Under the pieces are notes generated by a model. The model had not been told where the DNA came from and searched no databases. It saw only the letters and a program-made list of their open reading frames with translations. The translations under genes and the position numbers were made by a program. Positions 1-59,048 of a DNA stretch of 59,048 nt are shown here, piece after piece. Numbering within the stretch: the stretch's first letter is position 1; every line of letters begins with the position of its first letter. The DNA is taken from the IMG/VR virus record IMGVR_UViG_3300047550_004734, positions 1 through 59,048 of that record; one strand, given 5' to 3'. Source of the stretch: a virus.

Positions 1-719
1 ATGATCTTAGCGGATCCTTCCATAAGCTTAAGTTCACCAAAGGCGAAACTACAAGCAAAACTAACGTAGAAGCGAATACCTTCAAGAATATTAACGTTTG
101 CGACTGCTCTGTACAGTTTTCTTTTAATATCGTTGAGTGATTCCTTTGCGTATGAGACTCCTTCAAGTTGATGCTTCCATTGTTCGGAAGTTCCATAAAC
201 TTGTGCTGATTGAATAAAGTTATCATAAGACTCTGTAACGCTCTTAGCACGCTCCAGAATACGCTCATCACCAATAATGGTATCAAACACCTCACTAGGA
301 TCAGAATAAACATTTTTAATAATATAAGTGTATGAACGTGAGTGAATCATTTCCATGAATCCCCATACTTCCATACATGCTTCAAGTTCAGGAAGAGAAC
401 AGTATGGAATAAATGCCATACCAGGTCCACGCCCTTGAATAGAATCCAACATAATTTGATACTTCAGATTAGAAGTAAAGATATGTTTTTGTTCTGATCG
501 TAATGTTTGATAATCTCCACGATCTTTTTGGAGAGAAATTTCTTCTGGTCTCCAAAAATAACTTAGTTGTTGTTGAGTAAGTTTATCAAAGATTGGATAT
601 TTGTATGAATCATATCTTTGAACCCCTAGAGGTTTACCAAAAAACATTGGTTGTTTTTTGGTATCAACCTTTTCAGTATTAAAAACTGTCATTCCCTTAA
701 TATCGGTAGTTTCTTCCAT
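1..719 (-). CDS. nrdB: Ribonucleotide reductase class Ia beta subunit, 3' end off the window
   Basis: NrdB carries the di-iron/tyrosyl-radical cofactor that NrdA needs to make dNTPs from host NDPs. About 239 codons are present and the frame is still open at the left edge, so the C-terminal third is missing. The ligand helix EMIHSRSYTYI, with the Glu-x-x-His pair typical of class I beta subunits, is visible near residue 125. The start at 719 is taken because an in-frame stop lies about 14 codons upstream. It follows nrdA after two small ORFs, so alpha and beta subunits are probably co-transcribed. Family assignment is firm; only completeness is uncertain. Confidence 0.95.
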   Translation of the reverse strand, partial: MEETTDIKGMTVFNTEKVDTKKQPMFFGKPLGVQRYDSYKYPIFDKLTQQQLSYFWRPEEISLQKDRGDYQTLRSEQKHIFTSNLKYQIMLDSIQGRGPGMAFIPYCSLPELEACMEVWGFMEMIHSRSYTYIIKNVYSDPSEVFDTIIGDERILERAKSVTESYDNFIQSAQVYGTSEQWKHQLEGVSYAKESLNDIKRKLYRAVANVNILEGIRFYVSFACSFAFGELKLMEGSAKI

Positions 720-729
720 TTTAGAAATT

Positions 730-816
730 TTAAACTGCACAGGATTCACACTCTCCCTCCTCTACTGAACTTAACTTACACATTCTATTTAACTCTCCAA
801 AATATTTGGTTTTCAT
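730..816 (-). CDS. 28-residue micro-ORF resembling the NrdA C-terminal redox tail
   Basis: This ORF is too short for standard gene callers. Its last residues, EEGECESCAV, closely match the C-terminus of NrdA in this window, EEEDCESCKI: an acidic stretch, then Cys-Glu-Ser-Cys, then two residues and the stop. In class I reductases this flexible tail cysteine pair re-reduces the active-site disulfide. The ORF ends about ten bases before the nrdB start and has only a weak ribosome-binding site. It could be a genuine detached redox peptide or a remnant of a duplicated nrdA end; the sequence does not decide between them. Confidence 0.5.
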   Translation of the reverse strand: MKTKYFGELNRMCKLSSVEEGECESCAV

Positions 817-855
817 AATCAAACATCCAAAATCAAAAAATAATTTTAGTGAGTT

Positions 856-1065
856 TCATAAGTTTTCCCATTCATAATCAAAAACAATTCGTTTATGCTT
901 TGTGTTTGTAACTACAATCACTTTACCTACACTATAAGGATTACTTCTACATTCATCCCAGTGCTTTTTTGCTACTAATTTATCTGTTGTGCGACCAACA
1001 TAATTCCCATCACCCATTCCATCAACACTTGTTCCAGCAAATAAAAGATACCAAGTTTCAGTCAT
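856..1065 (-). CDS. Small conserved phage protein (69 residues) between nrdA and nrdB
   Basis: A 69-residue ORF starting METWYLLF-like (Met-Thr-Glu-Thr-Trp-Tyr) at 1065, just after the nrdA stop. The open frame reaches further upstream into nrdA, but the start after the nrdA stop fits the operon better. It contains GTSVDGMGDGNYVGRTTDK and a Lys-His-Trp segment followed by a predicted beta strand. The YVGRT segment recalls the start of GIY-YIG-like folds, but catalytic residues are not convincing and I do not assign nuclease activity. I know similar short proteins from T4-like cyanophages without a function. It probably shares the nrdA-nrdB transcript. Confidence 0.7.
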   Translation of the reverse strand: MTETWYLLFAGTSVDGMGDGNYVGRTTDKLVAKKHWDECRSNPYSVGKVIVVTNTKHKRIVFDYEWENL

Positions 1066-1078
1066 AAAAACCTTTTCG

Positions 1079-3379
1079 TCAAATTTTACAACTTTCGCAA
1101 TCTTCCTCTTCAGCACCAGAAAGTTCTTGGAGGAGTGATTGGAGATTAGGTTTATCCTCAACTACTTCATCAGTTTTAATATCATAAGTGTTTTGATAAT
1201 ATGCTGTTTTCCAACCATATCGATAACAATTCAAAAAGTCTTGTGCCATCACTGACACAGGAACTTCATTGTCGGGATAATTCTCTGGATTATAAGACCA
1301 GTTCCCCGAAATTGCTTGGTCAAAGAATTTCTGCATCACAGCAACAATATTAATATAACCACGATTGGACTCCATATCCCAAAGAAGCGTATAAGCATTC
1401 TTAAGAGTTTGATATTGCGGAACAATCTGCTTAAGTGGTCCTTTCTTTGACTTTTTAATGGACAAGAATCCACGGGGAGGTTCAATCCCATTTGTCGCAT
1501 TTGACACAACGGAACTGCTCTCCGATGGCATCTGTGCGGACAGTGTTGAGTGCCTGAGACCGTGATCCAAGATGGATGCTCTAAGATTTTCCCAATCATG
1601 TTGAAGTGTGATGGATGAAATTTCGTCTACGTCTTTTTTATAAGTATCAATCGGAAGAATTCCATCAGCATACTTAGTGCGCCCAAAATATTCACAATGA
1701 CCCTTTTCCTTAGCAAGTTGATTGGATGCTTTCAGAAGATAATACTGGAATGATTCAGAAAGTCCATGAACGGCATCCCATGCCTCTTGAGAGTCGTAGT
1801 TGAATCCAAGTTTTGCTAAGTAGTGTGCAAGTCCGATAAAACCTATACCAAGAGAACGACGGCGCTTTGTGAAGTTTTCTGCTGCTTTTACTGGGTAATG
1901 TTGATAATCAATAATTTCATCTAGAGCACGAACACAAAGATCACATAGTTCTTCCAATTCTTCATCTGATTTTACTTTACCAACATTAACTGCAGAAAGA
2001 ATACAAGTAGCAATCTCTGCATAATTATCATCATCAATATGTTGAATTGGAGTTGTTGGTTCAGTAATTTCCTGACAAAGATTACTCATTGTAATTTGGT
2101 CCTTATAGGAACTATGAGAATTACAATGGTCAATATTCATAATGTAAATGCGACCCGTTTCGGCACGTTCTTTGAGAAGGTTAAGAATGAGTTCTTGTGC
2201 TTTAATAGTCTTTTTCGGAACGGACGGATCTTTTTCATATGAAAGATAGAGATCATCAAAAGTAGGGAGTCCGAAAGAATCATAAAGTCCAGGTACATCA
2301 TGTGGGGAGAAAAGCGTGATCTCACCGTCTTGAATAAATCTTTCATAGAACAACTTACTGATTTGGATGGAATAATCAAGTTTACGGACACGATTATCTT
2401 CCGTTCCCTTGTTATTTTTAAGAACAAGAATGTCTTCTATTTCTTGGTGCCAGATGGGGAAGTGGGCCGTTGCGGACCCACCTCGGATGCCATTCTGTGT
2501 GCAACAACGGACAGTCGCTTCAAATTTTTTGAGAAACGGTACAACACCTGTGTGTGTAACTTCTCCACCTCTAATTTTAGAGTTGATGCCCCTGATGCGA
2601 CCTGCGTTGATACCGATTCCCGCCCTTTGTGCGACATATCTGCCAATAGCCATATCACTGCTAAAGATAGAATCGAGGGTGTCATCAACATCAACAAGAA
2701 CACAACTAGCAAATTGTCGAAGTGGTGTTCGCACTCCTGCCATGATGGGAGTTGGAATGTTGATTTTGTGCTTGGAGATTGCGTCATAATACCTCTTTAC
2801 ATATGACATTCTTGTTTGCTTTGGATACTCTGCAAAGATAGTCAGAGCAATCATCATGTACATAAATTGCGGAGTTTCATATACACCTCCAGTGCTTCTA
2901 TCCTGCACGAGGTACTTATCAACGACCTGACGTAAACCCGCATAAGTGAAAAGATAGTCACGGTCATGATCAATGTAAGAATTAGCTTTTTCAATTTCTT
3001 CTTTGGAATATTTCTGATAAATCTCATTATCATATACCCGTGCATTTACACAGTTGTAGATATGCTCTTCAAGATTGGGAAGTTCTCGCATCTTCCCATA
3101 AAGTTGTTTGCGAACTGCAAACAGAAGCAGGCGAGCAGCAACATACTGATAATTTGGATGATCTAAATCAATCAAATCACTTGCACTACGAATCAGAATT
3201 TCTTGAATTTCTTTTGTCGAAATTCCATCATAAAATTGAATACCAGATGTCATCTCAACTTGACTCGCAGAGACCCCTGCAAGTCCACTACATGCCTCTT
3301 CAACCATGATGTGCATCTTCTCAAGATTAAGAGACTCTACACGACCATTTCTTTTAACTACTTTTGTTCCATTGCTCAT
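1079..3379 (-). CDS. nrdA: Ribonucleotide reductase class Ia alpha subunit
   Basis: This is the catalytic subunit that reduces ribonucleoside diphosphates. At 766 residues it is full length. Residues 1-95 form an ATP-cone regulatory domain (VVKRNGRVESLNLEKM), followed by the ten-stranded barrel with CVLVDVDDT (active-site Cys), the NLCQEI segment and MPSESSSVVSNATNGIEPPR, a hallmark of class I enzymes. The C-terminus ends CESCKI, the mobile redox pair, here spaced C-x2-C rather than the C-x4-C of E. coli. No intron, intein or split is seen, although phage nrd genes often carry them. It overlaps the primase gene by four bases (ATGA), which suggests translational coupling. Confidence 0.97.
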   Translation of the reverse strand: MSNGTKVVKRNGRVESLNLEKMHIMVEEACSGLAGVSASQVEMTSGIQFYDGISTKEIQEILIRSASDLIDLDHPNYQYVAARLLLFAVRKQLYGKMRELPNLEEHIYNCVNARVYDNEIYQKYSKEEIEKANSYIDHDRDYLFTYAGLRQVVDKYLVQDRSTGGVYETPQFMYMMIALTIFAEYPKQTRMSYVKRYYDAISKHKINIPTPIMAGVRTPLRQFASCVLVDVDDTLDSIFSSDMAIGRYVAQRAGIGINAGRIRGINSKIRGGEVTHTGVVPFLKKFEATVRCCTQNGIRGGSATAHFPIWHQEIEDILVLKNNKGTEDNRVRKLDYSIQISKLFYERFIQDGEITLFSPHDVPGLYDSFGLPTFDDLYLSYEKDPSVPKKTIKAQELILNLLKERAETGRIYIMNIDHCNSHSSYKDQITMSNLCQEITEPTTPIQHIDDDNYAEIATCILSAVNVGKVKSDEELEELCDLCVRALDEIIDYQHYPVKAAENFTKRRRSLGIGFIGLAHYLAKLGFNYDSQEAWDAVHGLSESFQYYLLKASNQLAKEKGHCEYFGRTKYADGILPIDTYKKDVDEISSITLQHDWENLRASILDHGLRHSTLSAQMPSESSSVVSNATNGIEPPRGFLSIKKSKKGPLKQIVPQYQTLKNAYTLLWDMESNRGYINIVAVMQKFFDQAISGNWSYNPENYPDNEVPVSVMAQDFLNCYRYGWKTAYYQNTYDIKTDEVVEDKPNLQSLLQELSGAEEEDCESCKI

Positions 3380-4350
3380 ATTTTCTTCCAGGTAGTAAAT
3401 TTAAGTTTTGCTTCTAAACCAGAATAAGTATTTAATTCTATCACAGACTGAACATCTAGTCCAAATAAAACCATATCATTGATGTCTTTTTCTTTGATAG
3501 ACGATGGCCAAATAACTACTTTTTCTCCGTTATCAATACACTTCGCGATTCGATTGAGGATTTCTGCATTACGTGGTTCGTTATCATATATCCAAACAGG
3601 ATTGCTAATGCCCCACTTGCTAACATCACCATCAGCTCCACAAAGAGCAATTGAGTTTGAAATAAATGCTGAGTCAAATGGACCTTCTGTGATGTAAACA
3701 GTTTTTTTCTTTTCAATTTTATCGAGACCGTAGATTTTTGGTGATTCATCATCTAACATTATAGTAATGTATTTTACTTTACTAGAACCAAGTGCTCTTC
3801 CCTGAAATCCGATAAACTTATTTTGATAAAACAGAGGAATAATAATCCTAGGTTCATCTACAGTAATGCTATCGAATGTTGGTTGAAGAGAGTTGGTCCA
3901 TTCTTTAAATTTTTCAGTGTAATAATAGTTATCTGGGTTTAGTTTTCTACTTTCCAGATATTTTTTTGCCTGCGAATTTAAACTTGCTTTGGGTAAATCT
4001 AATTTTGGATTAAATTTTGGTGCTTCAAATTTAAATACTGGTTCATCAGAAGTAAAGTTTTTTCCAGTATTCCCTTCTTTAAATTTCTCAAAAATATATT
4101 GCTTATGAATTACAACATCAATTTGCTTCAAGAAATTGTTAAATGAAACATTAATACCACAATTATGACACTTATAATTTGTATTATTTTTTACTTGATA
4201 AAGATATCCTCTTGCCTTATTTTTATTTTTTTGAGAATCCCCACAAATAGGGCACCGAAAATTATAAAGATTATGTTTTACTTTTTTGAATTTTTTAAAT
4301 CTTCCAGAAATCAAATTGATGTATTTAACATCAACAAAATCCATAACCAA
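3376..4350 (-). CDS. 61: DNA primase, T4 gp61-like
   Basis: The primase makes RNA primers on the lagging strand together with helicase gp41. The 324-residue protein has an N-terminal zinc ribbon (CPICGDSQKNKNK and YKCHNCG, four cysteines near residues 34-62) and a Toprim domain near residues 215-260 (VYITEGPFDSAF, then a WIYDNEPR acidic motif). AAGG lies seven bases before the first ATG, which supports this start over the Met two codons in. A good sigma-70 promoter lies immediately upstream, so this gene probably heads an early unit with nrdA and nrdB. Confidence 0.93.
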   Translation of the reverse strand: MVMDFVDVKYINLISGRFKKFKKVKHNLYNFRCPICGDSQKNKNKARGYLYQVKNNTNYKCHNCGINVSFNNFLKQIDVVIHKQYIFEKFKEGNTGKNFTSDEPVFKFEAPKFNPKLDLPKASLNSQAKKYLESRKLNPDNYYYTEKFKEWTNSLQPTFDSITVDEPRIIIPLFYQNKFIGFQGRALGSSKVKYITIMLDDESPKIYGLDKIEKKKTVYITEGPFDSAFISNSIALCGADGDVSKWGISNPVWIYDNEPRNAEILNRIAKCIDNGEKVVIWPSSIKEKDINDMVLFGLDVQSVIELNTYSGLEAKLKFTTWKKI

Positions 4351-4368
4351 ACCTTAATGAGTCCATAT

Positions 4369-4396
4369 ATTCTAGCACATTACTTGGTTTTGTCAA
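4369..4396 (-). promoter_or_regulatory. Sigma-70 type early promoter upstream of primase
   Basis: On the minus strand TTGACA (4396-4391), a 16-base spacer and TAGAAT (4374-4369). The predicted start near 4362 leaves only about 12 leader bases before the primase ATG at 4350. The rest of the 4351-4514 gap shows no convincing gene. Confidence 0.75.
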
Positions 4397-4514
4397 TGCA
4401 CAAACTAGTCATAGTTCCAGTCCATTTTATAACTGAGTTTGTAATTTTTTGAAGGTAATAAATTGTTGTTCTGTTCTTAATTTTCATTGGCATTATATGC
4501 CAACACAGAATTAT

Positions 4515-4922
4515 TTATTTGACTATTTGTTGTTGAGGAATGTCTGGAGTTAAAAAATCTACAACCATATGAGACTGTGAAAATCCAAAAGAAACAACTG
4601 CAAAGATTCCAACTATTATCCAACGAAATTTTACAAATTCTTCTAATTTACTTTCTACTTTTTCAATTCTATCTGCTACAGATTCATGAGAATCTTTATT
4701 TTCTGATTTTAATTCTTCAATCAGTCTACCAATATAATCATCTGACCTATGACACTGCTCTATTCTTTCTTCATGAACAGCCAGCATTTTACTAATATTT
4801 TGACTACTTTTACCCATTATTTGTATTGCTTCATCTATTTTTTTCAACATAATTTCATAAGAAGAAAGTCTTTCTTCAAGAACAGCAATTTTAGTATCTG
4901 CAGAAGTATTTGAATTGAACAT
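4515..4922 (-). CDS. Coiled-coil protein with C-terminal membrane anchor, function unknown
   Basis: A 135-residue protein. Residues 8-95 are a charged heptad-like helix (AVLEERLSSYEIMLKKIDEAI, later ADRIEKVESKLEEFVKF) predicted to form a coiled coil. Residues 99-118 (WIIVGIFAVVSFGFSQSHMV) form one hydrophobic segment near the C-terminus, as in a tail-anchored membrane protein. There is no signal peptide. Similar proteins occur in phages near lysis or accessory genes, but nothing here identifies a holin or spanin. An AATAAATA late-type element lies about 60 bases upstream, at 4982-4989. Confidence 0.75.
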   Translation of the reverse strand: MFNSNTSADTKIAVLEERLSSYEIMLKKIDEAIQIMGKSSQNISKMLAVHEERIEQCHRSDDYIGRLIEELKSENKDSHESVADRIEKVESKLEEFVKFRWIIVGIFAVVSFGFSQSHMVVDFLTPDIPQQQIVK

Positions 4923-4980
4923 TTGCGCTATGAGTTATTATTCTCACACTACAGAACAAACAACTCAGGTAGTTTTAATA

Positions 4981-5226
4981 TTATTTATTTTTTAAATAAT
5001 CTAACCATTTTTTACGAGATCCAGGTCCACCCTTTGCATATGTTTTAACAAATTTTCTTGCTAAAAAAACCATTTTGGGACTTTTACCAGCAACTGGACC
5101 TTTATCATCAGCATCTGCACTAAATCCAGGTTTACCGGGAGAACTCTGCGTAGTCATCATTTCCTCTTTCAAATTTATATAATTACGAAATGCTTCAATT
5201 ACTATATCAATCTTCTTCTTTTTCAT
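4981..5226 (-). CDS. Small basic conserved protein, possibly virion-associated
   Basis: An 81-residue, strongly basic protein beginning with four lysines (MKKKKIDIVIEAFRNYI). It has a Gly/Ser/Pro-rich middle (SSPGKPGFSADADDKGPV) and a basic C-terminus (YAKGGPGSRKKWLDYLKNK). No enzymatic motif is visible. It overlaps the upstream 130-residue gene by 20 bases, so the two are probably translated together. The basic, low-complexity character would suit a DNA-binding or internal virion component, but this is inference only. Confidence 0.75.
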   Translation of the reverse strand: MKKKKIDIVIEAFRNYINLKEEMMTTQSSPGKPGFSADADDKGPVAGKSPKMVFLARKFVKTYAKGGPGSRKKWLDYLKNK

Positions 5227-5599
5227 TGTAGATTTTGTAAAGTTCTTTTAAACAATTAATATCAACTTGAATATCATGAATGCTTGATTTTGGATATTCT
5301 GGTAATCTTCCAAGAAAAATAATAAAAGATTTTAAAGATGACCACAAATCTTTTTCAATTTTAAAAAACAACATCGGAGTAGTTGCTTCTCCAAAAATAT
5401 TATAAAGAATAATAAAGTGATTTAGAAGAAGGTGAGTTTTTAGTTCACCTTCTCTTTTATATCTTTTTAACAATCTTTTAATATATTTGAAATGATTTAA
5501 ATCTTTTTCAAAATCTTCCTTAGTAACTGCTTGAGGATTTTCATAATTTTTAATAGCAAATAAGAGAAAATTATCCTCGTTCAGTTCATTAAAAATCAT
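5207..5599 (-). CDS. Conserved cyanophage-type protein, function unknown
   Basis: A 130-residue mainly helical protein with no signal peptide. Recognisable stretches are MIFNELNEDNFLLFAIKNYE, YIKRLLKRYKREGELKTHL and LLNHFIILYNIFGEATTPML. I know this family as widely conserved in T4-like marine phages near structural genes, but I know no experimental function. It sits seven bases after the 254-residue structural gene and overlaps the next small gene, so it belongs to the same late transcript, probably driven from the late promoter at 6402-6409. Confidence 0.8.
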   Translation of the reverse strand: MIFNELNEDNFLLFAIKNYENPQAVTKEDFEKDLNHFKYIKRLLKRYKREGELKTHLLLNHFIILYNIFGEATTPMLFFKIEKDLWSSLKSFIIFLGRLPEYPKSSIHDIQVDINCLKELYKIYNEKEED

Positions 5600-5605
5600 A
5601 AACTA

Positions 5606-6370
5606 TCAAGCAGGTGGATAAATCGGAAGATTGCCAGTTGCAATTCCAGACATTGCTACAAGGGTTTCCGTTTTAACTCTTAAAGTACCACTAGAATCAA
5701 TATAAGTAGTAACACCAACCCATCCTGCATGTGTCAATTTATACTTAGTAGTTACAGCAGCATTTGTTCCATCAGTAGAAACACCAGAAACACTTCTGCG
5801 GTAAGTTCCACTCAATCTACTAATATTTACTGCAGTTCCACTTGCAAGAGAACTTCCAATTGTAGACGCAAAAGAAACCGTGGTTGCACCAATCGACGTA
5901 ACGGCAGTTGTAATTCCACCACTTGCAAAAGTGTCCCCAATTATAATTCCAGTAGTTGAAGCAACGGCAACGATAGAAGTTCCAATATTTGCAGTTGCAG
6001 CAACAGAAGTTGTAACAACAATTGAAGTTTGTGATGGATTGTTTTGAATATTATATTGACTATATGCAGGATCAAGTGTTACATACTTTGGAAGTTCACT
6101 AATGTCAAACTGAACCCCAGAAATTGCCGTACTGCTTAAATTAGAAGTAGAAGCAATCGAAAGTTGTGTTGTGCTCGCAATTCCAACAATTACGGCATCA
6201 CCATAATAAGTCCCAGTTCTTGATCCAAAACGAATTACATCTCCAGTAGCAGCAGCACCTACTTGACCAAAAGTTGTTCCAGATCCAGTTACAGTCCATA
6301 CCCCATTAGTAAGATTGAGTGATACTGTACCTCCAGATCCTTTAGCATCATTATTTCCCCAGAGTGCCAT
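5606..6370 (-). CDS. Virion structural protein with beta-rich repeats
   Basis: A 254-residue protein starting MALWGNNDAKGSGGTVSLNL, an N-terminus I associate with structural proteins of T4-like cyanophages. The body is Ser/Thr/Gly/Val-rich with repeated short strands such as GIASTTQLSIASTSNL and VAVASTTGIIIGDTF, as expected for a beta-sandwich head or tail decoration protein. The end (GNLPIYPPA) is exposed and proline rich. It has its own consensus late promoter 32 bases upstream, directly after a terminator, which fits a late structural gene. The exact location in the particle cannot be read from the sequence. Confidence 0.85.
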   Translation of the reverse strand: MALWGNNDAKGSGGTVSLNLTNGVWTVTGSGTTFGQVGAAATGDVIRFGSRTGTYYGDAVIVGIASTTQLSIASTSNLSSTAISGVQFDISELPKYVTLDPAYSQYNIQNNPSQTSIVVTTSVAATANIGTSIVAVASTTGIIIGDTFASGGITTAVTSIGATTVSFASTIGSSLASGTAVNISRLSGTYRRSVSGVSTDGTNAAVTTKYKLTHAGWVGVTTYIDSSGTLRVKTETLVAMSGIATGNLPIYPPA

Positions 6371-6401
6371 GTTTTTTCCCGTAAAAATTATTTGATATGA
6401 A

Positions 6402-6409
6402 TATTTATA
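6402..6409 (-). promoter_or_regulatory. T4-type late promoter TATAAATA
   Basis: A perfect TATAAATA on the minus strand, 32 bases upstream of the structural gene starting at 6370. It abuts the T-run of the terminator at 6410-6440. Confidence 0.85.
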
Positions 6410-6440
6410 AAAAATAGAGACCTCATAAAGAAGTCTCTAT
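6410..6440 (-). terminator. Rho-independent terminator after the 61-residue gene
   Basis: An 8-bp stem (ATAGAGAC at 6414-6421 with GTCTCTAT at 6433-6440), then a T-rich run on the minus strand. It ends the transcript from 6464-6649 and merges into the next late promoter. Confidence 0.8.
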
Positions 6441-6463
6441 AAAGTTTATACTATGATATTTAA

Positions 6464-6649
6464 TCAGGGAGTAGGATCTTTTGCCCCACCATCAATTGCT
6501 TTTTTTCTAACTTGCTGAAGAATAAAAGACAGAATTCCATTTGCCTGAACTTTTGGATTTGCACCTAAAAACTCAGAAAGAATTAAAAGAATAGTAAGAA
6601 TTGCTGCCTCGTTTGCTTTATAAAATGCAAGAAGTGCTCCTAAAGACAT
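6464..6649 (-). CDS. Small hydrophobic protein, function unknown
   Basis: A 61-residue protein with one long hydrophobic segment (AAILTILLILSEFLGANPKV, residues 14-33) and a short basic C-terminal tail ending GAKDPTP. The strong ribosome-binding site GGAGG lies just before the ATG. A CTAAATA late-type element lies about 28 bases upstream and a terminator follows, so it is a single-gene late transcript. The size and one membrane helix would allow a holin-like or membrane role, but a holin would usually need a clearer topology. I do not assign a function. Confidence 0.75.
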   Translation of the reverse strand: MSLGALLAFYKANEAAILTILLILSEFLGANPKVQANGILSFILQQVRKKAIDGGAKDPTP

Positions 6650-6676
6650 AATGACCTCCTAAAAATATTATAAAAC

Positions 6677-6683
6677 TATTTAG
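6677..6683 (-). promoter_or_regulatory. Late-type promoter element CTAAATA
   Basis: CTAAATA on the minus strand about 28 bases upstream of the 61-residue ORF. It is a variant of the TATAAATA element, so less certain. Confidence 0.5.
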
Positions 6684-6688
6684 TTAAT

Positions 6689-8983
6689 TTATGATGAAAT
6701 AGAGGATAAATTAACTCCTTTATGTGAGGCATTTTTTTGCTTTATAGCTAATTCTTTTTCTGCAGCATCTGCTTTTGCCTTGGCTTGTAAAACTTGATTT
6801 ATTGCTGATGGATTTTGTTGCTTGTCTTTTGATTTAATTGGTTCAACTGCCTCACCCATACCTTTTCTTGCAGTTTTACGTGCTCTTTGAATTTGCTTGG
6901 TTGTTTTTGGTGCAGTAATATTTCCTGGGTCTCTAACTCCACTAAATCTTCTGACTCCACCATGTTCTCTAGGTTCAGATCTACTTTCACCTCTCTTACG
7001 GTAACTACCAACATGTTGAGTATGAATTTTTGGATCAGAACCTCTAGTTTTTCCTTTTTTACCTTGGGTTTCTTGTCTGTGCTTTTCTAATGGTTCTAAA
7101 TTTTTTGGGTCATCATCAATGTGAGAAACTTTTTGTGGTTTATACTTTTCAATATCTCTTTTAGTTGCAATCAGTTTTTTACCGGGAGATCCTGAACCAG
7201 GCATATCTCCAGTAAAGTGCCCTGCTTTCATTGTAATTCCACGCTTTTTATTATAACCAAGATTCTTTAAGTGCTGAACTATACTTTTATTAGCAACTTT
7301 TCCTTTATCTTCAGATAAAGAAACTTCTTCACTTCTAAAAGCACCTCTTGCAGTATTTGGCTCAACAACTGCACCTCTAGATTTATTAATTACTTTTTTG
7401 TTTGCTTTTGTAGTTTGCTTAAATTTCTCTGGATTTCTTAATGGCGAAAAGTCCATAGTTTCACCCTTACCTAACTTTTCTTTATGAAAGTCTCCGGTAG
7501 ATACTGTTCTTACAGTTTCTCCACCCGAACCCTTAACATTAATTTTTGCTGGTTCAACTTTTGTAGTTTTCTTTTTACCAGTCTCAGGATCTTTTAGTCT
7601 TTTTTTCCCAACTTCTCTAAGTGCAGCTTGATCTAAATCAAGTTGAACTAAATGCTTTGGTCTTTTTGGTCCAGCAAGTTTTTCTGCTTTCTTTGACTTT
7701 TTTTCAGATCTAGGAAGTTTTGCCTCATCAATATAACTCTCTGCTATTCTTTTTGCCATTTTTGTTGCGGTAGCATACATTACTTCTTTTCCGCGACCAG
7801 GATATCTTTTCTCAAAGTCCGCTGCTCTGTCTTTCATAGACTTTACAATTCTTTCCTTTTCTTTTGTCTCCGCAGAGGTTAAAGTTTTTTCAACCACATA
7901 TTCTTCATTAGTTGTGCCAGTAGTTTGTTTTCTCTTAGCAGCAGCTCTTCTTCTTTCTTCATCACTAATCCCAGAGACATCAGCAAGAATGTCACGATAA
8001 AGTTGTTTTCTTTGAGATTTTGAAGTTGTAGTTTTTGTTTTGATGCTTTCTTGTTTTTTTGCTTTTGGTGGAGTTGTTGCAGACCCACTCCAAGGATCTT
8101 CAATTTTTTGGGCCTTTGGTTTTGGAGACGCAGATTTTGATGGAGCAGTATAAGAACCACTACTCACTCTTTCCTTTGTTCCTACTCCAGCGCCACGATA
8201 AGTTGATGCTGACCTTGATTTGGTGTGTGCTGTACTTGGTTTCTTATCACCTTCCATTTTGCGTGCAACACCTAATGCACCTTTAGCAACCTTTCTTGCT
8301 CCCGATGCAATCACACTTGCTGCCGCACTCTTAGCACCACGAACTTTACTAGAAAGTTTTTGTCTTGCAAGTCTTCCTACCGCTTTAACTAAATGACGAG
8401 TGCCTTTTTTTTTCTCTACTGGTCCATCAGTATCATGTCCATAAGTGACCGTTGCTTCAGTCAATGCATACTCAAGCGCCTCTTCAATATCATCTTCATC
8501 ATAACCTTCTTCAAGCAGTTCATCATAAACACTCTCAACAATATAATCAACTTCATCAATTTCAATCATCTCAAGAAGAGTTCCACCAAGTTCTTCTATT
8601 GCCTCACCAATATTTGGATTAATTTTGATTTTATTATTTACTTTCTTTTCAGTAATTTTTCGGTCGTTTTTATCCTTATCAATAGCACTCACTACTTCAG
8701 AAAGGTCTTCTCTCCAATTTGAGAATCCTTCTTTTACGGGGTTTCCTTTTCCTTTACGAAGTTGTTTAAAATCTTGAGAGGTTAACTTTCCATACGGAGC
8801 AGCAACATCAATTTTATGCTGCTTCCCTATTAGGGCTTCTTTTACAGGTTGCTTTTTTCTATCTTTTATAGCCTTTTTCATAGGTTCTTTTTCATTACCA
8901 TCACCATCAAAATCAAGGTAATCTGGTTTTGCTTTTTTCGCTTCTACAATTCTAACAATATTTTCTAAAGTATTATACTTCAT
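6689..8983 (-). CDS. Large basic low-complexity protein, probable internal virion protein
   Basis: A 764-residue Lys/Arg/Ser/Thr-rich protein with an acidic patch. The N-terminus is MKYNTLENIVRIVEAKKAKP, then a DYLDFDGDGNEKEPMKKAIK segment. Residues 145-180 (VDYIVESVYDELLEEGYDED) resemble the LLDEGYA motif of the proteins at 11048-11737 and 14246-14728. A disordered basic middle and a basic C-terminus (ITAPKTTKQIQRARKTARKG) follow. No enzyme domain is visible. Family knowledge and composition suggest a DNA-associated protein packaged in the head. IVE-Ala near residue 14 fits the L/I-x-E cleavage rule of T4 gp21-type proteases. It has a perfect late promoter 34 bases upstream. Confidence 0.85.
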   Translation of the reverse strand: MKYNTLENIVRIVEAKKAKPDYLDFDGDGNEKEPMKKAIKDRKKQPVKEALIGKQHKIDVAAPYGKLTSQDFKQLRKGKGNPVKEGFSNWREDLSEVVSAIDKDKNDRKITEKKVNNKIKINPNIGEAIEELGGTLLEMIEIDEVDYIVESVYDELLEEGYDEDDIEEALEYALTEATVTYGHDTDGPVEKKKGTRHLVKAVGRLARQKLSSKVRGAKSAAASVIASGARKVAKGALGVARKMEGDKKPSTAHTKSRSASTYRGAGVGTKERVSSGSYTAPSKSASPKPKAQKIEDPWSGSATTPPKAKKQESIKTKTTTSKSQRKQLYRDILADVSGISDEERRRAAAKRKQTTGTTNEEYVVEKTLTSAETKEKERIVKSMKDRAADFEKRYPGRGKEVMYATATKMAKRIAESYIDEAKLPRSEKKSKKAEKLAGPKRPKHLVQLDLDQAALREVGKKRLKDPETGKKKTTKVEPAKINVKGSGGETVRTVSTGDFHKEKLGKGETMDFSPLRNPEKFKQTTKANKKVINKSRGAVVEPNTARGAFRSEEVSLSEDKGKVANKSIVQHLKNLGYNKKRGITMKAGHFTGDMPGSGSPGKKLIATKRDIEKYKPQKVSHIDDDPKNLEPLEKHRQETQGKKGKTRGSDPKIHTQHVGSYRKRGESRSEPREHGGVRRFSGVRDPGNITAPKTTKQIQRARKTARKGMGEAVEPIKSKDKQQNPSAINQVLQAKAKADAAEKELAIKQKNASHKGVNLSSISS

Positions 8984-8984
8984 T

Positions 8985-10274
8985 TTAATAAGTACTTGCT
9001 TTTTTTGCCTTATACTTATTTATAAAATTAACTCCATATGCCTTACCTCCTTTTTGGAGATTTTGTTTATTTGTTCCAATTGCTCCTGGAGTTAGTGAAG
9101 CATAATGTTTAAAGGCACCTAAAGTTCCAACAAGAGTATTAGGGTGTTTATTGTCTCTCATTGGACTATCCATTTGAACTTCAGTATATTCTTTTACATC
9201 TTTAATCCAAGACTTAAACATTACATCTTCTTCGGTCACACAAATTAAATAATTAGTTCCCCTACGAATAACTTTTCCTACCAATCCAGTATTCATATTT
9301 TCAATAGTATCACCAATTCTATAAATTTTATTACGAATATAGTTTTCTCTTAAATTTTTATAGTCTAATTCCGGGGCAATTTCCCAAAGATTATAATTTT
9401 CTTTCACATTTTCCTTAAATCCCATTGCCTTTCTAAGTTCATTAAAAAGTTTTCTAGCATCCACTTCGTCAATATTTTTAGGAATTCCTCTTTTAAATTC
9501 TCTAAAATTATTATCTGCTGCATTTTTTCTCATCATTCCTGAAGAAATACCAGAAATATCTTTTTCACCATCAAACCCTCCAGTAGGGACTACTTTTATT
9601 TCTTTAAATTGATATATTTTGCCGTTATGCTTATTAGCTAAATTTTGAACTTCAGATTGTCTTTCTGAACCAACTACAATATTTACATTTGAATATCCAT
9701 CTTCATTTGCCGCGATTAAAACATCAAATATAGTTTTCATTTCTGGATTATTCACAATATCATCTTTAAACTTGGGATACATCATTTTCAAATAATATAT
9801 CTTTCTATTTGGAGTCAATGGATTCTTTTTAGAATCTTGAGTTCTTGAAGGATATATTCTAATCTCTCCACCCAAAGAAACTCTTTTAGCAGTATCAAAT
9901 AATTTCTTATGTTCTTTTGTTGGAGGATTAAACCAACCAAATACCACTGTTAAAAATTCATCCTCTCCCGGCAATTCTTCTTGAGGTTTAGTTCCTGCCC
10001 GTTGAGGAAGAATTTGCTGAGTTGCTACTTGCTGTTGTTGTGATGGTTGTGCTGCTACTTGTTTGGTTGCACCAGCTTTTGGTGGAATATCTCTTTGCCC
10101 TACTCTTTGTCCTTTATTAAAAAACTCAAGTTTTCCCCCAACAGTTTTTGCTACAAACTCTCCTTGAGAGTTGTACCAATCTCCGTGACCGTCTCCAACA
10201 AGACCAAGCTTTTTCGCTTGCTCCGATGCTCTTGTTTCTTTTGCTTCCAGTAAAAATTTAGAAAAACTTTTCAT
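8985..10274 (-). CDS. Nucleotidyltransferase-fold protein with capsid-targeting-like N-terminus
   Basis: A 429-residue modular protein. Residues 1-11 (MKSFSKFLLEA) resemble the T4 capsid-targeting peptide MKTYQEFIAE, which gp21 cleaves after the Glu. Residues 23-62 form a small module (GDGHGDWYNSQGEFVAKT). Residues 106-290 are a cytidylyltransferase/NMNAT-like Rossmann domain: FGWFNPPTKEH is the HxGH-type signature, with the usual Gly before the last His replaced by Glu, and GISSGMMRKNA matches the ISSTxIR motif. Residues 315-365 are a possible SH3-like module (GLVGKVIRRGTNYLICVTEE). The C-terminal region (GGKAYGVNFINKYK) recurs in cyanophage proteins. The substrate is unknown. Confidence 0.85.
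   Translation of the reverse strand: MKSFSKFLLEAKETRASEQAKKLGLVGDGHGDWYNSQGEFVAKTVGGKLEFFNKGQRVGQRDIPPKAGATKQVAAQPSQQQQVATQQILPQRAGTKPQEELPGEDEFLTVVFGWFNPPTKEHKKLFDTAKRVSLGGEIRIYPSRTQDSKKNPLTPNRKIYYLKMMYPKFKDDIVNNPEMKTIFDVLIAANEDGYSNVNIVVGSERQSEVQNLANKHNGKIYQFKEIKVVPTGGFDGEKDISGISSGMMRKNAADNNFREFKRGIPKNIDEVDARKLFNELRKAMGFKENVKENYNLWEIAPELDYKNLRENYIRNKIYRIGDTIENMNTGLVGKVIRRGTNYLICVTEEDVMFKSWIKDVKEYTEVQMDSPMRDNKHPNTLVGTLGAFKHYASLTPGAIGTNKQNLQKGGKAYGVNFINKYKAKKASTY
9017..9024 (-). promoter_or_regulatory. T4-type late promoter TATAAATA
   Basis: A perfect TATAAATA on the minus strand, 34 bases before the 764-residue gene, embedded in the 3' end of the nucleotidyltransferase gene. Confidence 0.85.
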
Positions 10275-10291
10275 TCTATATGGTTTCTAAG

Positions 10292-10299
10292 TATTTATT
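10292..10299 (-). promoter_or_regulatory. Late-type promoter element AATAAATA
   Basis: AATAAATA on the minus strand, 18 bases upstream of the nucleotidyltransferase start. It overlaps the stop of the nuclease-like gene. Confidence 0.55.
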
Positions 10300-10987
10300 A
10301 ACGACTTGCATTTAAGATAAAATTTAAATTTAAATCTAAATCATAATTTGATTTTGGAATTGAAGTGTTTATCACAAGCGAAGTAGTAAATCTATAATTA
10401 CCTCCACCACTTCCTTTTCTCCTTATTCTTAGTTTTTGATCTCTTGGGTTAAACTCAGGAACACCAAGTTTTGCTTTATCTTTTCCGAGATAATAAAATC
10501 CGTGCATTTCTCCAATCTGAATGTAGTAAATATCTTTACTATTGTAATATTCCGATATTGGATTTCTTCCCCTAAGAGATAAAAATTTATCAGGAAAATT
10601 TTTTCTATCCTCTGCAATTTCTTTTTGCGTCAAAACCCTAGGTTTTGCTCCAATATCATTCTTACCAACCTTATTTGGAATTTTAGTCCATTCTTTGTTT
10701 GCAAACTTATCAACTTCATAATAATCTAACAATTCTTTCATTTTTAAATTTTCCGCATAACAAATCCATTTTTTATTATTAAAATCATATCTCAAAGTAC
10801 CTTGTCCAAAATCTGCATCAAGATTTAGTTTTATTTCTAAATTATAAAATTTACCATTCACAGAAAAAGCTGTGTCTGGTTTAATAGTATTAGAAGAAGC
10901 TGGTTTATAAGAATTATTTGTTAATCCTTCTTCCAATAAAGTCTTGAAAATATGATTTTCATAGGCAAACCCCCTCTCTCCCGCCAT
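10298..10987 (-). CDS. Putative PD-(D/E)XK-fold nuclease
   Basis: A 229-residue protein. The N-terminal helix GERGFAYENHIFKTLLEEG is followed by KPDTAFSVNGKFYNLEIKLN: Asp in PD-T, then Glu-x-Lys about 16 residues later on a strand, the layout of PD-(D/E)XK nucleases. The C-terminal half (YYIQIGEMHGFYYLGKDKAK) is beta rich. I recall related proteins in T4-like cyanophages without a known function; the nuclease call rests on the motif only. The ATG follows directly on the T-run of a terminator, and the only Shine-Dalgarno-like run (GGGGG) is part of that hairpin. It lies among candidate packaged proteins. Confidence 0.75.
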   Translation of the reverse strand: MAGERGFAYENHIFKTLLEEGLTNNSYKPASSNTIKPDTAFSVNGKFYNLEIKLNLDADFGQGTLRYDFNNKKWICYAENLKMKELLDYYEVDKFANKEWTKIPNKVGKNDIGAKPRVLTQKEIAEDRKNFPDKFLSLRGRNPISEYYNSKDIYYIQIGEMHGFYYLGKDKAKLGVPEFNPRDQKLRIRRKGSGGGNYRFTTSLVINTSIPKSNYDLDLNLNFILNASR

Positions 10988-11024
10988 AAAAAAAATCCCC
11001 CTTTCTTTTATTTAGAAAGAGGGG
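10988..11024 (-). terminator. Terminator abutting the next start codon
   Basis: On the minus strand CCCC-T-CTTTCT (11024-11014), a short loop, AGAAAGGGGG (11006-10997), then A and eight T's that run into the ATG at 10987. It ends the 11048-11737 transcript. One arm supplies the only G-rich ribosome-binding site for the following gene. Confidence 0.85.
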
Positions 11025-11047
11025 ATATAAATTTATTTTATTTAATA

Positions 11048-11737
11048 TCAACCAAGAATACTTGCAATCCAATCTTCGCTCATATTAATCATGATTCTTT
11101 CTGCAGATTCTACGTTAGACGCATAACCCTCATCAAGAAGGTGTGAAAGGATGATGTCGTAGATATCCACTTGTTCTTTACGAATAATCTCCCTTGAGAG
11201 TTTTGATTTTTTTCTTGGATAAGTAACTGCTTGTGGTTCACCAGCACCTTTTACAACACGAGTAACTTCTGCAGCATGACGGCTTCCATACTCTCTTGCC
11301 ATTTGACCCGTCATTCTCTTTCCATAAGGCTTTTCACGGTCCATTCTTTGCGAAACAGTTTCAGTTTCACCACCTTTTCTCTTAAGTGCTGAAGATGGTG
11401 TTGCTCTATCTTTCCAATCCTTAAACTTATCTTCTGGACCATAACCACTCTGACCTTTTGCAGATGCTACCTTTTTTTGTGCTGCTTTTTTTTCTCCTGC
11501 TCTGATTTCTGCTTGAGTTGGATTTGGGCGATATGCCTTGACTCCAGGTGCTCTTTCCTCTTCAACATATGCTTCATAAAGTTCTGCCCAAGTATATTCA
11601 CTCAAGTCATAATCTTCTTCTACAAGTGAATTTATCCAATTTTCAAAATCTTGTTTTTCTTCTAGTTCCTCACGAAGATTTTGATTATAAACTGCATGAT
11701 ATGCAGTTACACACTCTCTTAGAATTTTTGAATCCAT
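11048..11737 (-). CDS. Accessory late protein with LLDEGYA motif, possible internal virion protein
   Basis: A 229-residue, highly charged protein. The N-terminus MDSKILRECVTAYHAVYNQN resembles that of the 14246-14728 protein (MDAQDFRSLQEAYLGVY). The middle is basic and disordered (KAAQKKVASAKGQSGYGPED, MDREKPYGKRMTGQMARE). The C-terminal 45 residues (VDIYDIILSHLLDEGYASNV, then MSEDW) are nearly the same as in that protein, including about 83% identity at DNA level. There is no enzyme motif. The late promoter 29 bases upstream and terminators on both sides make it an independent late unit. An internal head protein role is inference. Confidence 0.8.
   Translation of the reverse strand: MDSKILRECVTAYHAVYNQNLREELEEKQDFENWINSLVEEDYDLSEYTWAELYEAYVEEERAPGVKAYRPNPTQAEIRAGEKKAAQKKVASAKGQSGYGPEDKFKDWKDRATPSSALKRKGGETETVSQRMDREKPYGKRMTGQMAREYGSRHAAEVTRVVKGAGEPQAVTYPRKKSKLSREIIRKEQVDIYDIILSHLLDEGYASNVESAERIMINMSEDWIASILG
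11073..11176. repeat. Duplicated coding segment, copy A
   Basis: About 104 bases encoding the LLDEGYA C-terminal motif. They align without gaps to 14421-14524 with about 18 mismatches by eye. Confidence 0.85.
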
Positions 11738-11765
11738 TTTTATAAATTTAAGGTTCTAATAACTT

Positions 11766-11773
11766 TATTTATA
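11766..11773 (-). promoter_or_regulatory. T4-type late promoter TATAAATA
   Basis: A perfect TATAAATA on the minus strand, 29 bases before the 11048-11737 gene, fused to the T-run of the preceding terminator. Confidence 0.85.
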
Positions 11774-11800
11774 AAAATAAAAACCTCCCGAAGGAGGTTT
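11774..11800 (-). terminator. Rho-independent terminator with UUCG loop
   Basis: On the minus strand AAACCTCC-TTCG-GGAGGTTT then a T-rich run. It is a perfect 8-bp stem with a stable UUCG tetraloop, ending the gp41C-mazG unit. Confidence 0.92.
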
Positions 11801-11803
11801 CAA

Positions 11804-11971
11804 TCATGCAACTGCCTTTTCAAGTTCAGTATCAATTTGATTCATTACTTCACGAAGTCTTACAATTCTTTCTGGCGCAAATTCTACACTATATCCAGCA
11901 GTCGCACCATCAAGGACTTGAAGAACTTCAAGTGCCGATTTTACATCAAGTTTAAGAGTTACTTTACTCAT
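11804..11971 (-). CDS. Small conserved helical protein (55 residues)
   Basis: A 55-residue ORF starting at an ATGA overlap with the mazG stop and ending four bases before a strong terminator, so it is the last gene of the helicase-mazG transcript. The sequence begins MSKVTLKLDVKSALEVLQVL and ends MNQIDTELEKAVA; it looks like a short strand followed by amphipathic helices. I recognise no domain. Coupled start, good codon use and terminator placement support it as a real gene. A role with MazG is possible from position only. Confidence 0.75.
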   Translation of the reverse strand: MSKVTLKLDVKSALEVLQVLDGATAGYSVEFAPERIVRLREVMNQIDTELEKAVA

Positions 11972-12381
11972 AGATCTCCCTCAACACGATTTTCAGAGCG
12001 ATAAACATCAAAACTCCCTTCAGGATAACGAGCACTCAGTTTCTCATAGTTCATCTTGAGAATCTCTTCGAAGTTAGTATCAAGTGCCATAAATGCTTGA
12101 GACAGATACCAACAGATGTCTCCAAGTTCACGCTTTAGATGAAAAGCATTTTCTTCATTATAAGGTTTGCCCTGAAGAAAAATCTTTTTGACAACTTCAG
12201 TAAACTCACCTGCTTCAGCACTCATACCAAGAGCAGCGGTCAGAAGACGAGGAACATCAGCGTCAGTACTTGCTTCAAGTTCAGTCATACGAGTAAGCAA
12301 AGTAGCAAAATCACTACTAGCAGGACTTGTGGTTTGACGAACGAATTCAATATATTTGTTCGTATCAATAACTTGTGTCAT
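11968..12381 (-). CDS. mazG: MazG-like nucleotide pyrophosphohydrolase
   Basis: A 137-residue all-helical protein of the MazG/dUTPase superfamily, which hydrolyses NTPs or alarmone-like nucleotides to monophosphates. The metal-binding motifs are visible: EAGEFTEVVKK near residue 57 and ELGDICWYLSQA near residue 85. An open frame extends 57 codons further upstream inside gp41C; the start at 12381, immediately after the gp41C stop (TAATATG), gives the normal family length. Cyanophage MazG has been discussed as altering host nucleotide or ppGpp pools, but the substrate of this one is unknown. Confidence 0.9.
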   Translation of the reverse strand: MTQVIDTNKYIEFVRQTTSPASSDFATLLTRMTELEASTDADVPRLLTAALGMSAEAGEFTEVVKKIFLQGKPYNEENAFHLKRELGDICWYLSQAFMALDTNFEEILKMNYEKLSARYPEGSFDVYRSENRVEGDL

Positions 12382-12382
12382 A

Positions 12383-13552
12383 TTAGAATTTAAATCCTTC
12401 AAATGATTTTTTGGGTTTTCTTTCTTCATAATCATACTCTTCATCCTTTCCATTGTCAAGAATATCTTCCTGAGCAGATTGTTCGCAGTCATAAAGACGC
12501 ATTTTTGCTCTATCAATTCCAAGTACAAAACGCTTATGAATGGTTGGATCATTATAACGATTCTTCAGTTGTTTTACAAGAATCTGTCCCAGTCCCTCCA
12601 ATTCTTCAGTACTGATAAGAGCAAACATCAAGTCAGCAGTAGCAGGAAGACCAAAAGACTCAGAAGTATCAGTTAATTCTATGTCAGATGACCCAAAACC
12701 AGATCTAGTCGTTTGTGTCGCACTGACGATTGGAACATTAAACTCTACAGCAAGACCGCGAAGTTCTTCTGCAATGGCTTTCACAAATGTATATGAATTG
12801 ATATTACTGTTTCCTTTGTATCTACTAGAAGCACAGATATTCAGATAATCAATAAAAATAATGTCTGGATGAAATGACTTCTTAAGAGAAAGTTCGTTAA
12901 GAAGCGACTTGAAATGTCCAGCATGTGCAGAAGCAGTTGGGTACTCTTTAATAATTAAAGTTCCTTGCGTCTTTTTTGCAAGATTATTTACCTTATTTTC
13001 AAACATCTGTTTAGGAAGATTCACAATATCTTGAATAGGAACATTCAAGAGGTTTGCATCAATTCTTTCAGCAATACGTTCTTCTGCCATTTCCAACGTA
13101 ATGTACAGAACGTTCCGTCCTTGGAGAAGAACTGATGCTGCTACGTGACACATAAACAAAGATTTTCCAACTCCAGTATTATGAGAAGAAATACCATTAG
13201 TATAATACCTATGATTTGGATGATTTACATTAATATCCACAATAGGTATTTGATTTCCTGTTTTAAATACACTACCAAGTTTATATCCATTTTCCGTTAG
13301 AAAATGCATTATCTGGTATTTTTCATAAAGATGAGATGCTTTCATCCATCCAAAAGATGTTTCAAATAAATGATCTGCATTACATTTGATTGGTTCATAT
13401 CCATCAACCTTTAAAACATATTCATCATACATTCCCTTATTAATGAAAAAATTAACAGGAACATATCCATCGGGTGAATCAACTTCTACCTCATATCCAT
13501 TATCAAGTAATGTTTTGATTTCAGCAATTGATGTTTCTTTTTCAATCCACAT
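12383..13552 (-). CDS. 41: gp41 replicative helicase, C-terminal half fused to a C-intein
   Basis: A 389-residue protein. Residues 1-125 are a C-intein half: block B-like IKCNADHLFETSFGW near residue 55, block F-like IPIVDINVNHPNHRYYTNG, and the terminal SSHN. Residues 126-389 are the helicase C-extein, beginning TGVGKSLFMCHVAA (rest of Walker A), then DIIFIDYLNICASS (Walker B) and IVSATQTTRSGF (hexameric helicase motif). Trans-splicing with the N-half at 14735-15376 would give about 458 residues (194+264), close to T4 gp41 (475). There is no clear Shine-Dalgarno sequence, and a late promoter faces the other way five bases upstream. Confidence 0.93.
   Translation of the reverse strand: MWIEKETSIAEIKTLLDNGYEVEVDSPDGYVPVNFFINKGMYDEYVLKVDGYEPIKCNADHLFETSFGWMKASHLYEKYQIMHFLTENGYKLGSVFKTGNQIPIVDINVNHPNHRYYTNGISSHNTGVGKSLFMCHVAASVLLQGRNVLYITLEMAEERIAERIDANLLNVPIQDIVNLPKQMFENKVNNLAKKTQGTLIIKEYPTASAHAGHFKSLLNELSLKKSFHPDIIFIDYLNICASSRYKGNSNINSYTFVKAIAEELRGLAVEFNVPIVSATQTTRSGFGSSDIELTDTSESFGLPATADLMFALISTEELEGLGQILVKQLKNRYNDPTIHKRFVLGIDRAKMRLYDCEQSAQEDILDNGKDEEYDYEERKPKKSFEGFKF
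13178..13552 (-). other. C-terminal half of an atypically split intein
   Basis: This is 125 codons ending Ser-His-Asn before Thr of the C-extein. With the 19-residue N-half the intein totals 144 residues, the size of a minimal splicing domain without an internal endonuclease. The C-half carries everything after the first strand, including the block B Asp-His. Confidence 0.92.
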
Positions 13553-13556
13553 TTTA

Positions 13557-13564
13557 TATAAATA
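13557..13564 (+). promoter_or_regulatory. Late promoter TATAAATA for the HNH nuclease
   Basis: A perfect TATAAATA on the plus strand, 23 bases before the HNH gene at 13587. It points away from gp41C and lies only five bases upstream of the gp41C start codon. Confidence 0.85.
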
Positions 13565-13586
13565 ATAGTATTAGCAGGGACAGGGA

Positions 13587-14249
13587 ATGTTTGATCGTAT
13601 CTATTCTAACTTATGCGACAGCAATAAGTCAAGGAAAGACGACTATAAAAAATATTCTGGATTACACGAACATCATATTGTTCCTAAACATATGGGAGGG
13701 ACAGATAAAGACTGTAACCTTACATATTTAAATGTTAGAGAACATATCATAGCACATTATTTGTTATGGAAAATATACAAAAATCCAAATGATTTAAGGT
13801 CTATGAAAATGTTAGGAGCAAACTTATCTCCACAACACAGAAGAATAACAGGAGAGTTTTGTAGAGATAATGAAATTGGTTTGTTTTCCACACCAATAGA
13901 AGAAAGAAGAGAATGGATGTCTAAAGGAATAGAAACACAAAAACAAGAATACTTACAAAACAACACTAAAAACTTTTACTATTGGAGCACAGAAGAAGGA
14001 AGAAAAGAAAGAGCATCACTTGGAGGAAAGCAAAGAGCATCCAAAGAATTTAATTACTGGGCGTCCAATCAAGGGAGAAAAGAAAGAGCATCTCTTGGCG
14101 GAAAAGCACACAAAGGTAAAAAAGTAATGCACTTACCAGGAACAAAAGGATGGAAAAGAATATTACCAGAAGATATTGATATTAAACTAAATGAAGGTTG
14201 GAAGTTTGGAACTGGAGAACCAGCACCAAATTCTAAAGTTAGAAATTAA
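13587..14249 (+). CDS. HNH homing-type endonuclease inside the gp41 fracture
   Basis: This 220-residue protein is the only convincing plus-strand gene. An HNH core lies at residues 25-65: LHEHHIVPKHMGG, then NLTYLNVREHIIAHYLLWKI. Two DNA-binding-type repeats follow near residues 130-175 (GRKERASLGGKQR and GRKERASLGGKAH, NUMOD3-like), and a C-terminal KGWKRILPEDIDIKLNEGW segment common in phage homing nucleases. It lies between the two intein-bearing gp41 halves, where a free-standing homing endonuclease would cleave intein-less gp41 genes and drive spread of the break. GGGA before the ATG gives a ribosome-binding site. Its stop shares the palindrome TTAA with the convergent gene. Confidence 0.92.
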   Translation: MFDRIYSNLCDSNKSRKDDYKKYSGLHEHHIVPKHMGGTDKDCNLTYLNVREHIIAHYLLWKIYKNPNDLRSMKMLGANLSPQHRRITGEFCRDNEIGLFSTPIEERREWMSKGIETQKQEYLQNNTKNFYYWSTEEGRKERASLGGKQRASKEFNYWASNQGRKERASLGGKAHKGKKVMHLPGTKGWKRILPEDIDIKLNEGWKFGTGEPAPNSKVRN

Positions 14250-14728
14250 CTAATTAAAGGAACCCCTATTGCTCCAAGTGCCGTTGTTACAGCAAATCTT
14301 TTTGCTTTTTTATAAGCATCGGAATTCCTTACTTCTTTACCAACTTTTTTTAATGCTCTTTTTGCAAGTTCAGTTTTCCAACCTTCACCAAGCATTTCAT
14401 CAACAATACTCTCTCTCCACTCTTCGCTCATATTTACCATAATTGCTTGTGCAGATTCTATAGTTTCTGCATATCCCTCATCAAGAAGATGTGAGAGGAT
14501 GATGTCGTAAATATCCACTTCTTCACCAATTCCTCTATCGTTCCATGCTTTTTTTTCTCTTGAGGACATTTGTTGTAAGGTTGATTTTCTAGTATTCATA
14601 TAACCAGCAGGTGCCTTACGATCATACTTTGATTGTCCTTTAGGTGGAGTTGCATCTTGTTCTTCATCAAGGTCTTGATAAACTCCTAAATATGCTTCTT
14701 GAAGACTACGAAAATCTTGTGCGTCCAT
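14246..14728 (-). CDS. Accessory late protein inserted in the gp41 fracture
   Basis: A 160-residue protein. N-terminus MDAQDFRSLQEAYLGVYQDL; a basic linker (KGQSKYDRKAPAGYMNTRKS); the motif VDIYDIILSHLLDEGYAETI shared with 11048-11737; and a basic, then hydrophobic C-terminus (FAVTTALGAIGVPLIS). Its ATG lies six bases after the N-half stop of gp41. An AATAAATA late element lies within the N-intein coding sequence 21 bases upstream, so this late gene is nested in an early gene. LQE-Ala near residue 12 fits a gp21-type cleavage site. Function unknown; an internal head protein is inferred. Confidence 0.82.
   Translation of the reverse strand: MDAQDFRSLQEAYLGVYQDLDEEQDATPPKGQSKYDRKAPAGYMNTRKSTLQQMSSREKKAWNDRGIGEEVDIYDIILSHLLDEGYAETIESAQAIMVNMSEEWRESIVDEMLGEGWKTELAKRALKKVGKEVRNSDAYKKAKRFAVTTALGAIGVPLIS
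14421..14524. repeat. Duplicated coding segment, copy B
   Basis: Partner of 11073-11176; same reading frame and strand. It shows that the gene in the gp41 break shares recent ancestry with the late gene 3 kb away. Confidence 0.85.
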
Positions 14729-14734
14729 TTTTTT

Positions 14735-15376
14735 TTACACTATGCTTTTATTTATTTTAAATCTAATTCTAACTTTGGTTTCTGGATGAACGCAACCAGC
14801 AAGAGCGATATTGAGAGTTTTGTTAGGGAGACCACCTTTCGTGATTTTATTAAAGTAATCAAGATCAAATTCAATTTTATCCTCCTTTTTATGATAAGAT
14901 TCATATCGTTGTTCGTAGTCTTCCAAGTAATCATGACCGATATGATTATCAAAACTTACAGCAAGAGCATCGGAAAGAATAGAAGGAATGCTATCACGAT
15001 TTTTCTTTTCATCTTTACCGTCAGCAATGTGAATGGCTTCAATAAGAGCAAGATAAATTGCTCGATCACGACACCATTTTTCTGTTGTTGAAACTAACCA
15101 GTTCATTTCAACAGGCACATCTTCCAAACAAGAAATCAATTGAAGTATTTCCTTAAAAGAAGTTTCATTAATGTCTTTACGTTTTTCTACTTCGATACAA
15201 AGAACTTCTTTAGTTGCTAAGCTATTATATTCGGAAACAAAATCAAGAATTTCTTCAAAAACAATCTTCTGATTTTGATCTTCAAAATACTCAGATTTTA
15301 TAAAAGGTAACACTTTACGGATATATTCTTCATTATAGAGGAGATTTCTTAAAATTAAAAATTCAATTTTTTCCAT
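14735..15376 (-). CDS. 41: gp41 replicative helicase, N-terminal half fused to an N-intein
   Basis: A 213-residue protein starting MEKIEFLILRNLLYNEEYI. Residues 1-194 are the helical N-domain and start of the RecA-like domain of the gp41/DnaB helicase, ending NKTLNIALAG just at the Walker A loop. Residues 195-213 (CVHPETKVRIRFKINKSIV) are a 19-residue N-intein starting with the Cys of the first splicing step, followed by a stop. The protein alone lacks Walker A and B and cannot be an active helicase. Joining to the Thr of the C-half restores LAGTGVGKS. It overlaps the 2OG oxygenase by 14 bases. Confidence 0.93.
   Translation of the reverse strand: MEKIEFLILRNLLYNEEYIRKVLPFIKSEYFEDQNQKIVFEEILDFVSEYNSLATKEVLCIEVEKRKDINETSFKEILQLISCLEDVPVEMNWLVSTTEKWCRDRAIYLALIEAIHIADGKDEKKNRDSIPSILSDALAVSFDNHIGHDYLEDYEQRYESYHKKEDKIEFDLDYFNKITKGGLPNKTLNIALAGCVHPETKVRIRFKINKSIV
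14738..14794 (-). other. N-terminal half of an atypically split intein
   Basis: This is 19 codons with block A form Cys-Val-x-x-Glu-Thr-x-Val. It is far shorter than the roughly 100-residue N-halves of classical split inteins (DnaE, gp41-1) and resembles the rare short-N class reported from environmental T4-like sequences. Confidence 0.9.
14749..14756 (-). promoter_or_regulatory. Late-type promoter element AATAAATA inside the N-intein
   Basis: AATAAATA on the minus strand, 21 bases upstream of the ATG at 14728 and within the last codons of the N-intein ORF (Lys-Ile-Asn-Lys). Confidence 0.55.
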
Positions 15377-16025
15377 AGTTAAAAGCAAATGATATACTCA
15401 TTCTAACCTTATTTTCTCTAAAAGGAAGAACTGTGTGAATAAGATATGTTGGAAATAAAACCAATATAGATGGAGTTGGATATAAGTGATAAAAATCTAG
15501 ATTATATGGAGAAGGTTTATCTTTCAATAGATGTACTTTTAATCCATATGAAGGGTCTTGAAAAACTAAAGATCCACCATTGATATTATCCCAAGTACCT
15601 GCTTTAATGGGATTTCCTTTAGTATAATTAAATTTCCAATCCTCACCTTGAATAGATTCTATTGGATAATAAACCCCAGCAAGAGCACTAGTTCCGTGAT
15701 GGTGAGAAAAATTAAAGTCTCCACTTTGATTAATATTTGCCCATAAATCAGTACAAACTAATCCAGTTTTATATCCGTGCTGTTTACAATACAAATCACC
15801 ACACTTAGTCAGAATTGAACACAACTCAGAATAACTTTCATATTTATTTTCTAAATCTGGTTTGCTATGCCAACCACCAACGTTACTATGATCCTCACCA
15901 GATGGATCTTTGTTTTGCTCAATTAAAGTATCTTCGACAAGTTTGATATTTAATTCATGATTTTGTTTTCCAAAGTTAACAATGCCTATAGGAATTGGAA
16001 ATAATGGAACGGAATTAAGATCCAT
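15363..16025 (-). CDS. 2OG-Fe(II) oxygenase family protein
   Basis: A 220-residue protein. The iron-binding region is visible: DFNFSHHHGTSALAGVYYPI (His-rich first strand), GGSLVFQDPSYG, then LVLFPTYLIHTVLPFRENKV with the distal His and Arg followed by RMSISFAFNYG. This layout is typical of phage 2-oxoglutarate/Fe(II) dioxygenases, which hydroxylate protein or nucleic-acid substrates; the substrate is unknown here. The Met at 16025 gives MDLNSVPLFPIPIGIVNFG, a normal family start, overlapping uvsX by 11 bases. Its position between uvsX and gp41 suggests co-expression with replication genes. Confidence 0.85.
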   Translation of the reverse strand: MDLNSVPLFPIPIGIVNFGKQNHELNIKLVEDTLIEQNKDPSGEDHSNVGGWHSKPDLENKYESYSELCSILTKCGDLYCKQHGYKTGLVCTDLWANINQSGDFNFSHHHGTSALAGVYYPIESIQGEDWKFNYTKGNPIKAGTWDNINGGSLVFQDPSYGLKVHLLKDKPSPYNLDFYHLYPTPSILVLFPTYLIHTVLPFRENKVRMSISFAFNYGKN

Positions 16026-17031
16026 AACTAAATTCTTCTCTTGCAATACCATCAAGTTTTTGCATCACATCTTCAGTAAAATATTTTTCAGGTTCTTTCA
16101 TGATTTGTTTTGCATAGACTTTTTTGGTTTCTCCCTCAACTTCAATTTCATAGCGTCCTGCTGTATTTTTCCACAAACCACCAATCTCACCGAGTTCAAG
16201 TAATCCATAATATCTATCCAGACCGCGTTCATCATAAAACAGACGAATCTCAACATCTTTATTTTCTTTACTCAAACGCGATTTAGCAGTCTTAGCCTTG
16301 ATAATATTGCCGACCACTTCCGTTCCATCCTTTTCTTTCTTTTTGCTGAGATAAATGATCGTAGACGCTGCGTACTTGAGTCCGCTGCCTCCCCCCATTT
16401 CCTTAGTTGGTACATAAGCTCCGATAACATCATAGGTGTGATTGGTAACGATCATTGGAATATTTGCTTGACCAAGTTTTAAGGTAAGCATACGGAATGC
16501 ACCTTTAATTAGTTGTGATTTGGTCATGTCACGAACTTCTTTATCATTCAGAGCATCGTTAATCTCTTTGCTGGTTGAAAGCATTCCCAGAGAGTCTAGC
16601 ACAAACATACAAGGATTGCGTTCTCCTTCAGGTTTTTTCATATAAAGATCAACTGCCTTAAGTGCTTTAGTGCGAAACTCTTCAACAGTAACCACATTTA
16701 CAACCACAAGACGTTGTGTATCTACACCACGACTCTCTAAAAGAGATTTAGTGATAGCGGCCTCAGTATCAAAGTAGAGACAATAACCATCGGGGTTATT
16801 ATCCAGAAAATTCTTAACCACAGCGAGAGAGAAGAAAGTCTTTCCAGTAGAAGACTCTCCAGCAATAGCAGTAATCTTATTCCCAGATACACCACCAAAT
16901 ATACTCCCTGAAACCAGTGCATTAAAAATGTACGAACCTGTGTCAACATAACGTTCAGTCTCATCAATTTCAGAAGCAAGTTGTGTATATTCTCCCCCAA
17001 TCTCTTTTACAATATCTTTTAAAAAGTCCAT
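16015..17031 (-). CDS. uvsX: UvsX recombinase (RecA-like)
   Basis: A 338-residue strand-exchange protein that coats single-stranded DNA and starts recombination-dependent replication. It shows Walker A AGESSTGKTFF near residue 58, Walker B CMFVLDSLGML near residue 138, and the MIVTNHTYDVIGAYVP segment followed by the GGGSGLKYAAS loop, all as in T4 UvsX. The Shine-Dalgarno sequence GAGGAAAACA directly precedes the ATG. No intein interrupts it, unlike some marine uvsX genes. Its partners uvsY, uvsW, gp46 and gp47 are in the same window. Confidence 0.96.
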   Translation of the reverse strand: MDFLKDIVKEIGGEYTQLASEIDETERYVDTGSYIFNALVSGSIFGGVSGNKITAIAGESSTGKTFFSLAVVKNFLDNNPDGYCLYFDTEAAITKSLLESRGVDTQRLVVVNVVTVEEFRTKALKAVDLYMKKPEGERNPCMFVLDSLGMLSTSKEINDALNDKEVRDMTKSQLIKGAFRMLTLKLGQANIPMIVTNHTYDVIGAYVPTKEMGGGSGLKYAASTIIYLSKKKEKDGTEVVGNIIKAKTAKSRLSKENKDVEIRLFYDERGLDRYYGLLELGEIGGLWKNTAGRYEIEVEGETKKVYAKQIMKEPEKYFTEDVMQKLDGIAREEFSYGS

Positions 17032-17078
17032 TGTTTTCCTCAGATTTAAATAATTTGTTTTTTAAATTAATAGTTTTA

Positions 17079-19586
17079 TTACTCAAAAAATGATTCAAGA
17101 TTTGCAATTTTTTCCACTTTCCATCCAATAGAATCTAAAATAATCTTTAGAGGTTCTATAAATGCTTTCTCAAATTGTAGGTCATAGTCAATGTATTTGT
17201 CAAGGTTCAATTCTTTAGGAAAATCTTGAATAAACGAAATCACATTTTCGTAGATGATATTTGGTTTTTTTAAATAAACAAACTTAATCTTTTCCCCATT
17301 CTGAATCAAAGAATATTTACCAGTCAATTTATTCTTTTTAATGTAATGATTAAAAAGAAGTGCTCCGCGAACATGAATTGGAGTCCCTTTAATATAAATG
17401 TCTGAAGAAGATGTATATTTTCTTACATCGGAAGCAGAACGCGGAAAAGCAATTTGTTCGGGCGGAAGAGTTTTAAACTTTTCTCTACATTTATCAATAA
17501 AACTAATTACATCATCTTCAGTACCACTCATCATAATTTTAAAAGATTCCTTTAACATGTCACGACAAGGTGCTGGAGTTGAAGATTTGATTGCCTCAAT
17601 ACCCTTAATTTTTAATTTAGGTTCCTCATAACGAACCCCTTCACTATCCCAAACACTTAAAATGTATCGTTTCTTCGCAGTCCAAATACCACGCTCAGCA
17701 ATACATTCACGCTTCATGAACATCTTTTGGTCATAAGCATTTACATATTCCGCCAGTTTTTGGTAAGAACTTTCAATATATTTTTCAAATTCCATCTGAC
17801 AGACCTTATCAAGGAACGAAACAATGCTTTCAGTAGTTTTCTTTCTTCCTTGGAATACACTTTCAACCAAAGGACCCATATTGATATACAAAGAATCAGT
17901 ATCAGAAGCAATGACATAATCTACCTCAGGAGTCTTAAGAACTTTATTTAAATATCCATTCATAGCATTCATAATCCACTGAATTGATACTTGCCCGGAA
18001 AGTGTAATCGCCTCAGCATTTGCGAGTTTAAAATATCGGAAATACTGATTACCAATTGCACCATAAGCAGAGTTCAATTGAATCTTTCTTGCCATTTGAA
18101 TATTATTGCATCTGGCAATCTCTTTAATTAGTTCTTTATTTTTTGTTTTTTCATATTCCTGCTCAGCAGCAAGCATTTTCTTCTTAAAGATCACACGTTC
18201 ATTATAGATCTTCTCCATCAGTTCTGGAAGAAATCCACGCACATCCTTACGATACATAGCACCATTGGCACATACGGCATAGTCCTTATACAGTTCAAAG
18301 TTCAACTGCTCATTCAGAATCTTATCTACATTTACTGTAGGATGTCTCTCATCCAAAAGAGTTTCTGGTGAGATGTTATATTGCATAATGAGGTGAGGGT
18401 ATAGGGAGTTGAGGTCAAAAGACACAACCCAATCATACTTTCCCGGAATAGGTTCTTTAACATATGCACCAGCATACTTAGAGTCTTTATCTGAACGCTC
18501 TTTAGGAGGAATTACAATATTCCTTTTTTTCAGATAGTTATAAATGATCGTATCCCACATACGGACCTGAGAAAACACATCAGCATAGTTTGCCTTTGCA
18601 TCATATGCCATTGTGATTGCAAGTTCGATTAGTTTCATCTTGTCTTCCAAACGGTCAACAAGTTCTACGTCAACGATGTTGTATTCTACAAACTTCTGCC
18701 ATCCCTTAGTATAAAAATCCTTGAAGGTATCAAACTCCGAGTGATCCAACTTCTTTTGCTTAAGTTCAACTTCAGCAATGTAATCCAATCGATAAGATTC
18801 TTGCGCTTTATAAGTAAATTTCTTATAAAGATTCAAATAGTCAAGTTGAGTAATACCACCTACGTCATAAGCAATGTGTCTACGACCAGAAATAAAGATT
18901 TCATTTTCAGTTACAAGTCCCCAAGGAGACATGCGCTTCATTAGTTTTTCACCAAGGACACGTTCTAAACGACGAATAAGATATGGAATATCATATAATT
19001 CGACGTTCCACCCAGTCACAACCTCCGGAATGTTTTCTTCCATCATCCACCAGTTAATGAAATCCATTAACAAGTCTCTTTCGTTAGTGAAAGAACGATA
19101 GATTACATTCTTTTGTTTATTATTAAAAGGACCCATTCCCCAAGTACGAATTTGTTTAGAAGAATAATCCTGAATAGTAATCAAAAGAACTTCTTCAGAA
19201 GCAGACTCTACATCAGGGAAACCATTTTCGGATGCAACCTCAATATCAAGGGTTGTCACCTTGATTTTAGTAATATCAAATTTAACTTCATCTTCAGGAT
19301 ACATTTCAGAGATATACTGATAAATGTATTGGGTATTTCCAAAGATTTTAAAGTTTTCTACATTCTCATACTTTTTAATAAACTCCCTACAATCACGAAC
19401 ACATCCAGGTTGAACTGCCTCAACAGATTCTCCATTCAGAGTTTGATATTTAGTTTTTTTATTAGAAGGGACAAAAAGAGTCGGGTTAAACTTCTCACGA
19501 GCCATGAAGTGTTTTCCATGTTCATAACCACGAACTAAGAAGTGGTCCCCGACCATCTGAACGTTTGTGTAAAATCTCAGATTCAT
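17079..19586 (-). CDS. 43: Family B DNA polymerase, T4 gp43-like
   Basis: An 835-residue replicative polymerase. The N-terminal 3'-5' exonuclease has TTLDIEVASENGFPD (Exo I DxE, residues 110-125), VTGWNVELYDIPYL (Exo II) and an Exo III-like Tyr-x3-Asp. Polymerase motifs are SFDLNSLYPHLI (motif A), KIQLNSAYGAIGNQYF (motif B) and IASDTDSLYIN (motif C). It is shorter than T4 gp43 (898), as in other marine T4-like phages, and is in one piece. The gene starts with an ATGA overlap on a small Sm-like gene. regA, the translational repressor that controls gp43 in T4, is encoded three genes upstream. Confidence 0.97.
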   Translation of the reverse strand: MNLRFYTNVQMVGDHFLVRGYEHGKHFMAREKFNPTLFVPSNKKTKYQTLNGESVEAVQPGCVRDCREFIKKYENVENFKIFGNTQYIYQYISEMYPEDEVKFDITKIKVTTLDIEVASENGFPDVESASEEVLLITIQDYSSKQIRTWGMGPFNNKQKNVIYRSFTNERDLLMDFINWWMMEENIPEVVTGWNVELYDIPYLIRRLERVLGEKLMKRMSPWGLVTENEIFISGRRHIAYDVGGITQLDYLNLYKKFTYKAQESYRLDYIAEVELKQKKLDHSEFDTFKDFYTKGWQKFVEYNIVDVELVDRLEDKMKLIELAITMAYDAKANYADVFSQVRMWDTIIYNYLKKRNIVIPPKERSDKDSKYAGAYVKEPIPGKYDWVVSFDLNSLYPHLIMQYNISPETLLDERHPTVNVDKILNEQLNFELYKDYAVCANGAMYRKDVRGFLPELMEKIYNERVIFKKKMLAAEQEYEKTKNKELIKEIARCNNIQMARKIQLNSAYGAIGNQYFRYFKLANAEAITLSGQVSIQWIMNAMNGYLNKVLKTPEVDYVIASDTDSLYINMGPLVESVFQGRKKTTESIVSFLDKVCQMEFEKYIESSYQKLAEYVNAYDQKMFMKRECIAERGIWTAKKRYILSVWDSEGVRYEEPKLKIKGIEAIKSSTPAPCRDMLKESFKIMMSGTEDDVISFIDKCREKFKTLPPEQIAFPRSASDVRKYTSSSDIYIKGTPIHVRGALLFNHYIKKNKLTGKYSLIQNGEKIKFVYLKKPNIIYENVISFIQDFPKELNLDKYIDYDLQFEKAFIEPLKIILDSIGWKVEKIANLESFFE

Positions 19587-19813
19587 TCTTTAATTAAATC
19601 CTGGTATTTTTCAAGAAGTGTTGGTGTTGGAGTAACAAAAGTAAGAATAGAATCTGAACGAATTTCAACAAAATTTTGTTTTGTATATTCGCTCAGGAAT
19701 GGTTCCAAAGTTTTATCTTTAGATATAATGAAGGGATTTGTTAGTTTACAATCTGGTTCACCAAGTTCAGATGTAATTTGATCAATCTGACTGATAAGAA
19801 TCTGATTGCTCAT
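19583..19813 (-). CDS. Small Sm-like protein next to DNA polymerase
   Basis: A 76-residue protein (start MSNQILISQIDQI at 19813; an upstream Met at 19840 with AGGA ten bases before it is an alternative). It contains EPDCKLTNPFIISKDKTLEP, then ILTFVTPTPTLLEKY. The order NP-x-I, LEPF, a short strand, ILT and a C-terminal Tyr parallels the proteins at 19782-20135 and 29874-30266, suggesting three members of one small beta-barrel family, possibly Sm-like. It overlaps its upstream paralogue by 32 bases and the polymerase gene by four. RNA binding is a reasonable guess only. Confidence 0.75.
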   Translation of the reverse strand: MSNQILISQIDQITSELGEPDCKLTNPFIISKDKTLEPFLSEYTKQNFVEIRSDSILTFVTPTPTLLEKYQDLIKE

Positions 19814-20135
19814 CAGGCAGATCACTTTGATTATTTTCATATTGTTTAATTCCTAATACTTGAGTTTCATACATTTTTTTTAGTTGATCGTTGGGTTCTA
19901 CTACCGTAACCACCCAATCGGGTGATAATTCAACTGTAGTATCCTCAGATAAAGCAGGCCAAGAGTTAAGGGATATGCTTACTTTTTCTTCATCACCAAT
20001 TCTATAAGAACCATTAATTAATACCTTACAAGGTCTATCTAAAATAAAACAAATCAATTTATTTTCAAAATAACCTTCTTTAATTTCGGATACAAGATGT
20101 TCACCAGACTTTAATAAAACCAATTTTACAGTCAT
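19782..20135 (-). CDS. Sm-like protein, second family member
   Basis: A 117-residue protein beginning MTVKLVLLKSGEHLVSEIKE, an Sm1-like Gly-Glu strand-turn, followed by RPCKVLINGSYRIGDEEKVS, then SPDWVVTVVEPNDQLKKMYE. The C-terminus is acidic and Gln/Ser rich (SDLPDEQSDSYQSD). A GGAG Shine-Dalgarno sequence lies just before the ATG. A terminator precedes it and DNA polymerase follows. The shared layout with its neighbour and with 29874-30266 suggests duplication within the genome. Function unknown; an RNA-binding beta barrel is inferred from the pattern. Confidence 0.8.
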   Translation of the reverse strand: MTVKLVLLKSGEHLVSEIKEGYFENKLICFILDRPCKVLINGSYRIGDEEKVSISLNSWPALSEDTTVELSPDWVVTVVEPNDQLKKMYETQVLGIKQYENNQSDLPDEQSDSYQSD

Positions 20136-20165
20136 TTTTTCTCCTTACATTTCAATATTCTATCA

Positions 20166-20214
20166 ACAAAAAAAGGAGGAGTCAACCTGGTATTGCCAGG
20201 TGCTCCTCGCGCCG
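20166..20214 (-). terminator. Terminator between the hsp20 operon and the Sm-like genes
   Basis: On the minus strand the inner stem CCTGG-CAATA-CCAGG is extended by GGAG/CTCC and followed by seven T's. It would end regA-hsp20 transcription before the gp43 unit. Confidence 0.8.
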
Positions 20215-20233
20215 ACGATAGTTCAATTAATAT

Positions 20234-20413
20234 TTATTCCCCACCATCTCCACCACTTCCATCACCAGAATCTCCGTTTCCCCCAGCACTTGAACGACTT
20301 CTTACAGAAACTGATTTTCCTTTAGGAATTTGTTTTTGTTTTTCTTGAGAATAAACAGTGTGGGGAATTGCTCCCTTATATGCTATTGTTTTAAACTCAT
20401 CAAACGATTTCAT
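20234..20413 (-). CDS. 59-residue protein with MKSF N-terminus and Gly/Asp-rich tail
   Basis: A short ORF starting at 20413, 14 bases inside the end of hsp20. N-terminus MKSFDEFKTIAYKGAIPHTV, then a Gln/Lys-rich stretch, a basic SVSVRSRSSAGG and a Gly/Asp/Ser tail to the stop. The first seven residues resemble the MKSFSKF and MKSFKQF starts of two other proteins here, but no L/I-x-E cleavage motif follows. A terminator lies directly downstream, so it would be the last gene of the hsp20 transcript. A real small protein is likely; function unknown. Confidence 0.6.
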   Translation of the reverse strand: MKSFDEFKTIAYKGAIPHTVYSQEKQKQIPKGKSVSVRSRSSAGGNGDSGDGSGGDGGE

Positions 20414-20840
20414 ATACCTTTTTCTTCTGATGTTCTGGAATAACTCTATTTAGTTTAATGGTGAGTAATCCATCAACAAAAGAAACATCACCGACAACTA
20501 CATCATCAGATAATGTCCAAGTGCGGGTAAATGCTCTCTTTGCAAGACCGTGATGAACATATTCATCTACAGAGTCATCTACTTTCTTTGCCTCCACAAA
20601 AAGTTTATTCCATTCAGAAGATACTTCAATATCTTCTTTCCTATAACCGGCAAGGGCAATTTCTAGTCTAAAGTTTGTGCTGCTTTCTTTAACTAGATTG
20701 TATGGAGGATAGTTTACTGAAGATTCGTGAGTTGTCCCGAAACGTTGCAACCATTCATCACCACCAATAAAATGCTTTTCAATATCATTTAAAAATTTTT
20801 CAATATTTCCAGTATTATATTTTGCGATTGTTGTGTACAT
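20400..20840 (-). CDS. hsp20: Small heat-shock protein, Hsp20 family
   Basis: A 146-residue alpha-crystallin-type chaperone that holds unfolding proteins. N-terminal arm MYTTIAKYNTGNIEKFLNDI; alpha-crystallin domain from about residue 47 (PPYNLVKESSTNFRLEIALA, GYRKEDIEVSSEWNKLFVEA) to GLLTIKLNRVIPE, close to the A-x-x-x-n-G-v-L consensus. AAGGAG six bases before the ATG at 20840 fixes the start, so the upstream in-frame Met is not used. Hsp20 genes are a known feature of T4-like cyanophages. A TATAAATT late-like element about 100 bases upstream and a preceding terminator suggest separate control. Confidence 0.93.
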   Translation of the reverse strand: MYTTIAKYNTGNIEKFLNDIEKHFIGGDEWLQRFGTTHESSVNYPPYNLVKESSTNFRLEIALAGYRKEDIEVSSEWNKLFVEAKKVDDSVDEYVHHGLAKRAFTRTWTLSDDVVVGDVSFVDGLLTIKLNRVIPEHQKKKVYEIV

Positions 20841-20955
20841 TTTAGTTCTCCTTAAAAAGCGAGTTTTGTTTAACATTACGGATCCTAAGACTCCGCTTTA
20901 GCGAATGAGTGGTTCAAAGAACCTCATCTCATCAATAATAATTTATATAAAAACG

Positions 20956-20991
20956 AAAAAAAGAGGAACGGTAAAAACCGAACCTCTTTTT
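20956..20991. terminator. Symmetric bidirectional terminator after regA
   Basis: A near-perfect hairpin AAAAAGAGG-AA-CGGT...ACCG-AA-CCTCTTTTT with A/T runs on both sides, able to terminate either strand. The 20841-20955 stretch upstream of hsp20 otherwise holds only short inverted repeats and the late-like TATAAATT at 20940-20947. Confidence 0.92.
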
Positions 20992-21038
20992 AGGGTGTTC
21001 CGACTTTTGTAGAGACCGCACGAAAGTCTCACTCTTAT

Positions 21039-21479
21039 TTATTCGGTTTCTACACCTTTTCCTTTCTTACCAATATTATATTTTTGCTCCAAAATCCAAT
21101 CTCCTTTATCTTTATAAGAAAGAACTTTAATTTGATTAAGTGGAGCGATGTCAGAAATCTTATCAAGATTGACTACGGTAATAAGTCCCCAATCAGCAAG
21201 AAGACGCACGATACGATTACGACGTTGAACATCATTTACCGTAAGATTAGCGTGTTTTCCATCAAGAGCAAATAGTTCCTTGAAATGGACAATATAATAT
21301 TTTCCTTGCTTATGTAAAATATGGCAAGATTGATACAATTTCCTTTCTTTTCTTGATGCAACTCCAATGCGAGTTAGAGTTTCACGTACTTTTAGAAAAT
21401 CATCAGGTTCATTGAGGATGACCTCAACCATTTGTGACTGAGACCAATTTACTTGAGGCTCGATTGTTTGTGTAATCAT
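21039..21479 (-). CDS. regA: RegA translational repressor
   Basis: A 146-residue RNA-binding protein that in T4 blocks initiation of many early mRNAs, including gp44, gp45 and its own. It matches T4 RegA closely: NEPDDFLKVRETLTRIGVAS, LYQSCHILHKQGKYYIVHFK and RNRIVRLLADWGLITVV. The annotated start gives 16 residues before the T4-like start MVEVILNEPDDF, so initiation at 21431 is an alternative; GGTGG before 21479 and the four-base overlap with gp62 favour the longer form. A strong bidirectional terminator follows. Confidence 0.95.
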   Translation of the reverse strand: MITQTIEPQVNWSQSQMVEVILNEPDDFLKVRETLTRIGVASRKERKLYQSCHILHKQGKYYIVHFKELFALDGKHANLTVNDVQRRNRIVRLLADWGLITVVNLDKISDIAPLNQIKVLSYKDKGDWILEQKYNIGKKGKGVETE

Positions 21480-21856
21480 TTTGTTCCACCAATTTCAAAT
21501 TTTTGTTTAATGAAGTTAATCTGCTCTTTTGACAAAATTTTCAGTGCTTGAGATGCCTTTTCGTTACTATAACCATAATAACGTTTTACATATTCTAAGT
21601 CTTTAATTTTATCTTTACGGAGCCAAGGAGAAAATCTCCTCCTTTTTCTTATAGTATTTAGAAAAAAAGAATATTGCATATCTTTATCTAAATGATGGTT
21701 GATGTTCATCTCATTAGAAAAAAGAATAGTATCAATTTGCCCAGATAAACATTTATTAATAATAAAAGGTGTATATTCCTTCAATAAAGAAGGATCCTCA
21801 TCCATCAGATTCTGTTTTGTCTGATTTATTGAATTTAGCCAGTCCTTCAATTCCAT
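21476..21856 (-). CDS. 62: Clamp-loader small subunit, gp62-like
   Basis: A 126-residue partner of gp44 in loading the sliding clamp gp45. It contains LLKEYTPFIINKCLSGQID and RKRRRFSPWLRKDKIKDLEY, followed by YVKRYYGYSNEKASQALKIL, patterns I associate with gp62 of T4-like marine phages, where it is shorter than T4 gp62 (187). Location supports the call: regA follows with an ATGA overlap, as in T4. In T4 gp44 is immediately upstream; here a methylase gene separates them and overlaps the start of gp62 by 59 bases. Confidence 0.88.
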   Translation of the reverse strand: MELKDWLNSINQTKQNLMDEDPSLLKEYTPFIINKCLSGQIDTILFSNEMNINHHLDKDMQYSFFLNTIRKRRRFSPWLRKDKIKDLEYVKRYYGYSNEKASQALKILSKEQINFIKQKFEIGGTK

Positions 21857-22679
21857 AATTAAATAGCAGCAACTCTTTACGTTGTTTTTGATCTCTCATA
21901 TATTCGCCTACAGAACGCATTGTATAAGTAAGATCAAACTCAACAGCGTTCCATTTTCCACCAAGAAAACGTGTTTTTATCAGTTGATCAGAATTATAAC
22001 TCACCAACATATCCATATCAATATTATTACAATCAGCAGCAAACTTATCGTGATCAAATCCTTTATGCATTGATCCATTGTTCCCATAGAGATTATCCTT
22101 AATGTCATAAGGAGGATCAAGATACATAAAAGCACTCTTGTTTCCATCCATCAGATAATCGTAAGAGTAATTAGTTATACACCATCTTTCAATTAGTTTG
22201 GAGTATTCTGGAAGTTTTTCAATTCCGCGAACACTAAAATTAGAATTAGATGCTTGAGGCGAAAACGAAGAACTTGCAGTAAGACCACTAAAGGAACATT
22301 TATTTACAATATAGAACCTTACAGCACGCTCAAAATCTCCAGTTTTGGGATCCTCTAGAATAGTTTTTGAAATATCAAACAGTCCTCGTGATGACACAGG
22401 ATCAGGACAGGAACTCTTGAAATGTAAAAGATGATCCTTAAGTTCAGTACCAAACATCTGGAGTTGTTGCCAGAAATTTACCAGAGGTTCATAAAGATCA
22501 TTTACCCAGATCTTAAGATTTGGATATTTTTTAGCAATATGAATTGCTACAGAACCACCCCCCAAGAATGGTTCTCGGAACTCATCGTAGTTTTGAAGAT
22601 CAGGAAAATATGGATCCATTTTGATACAAGCACGGGACTTGCCACCAGGATACCTCAAAGGTGTTTTAAGAGATTTCAT
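21798..22679 (-). CDS. dam: Dam-like DNA N6-adenine methyltransferase
   Basis: A 293-residue D12-class adenine methylase. TPLRYPGGKSRACIKMDPYF matches the N-terminal motif and REPFLGGGSVAIHIAKKYPN carries the AdoMet-binding motif I, near residues 35-45. YLDPPYDIKDNLYG carries the catalytic DPPY near residue 192. VNKCSFSGLTASSSFSPQA fits the target-recognition region of this class. The start is at 22679, overlapping the gp44 stop by four bases (ATGA). Its C-terminus runs 59 bases into gp62. It may protect phage DNA or mark it for replication; GATC is only the family default and its target is not shown. Confidence 0.93.
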   Translation of the reverse strand: MKSLKTPLRYPGGKSRACIKMDPYFPDLQNYDEFREPFLGGGSVAIHIAKKYPNLKIWVNDLYEPLVNFWQQLQMFGTELKDHLLHFKSSCPDPVSSRGLFDISKTILEDPKTGDFERAVRFYIVNKCSFSGLTASSSFSPQASNSNFSVRGIEKLPEYSKLIERWCITNYSYDYLMDGNKSAFMYLDPPYDIKDNLYGNNGSMHKGFDHDKFAADCNNIDMDMLVSYNSDQLIKTRFLGGKWNAVEFDLTYTMRSVGEYMRDQKQRKELLLFNYGIEGLAKFNKSDKTESDG

Positions 22680-23620
22680 TTGAATTCGCATTCACACATA
22701 ATTTCAGTTAGTGCTGCTAGGAGGTTAATTTCCTGATCAGCCACGAACGCACATTGGTATTGATACTTAGCAATAACAAGAACGGCAGCAGGGATAGATT
22801 GGGGTGAAAGGCAATCATAACAGGCGTCATACACCCTGCGAAGTAGAACAGGAGCATCGTTGTCAAGGTTGGAGACCACCCACTTGCGGACTTCTGTAAA
22901 GTTCTTTTCCTTGAGGTTCTTGATGAGTTCATTTACAGAGATGTCAGAGAAAGATGCAAGAATGCCCGTGTCAATTTTTCCTCCCGTAGAATACCTCTGA
23001 CACTCGTTAAGGACTCTACGAAAGTCTGGGAAGTGCTTAGATACAAGTTCCGCAACGACTTTTTCATCATACTCAATTTTCTCCTGATCCAAGATTGTTT
23101 GGAGTCGTTTGAAGAAAGATCCAGCAAGTTGTACTTTTTGCCGTCCTTTGATTGTAAAGTCAATGACCGCACAACGAGAGTGGAGTGGTTCAATAATTTT
23201 GTTCTTGTAGTTACAGGTGAAGATGAATCGGCAGTTGTTATAAAATGCCTCAATATTCGCCCGTAGTAGGAGTTGTACGTCGTTGCCTGTGTTATCCGCC
23301 TCATCGATAATGATGACTTTGTGTTTAGAAGATCCCGTAAGTGAGACGGTCGAAGCAAAGTTCTTTGCCTGGTTCCGTACAGTATCCAAGAAACGCCCTT
23401 CGTCGGATCCGTTGATGACATAAAAATCTGCTCCCAGTTCGTTACATAATGCTTTTGCGATTGTGGTTTTACCAATACCAGGAGGTCCAGCAAGAAGGAG
23501 ATTTGGAATCTCACCTTTCTCTACAAACTCCTTGAATGTTTTTTTAGTATCATCGGGAAGAATACAGTCATCAATTACTTTCGGTCTGTATTTTTCACAG
23601 AATAAGAATTCACTTGTCAT
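22676..23620 (-). CDS. 44: Clamp-loader ATPase large subunit, gp44-like
   Basis: A 314-residue AAA+ ATPase that opens and loads the gp45 ring. EKYRPKVIDDCILPDDTKK is typical of clamp-loader N-termini; Walker A is AGPPGIGKTTIAKA (near residue 44), Walker B KVIIIDEADN (near residue 104), and the SRC motif is HSRCAVIDF. The length matches T4 gp44 (319). gp45, two small genes, gp44, the methylase, gp62 and regA form one closely packed unit. Confidence 0.96.
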   Translation of the reverse strand: MTSEFLFCEKYRPKVIDDCILPDDTKKTFKEFVEKGEIPNLLLAGPPGIGKTTIAKALCNELGADFYVINGSDEGRFLDTVRNQAKNFASTVSLTGSSKHKVIIIDEADNTGNDVQLLLRANIEAFYNNCRFIFTCNYKNKIIEPLHSRCAVIDFTIKGRQKVQLAGSFFKRLQTILDQEKIEYDEKVVAELVSKHFPDFRRVLNECQRYSTGGKIDTGILASFSDISVNELIKNLKEKNFTEVRKWVVSNLDNDAPVLLRRVYDACYDCLSPQSIPAAVLVIAKYQYQCAFVADQEINLLAALTEIMCECEFK

Positions 23621-23623
23621 AAT

Positions 23624-23923
23624 TTATACTTCAATATTGGGTTGAATAATTGCTCCATTCATAGGGTTTTTTAGATTTGTTGGATCATAATACCGCCTGT
23701 TCATTTTTTTATCAACAATGGTTGGTTGTTTTGTAACCGCCACCCCATCAACAAACCAAACATTATACTCTTTGCAATTATCATCAAAATGCTTTGCTAA
23801 CTGCCAATTTGTTTGGATATGTAGAGTATCTCGTTCTAATTCTTCAGCAGAAGCATATTCCAAAAAAATAGAATAAAGATAGGAGTCCAATTCTTTTGAA
23901 GGATGAAAAAAATAGTCTTCCAT
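23624..23923 (-). CDS. Hypothetical protein (99 residues) between gp45 and gp44
   Basis: It begins MEDYFFHPSKELDSYLYSIF and has an acidic helix (SAEELERDTLHIQTNWQLAK), then aromatic-rich NVWFVDGVAVTKQPT and a C-terminal NPMNGAIIQPNIEV. No known domain or membrane segment is visible. It lies nine bases downstream of the 169-residue gene and three bases before gp44, so it is certainly part of the replisome transcript. I recognise no family with a function; a replication accessory role follows from position only. Confidence 0.75.
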   Translation of the reverse strand: MEDYFFHPSKELDSYLYSIFLEYASAEELERDTLHIQTNWQLAKHFDDNCKEYNVWFVDGVAVTKQPTIVDKKMNRRYYDPTNLKNPMNGAIIQPNIEV

Positions 23924-23932
23924 TACATTTTA

Positions 23933-24442
23933 TCATACCCATTCTGGACGCCTTTGCGGCATACGAAGATAGTTGTCCTTCACCCAAGGTTTGGATGCGA
24001 TATACATCTTGTAAGCAGTAAAAGTGTCAATGCTTGTGTCAAGTTTATACTCATCTGGCATAGCACGAACAAAGTTTTCTACTTTATCAATTTTACCACG
24101 AGGGAACAAATAATAAGCATCTACAAGGGTCTTGTAACAGGAATGAACTTTTCCATAACGGAGACTGTATTCATCACACAGGTTCATGCCGTGCTTAATC
24201 AACCAGTATGCATTATCCACAGACTCCGCTGCCCATTTAGTACAGGGATGATTGCGGAAAGCGCCCTTGGCGGTGCTGTAAGGCGTCTCGTCTGCCTTGT
24301 GGAGGCGTCCATACCCATGATACCAGTCAGATGCCACGATGGAAAGCATTTGGCAGCACTCCAGAGGCATCTTGACGATGTGCTTGTCGGGAAGGCAGAT
24401 GGCGCTTTCAGCAGGCCAAGGAGAAGTTACAAAGATATTCAT
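23933..24442 (-). CDS. Conserved phage protein of unknown function
   Basis: A 169-residue protein. The pattern AESAICLPDKHIVKMPLECC, a helix with Cys, Asp-Lys-His and Lys, is typical of a family common in phages and giant viruses. It continues with FRNHPCTKWAAESVDNAYWL, HGMNLCDEYSLRYGKVHSCY and ends AMPDEYK... then RRPEW. Conserved His, Cys and Asp suggest a metal site or an enzyme, but I know no proven activity. The gene overlaps gp45 by four bases and precedes gp44. Confidence 0.85.
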   Translation of the reverse strand: MNIFVTSPWPAESAICLPDKHIVKMPLECCQMLSIVASDWYHGYGRLHKADETPYSTAKGAFRNHPCTKWAAESVDNAYWLIKHGMNLCDEYSLRYGKVHSCYKTLVDAYYLFPRGKIDKVENFVRAMPDEYKLDTSIDTFTAYKMYIASKPWVKDNYLRMPQRRPEWV

Positions 24443-25104
24443 CCGAATGTTGAATCAGGTTCCAGAGCAATATAATACTGCACATCATATCCAGTATTCT
24501 TGAATCGTGACAAAAGTTTAGAAGAGATCACAACTTCATAATTACCAGGAAGAATCTTGATATTCTCAACTTTGAAGTTGAAAGTAAATACCTCATCAGT
24601 TTCTCCAACAATCACAGAGAAATCGTTAGAAGTATCATTCTTCTTATCACGAACTACCAGTTTCACCACACCTGCTTCACCAACCACAGACATGTCAGGC
24701 AATTGATACACAGAAGCAGCTTTAAGCAACTTATCAAGTTCTTTGGTATCAAGAATGAAACAAACATCTTCTGAAGGAAGTGAAATAGATTTGTCAGGAG
24801 GAGTGACAATTACATTTGGATCTGCAAAAAAATACTTGGATCGTGACTTTCCTTCGCGGATAACAACATAGTTATCATTATCAAAATCCAGTTCAGCATT
24901 CTGATGAAGGTTAAGACCATTTAGGAACTGGTTTAAATCATAGATACCAAAGTCTTTCGGCAGTTCTTCTTCGATTGTTGCTTCAGCAAGAATATTTTTC
25001 ATTACCGAAATGGTACGAAGCGAACTACCTTCCTTAAACAGAATGGACTGGTTGATGGAAGAGAAGTTCTTGAGAAGCGTGAGAGTTTTATCAGAGAGTT
25101 TCAT
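24439..25104 (-). CDS. 45: Sliding clamp, gp45-like
   Basis: A 221-residue processivity clamp (T4 gp45 is 228). In T4 it holds the polymerase on DNA and also activates late transcription through gp33 and gp55. Recognisable parts are MKLSDKTLTLLKNFSSINQS, FGIYDLNQFLNGLNLHQNAE and the C-terminal YDVQYYIALEPDSTFG. It is coupled to the following gene by ATGA. The late sigma factor gp55 is also encoded here, consistent with replication-coupled late transcription from the TATAAATA promoters in this window. Confidence 0.95.
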   Translation of the reverse strand: MKLSDKTLTLLKNFSSINQSILFKEGSSLRTISVMKNILAEATIEEELPKDFGIYDLNQFLNGLNLHQNAELDFDNDNYVVIREGKSRSKYFFADPNVIVTPPDKSISLPSEDVCFILDTKELDKLLKAASVYQLPDMSVVGEAGVVKLVVRDKKNDTSNDFSVIVGETDEVFTFNFKVENIKILPGNYEVVISSKLLSRFKNTGYDVQYYIALEPDSTFG

Positions 25105-25109
25105 AATAA

Positions 25110-25463
25110 TCAGCGAAATTCAGAGAGACCATTATCTTGGCGAGAATAATGACCGTCAAAGTGAAGAAGAAGCATAGCATAATGAATCACTTTAAGCAAA
25201 TCACGTTTATTACGACCATCCTTATCACCATAACGACTACCATACTTCAGGATATTTGCTTGACAAAATCCAGGAGCAAGATCCTTTGCTGCCATCAGAT
25301 CAATTGTTTGAATGTCTTGGTATTGTTGGTTATGACCACAATAATGACTTCCGTAAGTGCTAGTCACATAATCCTCAATATCTTTGAGGATTTTATCTTC
25401 GTTGTATTTCCAAAGATGATTTTTCTTTTCAGACATATTAATAGTAAAAGTTGGATCAATCAT
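25110..25463 (-). CDS. DUF3310-like small protein upstream of gp45
   Basis: A 117-residue protein. YGSHYCGHNQQYQDIQTIDL, then NILKYGSRYGDKDGRNKRDL and LLKVIHYAMLLLHFDGHY match the phage DUF3310 pattern (HY, ID-LI, N-x-x-KY, DL-KA-YL). The biochemical role of that family is not settled. The start is uncertain: 25463 follows a run of seven T's, while an internal Met at 25436 gives MSEKKNHLWKY; neither has a good Shine-Dalgarno sequence. A strong sigma-70 promoter and a six-codon leader ORF lie just upstream, so it probably heads the early gp45-44-62-regA operon. Confidence 0.8.
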   Translation of the reverse strand: MIDPTFTINMSEKKNHLWKYNEDKILKDIEDYVTSTYGSHYCGHNQQYQDIQTIDLMAAKDLAPGFCQANILKYGSRYGDKDGRNKRDLLKVIHYAMLLLHFDGHYSRQDNGLSEFR

Positions 25464-25480
25464 AAAAAAAGGGGAGGCAT
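25460..25480 (-). other. Possible six-codon leader ORF
   Basis: ATG-CCT-CCC-CTT-TTT-TTA-TGA, with AAAGG five bases upstream. Its TGA overlaps the ATG at 25463 (ATGA). It could be a coupling leader peptide, or chance in a short 5' leader. Confidence 0.35.
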
Positions 25481-25495
25481 AATTACCTTTCCCTA

Positions 25496-25524
25496 ATCAT
25501 ACCGTTTTAAGTTTAACCTGTCAA
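25496..25524 (-). promoter_or_regulatory. Sigma-70 type promoter for the gp45 operon
   Basis: On the minus strand TTGACA (25524-25519), a 17-base spacer and TATGAT (25501-25496). Initiation is expected near 25489. The -35 overlaps the stop codon of the 51-residue ORF. Confidence 0.8.
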
Positions 25525-25676
25525 TATAATTTTTTAACTATCTTTGATTTATAATCTGGATAATATTTTTTCATTAAAAATGGAATTCCATATCCAATCA
25601 TACTACTATTACATTCGATTAATATTTCTTTAGTTTCCTCAATTATTAAATGTTTCAGTGGAAATTTATTTTTCAT
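25521..25676 (-). CDS. Small hypothetical protein downstream of gp46
   Basis: A 51-residue ORF (MKNKFPLKHLIIEETKEILI ... PDYKSKIVKKLY) starting three bases after the gp46 stop. It has a mixed helix with Cys-Asn-Ser-Ser-Met in the middle and a basic C-terminus. No domain is recognised. It fills the gap between gp46 and the gp45-operon promoter, and its stop overlaps the promoter -35 box. Codon use looks like the neighbours, but at this length chance cannot be excluded. Confidence 0.6.
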   Translation of the reverse strand: MKNKFPLKHLIIEETKEILIECNSSMIGYGIPFLMKKYYPDYKSKIVKKLY

Positions 25677-25678
25677 AC

Positions 25679-27391
25679 TTATTTTGATATTCTACTAAAT
25701 CCTTTAATTTTTTCAAACTTTATAACACTTTCAAATTTATCCTCTAATCCAGTTTTGTGAGATATTACAAAAATATTTGCATCCTTGATTACATAACGAA
25801 TAATTTTCAAAAACTCTTCGGTCCCAAATCCATCCAGTGAGCTATCAAATACCTCATCCATAATCAAAAGATTTGTATTTATTGAGTTCTTAAATCCTGC
25901 AACTTCTCTCCACGTAAAAAGTAAAGCAAGATCAATTCTCATTTTTTCACCTTCACTGAAAGAAGCATAAGAAAAATCTTCATGAATAGGTGACTGAACG
26001 GTTTCGTTAAATTCCTCATCAAGAGTAAAATTAATATAAAATCCCATCATCTGCAAATAACGATTAACTTGCTGATTAATGAGAGGCAAATACTTTTTAA
26101 TGATTTTGGTTTTTACTCCACCGTCTTTAAGCAAACTATACGAAAAATCGTAGTAGTTAATTAGATCTTTTTTAGAAGCGAGTTCGTTGTATGTAATTTT
26201 TAAGTTGTCTTTAAATTCCTCTAATTTCTCATGTTCAGTATTTCGGTTTTCAAGTTGTTTGGTAATAGTTTGAATTTCAGATTCAAGATCTCTGATTTGT
26301 CTCTGACATCCAGAGATCTTAGTATTGTTTTGAGAAATGTCATTTGTGAGTTTTGAAATCTCCTTAGAGAGAGTGAGGAATTGACGCTCTCGCTTTTCTT
26401 CTTCTTTAATTGCCTCCTCTAGTTCTCTATAACCAGATTGCAACTCCTTTGCTTTATTTTGAGCGTCACTAATTTTATTTATCCTAAACTCGTCTTCAAT
26501 TTCTTGTGTGCAAGTAGGACAAACCGTATTCTCAATAAAAAACTTATGCTCTTTAGTAATTGTAGATACTTTTTGGGAAATTTTACCTTTTAGATTTCCT
26601 AACTTACGAAGTTTATCAGAGGCACCAAGGTATTCTTCAAGTTCCTTTTGAAGTCCATAAAGTCCTTCCTCTATAACTGCATTATCGAGCATGTAAGTTC
26701 CAGATTCTCGATCAATAGTTTCTATTAAACTTCTTTTGTTTTGAATATTTTCTTTTCCACGATTCTCAAGTTCTTCAATAAACTCTTGTTGCATCTTGAG
26801 TTTTTCAGCAAGAGATTGCTTTTTAAGGTCAAGAACTTTAATTTCTTCTTTCGCTTGTCTGATTTTTTCCTTAATGACAATATTCATAGAAGAGAAAATC
26901 TTAATATCAAGAAGATCTTCAATTACTTCTCGACGATGTGCAGTAGAAAGTTGCATAAAAGGTATAAAAGTGCTTGAACCCAAAATAACTATTTGAGTAA
27001 AAGATTTATAGTTCATCTTTAGAACGTTCTGTTCCAACCATTTTTGCTGATCTAATATGGAAGCAGATTGGTCCAGAGCAGAACCATTTTTCCATACCTC
27101 AAACAAAGAAGGTTTAATTCCCCTTATAACTTTCCATTCAGTATTTCCAATATTAAACTCTACTTCAACTCTACAATCTTTTTCATTTACCGAATTAATA
27201 AGTTGAGGTTTATTAATTTTACGAAATGGTTTCCCAAATAATGTAAATGTCAAAGCATCAAGAACTGTACTTTTGCCTGCACCATTATCACCAATTATCA
27301 GATTAGTTTTATTTTTTATAAAATCAATCTCAGTTTCGTGCTGTCCAGTTGAAAGAAAATTACGCCATCTAATTTTTTTAAATAAAATCAT
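25679..27391 (-). CDS. 46: Recombination exonuclease subunit, gp46-like (Rad50 family)
   Basis: A 570-residue SMC-like ATPase that, with gp47, resects ends for recombination-dependent replication and helps degrade host DNA. Walker A is IIGDNGAGKSTVLDALTF (near residue 35). A long coiled coil spans about 180-390, with a zinc hook NTVCPTCTQE at its middle. The ABC signature is YASFSEGEKMRIDLALLF and Walker B NLLIMDEVFDSSLDG. Length agrees with T4 gp46 (560). Its start overlaps the DUF3110 gene by 14 bases. Confidence 0.97.
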   Translation of the reverse strand: MILFKKIRWRNFLSTGQHETEIDFIKNKTNLIIGDNGAGKSTVLDALTFTLFGKPFRKINKPQLINSVNEKDCRVEVEFNIGNTEWKVIRGIKPSLFEVWKNGSALDQSASILDQQKWLEQNVLKMNYKSFTQIVILGSSTFIPFMQLSTAHRREVIEDLLDIKIFSSMNIVIKEKIRQAKEEIKVLDLKKQSLAEKLKMQQEFIEELENRGKENIQNKRSLIETIDRESGTYMLDNAVIEEGLYGLQKELEEYLGASDKLRKLGNLKGKISQKVSTITKEHKFFIENTVCPTCTQEIEDEFRINKISDAQNKAKELQSGYRELEEAIKEEEKRERQFLTLSKEISKLTNDISQNNTKISGCQRQIRDLESEIQTITKQLENRNTEHEKLEEFKDNLKITYNELASKKDLINYYDFSYSLLKDGGVKTKIIKKYLPLINQQVNRYLQMMGFYINFTLDEEFNETVQSPIHEDFSYASFSEGEKMRIDLALLFTWREVAGFKNSINTNLLIMDEVFDSSLDGFGTEEFLKIIRYVIKDANIFVISHKTGLEDKFESVIKFEKIKGFSRISK

Positions 27392-27653
27392 AATCAGAAT
27401 TATTTGGAGGAACTACTATATCATTTGGAGTAATAACTACATATTGATATCCATGCATTTCACAAGTTTTTATCATAACTTCGTCTTCAATTTCAATAAT
27501 ATGCATTTCTGGATATCCATCTTCCTCTAGCATCATAGCATATCTGGTGGCATCATCTTCTTCTTGAAAAAGATACAAAATATGTTCTCCATCATCATTA
27601 ATTACTGAATATGCACCTTCTGTTTCCCTACCATTAATTGTTAAAATAAACAT
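27378..27653 (-). CDS. DUF3110-like protein between gp46 and gp47
   Basis: A 91-residue protein. ILYLFQEEDDATRYAMMLEE followed by DGYPEMHIIEIEDEVMIKTC and EMHGYQYVVI matches the DUF3110 pattern (FEEEDDA-RYA-LLE, P-x-V-x-x-I, C-x-x-x-GY). I know that domain almost only from cyanobacteria and their phages, so it is the best host clue in the window. It touches the gp47 stop and overlaps gp46 by 14 bases, so it is translationally embedded in the recombination nuclease operon. Its function is unknown. Confidence 0.85.
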   Translation of the reverse strand: MFILTINGRETEGAYSVINDDGEHILYLFQEEDDATRYAMMLEEDGYPEMHIIEIEDEVMIKTCEMHGYQYVVITPNDIVVPPNNSDYDFI

Positions 27654-28687
27654 TAAGATATCTCACAAGCTTCTTGATATATTTCTTGTATCATTTTTTG
27701 AATTCTTGTTTTATCAAGATTAATTTCTGCCTCCTGAATATATCTATTCAAGATAGAAATAGTATCTTCACTTTCAAGTGCTTCAAATTGCAAAGGTTCC
27801 TGAATATCAAAATTTTCAATAATATTAATCTCAGAAATATTTGAAGAGTAAAGTTTATCAATAAACTTTTCAAACTTTTCAGTATCTGTCTTTTTACGAA
27901 CAATAACTTTTACAATTTTGTTCTCATATTCACGAGTATCAAATGTCTGATAGTTTGTATCCTCATAGTAAATGTTGTAAAACATCTTATAAGGATTGTT
28001 GATGTAAGTATGATCTAATGTTTCAGTGTCAAAAATGGCAAATCCACGAGTATCATTTACATCCGTCCAATAAATCTCATAAGGATTTCCCGTATAGAAT
28101 ACAGTTCCATTATCAGAACGAGTGTGGTAATGACCAGAAAATACCTTTTTGAAGTTTGAAAAAATATTTGCTTCCAGTCCATGTTCCATAATGATCTGAC
28201 GATTTGCACGAAAACCCTGACACTCAAGATGACCCATTGCAATTTTTACCTTAGTCTTTTTAATCATCTTAAGTGATTTTTCTTCATTCTCCATACAAAT
28301 CCAAGGAAGAAGAAGAACATCAAGATTTCCAACTCTGATTTCTATTGGAGAGGAATATGTTTGAATATTTGGATAATCCTTTAGCAGAAGTTGAGGAGAG
28401 TTTGTATTGTTAGTATTCTTATAGTAACTATCATGATTACCAACAATCATATGAACCTCATAGGCTTTAAGAGGTTCAAATACAACTCTTTTTGCCCACT
28501 CTAAACTTTGATAATCAATTGATTTACGACTATCAAAAGCATCACCCATATGAATGACTGTACTAATCCCGTACTGTTCCAGCGTCGGGAAAAACACATT
28601 CTTGTAGAAAAGTTCAAAATAGTCATGAAAAAGTTTTGAACCTTTTCGGGCGCCAAAATGACTGTCTGTTAAAATAGCCACTTTCAT
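27653..28687 (-). CDS. 47: Recombination nuclease subunit, gp47-like (Mre11 family)
   Basis: A 344-residue metallophosphoesterase (T4 gp47 is 339). The five metal motifs are in order: ILTDSHFGARKGSK (residue 5), VIHMGDAFDSRKS, MIVGNHDSYYKN, MGHLECQG and VFSGHYHTRSDNG. It forms the nuclease half of the gp46-gp47 complex. It overlaps the upstream HNH gene by four bases and the DUF3110 gene by one, so translation is probably coupled along the run. Confidence 0.96.
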   Translation of the reverse strand: MKVAILTDSHFGARKGSKLFHDYFELFYKNVFFPTLEQYGISTVIHMGDAFDSRKSIDYQSLEWAKRVVFEPLKAYEVHMIVGNHDSYYKNTNNTNSPQLLLKDYPNIQTYSSPIEIRVGNLDVLLLPWICMENEEKSLKMIKKTKVKIAMGHLECQGFRANRQIIMEHGLEANIFSNFKKVFSGHYHTRSDNGTVFYTGNPYEIYWTDVNDTRGFAIFDTETLDHTYINNPYKMFYNIYYEDTNYQTFDTREYENKIVKVIVRKKTDTEKFEKFIDKLYSSNISEINIIENFDIQEPLQFEALESEDTISILNRYIQEAEINLDKTRIQKMIQEIYQEACEIS

Positions 28688-29214
28688 AATAATTTGTTTC
28701 CTTTACGAATATTTTCGATAGCGGTCAAAATTTGTAAATTATCAGGATGATGTTTTCCGCCTTTTGATATTGGGTGAATATGGTCTACGTGATGAAGAAT
28801 ACCCGTTTCCTCCGTAATTCTAGCACATTCTTTGTAAAAGAGCAATATCTTTTCATACTCTTCGTTAGTTAAAATTGGTGCATCTCCAAACTTTTTAGTT
28901 CTATACCTATAGGTTTTATTATTGACTTTTTCTTTAGTCCTATAAGGTTTCATTAACTCTTTATTATTAAGTTTTTTTAAACCTTTTTCTTTAATGCATG
29001 GAGCACATGACCAATTACTAACATACTTTTCATAACTACCGCATTTTTTACAAGCAGTAGAACCAATATAAGTTTTTTTTCCTTCCTTAATTGCTTCTTC
29101 ACGAGCAGCACTTTTTTGAGTGTATCCTCTTTTCTTTGCTGCTTCTATATTTTTGAGTAAATTCTCTGCTTTTATTTTCTTTCGTTCTTCGGGAGTATAT
29201 TTTGCTTTGGTCAT
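28684..29214 (-). CDS. Free-standing HNH homing-type endonuclease between gp55 and gp47
   Basis: A 176-residue protein from the Met at 29214 (MTKAKYTPEERKKIKAENLL). It has a zinc-ribbon pair (ACKKCGSYEKYVSNWSCAPC, residues 53-72) and a C-terminal HNH nuclease, ILHHVDHIHPISKGGKHHPD, with DNLQILTAIENIRKGNK. An in-frame ATG 20 codons upstream belongs to the other arm of an inverted repeat and is not used. The true start and GAAG-type ribosome-binding site lie inside the 20-bp repeat arm, with a perfect late promoter in the loop, predicting expression only late. Insertion between core genes is typical of mobile homing nucleases. Confidence 0.92.
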   Translation of the reverse strand: MTKAKYTPEERKKIKAENLLKNIEAAKKRGYTQKSAAREEAIKEGKKTYIGSTACKKCGSYEKYVSNWSCAPCIKEKGLKKLNNKELMKPYRTKEKVNNKTYRYRTKKFGDAPILTNEEYEKILLFYKECARITEETGILHHVDHIHPISKGGKHHPDNLQILTAIENIRKGNKLL

Positions 29215-29274
29215 GCTTCTTCTAATTCCAAAAATAATAAAATATTTATAACACTTTGGAATTAGAAGAAGCAT
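29213..29274. promoter_or_regulatory. Perfect 20-bp inverted repeat masking the HNH start codon
   Basis: Arms 29213-29232 and 29255-29274 are exact reverse complements, with a 22-base loop. Read-through RNA from gp55 would fold and bury the HNH ribosome-binding site and ATG. RNA started in the loop lacks the upstream arm and stays open. Confidence 0.93.
29243..29250 (-). promoter_or_regulatory. Late promoter TATAAATA in the hairpin loop
   Basis: A perfect TATAAATA on the minus strand inside the loop, 29 bases upstream of the HNH start. Confidence 0.88.
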
Positions 29275-29771
29275 TAGTACCTTATCTTACTATGGATATT
29301 ATCCTTAATACTATTGTAATCGGAATAGTTGCTTCCGTCAACCGTATTATCGTCCCCGAACACTTCCGAATATCCAGAGCGTTCAAGGATTTTATTTTTA
29401 ATTTCCATTTGACGCTTTTCTCTTTGAATGCGGCGAAGAAAAGCGTAGTGAATAATTTGAGTAAAGTATGCAAAAGGATTTTGTGACTTCTCTGGATTAA
29501 AATTGTGAATATATTGTACACAATTTTCAATACCGTCAGAAATCATATCTTCCTTAAACATATAATTCACGAAGTTTGGTTTAAAGGAAAGATGATTTGC
29601 AATCTTCAGAAAACACTCTCCAATGTACCTAGGAATAGGAGGTTTTGGTTTTCCTTGAATTTCTGCAATTTCTTTATCTTCGCGGTACTTAATTAGAGCG
29701 GCAAGAAACTCTTTATTGTTGACGTAATGCTCTGACCTTTTTCTTTTGGTCATGACTGCTGTTGTTATCAT
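29274..29771 (-). CDS. 55: Late transcription sigma factor, gp55-like
   Basis: A 165-residue small sigma factor that redirects host RNA polymerase to TATAAATA late promoters. It contains PIPRYIGECFLKIANHLSFK, MISDGIENCVQYIHNFNPEK (sigma region 2.1-2.2) and NPFAYFTQIIHYAFLRRIQR (region 2.3-2.4), as in T4 gp55 (185). The start at 29771 has little Shine-Dalgarno sequence; a Met six codons in is an alternative. A TTGTCA-17-TATAAT promoter about 20 bases upstream fits early or middle expression. Its stop codon abuts the inverted repeat of the following HNH gene. Confidence 0.94.
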   Translation of the reverse strand: MITTAVMTKRKRSEHYVNNKEFLAALIKYREDKEIAEIQGKPKPPIPRYIGECFLKIANHLSFKPNFVNYMFKEDMISDGIENCVQYIHNFNPEKSQNPFAYFTQIIHYAFLRRIQREKRQMEIKNKILERSGYSEVFGDDNTVDGSNYSDYNSIKDNIHSKIRY

Positions 29772-29796
29772 AAGTTTTTATCATTATTATGTAGAG

Positions 29797-29825
29797 ATTA
29801 TAACACTTTCAAATATAGTTGACAA
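29797..29825 (-). promoter_or_regulatory. Sigma-70 type promoter for gp55
   Basis: On the minus strand TTGTCA (29825-29820), a 17-base spacer and TATAAT (29802-29797). Initiation near 29790 gives a leader of about 20 bases to gp55. Confidence 0.8.
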
Positions 29826-29847
29826 GGTATTTCAAACTCTGTATAAT
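29819..29847 (+). promoter_or_regulatory. Consensus sigma-70 promoter firing rightward, antisense to the operon
   Basis: On the plus strand a perfect TTGACA (29819-29824), a 17-base spacer and a perfect TATAAT (29842-29847). Its -35 overlaps that of the gp55 promoter. No plus-strand gene follows; the RNA would run antisense into the Sm-like gene and uvsW. Confidence 0.8.
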
Positions 29848-29873
29848 AACCTTTGTGAGGGTTGAAAGCAATA

Positions 29874-30266
29874 TTAGCTATTCTTATAAAGCTTTTCTAA
29901 TATTTCTTTAGCATCATTAACATTAGCAATATATCCCATTCTTCTATTAATTTTAGGTTGATTTGTCCTATCTCTACTAGAATGTCTAACAAATGATTGG
30001 TACATCATTATCATTTCAATATCAAAAGATTCTGATATTGTTAAAACATCATTAAAATTTATAATGAACATATCTTCAGTTGTAGTTTTTAACCATGGTT
30101 CTAATTTGTACCCAACTACATCCACTCTATTTTTAATTTGGGTAATTACAACCGGATTAGATATTATTAACATAGTTCTTTCTTCTTCCTCAGAAGCAGC
30201 AACTTTTGCAAATATCTCCTCTCCTGTTTTTAATTTAAGCGTTGCATAAAAATCTTCTTCTATCAT
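29874..30266 (-). CDS. Sm-like protein, third family member, downstream of uvsW
   Basis: A 130-residue protein. FYATLKLKTGEEIFAKVAAS is an Sm1-like strand-turn-strand with Gly-Glu. It is followed by ISNPVVITQIKNRVDVVGYK and LEPWLKTTTEDMFIINFNDV, then a Tyr-Gln-Ser helix and a basic tail (RHSSRDRTNQPKINRRMGYI). The order NP-V, LEPWL, strand, VLT parallels the two proteins upstream of gp43. It overlaps uvsW by four bases. A strong plus-strand promoter fires antisense into its 3' end. Function unknown. Confidence 0.85.
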   Translation of the reverse strand: MIEEDFYATLKLKTGEEIFAKVAASEEEERTMLIISNPVVITQIKNRVDVVGYKLEPWLKTTTEDMFIINFNDVLTISESFDIEMIMMYQSFVRHSSRDRTNQPKINRRMGYIANVNDAKEILEKLYKNS

Positions 30267-31729
30267 TTGTTCTTAAAAGGTACAGTTATAATTTCATAAT
30301 TGAAACTTTCTTCATTATAAATTTTTATTCTTTCGATTAAATGATTTAAAGTATAATTTTTTCTTGAGTTGTAAGTACAATCATCAGAAATATCGTAAAG
30401 TATTGCTTTTGTTTTATTTTTTCCTTTTCTTAAAACTCTTCCTATACTTTGTAGATTTCTAATTCTTGATTTACTTGGAGAAGCAAAAATTACATTATGT
30501 AGATTTTTAATATTAATTCCTGTACTGAAAGTTCCGTAAGAGGCAACAATTATAGCATTGTTTTCTCTTTCAGTAATTTCTCGTACTATTTCTCTTTCTT
30601 CAACATCAATTCCACCATGAATAAAAAATACTTTACGTTCATTTCGCTTAAGATTATTTATCTTTTCATATAAAACTGCACCATGAGTTTCAACTCTTGA
30701 ATATAGTACAAGAGTATTTCCTTTTAAATCTAATGATAAGTTTGTAATAAATTTATTTCGTTGTTCGTGATGAATTAAATATTGAATTTCGTCTTCATAA
30801 GTTTCAAATCTTTTAGGGGAATGTTTAAGAACAATGCAACGAATATCTAATTGCGAAATATGTCCTTGCTCCATTAATTCATAAGTTCTTGTAACTTTAT
30901 ATGATGGACCAAACAATCCTTCTAGAACCCATTTATGAGTTTGAGTTCCATCTAAAGTTCCTGTAAATCCATACCTATATTTTGCATGATGAAGTTTAGT
31001 CATAATTTCGACTAAAGATTTACTTTTAAATAAATGAGCTTCATCTCCAATAACTACACCATAATCCTCAAAGAATGAACGTTCTAATTTATAAATAGAC
31101 TGCCATGTAGTGATGGTAACTGCATGTTCATTTGTTTTTTCTCTGCCAGAATAGATTCTGTGACAATATGACTCAGCATCCCAACCATAATCTTGGAAAT
31201 CCTTGTACATCTGCTCTACAAGAGATGTCGTTGGAACAACTAAAAGAATTTTTTGCCCTTTGTCTACATAATATCTTACTAGAGAATAGATCATCAGCGA
31301 TTTGCCAGATGCAGTGGGGCTTATCAATAGTTTTCTATTATGCTTTAATGCATCATAAACTCCCTCTATTTGATATTGGCGAGGAGAGTGTGAGCAAATA
31401 GAAGTCATATAGTCTTTAACACCTTCATAAGATATACACTCATCTACTTCAAAAGGCAATCCATAGAATTTGTTTTCTTTAAACTCATAAGTATAATTAT
31501 GAAGAGTAAGTTTGTCTATGACTTTATCTAATAGACCAACGTATATTTCTCCAGTGTGAGTGCTTAGTAGTCGAATTTTTCCATCCCAGTGTTTGCTTCT
31601 ATACTGGGACATGAATTTTGCGGATTCTACTTCAAATGTAAAATATGGTTGAAGTTCATATAGAATATGAGATTCACAATGTAGTTTAATGAAAACCTCA
31701 TTCTTTTTTTCAATGATTACATCATTCAT
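30263..31729 (-). CDS. uvsW: UvsW recombination helicase
   Basis: A 488-residue SF2 helicase that in T4 unwinds R-loops and branched DNA and switches replication from origins to recombination. Motif I is LLISPTASGKSLMIYS (near residue 138), motif II VVIGDEAHLFK, motif III YGFTGTLDGT, and motif VI LQSIGRVLRKGKNKTKA. The N-terminal accessory domain is present and length matches T4 UvsW (503). AATAAATA lies 21 bases upstream, consistent with the late expression of uvsW in T4. Confidence 0.95.
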   Translation of the reverse strand: MNDVIIEKKNEVFIKLHCESHILYELQPYFTFEVESAKFMSQYRSKHWDGKIRLLSTHTGEIYVGLLDKVIDKLTLHNYTYEFKENKFYGLPFEVDECISYEGVKDYMTSICSHSPRQYQIEGVYDALKHNRKLLISPTASGKSLMIYSLVRYYVDKGQKILLVVPTTSLVEQMYKDFQDYGWDAESYCHRIYSGREKTNEHAVTITTWQSIYKLERSFFEDYGVVIGDEAHLFKSKSLVEIMTKLHHAKYRYGFTGTLDGTQTHKWVLEGLFGPSYKVTRTYELMEQGHISQLDIRCIVLKHSPKRFETYEDEIQYLIHHEQRNKFITNLSLDLKGNTLVLYSRVETHGAVLYEKINNLKRNERKVFFIHGGIDVEEREIVREITERENNAIIVASYGTFSTGINIKNLHNVIFASPSKSRIRNLQSIGRVLRKGKNKTKAILYDISDDCTYNSRKNYTLNHLIERIKIYNEESFNYEIITVPFKNK

Positions 31730-31749
31730 AACATTATAATTGCTATGAA

Positions 31750-31757
31750 TATTTATT
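31750..31757 (-). promoter_or_regulatory. Late-type promoter element AATAAATA before uvsW
   Basis: AATAAATA on the minus strand, 21 bases before the uvsW start, touching the uvsY stop. Confidence 0.55.
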
Positions 31758-32194
31758 TACCCTAATCCTGACTGAAAACGAATAAACTCAACCGCATTTT
31801 TAATTTGATATGTTCTATTTGCAATCATTTTTAAAATACTATCAAGATAATTTAGCATAGTGTCATAATATTCTACCTTCAAAGATGATTGTGATAGTTG
31901 AACATCAGAATCAAGATATCCTTGTAAAGTTTCTTTATCTCTAATTTTTTTAGGAAAGGGATTTTCTAAATAAACGTCCGGATCTGCTTTTCCAGTAAAA
32001 TACTCATATTTTTCTTGTCTTATTTTTTTCTTTTGTTGCTCCGCTTTCTTTTTTAATAAAATAATTGTATTATATAAATCAAAATATTTTGCATGTAATA
32101 CTGAAATATTTAAAGATTCTACGTGAAGATTATCCATATCCATCTTAGAATCATTTTCCCACATTTTTTGTATGCTATCTAAATCAATACCCAT
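31757..32194 (-). CDS. uvsY: UvsY recombination mediator
   Basis: A 145-residue protein from Met 32194 (MGIDLDSIQKMWENDSKMDM), the start that best aligns with T4 UvsY (137). It is almost all helix: HAKYFDLYNTIILLKKKAEQ, then EKYEYFTGKADPDVYLENPF, equivalent to T4 LDYYSGRGDGDEF, and NRTYQIKNAVEFIRFQSG at the end. UvsY loads UvsX onto gp32-covered single strands. It overlaps gp3 by 11 bases, and uvsW follows, the order seen in other T4-like cyanophages. Confidence 0.88.
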   Translation of the reverse strand: MGIDLDSIQKMWENDSKMDMDNLHVESLNISVLHAKYFDLYNTIILLKKKAEQQKKKIRQEKYEYFTGKADPDVYLENPFPKKIRDKETLQGYLDSDVQLSQSSLKVEYYDTMLNYLDSILKMIANRTYQIKNAVEFIRFQSGLG

Positions 32195-32741
32195 ATAACG
32201 GTTTTCCCGACAAGTCAACAATATCGTAAATAGTATACTTGAAATTCACTTCTGCTGTAAAGTATTGAATGTCAGTATCTGTAGCATCAAATGTTAAAGT
32301 TGTTAATGTATATGGAAATAAATTTTTAAAAACTACTTGAAAATTTGGTATTTGACTACTTGTTAAAACTTGTAATGTTCCATCTGAGTATATATTTTGT
32401 GCTGTTCTCCCATAATACCTTTGCAATGTACCTTGCTCCTCTAATTTTGCAAATTGAGACAACTCTTCAGGAAATCCTAGTCCTCTAATCCAATTTTGAA
32501 TTGCCATATAGTTTTCTAAGTTTTCGTCAACTAAAAATCTTATATTCAAATCACCAAATTCAATGACATCACCTGTAGTTGGTATCATTTTTAAATATGA
32601 TGGCTGAACTGCAACACCTAAGTTTAAATCTGGAATATTTGCTCGATTGCAAAAAAAAGCAACTTTAGGTTCTCTTGCTAAGGTAAATTTAAATCCAGTT
32701 GGCTCTAGAAAATTTCTATTTTCTATTTGTCCTTTAGTCAT
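32184..32741 (-). CDS. 3: Tail completion/tube-fold protein, probably gp3
   Basis: A 185-residue protein beginning MTKGQIENRNFLEPTGFKFT. It shows a tail-tube-like beta fold (IPTTGDVIEFGDLNIRFLVD, IPNFQVVFKNLFPYTLTTL) and ends FKYTIYDIVDLSGKPLYGY. Position directly after gp23 and before uvsY is that of gp3, the tail terminator/sheath stabiliser, in S-PM2-like cyanophages. It is related in fold to gp19 at 40595-41161, so a second tube protein is the alternative. A terminator and a CTAAATA late element precede it. Confidence 0.8.
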   Translation of the reverse strand: MTKGQIENRNFLEPTGFKFTLAREPKVAFFCNRANIPDLNLGVAVQPSYLKMIPTTGDVIEFGDLNIRFLVDENLENYMAIQNWIRGLGFPEELSQFAKLEEQGTLQRYYGRTAQNIYSDGTLQVLTSSQIPNFQVVFKNLFPYTLTTLTFDATDTDIQYFTAEVNFKYTIYDIVDLSGKPLYGY

Positions 32742-32752
32742 ATCTTTTTTAA

Positions 32753-32760
32753 GTATTTAG
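32753..32760 (-). promoter_or_regulatory. Late-type promoter element CTAAATAC before gp3
   Basis: CTAAATA followed by C on the minus strand, 12 bases upstream of the gp3 start, immediately after the T-run of the gp23 terminator. It is an imperfect match and rather close to the start. Confidence 0.4.
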
Positions 32761-32762
32761 AT

Positions 32763-32785
32763 AAAAAAAGGGTCCCGAAGGACCC
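32763..32785 (-). terminator. Terminator after the major capsid gene, UUCG loop
   Basis: On the minus strand GGGTCC-TTCG-GGACCC followed by seven T's, 24 bases after the gp23 stop. Confidence 0.93.
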
Positions 32786-32808
32786 TCAGAAACTTTATGA
32801 GTAATGAC

Positions 32809-34242
32809 TCACATGAGGTTCTTAACAGCAACTCTTCTGTAGTAGCGGTTCTTGTTGACTTCGAGACGACCAAGAGCAGTAGCAGCGCCTGATTCGACAC
32901 TACCTTCAGCAAATGGGTTAGCAACGATTCCATAACGAGTCTTGAATCCAATCTTAGGCTGGAAGCTGTTCTCACCAACGGCACGTACCATTTGGAGAGG
33001 AACATAAGGACAATAGAAGAGTCCAGCGTCATAAGGGGAAGAACCCTTATAACCAACAACATAATACTGGTTTCCAGGAGAAGCATTACCTGTAGTCAGG
33101 TTAGATGCATAAGGATCAATATATACGCGGAATTTGCCCATCAGAGTACCAGCAAAAGTATTGCCAGTATCATCGACTGTGAGGTTAGCGTTAAGGGCAG
33201 GAGTGTAGTCAAGAACACCGGCCATGGTCAGTGCTGAAGCAACGTCAGCAGAGCACATGATGATGTTGCCCTTTCCTCTACGAGTTCTCTGAGCAATAGC
33301 GTTAGCGTCGCGTTCGATTTGGAACAGAAGACCCTTGAACTTCTCAACAGACCAACGACCATTAGAGTCGATGTCGAGATCGAAGATACCGGGAGTTGCA
33401 ACGTTTTGTACAGCACCTTGTTCAGCAACCTTGTAGATGGTTCTGATAACTTCGCGGTTGATCTCAGCAAGAATCTCAGTTGAAAGAATGTTTGCGAGTT
33501 CCGCTTCAGCATTCAGACCATGAATTGCCTTCAGGTCCTGGGCAAGCTCAAGGCTGTACTCTGCTTTCAGAGCGCGTGACTTTGCAGTAACAGTGACTTT
33601 CTCAATTGAGAATGCCATCTGATTGAATTCACTTCCACCATATCCAAGATTTTCTGACTCATGGGTGTACATACCCTGACCTACATTGTAGGTTCCTGTA
33701 CCGGGAGTTGGGTTTAGAACAGATGGATTTGCTCCACTCTGAGCAGTAGTACCCATACCAGAAGCTGCATTAGTAAACGCAGTGTGTCCAAATCCTGCAT
33801 TCTGTCCAGAGAAAGCAGTATCTACTTCATCGAAGAAGGTTTCTTTGCCATTCTGATCAGTATAACGAGAACGCATTGCAAAGATAAGTCCTGTAGGACC
33901 ACTCATTGGTTGAACGCCAGCGAGGTCATAAGCGACCAAGTTAGGCATTGAACGACGAATGAGGGAAATCAGGACAGGATCAAAACCAGCAGTAGGACCA
34001 CCTGCAGCAGCTCCGCCACTAAAACCAGCTGCGCTTGAAGTTGAATTGGTCCAATTAGTTGGTGATTCCATCAGGTTGCCAATGCCACCTGAATTAAATG
34101 CTGATTCTTCTCTTAAAAATTTTTCTTGGTTTTCGAGCAGGACAGCGGTTACAGCTCTACGATGAGAATCTCTGATAGGATCAAGACCCTGATAGTCTAA
34201 AAGAGGTGCCCACTTTTCCTGCAGATGTTCTGAATGAAACAT
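32809..34242 (-). CDS. 23: Major capsid protein, gp23-like
   Basis: A 477-residue HK97-fold capsid protein. N-terminal delta domain MFHSEHLQEKWAPLLDYQGL; a Gly/Ala-rich linker (AAGFSGGAAAGGPTAGFDPV); then LVAYDLAGVQPMSGPTGLIF, which is highly typical of T4-like major capsid proteins, and the C-terminal FKTRYGIVANPFAEGSVE. It is smaller than T4 gp23 (521), as usual in cyanophages. In T4 the N-terminus is removed by gp21 during maturation; candidate L-x-E sites exist here (FLREES) but the true site is not certain. AAAGG precedes the ATG. It follows gp22 and has its own terminator. Confidence 0.97.
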   Translation of the reverse strand: MFHSEHLQEKWAPLLDYQGLDPIRDSHRRAVTAVLLENQEKFLREESAFNSGGIGNLMESPTNWTNSTSSAAGFSGGAAAGGPTAGFDPVLISLIRRSMPNLVAYDLAGVQPMSGPTGLIFAMRSRYTDQNGKETFFDEVDTAFSGQNAGFGHTAFTNAASGMGTTAQSGANPSVLNPTPGTGTYNVGQGMYTHESENLGYGGSEFNQMAFSIEKVTVTAKSRALKAEYSLELAQDLKAIHGLNAEAELANILSTEILAEINREVIRTIYKVAEQGAVQNVATPGIFDLDIDSNGRWSVEKFKGLLFQIERDANAIAQRTRRGKGNIIMCSADVASALTMAGVLDYTPALNANLTVDDTGNTFAGTLMGKFRVYIDPYASNLTTGNASPGNQYYVVGYKGSSPYDAGLFYCPYVPLQMVRAVGENSFQPKIGFKTRYGIVANPFAEGSVESGAATALGRLEVNKNRYYRRVAVKNLM

Positions 34243-34303
34243 TTGCTTTTTACCTTTTACTAAGTGTTTGTTTTTTGTTTTGTTTGAATTATGTTAAATT
34301 CAA

Positions 34304-35488
34304 TTATTTGCTGAATGCTGAAAGAGTTTTCAGATATGCAGCCATTGAATCTGAATAAGTTTCAGGAGCAACATCTACACCTTCTGAAAGGGTTTCAGTT
34401 TTAGCTGATGGAGAAACTACTCTTGATGGGAAATATGATTCCCTCAAAGTCTCCAGTTTTTCACGATATTCTTCTTCACTTTCAAACTCAACACTTTCGG
34501 CAAGTGAAGCGAGCTTATCTTTCTGTGTGTCTGCAAGACCATCAGAAACTTGTTCAAAGATTCCATCAGCAACCGACTCTGCGAGACGCTTGTTGAGTGA
34601 AACATTCTTCTCAATTTGCTCGTTGAGTTTTGTCTCCATTTCATCAAGTTTTTCTACCATACTCTCAAGCACATCATATTTATCTTCAGGGATTGATACA
34701 TAATGTTCTTCAAAAAGACCTCTCATTCCTGTGAGGAATGATTCAGTCATTTCGGTCTTAAGACCTTGTTCAACTGCTAGTGCATTTTCTTGAATCCACT
34801 CGTCAGCAACATACTCAAGATATGCATCTACACGCTCTGCAAGTTCAGTTTTAATTTCTTCAACTTCTTCTGCAAGTGCTTGTGCATATTGCTCTTCTAA
34901 AGATTCTTTAATTTCAAAAACTTTAGAGCGAAGAGCAGCTTCAAAAATTGTTCTAGCTTTTTCTTGGAATTCCTCGGAAAGTTCTTCTCCCTCAAGGAGA
35001 GCATTTACATCTTCCTCAATATCAAAGTACTCTTTTACATCTTTTTTGTCATCTTCATCATCTTCATCATCTTCATCATCTTCTTCGTCTTCGTCTTCGT
35101 CTTCTTCATCTTCTTTTTTTGAAGCTTCTACTAAATCTTCATCTTCTTCAATTTCTTCTTCGCTTTCTTCTTCAATCAAATCTTCATCATCGAGTTCCTC
35201 TTCTTCTTTACGAAGACTTTTCATTGAATCAGCACTTTTAGCACCCTTATTCACAACATCTTTAACTTGCTTAAGAGTTGCTCCAGGGGTTTTAAGTTTA
35301 GCTGAATCATCTGTTGATCGATAGTTTTCTGGGGTTGGTCCACCCAAATCTTCCCATCCACCACTCTGACCATCAGGAATTCCTGTAGTTAATTTTGGCA
35401 TCGCTTCCGCAGCTTTTGCATTAGCATTAACGGCGGTTTTGGATTGCTTTGTGCCTACTTCCATTTCTTGTAAATCTCCACGAGACAT
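34304..35488 (-). CDS. 22: Prohead scaffold core protein, gp22-like
   Basis: A 394-residue, very acidic, mostly helical protein located between gp21 and gp23, as expected for the scaffold. Residues 95-160 are an almost uninterrupted Glu/Asp tract encoded by GAT/GAA repeats. A long coiled coil (residues 170-330; VEEIKTELAERVDAYLEYV, VLESMVEKLDEMETKLNEQI) is followed by a C-terminal helix typical of scaffold-capsid contact (DSMAAYLKTLSAFSK). In T4, gp22 is degraded by gp21 to small peptides during maturation. A perfect late promoter lies 39 bases upstream. Confidence 0.93.
   Translation of the reverse strand: MSRGDLQEMEVGTKQSKTAVNANAKAAEAMPKLTTGIPDGQSGGWEDLGGPTPENYRSTDDSAKLKTPGATLKQVKDVVNKGAKSADSMKSLRKEEEELDDEDLIEEESEEEIEEDEDLVEASKKEDEEDEDEDEEDDEDDEDDEDDKKDVKEYFDIEEDVNALLEGEELSEEFQEKARTIFEAALRSKVFEIKESLEEQYAQALAEEVEEIKTELAERVDAYLEYVADEWIQENALAVEQGLKTEMTESFLTGMRGLFEEHYVSIPEDKYDVLESMVEKLDEMETKLNEQIEKNVSLNKRLAESVADGIFEQVSDGLADTQKDKLASLAESVEFESEEEYREKLETLRESYFPSRVVSPSAKTETLSEGVDVAPETYSDSMAAYLKTLSAFSK
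35046..35140. repeat. GAT/GAA trinucleotide tract in gp22
   Basis: A low-complexity run of CATCTT/CTTCGT-type units (plus strand) encoding alternating Asp and Glu. It creates a spurious poly-Ser frame on the other strand. Confidence 0.9.
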
Positions 35489-35526
35489 TTGAACTCTCCG
35501 TTTAACCTTTAGTTATAAACTATATT

Positions 35527-35534
35527 TATTTATA
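35527..35534 (-). promoter_or_regulatory. Late promoter TATAAATA for gp22-gp23
   Basis: A perfect TATAAATA on the minus strand, 39 bases before the gp22 start. I see no separate late promoter directly before gp23. Confidence 0.85.
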
Positions 35535-35544
35535 ATTTATTAAA

Positions 35545-36192
35545 TTACAATGAGTTTAAAAACTCATTAAATAGACTCAATTTATACTCTTCAAGTAGTT
35601 TTTGATCTACTAAAGTATTAATTCTTTTTTCAAACTTTGAAACTTTTTGTTCAAGAATACCATTATTCCAAACCCATTCTTTACCTTCCATAATTCCTTG
35701 AACAAATGCATCTGGTGCAGAAGGATCTGCGACAATATCTGCTGCAGTAGCAAGCATAAAATCTTCACCAACTTCTCTGTATCCCTTTTGATTTTCTCTT
35801 AGAGAACCAATTCCGCGAGAAGAAACGCCAAGAGTTACTCCATCTTTTAAAAGAGATTCTGCAATTTTCCCCATAGGAGTAGATAAAATTTGAGCTTTTC
35901 CCACAAAATTATTTCCTTCTTGATGAAGTTCAACAATTTTATGAGAAACTCTATCAAGATTTACTGTAGGACCATCTGGATGTCCAAGTTCACCGAGAGC
36001 ACGACCTTTATTTACATAATGTTCGGTATAACGCTTTACTTCTCTCTCCATAATAGAAAGAGGATAAAGTCTTCCATTTCTGTTTACACACTCGGCCTGT
36101 AAAAATGGACCTTTGATATAAAGAGTTTGCTTACCATTTACCTTTTCGGTAAGAACTTCAATTTTTTCTACTTCTTCTCTGATAAGTTTCAT
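35545..36192 (-). CDS. 21: Prohead maturation protease, gp21-like
   Basis: A 215-residue serine protease that cleaves scaffold, capsid and internal proteins at L/I-x-E sites. It shows LYIKGPFLQAECVNRNGRLY, then RALGELGHPDGPTVNLDRVS with the catalytic His, and DGVTLGVSSRGIGSLRENQ with the catalytic Ser in a Ser-Ser-Arg-Gly turn. The length matches T4 gp21 (212). The start ATG shares a base with the stop of the upstream structural gene (TAATG). Its presence is what makes the L/I-x-E motifs in neighbouring accessory proteins meaningful. Confidence 0.95.
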   Translation of the reverse strand: MKLIREEVEKIEVLTEKVNGKQTLYIKGPFLQAECVNRNGRLYPLSIMEREVKRYTEHYVNKGRALGELGHPDGPTVNLDRVSHKIVELHQEGNNFVGKAQILSTPMGKIAESLLKDGVTLGVSSRGIGSLRENQKGYREVGEDFMLATAADIVADPSAPDAFVQGIMEGKEWVWNNGILEQKVSKFEKRINTLVDQKLLEEYKLSLFNEFLNSL

Positions 36193-36743
36193 TATGCTTG
36201 TCCTGAGATTTGTACTTGTTGATAATAAAGAGTTCCTGATCCAACACCATATGCAGAAACTTTATTTGAAAGTGTAACTGAAGCATCTTGTGAAGAAAAT
36301 GCTGTTACAATTCCAGATGAATTATAACTTACAGTCATTCTGGTCTGATAATATCCATTTACACCAGCAGAAGTATCAACTGACAACACCTGTCTGTGTG
36401 CAAAATTATAATATGGTTGGTCACTTGTAGTTAATGTAACATAATCACCAACACCAAAAGGAACTTGTGTACCTTCAGGAACAGTTACAATAGTAGTTGT
36501 CCCTGTAGTAATACCAACAACTCTATTTGATGCTTTAGTTAATCCTAAAGTTACAGAATCTCCTGAAGAAACATAATAATCGGAAGTTGATGCTGAAGGA
36601 TTAACACCAATAGCAATATGCGCTGAACCACCAACTGCAACTACTCGCAAAACATTTGATTGAATGGAAAAAGCAGATGATGTAGATGCAGCACCTGCAG
36701 TAAAACTAAATGAGGAGCATACTCCAATTGGTCTATGAGCCAT
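36192..36743 (-). CDS. Virion structural protein, beta rich
   Basis: A 183-residue protein starting MAHRPIGVCSSFSFTAGAAS. It is Ser/Thr/Val/Gly rich with short strands (VVAVGGSAHIAIGVNPSAST, VGITTGTTTIVTVPEGTQVP, YGVGSGTLYYQQVQISGQA), as expected for a capsid decoration or tail fibre-type beta protein. It lies between the VrlC-like gene and gp21, inside the head operon. No enzymatic motif is visible. An AATAAATA late element lies 24 bases upstream. The place in the virion cannot be told from sequence. Confidence 0.82.
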   Translation of the reverse strand: MAHRPIGVCSSFSFTAGAASTSSAFSIQSNVLRVVAVGGSAHIAIGVNPSASTSDYYVSSGDSVTLGLTKASNRVVGITTGTTTIVTVPEGTQVPFGVGDYVTLTTSDQPYYNFAHRQVLSVDTSAGVNGYYQTRMTVSYNSSGIVTAFSSQDASVTLSNKVSAYGVGSGTLYYQQVQISGQA

Positions 36744-36766
36744 TATTTTAAAAATACACTTTTAGT

Positions 36767-36774
36767 TATTTATT
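36767..36774 (-). promoter_or_regulatory. Late-type promoter element AATAAATA
   Basis: AATAAATA on the minus strand, 24 bases upstream of the 183-residue structural gene. Confidence 0.55.
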
Positions 36775-36790
36775 ATTTAATTAAATTTAA

Positions 36791-38368
36791 TTAATCAACT
36801 TCCCAAATAAGAGAGCTGTATGTTGAATTAACCTGAGCAGATTTTATTGCCAAGGAAATATTACTTCCAGGAGAAATTACAATTCTATAATCTGACAAAT
36901 CAATATTCAATGTTCCACTACTAGGTATTGCATAAGATAGAATTGGTGTATTTGTAGTTTCACTTATAGTTCCATCTTCTTTACAAATTAATGCAATTGA
37001 ATTTCCTCCAGGTTGAGTATTAAAAATATGAGAACCTGTTACTAAAGGAGAGTCCAAAAATACTAAAATTTCAGCAGGAGCGTTTCCACTATTAAATGTT
37101 CCAGTCAACCCTCTCATAATTATTTCTCTTGAATTGATCACTCCATTATTTGTAGTTGGATTTTGAATAGTAATCAAATGATTTACTACGTTCGCTGTTA
37201 ATCCAGCAGTGCTTCTTGATGTAGAACTCGGATATGTATTTTGAACAATTTTTCCTTCAACTCCCATCATTAATGATGCCCCATAAACTGAAGCAGTCGA
37301 AGCAATACCAACACCACCTAAATTTGCTGCAACATATCCAATTTTAAATGATGGATTATCGACCCAAGGAATAGTATGTTTGTTACTATAATGACTATGG
37401 TGAAAGAAAATCATATCCCCATTTAATGGATTTTCTATCGCATATCTTTGCTCACCAGCACCTAACCAACGATAATTAATTTGAAATACATTTAATTTTG
37501 ATGTATCTAAAGTAACTCCGGATGGATTTGCTGTGCCACCAACACCAGTTAAATTATCAAGATTCCAATCTTCCTGATATGTCCATTCCTCTGTGGCATT
37601 GACTCCTGTTTGAATTGTTGTAAATGTTCCTACTGCTCCCGTCGTTCCTGGAATAAATTGAAAATTTCCTGTTTGAGGTCCAACTGAATTTGCTAAAAAT
37701 ATAATGGTATTATCTCTTTGGTCTGGAATATGAGTTACGTATGAAGTGCTAAATCCCAGTTTTGCTGCTGTTGCTGATGTAACTCCAGAATTATTTACAA
37801 GAGATATACTATATGGAGTTCCATTTAAAATGACTGTTGAAATTCCAGAAGAACTTGCTGCAGTGGTAATTGTAAGTTTTCTGATTTCTGCCTTTGTTCC
37901 ATATTGACGAAGAATACCAAATCTTCCATTAGTATTAAATCCAACTTGTAGTGCCGATTCTTGACTAAAAAATCCTGCTCTTAGAGTTACACCTGTGGTA
38001 GGGTTGGAGAAAGCTGCAGTAAATCTAGCAACTCCTCCTTGCCCTGGTCTATATCTTAAAAATCTTTTTGAACGAACTACACCATATCCATATGCACTTG
38101 TTCCAGTTTCTGCAACGAACAAACTATTTCTTGTTGTTCCTATTCCACTCGTAAAAGAATACGTTTGAAAACTGTTTGTGGGAAGTCCGTAGATTGGATC
38201 TAATTGAACTACAGGAGTAATTTCAGAAACTGCATATTCACCGAAAGCACCTCTGCCAGTAGCACCTTCATTTATAATATTACCGTACTGATCAGCACGA
38301 ATATAAACTTCGTGGAGAGTTCTTTCTTGATTTAAGTAATCTTGTTGATTTTTATTCCACTGCGCCAT
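36791..38368 (-). CDS. VrlC-like structural protein
   Basis: A 525-residue protein beginning MAQWNKNQQDYLNQERTLHE, then VYIRADQYGNIINEGATGRG and RSKRFLRYRPGQGGVARFTA. The rest is beta rich (FSNPTTGVTLRAGFFSQESA, ENPLNGDMIFFHHSHYSNKH) and resembles a receptor-binding or surface protein more than an enzyme. The location between gp20 and gp21 matches the protein called VrlC in cyanophages such as S-PM2. Its role in the particle is not established. It lies three bases after the small MKSF-tagged gene, so the two are coupled. Confidence 0.78.
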   Translation of the reverse strand: MAQWNKNQQDYLNQERTLHEVYIRADQYGNIINEGATGRGAFGEYAVSEITPVVQLDPIYGLPTNSFQTYSFTSGIGTTRNSLFVAETGTSAYGYGVVRSKRFLRYRPGQGGVARFTAAFSNPTTGVTLRAGFFSQESALQVGFNTNGRFGILRQYGTKAEIRKLTITTAASSSGISTVILNGTPYSISLVNNSGVTSATAAKLGFSTSYVTHIPDQRDNTIIFLANSVGPQTGNFQFIPGTTGAVGTFTTIQTGVNATEEWTYQEDWNLDNLTGVGGTANPSGVTLDTSKLNVFQINYRWLGAGEQRYAIENPLNGDMIFFHHSHYSNKHTIPWVDNPSFKIGYVAANLGGVGIASTASVYGASLMMGVEGKIVQNTYPSSTSRSTAGLTANVVNHLITIQNPTTNNGVINSREIIMRGLTGTFNSGNAPAEILVFLDSPLVTGSHIFNTQPGGNSIALICKEDGTISETTNTPILSYAIPSSGTLNIDLSDYRIVISPGSNISLAIKSAQVNSTYSSLIWEVD

Positions 38369-38371
38369 AAA

Positions 38372-38689
38372 TCAAATCCATTCTAATTTCGATGGATGAT
38401 ATCTTTTTGTTTCTTTAACTTTTAAATTATTTTCCAAAACTGGATAAATCTGATGAACAATTGCTCCAGGATATTCTCTTTGCAATTGTTCACCTAAAGA
38501 TTGTTTTGACGGAATTCCATTTGTGGAATTTAATTCCATCCTATAGAGACTTCCATTCCAAAAAACATCTGCAACATATTCCTCTCCTACCGACCTTTGT
38601 TCTGCTTGACTAGAGTTAATATAAAGATTTCCGTTAAAATCACCAGAAATATTTACGGATTCGGAGATGAACTGTTTGAATGATTTCAT
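38372..38689 (-). CDS. Small protein with capsid-targeting-like N-terminus
   Basis: A 105-residue protein starting MKSFKQFISESVNISGDFNG. The first ten residues resemble the T4 capsid-targeting peptide MKTYQEFIAE, and ISE-Ser fits a gp21 cleavage site. Residues 40-85 (FWNGSLYRMELNSTNGIPSK, LQREYPGAIVHQIYPV) resemble the module near residue 470 of the 640-residue protein at 45714-47636. It sits in the head operon between a gp67-like gene (ATGA overlap) and the VrlC-like gene. A packaged internal protein is the best guess. Confidence 0.82.
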   Translation of the reverse strand: MKSFKQFISESVNISGDFNGNLYINSSQAEQRSVGEEYVADVFWNGSLYRMELNSTNGIPSKQSLGEQLQREYPGAIVHQIYPVLENNLKVKETKRYHPSKLEWI

Positions 38690-38838
38690 TCTTCTTCTCT
38701 ATTAAACATTGAGTTTGCTACTATAGGACGAAAATCATCAATTTTTTCGGCGGATCTTACAAAGAGTAGTTCTTTGATTTTGTCACTAATCTGAGAAGGA
38801 GACTCATCTGCAGCGATCATATCTAATAAATCATCCAT
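38686..38838 (-). CDS. Small prohead core-type protein (gp67/68-like position)
   Basis: A 50-residue acidic helical protein, MDDLLDMIAADESPSQISDK then IKELLFVRSAEKIDDFRPIV and SMFNREEE at the end. It is too short for usual gene calling, but well supported: a perfect late promoter 29 bases upstream, an ATGA overlap with the next gene, and the position directly after gp20 where T4 has the small scaffold proteins gp67 and gp68. Its sequence pattern (helix, Ser, two short helices, Ser-Met-Phe) is one I know from cyanophages. The gp67 assignment rests on position and size. Confidence 0.75.
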   Translation of the reverse strand: MDDLLDMIAADESPSQISDKIKELLFVRSAEKIDDFRPIVANSMFNREEE

Positions 38839-38866
38839 TTTTATAAACCAATTAAATAATCGTTTT

Positions 38867-38874
38867 TATTTATA
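38867..38874 (-). promoter_or_regulatory. Late promoter TATAAATA
   Basis: A perfect TATAAATA on the minus strand, 29 bases before the 50-residue core-type gene, overlapping the gp20 stop. Confidence 0.85.
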
Positions 38875-40558
38875 TCTCACCACCTTTGGGCATTTCTACT
38901 TGTTTACCACTTGCAACAACATCTTTTGCTTGTGATGTAATATCTGGTTCCATTACAGGTTGCCCCAGATCCATTTGTGAAGTTTGATCTAGTGGCATTC
39001 CAGTTGCAGGATCAATTTGTTGATTTGGATCTGGAATTACCCCATTTTTAATTTCTTTTTTAATTTGAGCATCCTGTTCAATAATTTCAACATCAGTTTG
39101 TCTAAGAATTTTACGTCTTACGTAATCTTGAGAGAAATATTTTCCAACATAAGGTTCAGCTACTTGAACCATTGTTAATCTTTCATTCAATAGTTCTGCA
39201 TCTTTAAGTTCTGCAAAATGATTATCATATAAGAAATCATATTGAATGTGTTCATCCATTTGCTGCCAATCTTCTGGAGTAATAATATTTTTAAGAATCA
39301 ATTGAGTTCTTAACATATCACTAAACATATATGAGAATCTCTTTCTCAAGCGTGAAACAAATTTACTAAATTTAACTTCATCTCGAAGAATTTCTGATGA
39401 ACGACCTAAATTAAATCCACCCTCACCATCCATTCGTGATGGGGGAACATTTAATGACCTATAAAGTTTTTTCTGGAAATAGTTAATATCAGTGATTTCT
39501 CCTAAATTTTGACCACCAGGAAGAGTTGAAATTTCTGTTCCTCTTCCACCTTCTCTTCTTGGAAGCCAAAAGTCTTCAAGCATTGCCATAAATTTTTTAT
39601 CATCACGAACTTCTCCAGTACTAGCATCATAAACTAATTTATTTCTATATCTCATCATAACATCTCGCAGATATTGTTCTGCTTTAATCTTTGGTAAATT
39701 ACCAACATCAATATAAAAAATTCTTCTTTCTGGGGCACGAGACAATCTATAAATCACTAGAGAATCTTCAATCATTCTAAGTTGATTGAGTGATTTAATT
39801 GCCTTATGTAAATATGAAAGTGTAGATCCTTTATTTCTATCAACCAGACCAGAAGTACAGTATGTAATAGAATCTTTTGTCATTCTAACTCCAGAATTTG
39901 ATCCTCCAAGAGTTCCTGGTGCTGGAGAACCAGTTGGATATGACATCTTAGGTTCATAAATGAAATATTCTTCAATTTCAGGAAAATCATAATCCATTGG
40001 ATTATCAACATTTCTATTAGAAACTTTATATTTATTTTCTGGTTTTTTCTTTGCTTGTCTCACATAACGCATTTTTAATGCATCAATATATCTTAATTCT
40101 TGTATTCCAGATTCTGGATTTTTTAAATCAATAATTTTGTGGTAGTATAATCTGCCATCAATATACCAATTTCTATAAATTTCATGAGACTTTTTATCAA
40201 AATCTAATAACTCTAAAATATATTTAAATTCTTGTCTTATCTTTTTTTTGATTCCATCACTAGCATTTAAATTATCAAGATCTATTTGTACTGGACTATC
40301 ATTGGTGTCGCTTACAATTGCTTCATTAACGATATCTTCAATAGCACTATCACATTCAGGGTGAAGCGCCATTTCTCTATATCTTTTGATTAGATCAAAT
40401 TCAGTTCTATATACTCCTTCAATATCAACATAAGAACCAAAAAATCCACTACTTAAATAATGATCAACCCCGTCCTCCTTATTTGGAGGAACGGGGGAAA
40501 TTGTAGATGGAGATAATGATTCATTGTCTTCAATTGAAAATCCAAATAATTTTGCCAT
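38870..40558 (-). CDS. 20: Portal vertex protein, gp20-like
   Basis: A 562-residue portal that forms the dodecameric DNA gate at the head vertex. Typical gp20 stretches are visible: HPECDSAIEDIVNEAIVSDT, YIDGRLYYHKIIDLKNPESG, YRLSRAPERRIFYIDVGNLP and PPSRMDGEGGFNLGRSSEIL. Length is close to T4 gp20 (524), with a longer Gln/Pro-rich C-terminal tail. An AATAAATA late element lies 31 bases upstream. Its partner proteins gp13-gp17 and gp21-gp23 are all in the window. Confidence 0.96.
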   Translation of the reverse strand: MAKLFGFSIEDNESLSPSTISPVPPNKEDGVDHYLSSGFFGSYVDIEGVYRTEFDLIKRYREMALHPECDSAIEDIVNEAIVSDTNDSPVQIDLDNLNASDGIKKKIRQEFKYILELLDFDKKSHEIYRNWYIDGRLYYHKIIDLKNPESGIQELRYIDALKMRYVRQAKKKPENKYKVSNRNVDNPMDYDFPEIEEYFIYEPKMSYPTGSPAPGTLGGSNSGVRMTKDSITYCTSGLVDRNKGSTLSYLHKAIKSLNQLRMIEDSLVIYRLSRAPERRIFYIDVGNLPKIKAEQYLRDVMMRYRNKLVYDASTGEVRDDKKFMAMLEDFWLPRREGGRGTEISTLPGGQNLGEITDINYFQKKLYRSLNVPPSRMDGEGGFNLGRSSEILRDEVKFSKFVSRLRKRFSYMFSDMLRTQLILKNIITPEDWQQMDEHIQYDFLYDNHFAELKDAELLNERLTMVQVAEPYVGKYFSQDYVRRKILRQTDVEIIEQDAQIKKEIKNGVIPDPNQQIDPATGMPLDQTSQMDLGQPVMEPDITSQAKDVVASGKQVEMPKGGEI

Positions 40559-40588
40559 AATTTATTTTATCTGCTCTAATGTTTAGAC

Positions 40589-40596
40589 TATTTATT
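40589..40596 (-). promoter_or_regulatory. Late-type promoter element AATAAATA before gp20
   Basis: AATAAATA on the minus strand, 31 bases upstream of gp20, overlapping the gp19 stop. Confidence 0.55.
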
Positions 40597-41161
40597 ACGA
40601 TTCTCCAGATACTGGTGTCCAATACTGAACTTGGAAATCTACAGTAAATTCTTCAATAGTATCAGTAGTGTCATAAGAAAGATCAATAGCAGAGATATTG
40701 GTTGGAAAAATATCAAAGAACCTATAAGTAGCAGCAGTCTCAAGACCTGTTCCTGTAGATGTATTTTTTCCTACAGAACTAAGACCTCTTCTAAATTGTT
40801 TTACATAAGCATCACACATATAATCTGATGGATTTGTAAATCCACTTGCATCTCCATATTGTCCTATGGATTGTGCCCAAGCTTCCATAGCATCTCTAAT
40901 ACTGAAATCTTGATCATTAATAATAGTAATGGTCCAAGTATCAAATGTTCGATCTCCTGCAACTTTAAAAACTCTTCCTCTGAAAGGAACATCAATTGAC
41001 CCTATGGTTGATGCAGGTAGTGCTGCTGCTTTACATAAAATTGGAAAATTTGAAGTAAGAGTTATTCCACTAGGGGGAGATGGAATAGTAACTTCAAATA
41101 AATTAGGGCGAGCTCCTCCACCGCTAAGTGCTGATTTGAAGTCTTGAATAGAATTTGCCAT
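40595..41161 (-). CDS. 19: Tail tube protein, gp19-like
   Basis: A 188-residue tube subunit. It begins MANSIQDFKSALSGGGARPN, then NLFEVTIPSPPSGITLTSNF and LCKAAALPASTIGSIDVPFR, GRVFKVAGDRTFDTWTITII, the usual tail-tube fold of T4-like phages, and ends DFQVQYWTPVSGES. T4 gp19 is 163 residues. AAGGAGG precedes the ATG. It follows the sheath gene gp18 by about 33 bases, with no separate late promoter visible, so the two are probably co-transcribed. Confidence 0.95.
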   Translation of the reverse strand: MANSIQDFKSALSGGGARPNLFEVTIPSPPSGITLTSNFPILCKAAALPASTIGSIDVPFRGRVFKVAGDRTFDTWTITIINDQDFSIRDAMEAWAQSIGQYGDASGFTNPSDYMCDAYVKQFRRGLSSVGKNTSTGTGLETAATYRFFDIFPTNISAIDLSYDTTDTIEEFTVDFQVQYWTPVSGES

Positions 41162-41194
41162 TTTTAATTCCTCCTTGTAATTTTGTTAATTTAA

Positions 41195-43732
41195 TCAAAC
41201 AGTACCAGCAACTTCTTCAAAACTTATTCCAGTTCTGGTGGCAACAAAAGTAAGTGTAATATAGTTAATAGATTTAGTGGGTTTTAAATAAATATCAGCC
41301 CTAAATTCATTATTATCAATTACATCAGGAGTATTATTTGAAGAATCGCAAACAACTAAGAATCCATAAAGACCTCGTTTTGCCTGAACATCACGGAGAT
41401 ATGGTTCTACAATATTTCTGAAGTTTGCTCTTGTAATTTCATCATTTAATTCAAATAATTGAGATTGGGCACTTCTACGTAAAACTTGTTCAACAGTAAG
41501 GAATAATCTGCGTACATTAATTCTATCAAAAGCAGATGCATATCCAAGTCCAGTTTTGTCACCAAAAAGTAAAATACCAATTCCTGGCTGATTAATTATC
41601 GCATTAATTCTTTGGGAATAAAGTTGATCTCTCTGAGATTTAGATGGATTATATGCTAACTTAATAGCATTATTTAATATTCCTCTCTGCTGTCCAGCAG
41701 GAGAGAACCATGGATAAGAAAAAATTGAGGTTCTAGACATAAGTCCAGCAACATCAGCATTGCAAGGAATATATCTAAATTTATTATTGAATCTATCATA
41801 AGTGTACTTATATCCAGTATCAAAAACTGCATAAGATGAGGATGGTAAAGGAGAGAAAAACTCTAAAACATTATCGGTTTGAGTGTCTGGATTGGTAACA
41901 TCAACCACATCAGTTCTGTGTGGAGAAATTACTGCAATACAATCTTTTCTTTGATTTGCTATAGAAATTAGTTCAGAAGCTTTTGCTTGAGATTCGAATT
42001 TATCAGAACAACCAGGACCCATAATGAGATAATCAACTGCAACTTCATCATCGTTTGTAAACAATCTATATGACGTAATCAAATCTCCAAGTTCTGCCTT
42101 CATGGTTCCAGTTTCTCCTGGATTAGCATTTGTATAGTCTTTACCTCCACTTAAGGTATATGTTGCATTTCCAAGGGCACTAAATGTAATATCCTGTGCC
42201 TCTTGATCCCAAAGACCTTCAGTATCCTCCAAAGGAGAATGAAGATCAGAAAATCCTGTTGGGGAAACTTGTTCGTTATTGGATTCGTCAGATGGATTAT
42301 CTCCAACGTAAATATAATTTGAATATCTGGCAACGTAATCTCTCCACCAAATCTTAGTTGGTGAATTAACTGCTGAAACAGTATCAATTGCCTTAGAAAG
42401 ACCAACATGCTTTTCTAGCAAGTTTCCTTGAATACCTGTTATTTCTCCAGTATCATCAACAACGACAATGTGAATCTCATCACTCTTCCCATTTCTATCA
42501 GCAACATATTGACTTGTTCCTGGTTTAGGTGCAATTGATCTCCAGTAGACAGTACTATTTGTAAGACCAAGAGTTTGCTGATCATACCAATCTTTAACAG
42601 AACTTGCAGAAGCAGAAAGCGTTACTGCTGTTCCTATAGGTGATCCACTATCATCAGTAAAATTAAGAGTAGCACCTGGTCTAAATGATGCATAATTTGT
42701 TCTTACTTTATAATCAACTGGAGTAATTGTGCTAGATCCTGCAGCAACGCGACCAACAATCTTAACATCTATTGCATTGTCCTGTACTCCCGTAACAATA
42801 CCTTTAAGATAACCTGTAAATGTTGATGTACTTCCTGCTCCAGGAACAACAACATCATTTAATGCAACAGTAACTCCAACCCCAATTCCATCCTGAACAG
42901 CACCAGTTAATGCAGTTAAAGTTGCTGCAGATGTTGATCCGATAGATAAAATTTGATCTGCTCTATCATCAATAAAACAAACTTTAAGATTATTTGCCCA
43001 GGATCCAGGATTCTTTGCTGCAAATATGTAATTAGCAATACCATCATCGTGGTTTTGGTTGTAGTCATCAAAATTTTTGATTTTTAATGTTGCAGCACCA
43101 ACAGTAGAAATACCACCTGTTGTATAAATGTCTGTAATATTAAAAGAAATACTGACTGTTGTTCCTACCCCTACTCCACCTATCGCTGTTCCTGGAATTG
43201 TAATAGTATCATTAGTGGCAAATCCTGATCCTCCAGTCGTAACTATAACAGTTGGTATATTAGATGTGCTTGTAACACCAACAGAAAAAACTGCTCCAAT
43301 ACCACTACCACTTGTTGTATATAAAGATTCAGTTACTGTATAAGTTCCTTGTGTTCTTTGTGTTGTTGCAATACCAACAGAATTACTTACAGTGCTAATT
43401 CCACTAATTTCTCCACTTCTAAGTCTTCTTGCATTGGCATTGACCATTGCGCCAGATTCAGCACTATCAGTTCTTACGATTTTCATTACACCACCGTAAG
43501 AAAGAAATGATGATGCACTCATCCAATACTCATACTGCCCATCAAGATTTAATGGTTTTCCGAAAACATCGATTAAATCTTTTTCCGTAGCAATATCAAT
43601 TGGCTCATCAACAGGACCTTTAGGAAATGGTCCAGCCATAACACCAATATTATCTAAAACATTATCAGCTCTTCCTACTGTTAAATCAACCTCTCTGACG
43701 AGTACGCCTGGAGATAATTGAGGAGTTGCCAT
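41195..43732 (-). CDS. 18: Tail sheath protein, gp18-like
   Basis: An 845-residue contractile sheath subunit (T4 gp18 is 659). N-terminal TPQLSPGVLVREVDLTVGRA and the C-terminal region (FSYPWFSPAGQQRGILNNAI, INAIINQPGIGILLFGDKT, RRLFLTVEQVLRRSAQSQLF) are characteristic of the family. The extra length lies in residues 105-360, a Gly/Thr/Val-rich beta insertion (VIVTTGGSGFATNDTITIPG) resembling repeats in gp14 and the giant tail protein. A late element AATAAATA lies 35 bases upstream. Core motifs are intact, so the insertion is probably a surface domain on the sheath. Confidence 0.96.
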   Translation of the reverse strand: MATPQLSPGVLVREVDLTVGRADNVLDNIGVMAGPFPKGPVDEPIDIATEKDLIDVFGKPLNLDGQYEYWMSASSFLSYGGVMKIVRTDSAESGAMVNANARRLRSGEISGISTVSNSVGIATTQRTQGTYTVTESLYTTSGSGIGAVFSVGVTSTSNIPTVIVTTGGSGFATNDTITIPGTAIGGVGVGTTVSISFNITDIYTTGGISTVGAATLKIKNFDDYNQNHDDGIANYIFAAKNPGSWANNLKVCFIDDRADQILSIGSTSAATLTALTGAVQDGIGVGVTVALNDVVVPGAGSTSTFTGYLKGIVTGVQDNAIDVKIVGRVAAGSSTITPVDYKVRTNYASFRPGATLNFTDDSGSPIGTAVTLSASASSVKDWYDQQTLGLTNSTVYWRSIAPKPGTSQYVADRNGKSDEIHIVVVDDTGEITGIQGNLLEKHVGLSKAIDTVSAVNSPTKIWWRDYVARYSNYIYVGDNPSDESNNEQVSPTGFSDLHSPLEDTEGLWDQEAQDITFSALGNATYTLSGGKDYTNANPGETGTMKAELGDLITSYRLFTNDDEVAVDYLIMGPGCSDKFESQAKASELISIANQRKDCIAVISPHRTDVVDVTNPDTQTDNVLEFFSPLPSSSYAVFDTGYKYTYDRFNNKFRYIPCNADVAGLMSRTSIFSYPWFSPAGQQRGILNNAIKLAYNPSKSQRDQLYSQRINAIINQPGIGILLFGDKTGLGYASAFDRINVRRLFLTVEQVLRRSAQSQLFELNDEITRANFRNIVEPYLRDVQAKRGLYGFLVVCDSSNNTPDVIDNNEFRADIYLKPTKSINYITLTFVATRTGISFEEVAGTV

Positions 43733-43766
43733 GTTTTTCTCCGTAAATCTCAGTTTAACTAAAAAT

Positions 43767-43774
43767 TATTTATT
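43767..43774 (-). promoter_or_regulatory. Late-type promoter element AATAAATA before gp18
   Basis: AATAAATA on the minus strand, 35 bases upstream of gp18 in the 82-base gap, which holds no gene. Confidence 0.55.
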
Positions 43775-43814
43775 AAAAACTAACTTTACGGGGAAGGAAA
43801 TAAGACGTGAATAT

Positions 43815-44045
43815 TTACCAATCAGGATATTCCCACTTCAAATGAGTTAATTTATTTTTTTTACTTTCAATAATTCTTTTTATCGTGCATTCTTTACATT
43901 CATAAGAATAAGAAGATGCTACTGGACCTCTATCTTTTCTTGTTCTATAAAATTCACCTATTAGATTTTTTAACTCCCCACAAGTTCTACATTTCCTATC
44001 ATTTAAAAGTAAATGTCCAAGTTTTATTTGCTTATCAATATCCAT
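43815..44045 (-). CDS. Stand-alone zinc-ribbon protein between gp17 and gp18
   Basis: A 76-residue protein from Met 44045 (MDIDKQIKLGHLLLNDRKCR), coupled to the gp17 stop (TAATG). Two CxxC pairs, RKCRTCGELKNLIGEFYRTR and YSYECKECTIKRIIESK, form a zinc ribbon of the kind found at the N-terminus of phage HNH and endonuclease VII-like proteins. No nuclease domain follows. It may be a remnant of a lost homing nuclease or an independent DNA/RNA-binding protein. Its place between two core genes is a typical homing nuclease site. Confidence 0.8.
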   Translation of the reverse strand: MDIDKQIKLGHLLLNDRKCRTCGELKNLIGEFYRTRKDRGPVASSYSYECKECTIKRIIESKKNKLTHLKWEYPDW

Positions 44046-45697
44046 TATGATAGATATTCCCACATATAAGCACTGTCACCGTATTCATCTAAAAACCATC
44101 GATCCCCATCTTTATCTATAAAACTACTATCATCTAAACCGTCCGAAATGAATCCAAATGGAGACATATCTTGTTCAATTTGATTTTTTTGTTCCTCATA
44201 TAATCGTTTTCTTACATCTTGATCAGTAAGCTCTTTAAAATAATCTTGAGCGACTAACCAAGCATAAATTACCAGACACATTGCAAGATCATCATTACAC
44301 CCTTCCTCAGCTTCAAAAGAGTTATGTTTTTGAATAAAAGTTGTCAATTCACTCATTATGTCATAATCTTTAAATAATAATTTACTTTCTTCAATCATCG
44401 TTTTTAAATTTAGACACCCAACTTTTTTAACAGTTTTGGACATCTTTACTCCCAATTGAGTTTTTTTACCAGAAAATCCTTGCCCAACTATTTGACCTGC
44501 CCTACCTCGCATAGAACACATAAGAAGATTGTTATATTCTAAATCATAATGTATAATAGATGCTACTTGGTCCCCTACATCATTAACTTCACACAAAATA
44601 TATGCATTATTGTAGTTTTTTGCAACATCAACAATAATGCTAGGAAATAGCATAGGTTTTATTTCATTATTACGATATTTTGCTACAACTTGATGTGGAA
44701 ATGTAGTAATATCAATTACAGTAAAAGCAGAATAATCATTTCCCACTCCTCTTGCCACATCGACAGTTATTAAATAATCATGATTATCAACTACATCTTC
44801 ATATACATCTAATCCACCACTACTTGTTTTAGGAATGTCGAACACTAAAGACCTAAGTTTTGATGGTGCAATAAGAGTATCTACCGATCCTAAAAATTCA
44901 CATTCAAATTCAACTTTGAATTGAGATTCTGAAGTATTTGCAATAGTTTGTTTTTTCCACTCTTCATCTCTACCTGGAACTTCAGACCAGTGAACATCGG
45001 TAAATACATATTCATTTTTACCTTTTTCCGCATCATGCCACATACGGTAGAAATGATTCATACCATGTGGAGTTGAAACAATTATAACTTTTGTTTGTTT
45101 GCCAGAAGTAATCGTTGGATATACTGATGCAAAGAATGAATCTGCAATGTGATTTGGAACGAATGCAAATTCATCCAAAAATAAGATATTGAATGACATA
45201 CCACGAACTGCAGAAGCAGAAGTAGAAGCAGCCAGGATTTTACTTCCATTTTCCAATTCCAAGGAACCTTTGTTCCAAGATACAATTCCCTGCTGCATCC
45301 ACTTTGGTAGATTTTCATATGCGGTTTGTAATCTGTCTAATAGTTCCCTTGCAGTAGCTGCTTTGTTTGCCAAGATACCAATATTGACATTATCATTAAA
45401 AACTGCATAATGTAAAAGAAATGCCACAACAGTGGTAGATTTACCAGTCTGTCTGGGCATCTTGCAGATATTAAATCTGTGCTTATGGAAATTACTAATT
45501 AACTTTTCTTGAAAATGATATGGTTGAAATGACTGCAATCCATGATCAAGAGTTACAATTTTAACATAATTTTTTGCAAAATAAACTGGGTCATTCATGC
45601 ACTTTACAATCTCAACAATTTGCTCTTCGGTAAATTCGTGAGTTGTATTTGCTTTTTTTAATAGTGGATTGCCAAGATATACATCATTACTTGCCAT
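44045..45697 (-). CDS. 17: Terminase large subunit, gp17-like
   Basis: A 550-residue packaging motor. The ATPase domain has NICKMPRQTGKSTTVVAFLL (Walker A, near residue 80) and NILFLDEFAFVPNH (Walker B, near residue 170), with the coupling motif VIIVSTPHGMN. The C-terminal RNase H-fold nuclease starts at YLITVDVARGVGNDYSAFTV with catalytic Asp residues. Length is close to T4 gp17 (610). No intein or intron is seen, although marine terL genes can carry split inteins. gp16 lies one gene upstream, separated by the mosaic 640-residue gene. Confidence 0.96.
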   Translation of the reverse strand: MASNDVYLGNPLLKKANTTHEFTEEQIVEIVKCMNDPVYFAKNYVKIVTLDHGLQSFQPYHFQEKLISNFHKHRFNICKMPRQTGKSTTVVAFLLHYAVFNDNVNIGILANKAATARELLDRLQTAYENLPKWMQQGIVSWNKGSLELENGSKILAASTSASAVRGMSFNILFLDEFAFVPNHIADSFFASVYPTITSGKQTKVIIVSTPHGMNHFYRMWHDAEKGKNEYVFTDVHWSEVPGRDEEWKKQTIANTSESQFKVEFECEFLGSVDTLIAPSKLRSLVFDIPKTSSGGLDVYEDVVDNHDYLITVDVARGVGNDYSAFTVIDITTFPHQVVAKYRNNEIKPMLFPSIIVDVAKNYNNAYILCEVNDVGDQVASIIHYDLEYNNLLMCSMRGRAGQIVGQGFSGKKTQLGVKMSKTVKKVGCLNLKTMIEESKLLFKDYDIMSELTTFIQKHNSFEAEEGCNDDLAMCLVIYAWLVAQDYFKELTDQDVRKRLYEEQKNQIEQDMSPFGFISDGLDDSSFIDKDGDRWFLDEYGDSAYMWEYLS

Positions 45698-45713
45698 GAT
45701 AAATCCTCAATTA

Positions 45714-47636
45714 TTACCTGCAATTCCAACGACGCAGTGCTTTGTTAATATCACTATTAGGATCTCTTGCTGTTTTTGCTGAGGTTAGTCTTTTTTTCAT
45801 ACCTGACATACGACTACAAAATCTTTTTCTTCTTCCCGCTCTTTCTCCCTTTGGATTTTTTTCTGTTACTGCAGTTTGAAGTTTTGAACCTGGATTCTCT
45901 CTACGATATGCATCAACTGCTTTTTGACTTAAACCATCAGTTTTATCTTGACGATTAACTTTTTGCCAGTCTTCATTAATTTCAATTTCTTCTCCCATAG
46001 TTTTTACATAATTTTTTGATGGTCCAAGTTTTGCATAACTTCCACCTTGAGGACCAAATGCCTGAATTAATGGTTGTCCTGGTTGAATTTCTGAAATTGA
46101 ATGATAAACAACCGTTGACCCTGGATAAACTTTTTGGAGTTCATCATTAATTTCTCTTCTTGATGGTGTCTTAACTTGGGGGAAGAACATCTTCATATAA
46201 TAATATTTTCCTCTCCAAGAAAGAGTAACGGCAATCACATTTCCAGTTTGTGCCTGAAGACGAGTCGCTTCTTTTATTTGAGACTTAAATCCTTTGATTG
46301 GTTCTGGTTTTATTAAATCAACTACCTCTGCAAAAGTATTTCCATCAGCATCTTCAATAGTTACATTTTCTGCCTTTACGCAAGAACCTTTTGAAAATTC
46401 TGTTGTTTCTTTTTTTCTTTTATAACCAGGCCAACATTTTTCAACTACAATTTCATCTACAATTTTATCAACTAAAGTTTCTTCTTTGTTAATTTTAGGA
46501 AGTTCTGTTTTTGCTAATTTTTTCTTTCTTAATTCTACTGCTTTATCTCCCAACTCTCTTGCCGCTTCTGGAGATAAAGCACCAACACCACTAGACTTTG
46601 CAATTTGAGTGTCTTTGCCTTTCAGAATACCTATTCTCTTTTTAAATACAAAAGATTCCTCCATTTCTCCACTTGCAATATAATCAGCTGCTGTATCAAT
46701 ATAATCCGCCGCTTTTGTAATTTTTGACTGAACCCATGCCTCAAGGTTTCCTTCACCCTTACCGACTTTACTTTTCAGTCTTTCAATGGCATTTTCAATT
46801 GCAGAAAGTTCAGAACGAACCATTGAGTATTCTTCATCTTTCACTGAAACTTTATCCCAAGCTTTTTCTCCATAAGAACATTCAGATCTTGTTTCCCTTT
46901 TATTGCATAAAGGGCAATATCTTTCTTCTTCGTGCATAGTTGCCTCGGACTTGGTACCCCAATTTGCAGCACCAACTTTGCGACATTTTACAAGTGCTCC
47001 CGAAGCATAAGCACTAGGCCAAACGTCGTATCTGGACTTTACTTTATTATAACAAGCATCTTTTTTACCTTCTTTTTTCTTTTCTTGCAAGTTCATTTCT
47101 TCTGTCCGTACATTAGTTGGTTTTGCAGCACCCTTTTTTTGAGGTTGATTTGGATCTTCTCTGTTTTTTCTTTTAAATGCTTTATCTTCTTCTTTATCTG
47201 ATAGATCTGCTGCCATTTTAGAACTTCCGCATTTTGGAGTTGACTTTTGTCCCGGTTGGCGAGCACAGGGAGCACCAGCAAATGGTCCACCAATCTGAAC
47301 CCATCCTTTCACTTTTCTTCCAGTTTTAGGATCTGTCCCACTAGATTTATTAAACCAATCACGAAGATTACTATCCCCAGACTTTGTATCCTCTTTCACA
47401 TCTTTAAATTTTTTGTGTTCTTTTTTTGCAGAGGACTCCATTTTTTTTAAACGGGTGTAATAGTCTGGAATTTCGTCTAAATGCTGAAGAGCAATATCTC
47501 TGGCAAGTTTATGATCTTTTGTATGTTCATGTTCAATAGGCTCACCCATATCAAGTTGCTTTTGTATGAAAGAAACATCAAGGCGATGTTTCTTTGCAAT
47601 TTGCTCAACTGTTTTATGGGATTTGAACTTACTCAT
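45714..47636 (-). CDS. Mosaic Cys-containing accessory virion protein between gp16 and gp17
   Basis: A 640-residue multi-module protein. Residues 30-70: EHTKDHKLARDIALQHLDEI (DUF5661-like). Residues 95-140: WVQIGGPFAGAPCARQPGQK, a basic Cys module. Residues 190-230: VWPSAYASGALVKCRKVGAA, known from phage and giant-virus proteins. Residues 240-260: four Cys, possibly a zinc site (YCPLCNKRETRSEC). Residues 470-525: WRGKYYYMKMFFPQVKTPSR, shared with 38372-38689. C-terminus: RFCSRMSGMKKRLTSAKTAR. There is no clear enzyme. AATAAATA 18 bases upstream fits late expression; a packaged or structural role is likely. Confidence 0.83.
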   Translation of the reverse strand: MSKFKSHKTVEQIAKKHRLDVSFIQKQLDMGEPIEHEHTKDHKLARDIALQHLDEIPDYYTRLKKMESSAKKEHKKFKDVKEDTKSGDSNLRDWFNKSSGTDPKTGRKVKGWVQIGGPFAGAPCARQPGQKSTPKCGSSKMAADLSDKEEDKAFKRKNREDPNQPQKKGAAKPTNVRTEEMNLQEKKKEGKKDACYNKVKSRYDVWPSAYASGALVKCRKVGAANWGTKSEATMHEEERYCPLCNKRETRSECSYGEKAWDKVSVKDEEYSMVRSELSAIENAIERLKSKVGKGEGNLEAWVQSKITKAADYIDTAADYIASGEMEESFVFKKRIGILKGKDTQIAKSSGVGALSPEAARELGDKAVELRKKKLAKTELPKINKEETLVDKIVDEIVVEKCWPGYKRKKETTEFSKGSCVKAENVTIEDADGNTFAEVVDLIKPEPIKGFKSQIKEATRLQAQTGNVIAVTLSWRGKYYYMKMFFPQVKTPSRREINDELQKVYPGSTVVYHSISEIQPGQPLIQAFGPQGGSYAKLGPSKNYVKTMGEEIEINEDWQKVNRQDKTDGLSQKAVDAYRRENPGSKLQTAVTEKNPKGERAGRRKRFCSRMSGMKKRLTSAKTARDPNSDINKALRRWNCR

Positions 47637-47653
47637 AGGTGTATAATAACCTT

Positions 47654-47661
47654 TATTTATT
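47654..47661 (-). promoter_or_regulatory. Late-type promoter element AATAAATA
   Basis: AATAAATA (within a longer ATTT-type run) on the minus strand, 18 bases before the mosaic 640-residue gene. Confidence 0.5.
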
Positions 47662-48086
47662 TATTGTTCTTGAGATTGTTGCTTAAGCAACTTTGCTAAC
47701 TCTGCAGTTGATCCAACAAAAAGAGCATTATTTACTGTTGTTGGTCCTTTTACTTTTTCCTCTTCAATATCTTTCAATTTCTTCTGCAAATCCATTAATT
47801 TTTCAGTGGCATCGGCTACATTTTTTATTAATTGACCTGCAACTTCGTAAGCTCTTGGCATTTCAGTTTCTTGAGCTAATTCAAGGATTCCATTTATTGC
47901 CTCTTGCCCCTTTTCAATTATAGAATACAAATTTCCTCTAGTATATTCATAATCTTTTTTTATATCATCAACATCAGAATTAACTTTCTCTATTTTTTCT
48001 ATTACTATTTCATTTTCTGAAGAAACCAAATCTCCACTAACATTAAATGTGTTATTTAAGTTATCGAATTTTTTTGACATTTTCAT
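47661..48086 (-). CDS. 16: Terminase small subunit, gp16-like
   Basis: A 141-residue, mostly helical protein. DVDDIKKDYEYTRGNLYSII, then GILELAQETEMPRAYEVAGQ and LIKNVADATEKLMDLQKKLK form the central coiled-coil core, and NNALFVGSTAELAKLLKQQ corresponds to the T4 gp16 segment ATVFMGSPTELM. T4 gp16 is 164 residues. It regulates the gp17 motor and packaging start. Its ATG overlaps the gp15 stop (ATGA). A mosaic gene lies between it and gp17, unlike T4, where 16 and 17 are adjacent. Confidence 0.88.
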   Translation of the reverse strand: MKMSKKFDNLNNTFNVSGDLVSSENEIVIEKIEKVNSDVDDIKKDYEYTRGNLYSIIEKGQEAINGILELAQETEMPRAYEVAGQLIKNVADATEKLMDLQKKLKDIEEEKVKGPTTVNNALFVGSTAELAKLLKQQSQEQ

Positions 48087-49078
48087 AATGCATTAAATCC
48101 AAAATTATCTCCACTTTCAATTAAATAGTTATCTTCTATTGTAATTGATTTAATCTCAGCACCACCTAAATGTGGTGTTGAGATTGTATTATCTTTTCCT
48201 CTTTGAACATTAAGAATATTTCCTGATTTTGAAACTACATATATTTCTTCCCCTTCAAGATCTAAATAGGATTTAGTTGAAATTGAAGTAGAGTTATTAA
48301 CTTCAATTAATGTATCTGTTTCCGATATATCTTTAGAAATGTTAGTAAGAACCACTCCAGTATAATTTTTAGTTGCTCTTGGTTCAACTGAATATACAAT
48401 TTCTCTAGTTGGACTTGTAGTTTGATCACCGGCAATGTATCCAATTGATGTTTTCTTAATAATACTATCGGTAACAGTAGAAATAGGTCCAAATATATAA
48501 GTTTTTGCAGTAAATCTTAGTGTGTATATTAATACTCTTCTAGTGGTGAAATCTCCTTCATAATCGTCTTGCATTGTAATATTTTCAAGAACAACAGGAA
48601 TGTCCCTCTTTTCATTAATTGTGTCAAGTAAATCGACTGTCATAGTATATGCAGGTTGAAAATAGGGTAAAATTTGCTCAACAATTTGAAGTGCATCATC
48701 ATTTAGCTTTGACATAATACTCAACTCAAATTGCATATTATATGGTACAGGTAAATACACCTTTTTTATATCACTACCATCAGTGACAGATTTTGTAATA
48801 AATGATTGAGTGGTTGTGGATTTTCTCTGAGGATCATAAGTTAATCCAGTAAATTCAAACGACATTCTTGGTAATGTAATTTGAATTGGTTTGCTTAAAT
48901 CTGGAGATTGATTGAGTCTAGCAAGAAATTTTTGAGTAGGTCCATAAGCAAGGGGTACTTTTATTACACTTACAACCGCATCTGAATTATTCGTATGTTT
49001 TATTGAAATATTATTAAATAATGATCCGAACGAAATTATAGTTTTTCTTAAAATTTCGTGATAGAAATAATCAAACAT
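48083..49078 (-). CDS. 15: Tail completion protein, gp15-like, with extra C-terminal domain
   Basis: A 331-residue protein that caps the tail tube and sheath for joining to the head. It starts MFDYFYHEILRKTIISFGSL, very like T4 MFGYFYNSSFRRYATLMGDL, and has QFELSIMSKLNDDALQIVEQ and ILPYFQPAYTMTVD. T4 gp15 is 272 residues; the excess is a C-terminal module (DTLIEVNNSTSISTKSYLDL, EGEEIYVVSKSGNILNVQRG) resembling a segment of the giant tail protein (EVIEYTSVSSNTLVISQRG). A late promoter TATAAATA lies 39 bases upstream. Confidence 0.93.
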   Translation of the reverse strand: MFDYFYHEILRKTIISFGSLFNNISIKHTNNSDAVVSVIKVPLAYGPTQKFLARLNQSPDLSKPIQITLPRMSFEFTGLTYDPQRKSTTTQSFITKSVTDGSDIKKVYLPVPYNMQFELSIMSKLNDDALQIVEQILPYFQPAYTMTVDLLDTINEKRDIPVVLENITMQDDYEGDFTTRRVLIYTLRFTAKTYIFGPISTVTDSIIKKTSIGYIAGDQTTSPTREIVYSVEPRATKNYTGVVLTNISKDISETDTLIEVNNSTSISTKSYLDLEGEEIYVVSKSGNILNVQRGKDNTISTPHLGGAEIKSITIEDNYLIESGDNFGFNAL

Positions 49079-49116
49079 AAAGATAACTTACTATACTACA
49101 ATAGTCTCTTAAACTA

Positions 49117-49124
49117 TATTTATA
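49117..49124 (-). promoter_or_regulatory. Late promoter TATAAATA before gp15
   Basis: A perfect TATAAATA on the minus strand, 39 bases upstream of gp15, just before the gp14 stop. Confidence 0.85.
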
Positions 49125-49125
49125 T

Positions 49126-50529
49126 CTAAGGCATTCCAAATGGATTTACTTCACTAAAATCTATAATTTCATCTGCTTCAGTTTCTATTTCATCATTTGC
49201 AGAGAATCCATCCCTAGTAGCATAACTTTCGATTGACTTCAAATAATGCGAAGCACTTGAAGCAGTGCCTACAATATTTTCTCCTAAAATGAATGAACCA
49301 GTTATATTAGAAACTTTCAAAACATTAGTCGTAGAATTCCATGATTTAACTCTAGCAGTAACTCCACTTTGAGATCCAACAACAGTTTCATTGAAAACAA
49401 AATTTCCAAAAGAATTTAATAAAGGATTTGATATTGTAATTGTTGGTGGTTGAGTGTATCCCAATCCAGCATTTGTAATGTAAATTGATGATATTGTCCC
49501 TGCAGAAGAAACTACTGCAGTTGCTGCTGCAGATACTGAGGATATTCCACTTATTATAATAGATGGAGATGTTACATATCCAGATCCTGAATTTGTAATT
49601 GTAATTATTCCTACTATACCATCACCAATAGTTGCTGTAGCCGCGGCACCATTACCACCTCCACCAATAAATCTAACTTTTGGTGCTACTGTATAACCAA
49701 ACCCGCTATTTGTGATAAGAACCTTTTGGACGGACTGTGATTTTGGATCTACATTGTCAGTACAAACAACAATACCACTAATCATTTCTGCAATAGCTGA
49801 TGCAGTTTTACCTCCAAAAGGTGCAGAAGTAAATCCAACAAATGGAGGAGAGGTATATCCTCCACCCCTATTTGTTACGGTAACAAACCTAACACCACCA
49901 TTTACGATTGATGCCACTGCAGTAGTAGTGCTAGCGGCACCTACCATATTAAGAGTTACTAGATTACCTACATTTCCGTTGTCTTGATCTTTATCTGAAA
50001 TGTTTCCATCTATATCGCCAATACTAGTATCGATAAGTTCATCTTCATATTGAAATAATTCGCACCTTAATTGATATGTATAAAGTCCTTGTAGTTGATA
50101 AAATGGTTTTTCATGTTCAACATACTTAATTTCAAATAAACGTTTTCCAAATGGAAAATAAATTAAATCTCCTTCTCTAGGTCTTGTATATATTTTGATA
50201 TTTGGTTGATTTTTTATTAATGGTGAAATATAATTTTTAAATCTTTCTCTAGATATTGTTAATGTAATCTCGTTAAGTGCTTGTATACCAAATTTAGATA
50301 AAATAGTAGGATTATCACTGTAACCCTCATAAGTTTCAATATAAGCTTCTATTGGATATGCATTATTAAATTCAGATTCTATAACTTCTCTTATAATAGT
50401 TTTTTCTGTAATATACTGTCTAGGTAAGTAATAAACATCAACACCATACATTCTTAGTTGTTCATTTATTAAATCTTGGATAAGACCTTGTTCCGTTTTT
50501 GATCCTTGAAGAAAAAAGGGGTTAAGCAT
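49126..50529 (-). CDS. 14: Neck protein gp14-like with inserted beta-repeat domain
   Basis: A 467-residue neck protein. The N-terminal 180 residues match T4 gp14 (256): INEQLRMYGVDVYYLPRQYI, AYIETYEGYSDNPTILSKFG and RPREGDLIYFPFGKRLFEIK. Residues 195-370 hold about five repeats of the form V-x-I-T-N-x-G-x-GYT-x-P-P-x-(I/V) (VLITNSGFGYTVAPKVRFIG, ITNSGSGYVTSPSIIISG, ITNAGLGYTQPPTITIS). A module GENIVGTASSASHYLKSI and a short acidic end (IIDFSEVNPFGMP), as in other gp14 proteins, follow. The repeat domain is an insertion relative to T4. Confidence 0.92.
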   Translation of the reverse strand: MLNPFFLQGSKTEQGLIQDLINEQLRMYGVDVYYLPRQYITEKTIIREVIESEFNNAYPIEAYIETYEGYSDNPTILSKFGIQALNEITLTISRERFKNYISPLIKNQPNIKIYTRPREGDLIYFPFGKRLFEIKYVEHEKPFYQLQGLYTYQLRCELFQYEDELIDTSIGDIDGNISDKDQDNGNVGNLVTLNMVGAASTTTAVASIVNGGVRFVTVTNRGGGYTSPPFVGFTSAPFGGKTASAIAEMISGIVVCTDNVDPKSQSVQKVLITNSGFGYTVAPKVRFIGGGGNGAAATATIGDGIVGIITITNSGSGYVTSPSIIISGISSVSAAATAVVSSAGTISSIYITNAGLGYTQPPTITISNPLLNSFGNFVFNETVVGSQSGVTARVKSWNSTTNVLKVSNITGSFILGENIVGTASSASHYLKSIESYATRDGFSANDEIETEADEIIDFSEVNPFGMP

Positions 50530-50533
50530 ATTT

Positions 50534-51388
50534 TTATCCTATCATATCTAATGGAGGAAGTTCATATGTGCTTGACATTTTTTCCATTAGAATGTCAATT
50601 TCTCTTTGAGCATCATCATACATTTGTCTGCCATTTAGTTCTACTCCACCTGGAAGTTTTACTCCCGTAAATTTGGACATATTTTGTCCCCATTGTCTTT
50701 TTATTAGTGCAGTAAGATACTGTTTTAAAAAAGAATCATTCCAAACACGAGAATAATCACTGGGATCTAAAGTTGAATAACAATCAATTATAAAGTAATT
50801 ATTAGTAGATACTGATCCCCAATCAATATCCAAGTATAGTCTATCTTGCCTTTTATTAAATCTTATTTGTTTTTGAGTATTTAAAAGAAAATCCAAGTCT
50901 TCTAAGTATGTTTTAACCATTGCATAAGAAAGTAATTCGGTAGTTCCCCAATAGTAAATATCATTTAAAAATAACTGATATTTTACACTAAACATATTAT
51001 GTGTAATTGTATTAGTACCATCAAATGTAAAAATCTTATTTACTCCAATGATATTAGGAGGAACTTGTAAGTAATTACTGTTCTCATAAAATGAGAATGT
51101 AGTAGCACTACCAACTATGTTTGTAGTTGCTGTTATTGTTGTAATTCCAGATGAAGTAGTTGATTTATTGCCTATTCCTGCCCTACCCCTATCAATATCA
51201 CTTTGGGTTATTTTATATTTGTAAAAAGTAGGATAAACACCATCGAAGTGACGTTCTTGGAAAAATTGAACCGCATCATCTACTAGATCTTCTATCTGCT
51301 CGTCTGCAACATTAATTTCTAAAACTGGTGCTCCCAGTTTTCTTTTACAATAGTCTATTAATTCCTGTCTAGTAGATGGTTGTGCCAT
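50534..51388 (-). CDS. 13: Neck protein, gp13-like
   Basis: A 284-residue neck protein (T4 gp13 is 309) that joins head to tail with gp14. Typical segments are STRQELIDYCKRKLGAPVLE, EDLVDDAVQFFQERHFDGVY, PTFYKYKITQSDIDRG and FLKQYLTALIKRQWGQNMSK, then MSSTYELPPLDMIG at the end. It shares its start base with the stop of a 56-residue gene (TAATG) and lies four bases before gp14, so translation is coupled through the neck genes. Confidence 0.94.
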   Translation of the reverse strand: MAQPSTRQELIDYCKRKLGAPVLEINVADEQIEDLVDDAVQFFQERHFDGVYPTFYKYKITQSDIDRGRAGIGNKSTTSSGITTITATTNIVGSATTFSFYENSNYLQVPPNIIGVNKIFTFDGTNTITHNMFSVKYQLFLNDIYYWGTTELLSYAMVKTYLEDLDFLLNTQKQIRFNKRQDRLYLDIDWGSVSTNNYFIIDCYSTLDPSDYSRVWNDSFLKQYLTALIKRQWGQNMSKFTGVKLPGGVELNGRQMYDDAQREIDILMEKMSSTYELPPLDMIG

Positions 51389-51558
51389 TAGAGTTTAAGA
51401 TTAGCAATTACTTCTTGTTGACTAAGATATAATTTTATATAAGATTTTGCAAAATTCCTTAGAATTTCAATATCATCTATACTATCTATGTCTCTTGAAA
51501 GTTTTTCATATTCAAACATTTTAGAAATATTTTCTAGTGTTACATTATCGGGATTCAT
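51388..51558 (-). CDS. Small helical protein upstream of gp13
   Basis: A 56-residue ORF, MNPDNVTLENISKMFEYEKL then DIEILRNFAKSYIKLYLSQQ and EVIANLKL. Entirely helical with an acidic centre. It overlaps the 75-residue gene upstream by 14 bases and touches gp13 (TAATG). I recall a similar small protein at this position in T4-like cyanophages. A tail or neck assembly role is possible from position only. Confidence 0.75.
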   Translation of the reverse strand: MNPDNVTLENISKMFEYEKLSRDIDSIDDIEILRNFAKSYIKLYLSQQEVIANLKL

Positions 51559-51772
51559 TTATCATACTCCTTAATAAGGTTTTTATTTCATGGAGATCAT
51601 TTTTAATCTCACTCATTTCAAATTCAAGATCTTTGATTTTTTTGCTTTCATTATAAGCTCTTTTATAATTCTCAACATAATTTTGATATCCATCACTATC
51701 ATTATTTACTATTCCATTTGAATATACATCACGAAGTAGGTGATCTTTATCCTTTACTTTAACATAATCCAT
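51545..51772 (-). CDS. Small coiled-coil protein after the giant tail gene
   Basis: A 75-residue protein starting MDYVKVKDKDHLLRDVYSNG at 51772, which is preferred over the Met ten codons earlier inside the giant gene. Residues 30-72 form a coiled coil (ESKKIKDLEFEMSEIKNDLH, EIKTLLRSMINESR). The N-terminal V-K-V-K...LVRD...S-x-x-I pattern is one I associate with tail genes of T4-like cyanophages. It is coupled to the giant gene upstream and the 56-residue gene downstream. Probably a tail-associated or assembly protein. Confidence 0.8.
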   Translation of the reverse strand: MDYVKVKDKDHLLRDVYSNGIVNNDSDGYQNYVENYKRAYNESKKIKDLEFEMSEIKNDLHEIKTLLRSMINESR

Positions 51773-51776
51773 ATTT

Positions 51777-54700
51777 TTATACCTTAGGTTTTGTTGTAGC
51801 AATTGCCCTCAATTGTTTAATTAGAGGAGGATTTGCTTGATTCTCTCCTGCCATTACAATTTTAATTGAGAACGCAGTAAAGTCTGGTAAATCATCTACA
51901 GAATACTCATAGTCTTTAAAACTTGTATCTGAAGAAAACTTAATTTTTGAGTCTGCAGATCCATCATTTTGTGACTTATCAATAACTCGTTTAATTCCTT
52001 GCCCATCAATTTGATAATTACTATATCCAGGGAATAATTCATAATTTTGAGATGTATTTGGAGAATCTTCTCTAAAAATTCTATATAAAACTCTTATATC
52101 ATTAAGATCTGTATGACTTGCAGAGAAAAGAACTTTGATAGAATTTGCTGGTATTTTTAGACTTATCGGTTTTGAAATATAAATTGTTTCATGCTTATCT
52201 TCATATAAAGATCTAACGGTATCATCATTCGCATAATCGGCATTATCATTTATTCCAACAGGACTATTAATTAAGTTAGATGTTACAACTGCACTAACAT
52301 TAATCAAATCAATAACGGGAGATACTCTAGAATCTGTACTATTCATTAAAAATTCCATAGTAAATGACCTACTTCCAGGAGACTCAGTTATGAACTTTTC
52401 CTCATTAATTTCAGAACAAATTAACCTTGGGGTATCAAAATAAAATATTCCATTTAAAGGAATTGTATTAAATCCCTTATCTACGAATGATTTTTCAGAA
52501 CCACTGACACTAGTTCCGCTGAAAGTTCTGATTCTAGCATTAATATTGGTTTTACTTGGAATAATAGATGATACTTTTGGTGCGATAGATTCGAATTGAA
52601 TATTATTAGAAATTAATGTTCCAGGATCACCTAACTGTAAAGTTTGTTTGAAGTATAGATCATTTGTACGATTAGATCCTATTCCTGCAGAATTAGATGG
52701 ATCAATTTTTATATAATAAGAATTTAAAGTAATTGGATGAATTTCGGGATTTACATCTGCAAAATTATGAACCTTATTAATTCTTCTCAAAGAAAATCCA
52801 TTAAACTCATACTTGTAAACAGGAACTCCAGATTCATATGATTGCGCTTGAGTTCCATCAACACCTCTTTGTGATATAACAAGAGTATTTGAACTTACTG
52901 AAGTATATTCAATTACTTCATTTCCAATAATTACATATCCAGGATTTAACGGTCCAACTGAAACTCCTTCAAAAGTTTCAAATCCTGAGGAAGATATTAA
53001 TGATATTGACCCAACTTCAGTTGAAAGAATTGGTAAAGTAGTTTTTGAATTGACTTCATTGCCAACTGGTCTCATTTCACTAATTCTCACATAGTTTTCG
53101 GAAGAATGCATACAATGATTCATCTGACTAATCTTCATATGCAATCCATCATAATATGGATCTGTAATAATTGTTCCTACTGTTGCTCCAGTAGAAACAT
53201 TTGATCCTGATGAATTAACATAGGAAAGTGTAGTAACTCCAACACTAAAGTTTCCTTGAACGTTATCAATAACAAATGTATTACTAATGTTTGTTATTGC
53301 TGAAACAGTAAGTTTTCCCCCAAATCCAACATTCAAACCATACTCTTTTTCTGGAATGATTAAAGAATCTCCTACTTGATACCCCAATCCACCAGAAGTA
53401 ATGGTTACTGTAGAAATTTCTGAATTAACAACACCAATTGTTGCCACGGCACCATTTCCATATCCAGTTTCACTTTCCAGGGAAACTCCTGTAAATGTCC
53501 CATTACTATATCCTGTACCTACATTAGATATAATTGCTGAAGTTAAACTTCCAGCAATCCCTATCAATTTACCACTCGCAGATCCTTGTTTAATAGTTAC
53601 TCCAGTTGCTATTCCAGTACTATTATATCCAGTAGAACCAAGACCAACGATAATTCTCTTAGATAAAGGCATAAATTGATTACTTCCGGTCACGGTTACT
53701 TTTTTGTTTCCTAAAGAAAGTTTAGGATTAAAAAACCTAACAATACCATCAGAAACAAAGTTTGCTCTATAAATTTTATATTTTAAATCCTCAAGTTGTG
53801 AAGGAGACCAAACTGATCCATTTTGAGATTTAAATAGACTTCCTAGAGTTGGTTGTGCTGATATTTTTATTCCAGATTGTATGTCATTAAATCCTAACTC
53901 AGAGATAAACACTCTATACTGAGGACTTCCGGAAAGTAAAACAATTGCAAATTCTGAAGTCTGTTGACTTCCTATTGGAGCATTACGAACTTCAAGTTGT
54001 TGTGGACCTGGAAGATATACTGGAGATGGGAAAGTAAATTTAGTTGGTATTGATCCATCTGCAGAAAGATTTACATCATCAGGGGATAAAGTAACTTCCG
54101 AAAAGGGAACAACCATATTACTTGGAACTCCAGAAACCATTGGTCTAATTTGAAGAGTTACTGGTATACTATCATCTTTAGTTTCAAAGAAAACGTCCAC
54201 TGAAGTTATAAAAACTCCCGTAGTATCTCTAACGTAGAATGATTGCGCGAGAGGATCATGAGTTTCCCATTGTCTAATTTGATTCTGCCCAGAACCAGAT
54301 GAAGTTGATGTGTTAGTTGTTGTATTAGTTGTGGTATTTGTAATGTTTGTTGTATTTACGTTATAACTACTGAGAATTGTTATATTCCTAGTTGTAAGAA
54401 TATTAGTTTCTGTAATATTTGTTATCGCCGTTGAAGAAAAATCTTCCTGAGCTGAACTTTCATTAATTCTTGTATTTGAAATAAACTCATTATATACTTT
54501 ACCAAGATTTTCTAATGCTGGAGTATCAATTATAGTAAAAGTATTTTTTCCATTTATCCATTGTGGATTTCCTGGAACATTTGGATCTGGTATAAACAGT
54601 GATCCAATTAATCTGCCATTATTGTCAGAAATAAGACGAATATTACTAATTTTTGCAATTGCACCAGAGGTCTTTCCAATTAGTTTCATATTCATTCCAA

Positions 54701-57700
54701 TCTGACCGTAGAATTCGGTCTCTGAAGGTAATTCTAACGATTTTGTGTCAACATTTAAAAATGTTGACGATTCACTATAATCTTCTTGTATTACTTGTTG
54801 AGTATATGGATTCAATTTAAATTGAGAAAATTGACTTCCAGAACCATTATAAGAACCAGATTTATGATTTGGTTTACATAGTCTGAATCTAATTTTACCA
54901 GAGGTAAAATGTGGATCACTTTCAACTGTTTCTCCAATTTGGAATTTACCAGAAATCATTTCAACTTCAAGTAATTTTGGTACTATGTATTTACTAACAT
55001 CGATACCCTGGAAGAAACTATAAAATCTAGTGCGTGGTCTTAATCCTTTTACATCGAATTCAATATTTCTACTTCTTAAATACCTAATTTCTTCAGTATA
55101 ATTAGAAATTGATTCTGATGTAGTATCAGTTGTTATAATTTCTGGGGGAACTATTATTGTAGATGTATCAGAAACACTTTCCGTAGTTGTTTTAGTTTCT
55201 GTTGATGATGTTATTTGTGCTGGTTGGCCGGGAGTAAATTGAATTAAAAATCTATTATTGCGTTTATCAGATGCAATAGCATTGATATAATCACTTGCAA
55301 CATCTGATGGCAATAACCGTCTAATTAAATCTGCTCCGGCAGATGTAAGTCTATCTTTCCATACTTCAAGATGAATTGTATTGCCATTTAATACACCACT
55401 TTGTCCATAAGATCCTCTATTTCCAGATGAAGTGCTTGGAGATCCTTTAATATTGTTAGTAATACCAATTAATCCCCCATATCCAAAAGAGAAAAATCCT
55501 TTGATATTTTTTTGATTATATGGGGATAATACATTTCTAGCATTTGTGATCCAATCAAAAGAATTAATTCCTGTTTGTGGATTTGGTGGACTATTTACAA
55601 ACACCTCTTTGTTTACGGTAACATTATTTGTTATTGTTATATTTTGATCAGCTCTTTGTACTCTATCTGTAACCTCTTTATAACTTGTTGTTGTGACTGC
55701 TTTCTCGTCTATCCAACTATCAATAGGAGGATTAAGAGTGATGAATCCTTCCCAATACTTAACTAAAAATGGAGTTACACTTTCTGTTTTAGTTGCATAA
55801 ATTTGTTCAAAATAAAGAACCTCATCATAATTAAGTGTTATTAAGTCTCCTGTTTTTTTAATATTTGGTGATCCTAAATCAGTAACATAACTTTGATCTA
55901 CATTAGGATTGTAAGTTTGACCAACACCACTAATAGCTTCCGAACCAAGTTGTAAATCTAAAGAAGTAGTATAATGTAAGGGTCTTAGCGTGTTTGTGCT
56001 TGTATCAATACAGGATTTAAATGAAGGATTTTGTAAATCATGATATTCATGAGAACTAAAGTTGTCCACAAAAAATCCACATTTGAATCTATCGAGCCCA
56101 GTTTCTGCATCTTTGATAGTAAAGTTTTCAGTTTTACTCTCTAACATAGAAAGTGTTGTAAACTTTTCAACTTTTTGTATTCTATCTTCAAGCAATGCAA
56201 TATCAGACATTCTATATCTCTTATGTTGAGACATATCAACGTTAATATTTTTTACATTGTATACATACGGCGGAACAAAAACAGTTGCAATGTCTAAAGA
56301 ATTACTTTTAAGTGGTGGTGGAAGTGGGCTTGATGATGGAGTTCCTGGAACAACCTCAAAAGTCCCGTCACTATTTAAAAATACTCTATCAATTCTACCC
56401 ACATAATATGAATATGAAAGAATTAGATTTTCGCCAGGAGCAAGAATATACTTTGAATACTGTCCATCAGTAGCAAAATTCCTTGAATCAAATTCAAATG
56501 GGGATTTTGATGAACTAGTATATGGAGCAACTCTTGGTCTAATATCAATAAAATCTGTTAATCTTGAACCATTATAAGAAAGAATATTATGTTTAAAATC
56601 ATTCGAATTATAACTATTTGCAGTTATAATCTCTCCAGTGTCTGATGATTCAATAATATAGTTTTGGAATATTATTTTTATTTTTCCTTTTGGTTCTTCT
56701 ATGTTATTTTTTCTAATAATTCTTGAAAAATCATAAAAAGAATCTCTTTGTCCATCATCAAATATAAAATTTTGAGTGATATTTTTATCACCAATAGTTT
56801 TATTCACTATGATAGATTCTTCTAGTGAATCTTGTCCTACAACTACTTCATCTATAGTAAACTGGATTGTATTTAGATAAGTATATTCTATTTTATCACT
56901 ACCAATTTTTGAAGTTATGATTGCTGCTGCCCCTGAAGTTTTACCTTCAATTTGCTCTCCAATTACATATTTTTGATTTCCAAACGCATTTCCACTAATC
57001 TGTAGTGTTGGAAGACTTGGGTTTAGAGTATTGGATGATTCATAAACCGCAAGAACTCTGACTACATCAGGTACATTTAAACTAATTTGTTTATCTTGTA
57101 CTCTTGTACCATAAACCCTACTATATGTTAATCCATCATTTAATGTAGTAGTTCCAATCCCAGATGATGTAATCTTGGAATTAGAAACTATAATAGAAGA
57201 AACTTTATTTAATTTTTTACTTTTTGAGTTTGCATTAATGTTCTTAACAGTAGCTATTACTTTAGCGTTTATTCCAGAAGAAGTACTGAGACCTACAAAT
57301 TCTAAAGTTTTTCCATTTGCAAGAAGATTGTACTTGTCGGATCTCATTCTTTCAATTGAACCATCATCATAAGTTATTAGAAACTTATCCTCATCAAAAG
57401 AATCAAAATAAATATCGACATCTGAAGGATCAATATTTATTGTGATTTTGGAACCAGAAAAAGATGAAATATTAAATGAACGTCTTTGGGTTATTTCATT
57501 TCCTTCTAAATTAATTGAGGAAACATTATCAGCACCCAATCTCGTCAATAAAGATGAATCTTGTATATTGATGGATGGTTCTACCTTAATAACATTTGTG
57601 ACTTGGAAAGAACCTGATTCTAATTTTCCATCACATACTCCAGGAACAGTGGTAATTCCGGAAACTGTAAAACTAGTTCCACCAAGACTTACTGACTCAA

Positions 57701-59048
57701 CTCTATTATATACAGGATCTCCACTGGAATTATTACTAGCATATGAAACTATATCACCAACTTTTAAAATATTTGTGAAAACATTACCAAATCCTCCAGA
57801 AACAACTCCATTGTTAATATTAAAAGTAGTTCCTGGTTTTGCAATATAAGATCTTTTTGTTAATGCTAAGTCTGCATTGAATGTTGATATTCCTGATTTA
57901 GAATAAATTGATTTGATATCTGATGTGGAATAATCTACTACAGAGTTAATCAACCTTCCATCATCAATACCATTAATTATAACTTGTTCATTCTCTAAAA
58001 AGTTTCCAGTAGTTTCATATAAAGTTAAAACATTATTTCCAGGGGAAACATTAAATTTTAAATAACCTGTTGCCTTACTTCTTTTGCCTTCAATAAAGCA
58101 AGGAACAGTAAGAGGTGATGAAAAGGAGGTTGTTAATCCAATTTTAGTAAAAGTTTGAATGTCAAATAATCTAAGATTCAATCTACTTGCATCATTAATA
58201 TAGTCACTCTCGGGAACAAAATCATACACTCTTGCCACCCCAATGGTAGTAGATGTTCCTGTAGGTTCAGACGCAATTGAACCTACACGAGAATCCATTA
58301 AGCTAACTGTTGCATCAGTACCAATTCCGATTGAAGGAGCGCCATAACAATTATTAACTACGATTAAACTTCCCGCATTGTATGATATAACTTGATTCTC
58401 TGCAGTTTCTGTAGTTCTTGGTTTTGATACATCTAGAAGTCTTGGTGCAATTGTTTCAACATCATATCCATTTACATAAGCTTTTCCTGGACCAATTTGA
58501 TATATCATCAAATCTTCTGAAGGATTATTACCATTTATAGTTTTTTGATCTTTAAAATATATTCCGTTATTTAAAACTCTATCATTTAAACTGTCTCTAA
58601 CAAATAAACTAAAAGGAGATACAAAATAGTTTCCAGATTCATCGAAAGTTCTCCTTGCCAACTCATCTCTAATTAGATTATACTGAGAATTTTTATTGAA
58701 ATATTGAGGTACTCCATTGTCAACTCTTAATATTTCAATAAAATTATCAGTATCTAAATCATCAAGATTTCTTTTTGAAAGTTCTAAGGTAATTTGAAAC
58801 CTGTCTGCTCCTGGAGCAGCATAATTGGAAAATCCCTGTGCGTTGTCAAATAAGCTAGGATCCTCATCGGAAGTTACTATTTTCTCAATAACATCAAATC
58901 CAATTTTATATGATGGTAGAATTGAATATTGATCAAGTAAAATAGTTTGTTCTGATACTCTTACAAAAGACCCTCTTGCAAAATAAATGCCTGATGCTAC
59001 TGATACCCCAGAACCTTCAGAATTGCAATTTTCTGATATTGTATTACA
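51777..59048 (-). CDS. Giant tail/baseplate-type structural protein, 5' end off the window
   Basis: At least 2,423 residues; the frame is open at the right edge, so the true start is outside. The apparent start at 58661 is only a TTG codon inside the frame. The N-terminal part seen here (FARGSFVRVSEQTILLDQYS, FSNYAAPGADRFQITLELSK) fits DUF4815, found in large cyanophage tail proteins. Further on are Thr/Asn-rich runs (near 54300), GYG-type repeats (SAIISNVGTGYSNGTFTGVS), a GEQIEGKTSGAAA module and an EVIEYTSVSSNTLVISQRG module, also seen in gp14 and gp15. No lysozyme or peptidase motif was noticed. Confidence 0.9.
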   Translation of the reverse strand, partial: CNTISENCNSEGSGVSVASGIYFARGSFVRVSEQTILLDQYSILPSYKIGFDVIEKIVTSDEDPSLFDNAQGFSNYAAPGADRFQITLELSKRNLDDLDTDNFIEILRVDNGVPQYFNKNSQYNLIRDELARRTFDESGNYFVSPFSLFVRDSLNDRVLNNGIYFKDQKTINGNNPSEDLMIYQIGPGKAYVNGYDVETIAPRLLDVSKPRTTETAENQVISYNAGSLIVVNNCYGAPSIGIGTDATVSLMDSRVGSIASEPTGTSTTIGVARVYDFVPESDYINDASRLNLRLFDIQTFTKIGLTTSFSSPLTVPCFIEGKRSKATGYLKFNVSPGNNVLTLYETTGNFLENEQVIINGIDDGRLINSVVDYSTSDIKSIYSKSGISTFNADLALTKRSYIAKPGTTFNINNGVVSGGFGNVFTNILKVGDIVSYASNNSSGDPVYNRVESVSLGGTSFTVSGITTVPGVCDGKLESGSFQVTNVIKVEPSINIQDSSLLTRLGADNVSSINLEGNEITQRRSFNISSFSGSKITINIDPSDVDIYFDSFDEDKFLITYDDGSIERMRSDKYNLLANGKTLEFVGLSTSSGINAKVIATVKNINANSKSKKLNKVSSIIVSNSKITSSGIGTTTLNDGLTYSRVYGTRVQDKQISLNVPDVVRVLAVYESSNTLNPSLPTLQISGNAFGNQKYVIGEQIEGKTSGAAAIITSKIGSDKIEYTYLNTIQFTIDEVVVGQDSLEESIIVNKTIGDKNITQNFIFDDGQRDSFYDFSRIIRKNNIEEPKGKIKIIFQNYIIESSDTGEIITANSYNSNDFKHNILSYNGSRLTDFIDIRPRVAPYTSSSKSPFEFDSRNFATDGQYSKYILAPGENLILSYSYYVGRIDRVFLNSDGTFEVVPGTPSSSPLPPPLKSNSLDIATVFVPPYVYNVKNINVDMSQHKRYRMSDIALLEDRIQKVEKFTTLSMLESKTENFTIKDAETGLDRFKCGFFVDNFSSHEYHDLQNPSFKSCIDTSTNTLRPLHYTTSLDLQLGSEAISGVGQTYNPNVDQSYVTDLGSPNIKKTGDLITLNYDEVLYFEQIYATKTESVTPFLVKYWEGFITLNPPIDSWIDEKAVTTTSYKEVTDRVQRADQNITITNNVTVNKEVFVNSPPNPQTGINSFDWITNARNVLSPYNQKNIKGFFSFGYGGLIGITNNIKGSPSTSSGNRGSYGQSGVLNGNTIHLEVWKDRLTSAGADLIRRLLPSDVASDYINAIASDKRNNRFLIQFTPGQPAQITSSTETKTTTESVSDTSTIIVPPEIITTDTTSESISNYTEEIRYLRSRNIEFDVKGLRPRTRFYSFFQGIDVSKYIVPKLLEVEMISGKFQIGETVESDPHFTSGKIRFRLCKPNHKSGSYNGSGSQFSQFKLNPYTQQVIQEDYSESSTFLNVDTKSLELPSETEFYGQIGMNMKLIGKTSGAIAKISNIRLISDNNGRLIGSLFIPDPNVPGNPQWINGKNTFTIIDTPALENLGKVYNEFISNTRINESSAQEDFSSTAITNITETNILTTRNITILSSYNVNTTNITNTTTNTTTNTSTSSGSGQNQIRQWETHDPLAQSFYVRDTTGVFITSVDVFFETKDDSIPVTLQIRPMVSGVPSNMVVPFSEVTLSPDDVNLSADGSIPTKFTFPSPVYLPGPQQLEVRNAPIGSQQTSEFAIVLLSGSPQYRVFISELGFNDIQSGIKISAQPTLGSLFKSQNGSVWSPSQLEDLKYKIYRANFVSDGIVRFFNPKLSLGNKKVTVTGSNQFMPLSKRIIVGLGSTGYNSTGIATGVTIKQGSASGKLIGIAGSLTSAIISNVGTGYSNGTFTGVSLESETGYGNGAVATIGVVNSEISTVTITSGGLGYQVGDSLIIPEKEYGLNVGFGGKLTVSAITNISNTFVIDNVQGNFSVGVTTLSYVNSSGSNVSTGATVGTIITDPYYDGLHMKISQMNHCMHSSENYVRISEMRPVGNEVNSKTTLPILSTEVGSISLISSSGFETFEGVSVGPLNPGYVIIGNEVIEYTSVSSNTLVISQRGVDGTQAQSYESGVPVYKYEFNGFSLRRINKVHNFADVNPEIHPITLNSYYIKIDPSNSAGIGSNRTNDLYFKQTLQLGDPGTLISNNIQFESIAPKVSSIIPSKTNINARIRTFSGTSVSGSEKSFVDKGFNTIPLNGIFYFDTPRLICSEINEEKFITESPGSRSFTMEFLMNSTDSRVSPVIDLINVSAVVTSNLINSPVGINDNADYANDDTVRSLYEDKHETIYISKPISLKIPANSIKVLFSASHTDLNDIRVLYRIFREDSPNTSQNYELFPGYSNYQIDGQGIKRVIDKSQNDGSADSKIKFSSDTSFKDYEYSVDDLPDFTAFSIKIVMAGENQANPPLIKQLRAIATTKPKV

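What the first reader, a model, noticed from the sequence alone, without database searches (positions are those of the whole stretch)
13557..14249. Opposite-strand HNH nuclease with its own late promoter sits in the helicase break
It is the only convincing plus-strand gene in 59 kb, with HNH motif, DNA-binding repeats, and a perfect TATAAATA 23 bases upstream. Its target is probably the intein-less gp41 Walker A site, making the split helicase a collaborative homing element: two intein halves plus a trans-encoded nuclease. Late expression would delay cutting until many genomes are present in a mixed infection.
Basis: partly seen in the sequence, partly recalled or inferred. Interest (0 to 1): 0.75.

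Follow-up and report, generated by a model that had tools for sequence, protein, structure and literature searches.

The report
Homing nuclease inside a broken helicase
A cyanophage helicase gene is cut in two by a split, self-splicing intein that carries a DNA-cutting enzyme gene on the opposite strand; comparison with many relatives suggests that the whole package copies itself into intact helicase genes of other phages and may switch itself off through a copy of its own target site.

Summary
The HNH gene (13587-14249, +) is real and sits between the halves of a gp41 helicase broken at Walker A by an atypically split, VidaL-like intein (IntN 19 aa, IntC 125 aa). All 68 close HNH relatives found lie at the same break; 54 of 57 fully read inserts carry the nuclease antisense. 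Intein and nuclease distances track each other (r 0.79) but hardly the helicase (0.12, 0.30), and inteins at most 3% different sit in helicases at least 20% different (21 pairs, no reverse case). Intein-bearing alleles differ from their nearest intein-less relatives by a one-sided patch starting at the insertion site on the gp41C side, as homing into intact gp41 with a cut just downstream would leave. Between late promoter and nuclease start lies a 21-nt copy of the intein-less target, 15 of 21 identical to the nearest real site, reminiscent of the I-TevI autorepressor operator. Nuclease-free scars, re-fused inteins and swapped nucleases show turnover. New variant of the known 'fractured gene' arrangement.

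The parts
13587..14249 (+). HNH homing-endonuclease-like ORF, 220 aa
13557..13564 (+). TATAAATA, T4-type late promoter motif for the nuclease
13565..13585 (+). ATAGTATTAGCAGGGACAGGG, copy of the intein-less gp41 site (codons I-V-L-A-G-T-G; target is I-A-L-A-G^T-G); putative operator
13178..13552 (-). IntC, 125 aa, starts MWIEKETS, ends SSHN before Thr+1
12383..13177 (-). gp41 C-terminal extein (from TGVGKS, Walker A), one piece here
14738..14794 (-). IntN, 19 aa, CVHPETKVRIRFKINKSIV, then stop at 14735-14737
14795..15376 (-). gp41 N-terminal extein, ends IALAG
14246..14728 (-). ORF160, variable passenger gene between IntN and the nuclease (phrog_3708, unknown function)

Best explanation
This is a composite homing element: an atypically split intein in Walker A of gp41 plus an antisense HNH nuclease with a late-promoter motif, placed between the intein halves. 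The nuclease recognises the intact, intein-less site I-A-L-A-G^T-G and cuts shortly downstream in gp41C. Repair from the carrier genome copies nuclease, both intein halves and passengers into the recipient, with up to about 20 codons of gp41C. The helicase is then made as two chains rejoined by protein trans-splicing. Shown here by sequence: anatomy, co-transfer, one-sided conversion tracts, the target copy in the 5' UTR, loss and re-fusion, nuclease exchange. Inferred: cleavage and its place, trans-splicing, late timing, and that the 5' UTR copy is an operator at which the nuclease limits its own transcription.
For: All 68 loci have the nuclease beside gp41N and/or IntC. Nuclease distance versus IntC core r 0.79, versus gp41N 0.12, gp41C 0.30; gp41N-gp41C 0.66 (36 alleles). 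Synonymous difference among group A: exteins mostly 0.3-0.6 up to both junctions, IntC 0.03-0.26. 21 pairs with IntC at most 3% and gp41N at least 20% different, 0 reverse, of 1711; e.g. L106/L027 IntC 8/375, gp41N 210/582. Intein+ versus nearest intein-less: far 0.29, right codons 1-10 0.61, left 1-10 0.30; matched controls 0.26, 0.31, 0.18; clean tracts in L126/L190, L034/L192, L007/L221, L005/L209. Target copy: all 9 fixed LAGTG positions in 46, at least 8 in 53, of 66 alleles; the pattern with its leading codon occurs once in 1.40 Mb (both strands) of intein-less loci outside gp41.
Against: No cleavage, binding or splicing was measured. 13 of 66 alleles lack the target copy: 7 carry another 5' UTR, a hairpin in the 6 that were folded, the 4 of L069 type have LAGS only, and L130 and the truncated L147 have none. 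The closest intein+/intein-less pairs (L039, L013, L114, L107, L106) show no long right tract. 15 of 62 control pairs also show right-side excess above 0.15 (32 of 48 for intein+). Left excess is weak but not nil (9 of 48 vs 2 of 62). P-values ignore relatedness. The intein-less set was selected by likeness to one phage gp41.
Confidence: 0.72

Rival explanations
1. The nuclease homes on its own into intein-bearing alleles that lack it (its docking site is the intein gene), and the intein spread separately.
For: It sits inside the intein gene at one fixed point: its stop codon overlaps IntN codons in 29 of 54 antisense ORFs. Nuclease types are swapped within nearly identical inteins (4 pairs with IntC at most 3% and nuclease at least 30% different; L125/L037 IntC 1/375, gp41C 0/483, HNH 207/510). 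IntC codons 1-20 are unusually uniform between groups A and B.
Against: Nuclease and intein distances agree (r 0.79); conversion tracts begin at the intein/extein border, not at the nuclease; the 5' UTR copies the intein-less site, not an intein sequence.
Confidence: 0.15
2. Ordinary phage recombination moved the intein; the nuclease is a passenger or cuts elsewhere.
For: Some alleles keep the intein with a broken or absent nuclease (L091, L097, L104, L135, L138); T4-like phages recombine a lot (general knowledge).
Against: Sharp one-sided tracts at exactly the insertion site and 0 of 1711 pairs with the reverse pattern.
Confidence: 0.1
3. The 5' UTR LAGTG stretch is only a ribosome-binding region or chance, not an operator (this rival concerns that part alone and can hold together with the best explanation).
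For: It is purine-rich and lies just before the ATG in most alleles; absent in 13 of 66. A codon-weighted PWM ranks it only 5th in the window.
Against: Only 2 further core matches in 1.40 Mb outside gp41; distant alleles L063, L066, L146 keep it, and changes in the AGTG codons are mostly at third positions (14 of 19) although its frame relative to the nuclease start differs between alleles.
Confidence: 0.4

Closest known systems
Fractured genes (Dassa et al. 2009, NAR 37:2560; paper not held, content recalled)
   Same: Phage replication enzyme broken by a split intein with a free-standing endonuclease gene between the halves
   Different: Here the nuclease is HNH and antisense with a late-promoter motif, the IntN is only 14-23 aa, the site is Walker A, and homing tracts, scars and re-fusions are seen
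VidaL and other atypically split inteins (IntN 15-37 aa; passages of PMC13014065)
   Same: Short IntN; cis form L106 matches VidaL (PDB 6vgv, E 3.2e-12)
   Different: Distant in sequence (alignment); native context of VidaL not checked
Collaborative homing (passages of PMC10448857)
   Same: A separate nuclease gene mobilises a neighbouring self-splicing element
   Different: Cases described in those passages are introns; here a split intein, with the nuclease inside the break
I-TevI autorepression (passages of PMC2988022)
   Same: Homing-site copy at the late promoter of the nuclease (15/20 identity there, 15/21 here)
   Different: HNH with a split intein, not GIY-YIG in a group I intron; binding untested

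Membership tests
Fractured gene | Conserved enzyme gene broken in two by a split intein | tested here: met
   gp41N-IntN* and IntC-gp41C
Fractured gene | Free-standing endonuclease gene in the break | tested here: met
   54 of 57 fully read inserts antisense, 1 sense, 2 remnants
Fractured gene | EDxHD/Vsr-type nuclease (about half of the original set, recalled; not obligatory) | tested here: not met
   HNH instead
Atypically split intein (VidaL class) | IntN of 15-37 aa, homology to known members | tested here: met
   IntN 14-23 aa (19 in the window); VidaL E 3.2e-12
Atypically split intein (VidaL class) | Trans-splicing activity | not testable with these tools
   Cys1, C-terminal HN and Thr+1 are present
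HNH homing endonuclease | Conserved H-N-H catalytic core | tested here: met
   Foldseek gives only weak HNH matches (best E 0.34, prob 0.84)
HNH homing endonuclease | Cuts or nicks the allele lacking its gene | not testable with these tools
   only indirect: tracts
Collaborative homing | Nuclease and splicing element inherited together into empty alleles | tested here: met
   indirect
I-TevI-type autorepressor | Sequence similar to homing site at the nuclease's late promoter | tested here: met
   15 of 21 identity; at least 8 of 9 fixed positions in 53 of 66 alleles
I-TevI-type autorepressor | Nuclease binds operator and represses | not testable with these tools
   none
Group I intron | Intron RNA in the insert | tested here: not met
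   0 Rfam matches in 12000-16000; compact inserts are little longer than the nuclease gene

The most novel reading that the evidence does not exclude
A split intein's mobility is run by an opposite-strand HNH nuclease that is also its own late repressor: it reads the same Walker A codons, tolerant of third positions, as homing site in intact gp41 and as operator in its 5' UTR, so one DNA-binding specificity sets both target and dose; lineages alternate between this operator and a 5' UTR hairpin.
Probability: 0.35. Interest if true: 0.75.

Novelty: new variant of a known kind. Interest (0 to 1): 0.62.

Why it matters
How split inteins arise and spread is largely inferred from single loci (general knowledge). 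Here dozens of alleles show the stages side by side: compact nuclease-bearing split, split with passengers, nuclease swap, nuclease-loss scar with overlapping halves, and an in-frame fused intein nested among split ones. The conversion tracts and the 5' UTR copy predict the target and the side of the cut, so collaborative homing of an intein becomes directly testable with one purified enzyme and a few short DNAs.

Tried and rejected
Group I intron as the reason for the break: no Rfam match and no room in compact alleles. Reading of LAGTG as translated N-terminus: its frame relative to the ATG differs between alleles. A codon-weighted PWM of the intein-less site ranked the 5' UTR copy only 5th of about 118,000 window positions (rank 1 is the left half site at the gp41/IntN border) and best-in-locus in only 3 of 66 alleles; the codon-degenerate form is the better test but was chosen after seeing the sequence. 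The idea that contiguous inteins are the ancestral empty state: they are nested in split alleles in the IntC tree (bootstrap not fully settled), next to L027, whose nuclease clade matches, so re-fusion after loss is preferred. Searches for print: (0 papers for the last); in their listings I saw no description of this gp41 Walker A element. The library lacks most subscription papers, Dassa 2009 and the VidaL paper among them. Papers were read only as passages.

Full report
WHAT IS THERE. The window is a 59-kb fragment of an uncultivated virus whose gp41 C half is 84.6% like that of Synechococcus phage S-SRM01. On the minus strand gp41 is read as an N part that ends IALAG and runs into CVHPETKVRIRFKINKSIV and a stop, and a C part that begins with 125 residues ending SSHN before TGVGKS (Walker A). 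Between them lie ORF160 (-) and the HNH ORF (+). The contiguous form of this intein in L106 matches VidaL (PDB 6vgv, E 3.2e-12) and weakly gp41-1, and natural atypical inteins have IntN of 15-37 aa (PMC13014065, passages read). So the helicase is broken by an atypically split intein.

RELATIVES. Scans of IMG/VR gave 68 nuclease loci and 80 IntC loci (many contigs in both). Together with the window these are 149 rows, 79 distinct by the stretch from gp41N end to IntC end. All 68 nuclease loci have gp41N and/or IntC next to the nuclease. Of 57 distinct alleles with both borders and an insert over 300 nt, 54 carry an antisense HNH ORF of at least 190 aa, 2 carry remnants (L091, L097), and one (L130) a sense HNH of another kind. 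In 29 of the 54 the nuclease stop codon lies inside IntN codons, at the same place from 94% down to 37-41% nuclease identity: one old insertion point. Passenger ORFs differ between alleles: the ORF160 family in 11 of the 57, other sense ORFs in L003, L014, L026, L029, L031.

STATES WITHOUT NUCLEASE. L106, L107 and L114 (and L109-L111, which read the same) go straight through as one intein (RKISWWIEKET). L104/L105 keep ...RKIS* and restart at ATGGAATTTATTGAA; the bases up to GAATTT equal the nuclease 3' end of L025, so this looks like a deletion scar. L135 (TAATG) and L138 have overlapping halves without insert. In the IntC tree the contiguous alleles lie inside the split ones, beside L027, and the nuclease tree groups L013, L020, L027 likewise. 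I take the fused form as derived; the opposite is not excluded.

MOBILITY. Among group A alleles exteins differ at mostly 0.3-0.6 of same-residue codons right up to the junctions, IntC at 0.03-0.26. Nuclease distance follows the IntC core (r 0.79, 0 of 1000 permutations), not gp41N (0.12) and weakly gp41C (0.30) (36 alleles after leaving out 15 of 51: distant ones and the L069/L047 nuclease types; with the L069/L047 types in and the distant ones out, the nuclease-IntC core correlation is 0.27 and nuclease-gp41 -0.02 and 0.07). 21 of 1711 pairs have IntC at most 3% and gp41N at least 20% different; none the reverse. Nucleases are also exchanged inside almost identical inteins (4 pairs).

FOOTPRINT OF HOMING. 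Codon +1 after the site is ACT in 30 of 33 group A alleles but in 9 of 81 intein-less ones. Synonymous differentiation peaks in the first 10 right-hand codons (A: 4 of 449 windows as high; B: 22 of 449) and stays high over the first 20 (5 of 439 in each), not on the left. Against the nearest intein-less relative, 48 intein+ alleles differ by 0.61 in right codons 1-10, 0.49 in 11-20, 0.38 in 21-30, but 0.30 in left codons 1-10 and 0.29 far away; 62 matched control pairs give 0.31, 0.24, 0.19, 0.18, 0.26. L126/L190 shows the tract in right codons 1-10 and no difference in 20 left codons. By analogy with I-TevI, which stays bound on one side and biases co-conversion to the other (PMC2988022, passages), this suggests binding over the left side and cutting on the right; inference.

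THE 5' UTR COPY. Directly after TATAAATA stands ATAGTATTAGCAGGGACAGGG: as codons I-V-L-A-G-T-G, against I-A-L-A-G^T-G in the intact gene; 15 of 21 identical to the nearest of 35 distinct intein-less sites, and agreeing with nearly all first and second codon positions there. The degenerate pattern occurs once in the window on both strands, and outside gp41 the core occurs twice and the longer form once in 1.40 Mb (both strands counted) of intein-less loci. 53 of 66 alleles have at least 8 of 9 fixed positions, 46 all nine. Distant alleles L063, L066 and L146 keep it with third-position changes. [quoted passage not shown] Seven distant alleles lack it; six were folded and show a 5' UTR hairpin of -10 to -15 kcal/mol instead (L144, nearly identical to L143 there, was not folded). 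Hairpins before other T4-type homing genes are described in the same review.

VERDICT. The operator reading is the most novel part and the least secured.

Noticed in passing
L082 2351-4268, L089 2760-4071, L109 6799-7530: A second break in gp41 (after ...TTRSGY) holds what I recognise from memory as the gp41-1 split intein, with a sense-strand GIY-YIG-like ORF in L082 and L089; such helicases come in three pieces with two split inteins. The same second break shows in the matches of L006, L015, L050, L097, L106, L110, L111; in L135 the match ends there.
   Followed up: partly
L130 74-1818: Sense-strand HNH in the same break and a duplicated extein stretch TKGGLPNKTLNIALAG before the intein Cys; could be an assembly fault.
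   Followed up: no
L058, L059, L060, L064, L143, L144, L145, between TATAAATA-like motif and the nuclease ATG: Hairpin (GTAGGTCGCGG..CCACCTAC and paired variants) in place of the target copy; stems vary on both sides.
   Followed up: partly
L150 2875-3456 (S-SRM01), L160, L188: A different HNH gene on the sense strand near intact gp41; in S-SRM01 it is annotated as hypothetical and lies between the RecA-like recombinase and gp41.
   Followed up: no
window 14246-14728 and 11048-11737: Two minus-strand genes match one PHROG of unknown function (phrog_3708); relatives recur as passengers in the intein break, and a similar ORF lies in the second break of L082.
   Followed up: no
L047 885-1511: Nuclease looks chimeric: N part like the window's, C-terminal part like the L069 type, in which Pfam sees an I-TevI-like DNA-binding domain below its cut-off.
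   Followed up: partly

What the first reader, a model, noticed from the sequence alone, without database searches (positions are those of the whole stretch)
29213..29274. RNA switch: late promoter inside the loop of a perfect 20-bp hairpin hides an HNH gene from early translation
Seen: two 20-base arms match perfectly; the downstream arm contains the HNH ribosome-binding site and ATG; the loop holds an exact TATAAATA. Known: T4 lysozyme e, soc and I-TevI use this layout, in which early read-through RNA folds and blocks translation, while late RNA starts inside the structure and is free. Inference: this homing nuclease is silenced until late. It is the gene directly after gp55, the factor that would switch it on.
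Basis: partly seen in the sequence, partly recalled or inferred. Interest (0 to 1): 0.85.

Follow-up and report, generated by a model that had tools for sequence, protein, structure and literature searches.

The report
Late-switched hairpin on homing nuclease gene
In cyanobacterial viruses, a selfish DNA-cutting gene parked right after the late-gene sigma factor carries an RNA hairpin that should hide its translation start in early messages and a late promoter inside the hairpin loop that should free it later; the trick is known from phage T4, but here it is conserved in dozens of cyanophage variants.

Summary
In detail: two perfect 20-base arms (29213-29232 / 29255-29274) enclose TATAAATA (29250->29243, minus strand), directly between gp55 (stop codon at 29276-29274) and an HNH nuclease gene (28684-29214). 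It is the longest short-spacer inverted repeat in the window. Relatives turn the conjecture into a well-supported inference. Sixty-six distinct upstream regions of HNH relatives from uncultivated viruses were examined, almost all at the gp55/gp47 junction. Most have NATAAATA in the loop of a hairpin that pairs the Shine-Dalgarno region, in two unrelated hairpin sequence types, both with compensatory changes. Empty gp55/gp47 junctions (122) have neither. The HNH cassette's phylogeny is decoupled from its neighbours' (rho 0.1 versus 0.75), as for a mobile element. Folding predicts SD-region accessibility of 0.00 in read-through RNA and 0.78 in late RNA. The mechanism is that of T4 e, I-TevI/II, segB and Aeh1 mobE, so this is a new member of a known kind, though a strikingly conserved one. 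No RNA evidence was available.

The parts
29255..29274 (-). 5' arm of the hairpin (present only in RNA that reads through from upstream); begins on the last base of the gp55 stop codon
29243..29250 (-). Late promoter box TATAAATA in the loop; predicted start of late RNA near 29237 (+1, 6 nt after the box), giving a 23-nt leader
   Evidence: box position -13 to -6 as in T4 late promoters (PMC2988020)
29213..29232 (-). 3' arm of the hairpin: covers the ribosome-binding region (-18 to -1) and A,U of the HNH start codon
28684..29214 (-). Free-standing HNH endonuclease, 176 aa (PF01844; C4 zinc-type cysteines 55/58/70/73; HNH domain ~141-174)
29274..29771 (-). gp55-type late sigma factor (PHROG 234, E 3e-69)
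29797..29825 (-). sigma-70-like promoter TTGTCA-17-TATAAT upstream of gp55, likely source of early read-through RNA; similar sequences seen by eye before gp55 in L001-L003
   Evidence: sequences
27653..28687 (-). gp47 recombination nuclease subunit; start codon overlaps the HNH stop (ATGA)

Best explanation
A mobile, free-standing HNH homing-type nuclease cassette sits between gp55 and gp47 of a T4-like cyanophage and carries its own time switch. Early RNA starting at or before gp55 reads through; the 20-bp hairpin forms and buries the HNH ribosome-binding region and start codon, so little nuclease is made (inferred). Once gp55 is made, late RNA polymerase starts at TATAAATA in the loop; this RNA lacks the 5' arm, cannot fold, and is translated (inferred). 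Shown by computation: the anatomy, conservation with compensatory change, presence of the element with the cassette and absence from empty sites, and cassette mobility. Inferred from T4 I-TevI/mobE/e: the timing and the translation block.
For: Hairpin far beyond chance. Of 66 distinct upstream regions of relatives, the great majority have a recognisable type A or type B hairpin, with NATAAAT at -36 in A and about -29 in B. Compensatory change: type A, 8 of 17 pairs changed on both sides (shuffled mean 3.0, 0/500 reach it; slid controls 0-4); type B, 13 cells (shuffled 5.6, 0/500). Predicted SD-region unpaired probability, read-through versus late RNA: A 0.10/0.49, B 0.09/0.72, window 0.00/0.78; 12 other late genes of the window 0.49/0.60. 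The motif is a bona fide late promoter type here (NATAAATA in cyanophages, PMC2984593). All 38 exact hits of two hairpin-promoter cores in 2.9 million viral contigs lie after gp55; 37 precede the HNH and the last reads into its N-terminus at the contig end. 122 empty junctions have no such motif. HNH versus gp55 identity rho 0.10, HNH versus uvsW 0.05, gp55 versus uvsW 0.75. No minus-strand terminator nearby.
Against: No RNA or protein data. This copy lacks a canonical Shine-Dalgarno. The 5' arm abuts the gp55 stop, so ribosomes finishing gp55 could pull it open; TAATG at the gp55 stop is in frame with HNH in this phage (196-aa form), allowing reinitiation that bypasses the block, although this extension is not conserved. 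For L005 and L006 the predicted accessibility gain is nil or small. Some relatives lack the switch: L023 and ACG-2014f (L004) start HNH at or near a preceding stop with no hairpin, L009-L011 have the promoter loop deleted, L021/L098 have the motif without a strong hairpin.
Confidence: 0.85

Rival explanations
1. Translational coupling: the hairpin mainly makes HNH translation depend on ribosomes finishing gp55 (or restarting at TAATG), so HNH is made from early RNA and the loop promoter merely boosts late transcription.
For: The 5' arm begins at the gp55 stop; TAATG is in frame with HNH here; L023 and L004 relatives show stop/start overlap without a hairpin.
Against: The in-frame extension is not shared: relatives have a stop a median 8 codons upstream of the HNH start. 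Coupling does not explain why NATAAATA is held inside the loop in both hairpin types.
Confidence: 0.08
2. DNA-level palindrome: the repeat is an operator or binding site for the nuclease itself (as I-TevI autorepression) or another protein, and arm symmetry reflects protein binding or arm-to-arm correction, not RNA folding.
For: G-U and A-C exceptions do not separate clearly (A 16 versus 7, B 15 versus 15), so pairing counts alone do not prove RNA-level selection; I-TevI is an autorepressor (PMC2988022).
Against: The paired region tracks the SD and start position in both types although hairpin sequences differ; no similarity between the promoter region and the presumed homing site above background (13-15 of 20 versus null 13-17).
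Confidence: 0.05
3. Attenuator or RNA-processing hairpin: it stops or cuts early RNA before HNH/47/46.
For: Stable hairpin between operon genes.
Against: No U-tract and no terminator call on the minus strand; the stem overlaps the start codon; the promoter in the loop is unexplained.
Confidence: 0.02

Closest known systems
T4 I-TevI / I-TevII / I-TevIII translational hairpins (PMC2988022)
   Same: Homing nuclease; RBS sequestered in long early/middle RNA; a promoter placed so that the later RNA lacks the 5' arm. T4 I-TevII read here: CCTCGTATAAATATGAATACGAGG before ATG.
   Different: Those are intron-encoded GIY-YIG/HNH enzymes; here a free-standing HNH at the gp55/gp47 junction, with a longer perfect stem.
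Aeh1 mobE and T4 segB free-standing homing nuclease hairpins (PMC2988022, PMC3014915)
   Same: Free-standing nuclease, RBS-sequestering hairpin, late promoter; mobE is also HNH-type.
   Different: Different insertion sites (nrd genes, tRNA region) and hosts; homology of the present HNH to mobE was not tested. Only reviews were readable (PMC2655525 not held).
T4 e (lysozyme) and soc
   Same: Late promoter within or beside a hairpin over the RBS; e hairpin with TATAAATA in the loop seen.
   Different: Phage functional genes, not mobile elements; enclosing-repeat scores 10.5 and 8.5 versus 20.5 here.
F-CphI (S-PM2) DHHRN/Endo VII homing nuclease of cyanophages (PMC6083498)
   Same: Free-standing homing nuclease in cyanophages; an Endo VII-type gene (PF02945) occupies the same gp55/gp47 slot in isolate S-SRM01, with TATAAATA in a weak hairpin.
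   Different: The window's enzyme is PF01844 HNH, not PF02945.

Membership tests
RBS-hairpin / internal late promoter switch (I-TevI, mobE, segB, e) | SD/start region paired in long read-through RNA | tested here: met
   predicted unpaired probability 0.00 in window; 0.10 and 0.09 means in types A and B
RBS-hairpin / internal late promoter switch (I-TevI, mobE, segB, e) | Late promoter placed so that late RNA lacks the 5' arm | tested here: met
   TATAAATA in loop; predicted start ~29237, downstream of the 5' arm
RBS-hairpin / internal late promoter switch (I-TevI, mobE, segB, e) | Structure conserved by compensatory change | tested here: met
RBS-hairpin / internal late promoter switch (I-TevI, mobE, segB, e) | Early/middle read-through RNA over the gene | tested here: inconclusive
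   sigma-70-like promoter before gp55, no terminator between; no RNA data
RBS-hairpin / internal late promoter switch (I-TevI, mobE, segB, e) | Mapped late 5' end and translation only from late RNA | not testable with these tools
   needs infection or reporter experiments
Free-standing HNH homing endonuclease | HNH catalytic motif | tested here: met
   PF01844 25.7 bits (cutoff 21.4), DHI-P-GG-HHPDN-N-K conserved
Free-standing HNH homing endonuclease | Present/absent at one site in related genomes; phylogeny decoupled from neighbours | tested here: met
   122 empty junctions; rho 0.10/0.05 versus 0.75
Free-standing HNH homing endonuclease | Cuts the empty gp55/gp47 allele and is inherited preferentially | not testable with these tools
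   needs cleavage assay and co-infection
DHHRN / Endo VII (F-CphI) homing family | Endo VII catalytic domain (PF02945) | tested here: not met
   window HNH has PF01844, no PF02945 hit
Intrinsic transcription terminator | G+C-rich hairpin followed by a U-tract on the transcribed strand | tested here: not met
   none on the minus strand

The most novel reading that the evidence does not exclude
The gp55/gp47 junction of cyanophages is a homing hotspot where unrelated nucleases (HNH types A and B, Endo VII/F-CphI-like) have each acquired a gp55-dependent promoter inside an RBS hairpin, so that the parasite is locked to the neighbouring sigma factor's clock; each insertion also adds a late promoter ahead of the recombination genes 47/46.
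Probability: 0.35. Interest if true: 0.6.

Novelty: new member of a known kind. Interest (0 to 1): 0.48.

Why it matters
It carries the T4 'late RNA escapes its own hairpin' switch from a few coliphage and Aeromonas phage genes to a widespread mobile gene of cyanophages, with dozens of natural variants and compensatory changes. It predicts that cyanophage homing nucleases are silenced until late, and that insertion gives genes 47/46 a new late promoter. The Endo VII version at the same site in cultured phage S-SRM01 makes part of this testable.

Tried and rejected
Terminator/attenuator: no U-tract, no call on the minus strand. Known RNA family: only sub-threshold microRNA-precursor models match, a generic long-hairpin effect. 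I-TevI-like operator resembling the homing site: best 20-mer match not above background. G-U versus A-C asymmetry as proof of RNA-level selection: not decisive. sigma-70 extended -10 reading of the loop (TGTTATAAA) instead of a late promoter: judged by eye on the alignments, TG is not kept (TATTATAAATA in several) while ATAAATA is invariant in type A. Endo VII hairpins (repeat scores 9-11.5) are close to the window background (up to 9.5), so they are only suggestive. GIY-YIG identity of the L307 insert was not confirmed by Pfam. Isolates in the phage collection: the closest HNH relatives (ACG-2014f, 46%) lack the hairpin.

Full report
WHAT IS THERE. The window is an uncultivated virus record (59,048 bases) of T4-like cyanophage type (Kyanoviridae relatives). 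On the minus strand the order is uvsW, an Sm-like 'methylamine utilization' gene, gp55 (PHROG 234, E 3e-69), HNH nuclease, gp47, DUF3110, gp46. Between the gp55 stop (29276-29274) and the HNH start (29214) lies only the inverted repeat: perfect 20-base arms 29255-29274 and 29213-29232 with a 22-nt loop holding TATAAATA at 29250->29243. It folds at -31 kcal/mol (z -7.2) and is the longest short-spacer repeat in the window.

THE LOOP MOTIF IS A REAL LATE PROMOTER TYPE. NATAAATA occurs 27 times on the coding (minus) strand and 4 times on the other. The coding-strand sites lie mostly 25-46 nt before open reading frames, several being tail sheath, tail sheath stabilizer, portal and scaffold genes. 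NATAAATA is the reported cyanophage late promoter, and gp55 homologues were found in all cyanophages sequenced by then (PMC2984593). The T4 box starts at -13 and lies about one helical turn before the start (PMC2988020), which puts the HNH late start near 29237.

RELATIVES. Scans with the HNH protein and its alignment gave 46 and 80 loci, partly the same contigs. Almost all good relatives lie between gp55 and gp47. After removing duplicates there are 66 distinct upstream regions. Type A hairpins (CTAACTCC.../...GGAGTTAG, motif at -36) go with a long N-terminus (MTKxKYTPEERK); type B (GCTCCATAGTGT.../...ACACTATGGAGC, motif about -29) with a short one (MxNQ). I read this as hairpin, promoter and N-terminus travelling together. 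NATAAATA stays in the loop in both, with a few variants (L110, L111, L126, L130). L019 (CTATCTCTACA/TGTAGAGATAG) and L024 (CTCCTTAATGT/ACATTAAGGAG) are clear compensatory cases. Counts: type A 8 of 17 pairs changed on both sides against 3.0 in shuffles; type B 13 double-changed cells against 5.6. Relatedness of the sequences makes the shuffle control lenient; the slid controls (0-4 pairs in A, 0-2 in B) agree, though for B the number of pairs with double change (3) does not exceed the shuffles.

ACCESSIBILITY. In read-through RNA the SD region (-14 to -5) is predicted unpaired with probability 0.10 (A) and 0.09 (B); in RNA starting at the predicted late site, 0.49 and 0.72; for the window 0.00 and 0.78. 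Two members (L005, L006) show little or no gain. Twelve other late genes of the window average 0.49 and 0.60, so the HNH behaviour is not general to late genes here.

SPECIFICITY AND MOBILITY. Choosing loci mainly by gp55 rather than by HNH (plus S-SRM01 nuclease relatives and ten reference loci), 122 distinct empty junctions have no NATAAAT near the gp55 end; of 25 unclassified inserts 2 have the motif but no hairpin; of 13 nuclease inserts 9 have motif plus hairpin by a score threshold. Exact hairpin-promoter cores occur in 38 viral contigs, every time right after gp55; 37 precede a recognisable HNH and one contig ends inside its N-terminus. HNH identity is nearly independent of gp55 and uvsW identity (rho 0.10 and 0.05) while gp55 and uvsW agree (0.75); e.g. 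window versus L124: gp55 98%, HNH 49%; window versus L005: gp55 70%, HNH 85%. These are the marks of a homing-type mobile gene.

MECHANISM. Early: RNA from the sigma-70-like promoter before gp55 (TTGTCA-17-TATAAT) reads through, the hairpin forms and the HNH start is hidden. Late: gp55-RNA polymerase starts in the loop, the 5' arm is missing and the start is free. Anatomy and conservation are shown; timing and translation block are inferred from T4 precedents (PMC2988022, PMC3014915; T4 e, soc and I-TevII sequences checked). Weak points: no canonical SD in this copy; the gp55 stop touches the 5' arm; TAATG there is in frame with HNH in this phage, so reinitiation could leak; some relatives have lost the promoter loop (L009-L011) or have no hairpin (L023, ACG-2014f).

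NOVELTY. The layout is known from T4 and Aeh1; the library searches found no report of it in cyanophages, but the library lacks most subscription papers. I file it as a new member of a known kind. The less expected part is the hotspot: an unrelated Endo VII-type nuclease (PF02945) sits in the same slot in cultured S-SRM01 and several uncultivated phages, also with TATAAATA inside a (weaker, AT-only) repeat. Each insertion brings a late promoter ahead of 47/46, which empty sites lack.

Noticed in passing
window 29797-29847: Two opposed sigma-70-like promoters share an overlapping -35 element (TTGTCAA/TTGACAA): a 12-of-12 consensus promoter on the + strand (TTGACA-17-TATAAT) pointing away from gp55, antisense to the upstream Sm-like gene, and TTGTCA-17-TATAAT towards gp55. 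By eye, partly kept in L001-L003. A possible antisense RNA.
   Followed up: partly
L139 (S-SRM01) 1680-1730; L141, L143, L145, L147, L193: An Endo VII-type nuclease (unrelated to the HNH) occupies the same gp55/gp47 slot, preceded by TATAAATA inside a short AT-rich inverted repeat.
   Followed up: partly
L009, L010, L011 just before 3001 / 2107: The hairpin loop with the late promoter is deleted between the arms, leaving TTTCTAACTCGAGTTAGAAA; real deletion or assembly artefact not decided.
   Followed up: no
L023 2995-3003; L004 3320-3490: HNH relatives whose start overlaps a preceding stop codon with no hairpin or promoter; in ACG-2014f a second partial HNH copy seems to lie in tandem.
   Followed up: no
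A1 alignment; L012 versus L025: HNH genes look modular: long or short N-terminus with near-identical C-terminal HNH domains, suggesting recombination between cassettes.
   Followed up: no
L307 2022-2794: Another insert at the gp55/gp47 junction encodes a 240-aa protein with a GIY-YIG-like N-terminus (no Pfam match) and TATAAATA upstream without a convincing RBS hairpin.
   Followed up: partly
window 31757: AATAAATA 28 nt before uvsW, suggesting a late promoter for this recombination gene as well.
   Followed up: no
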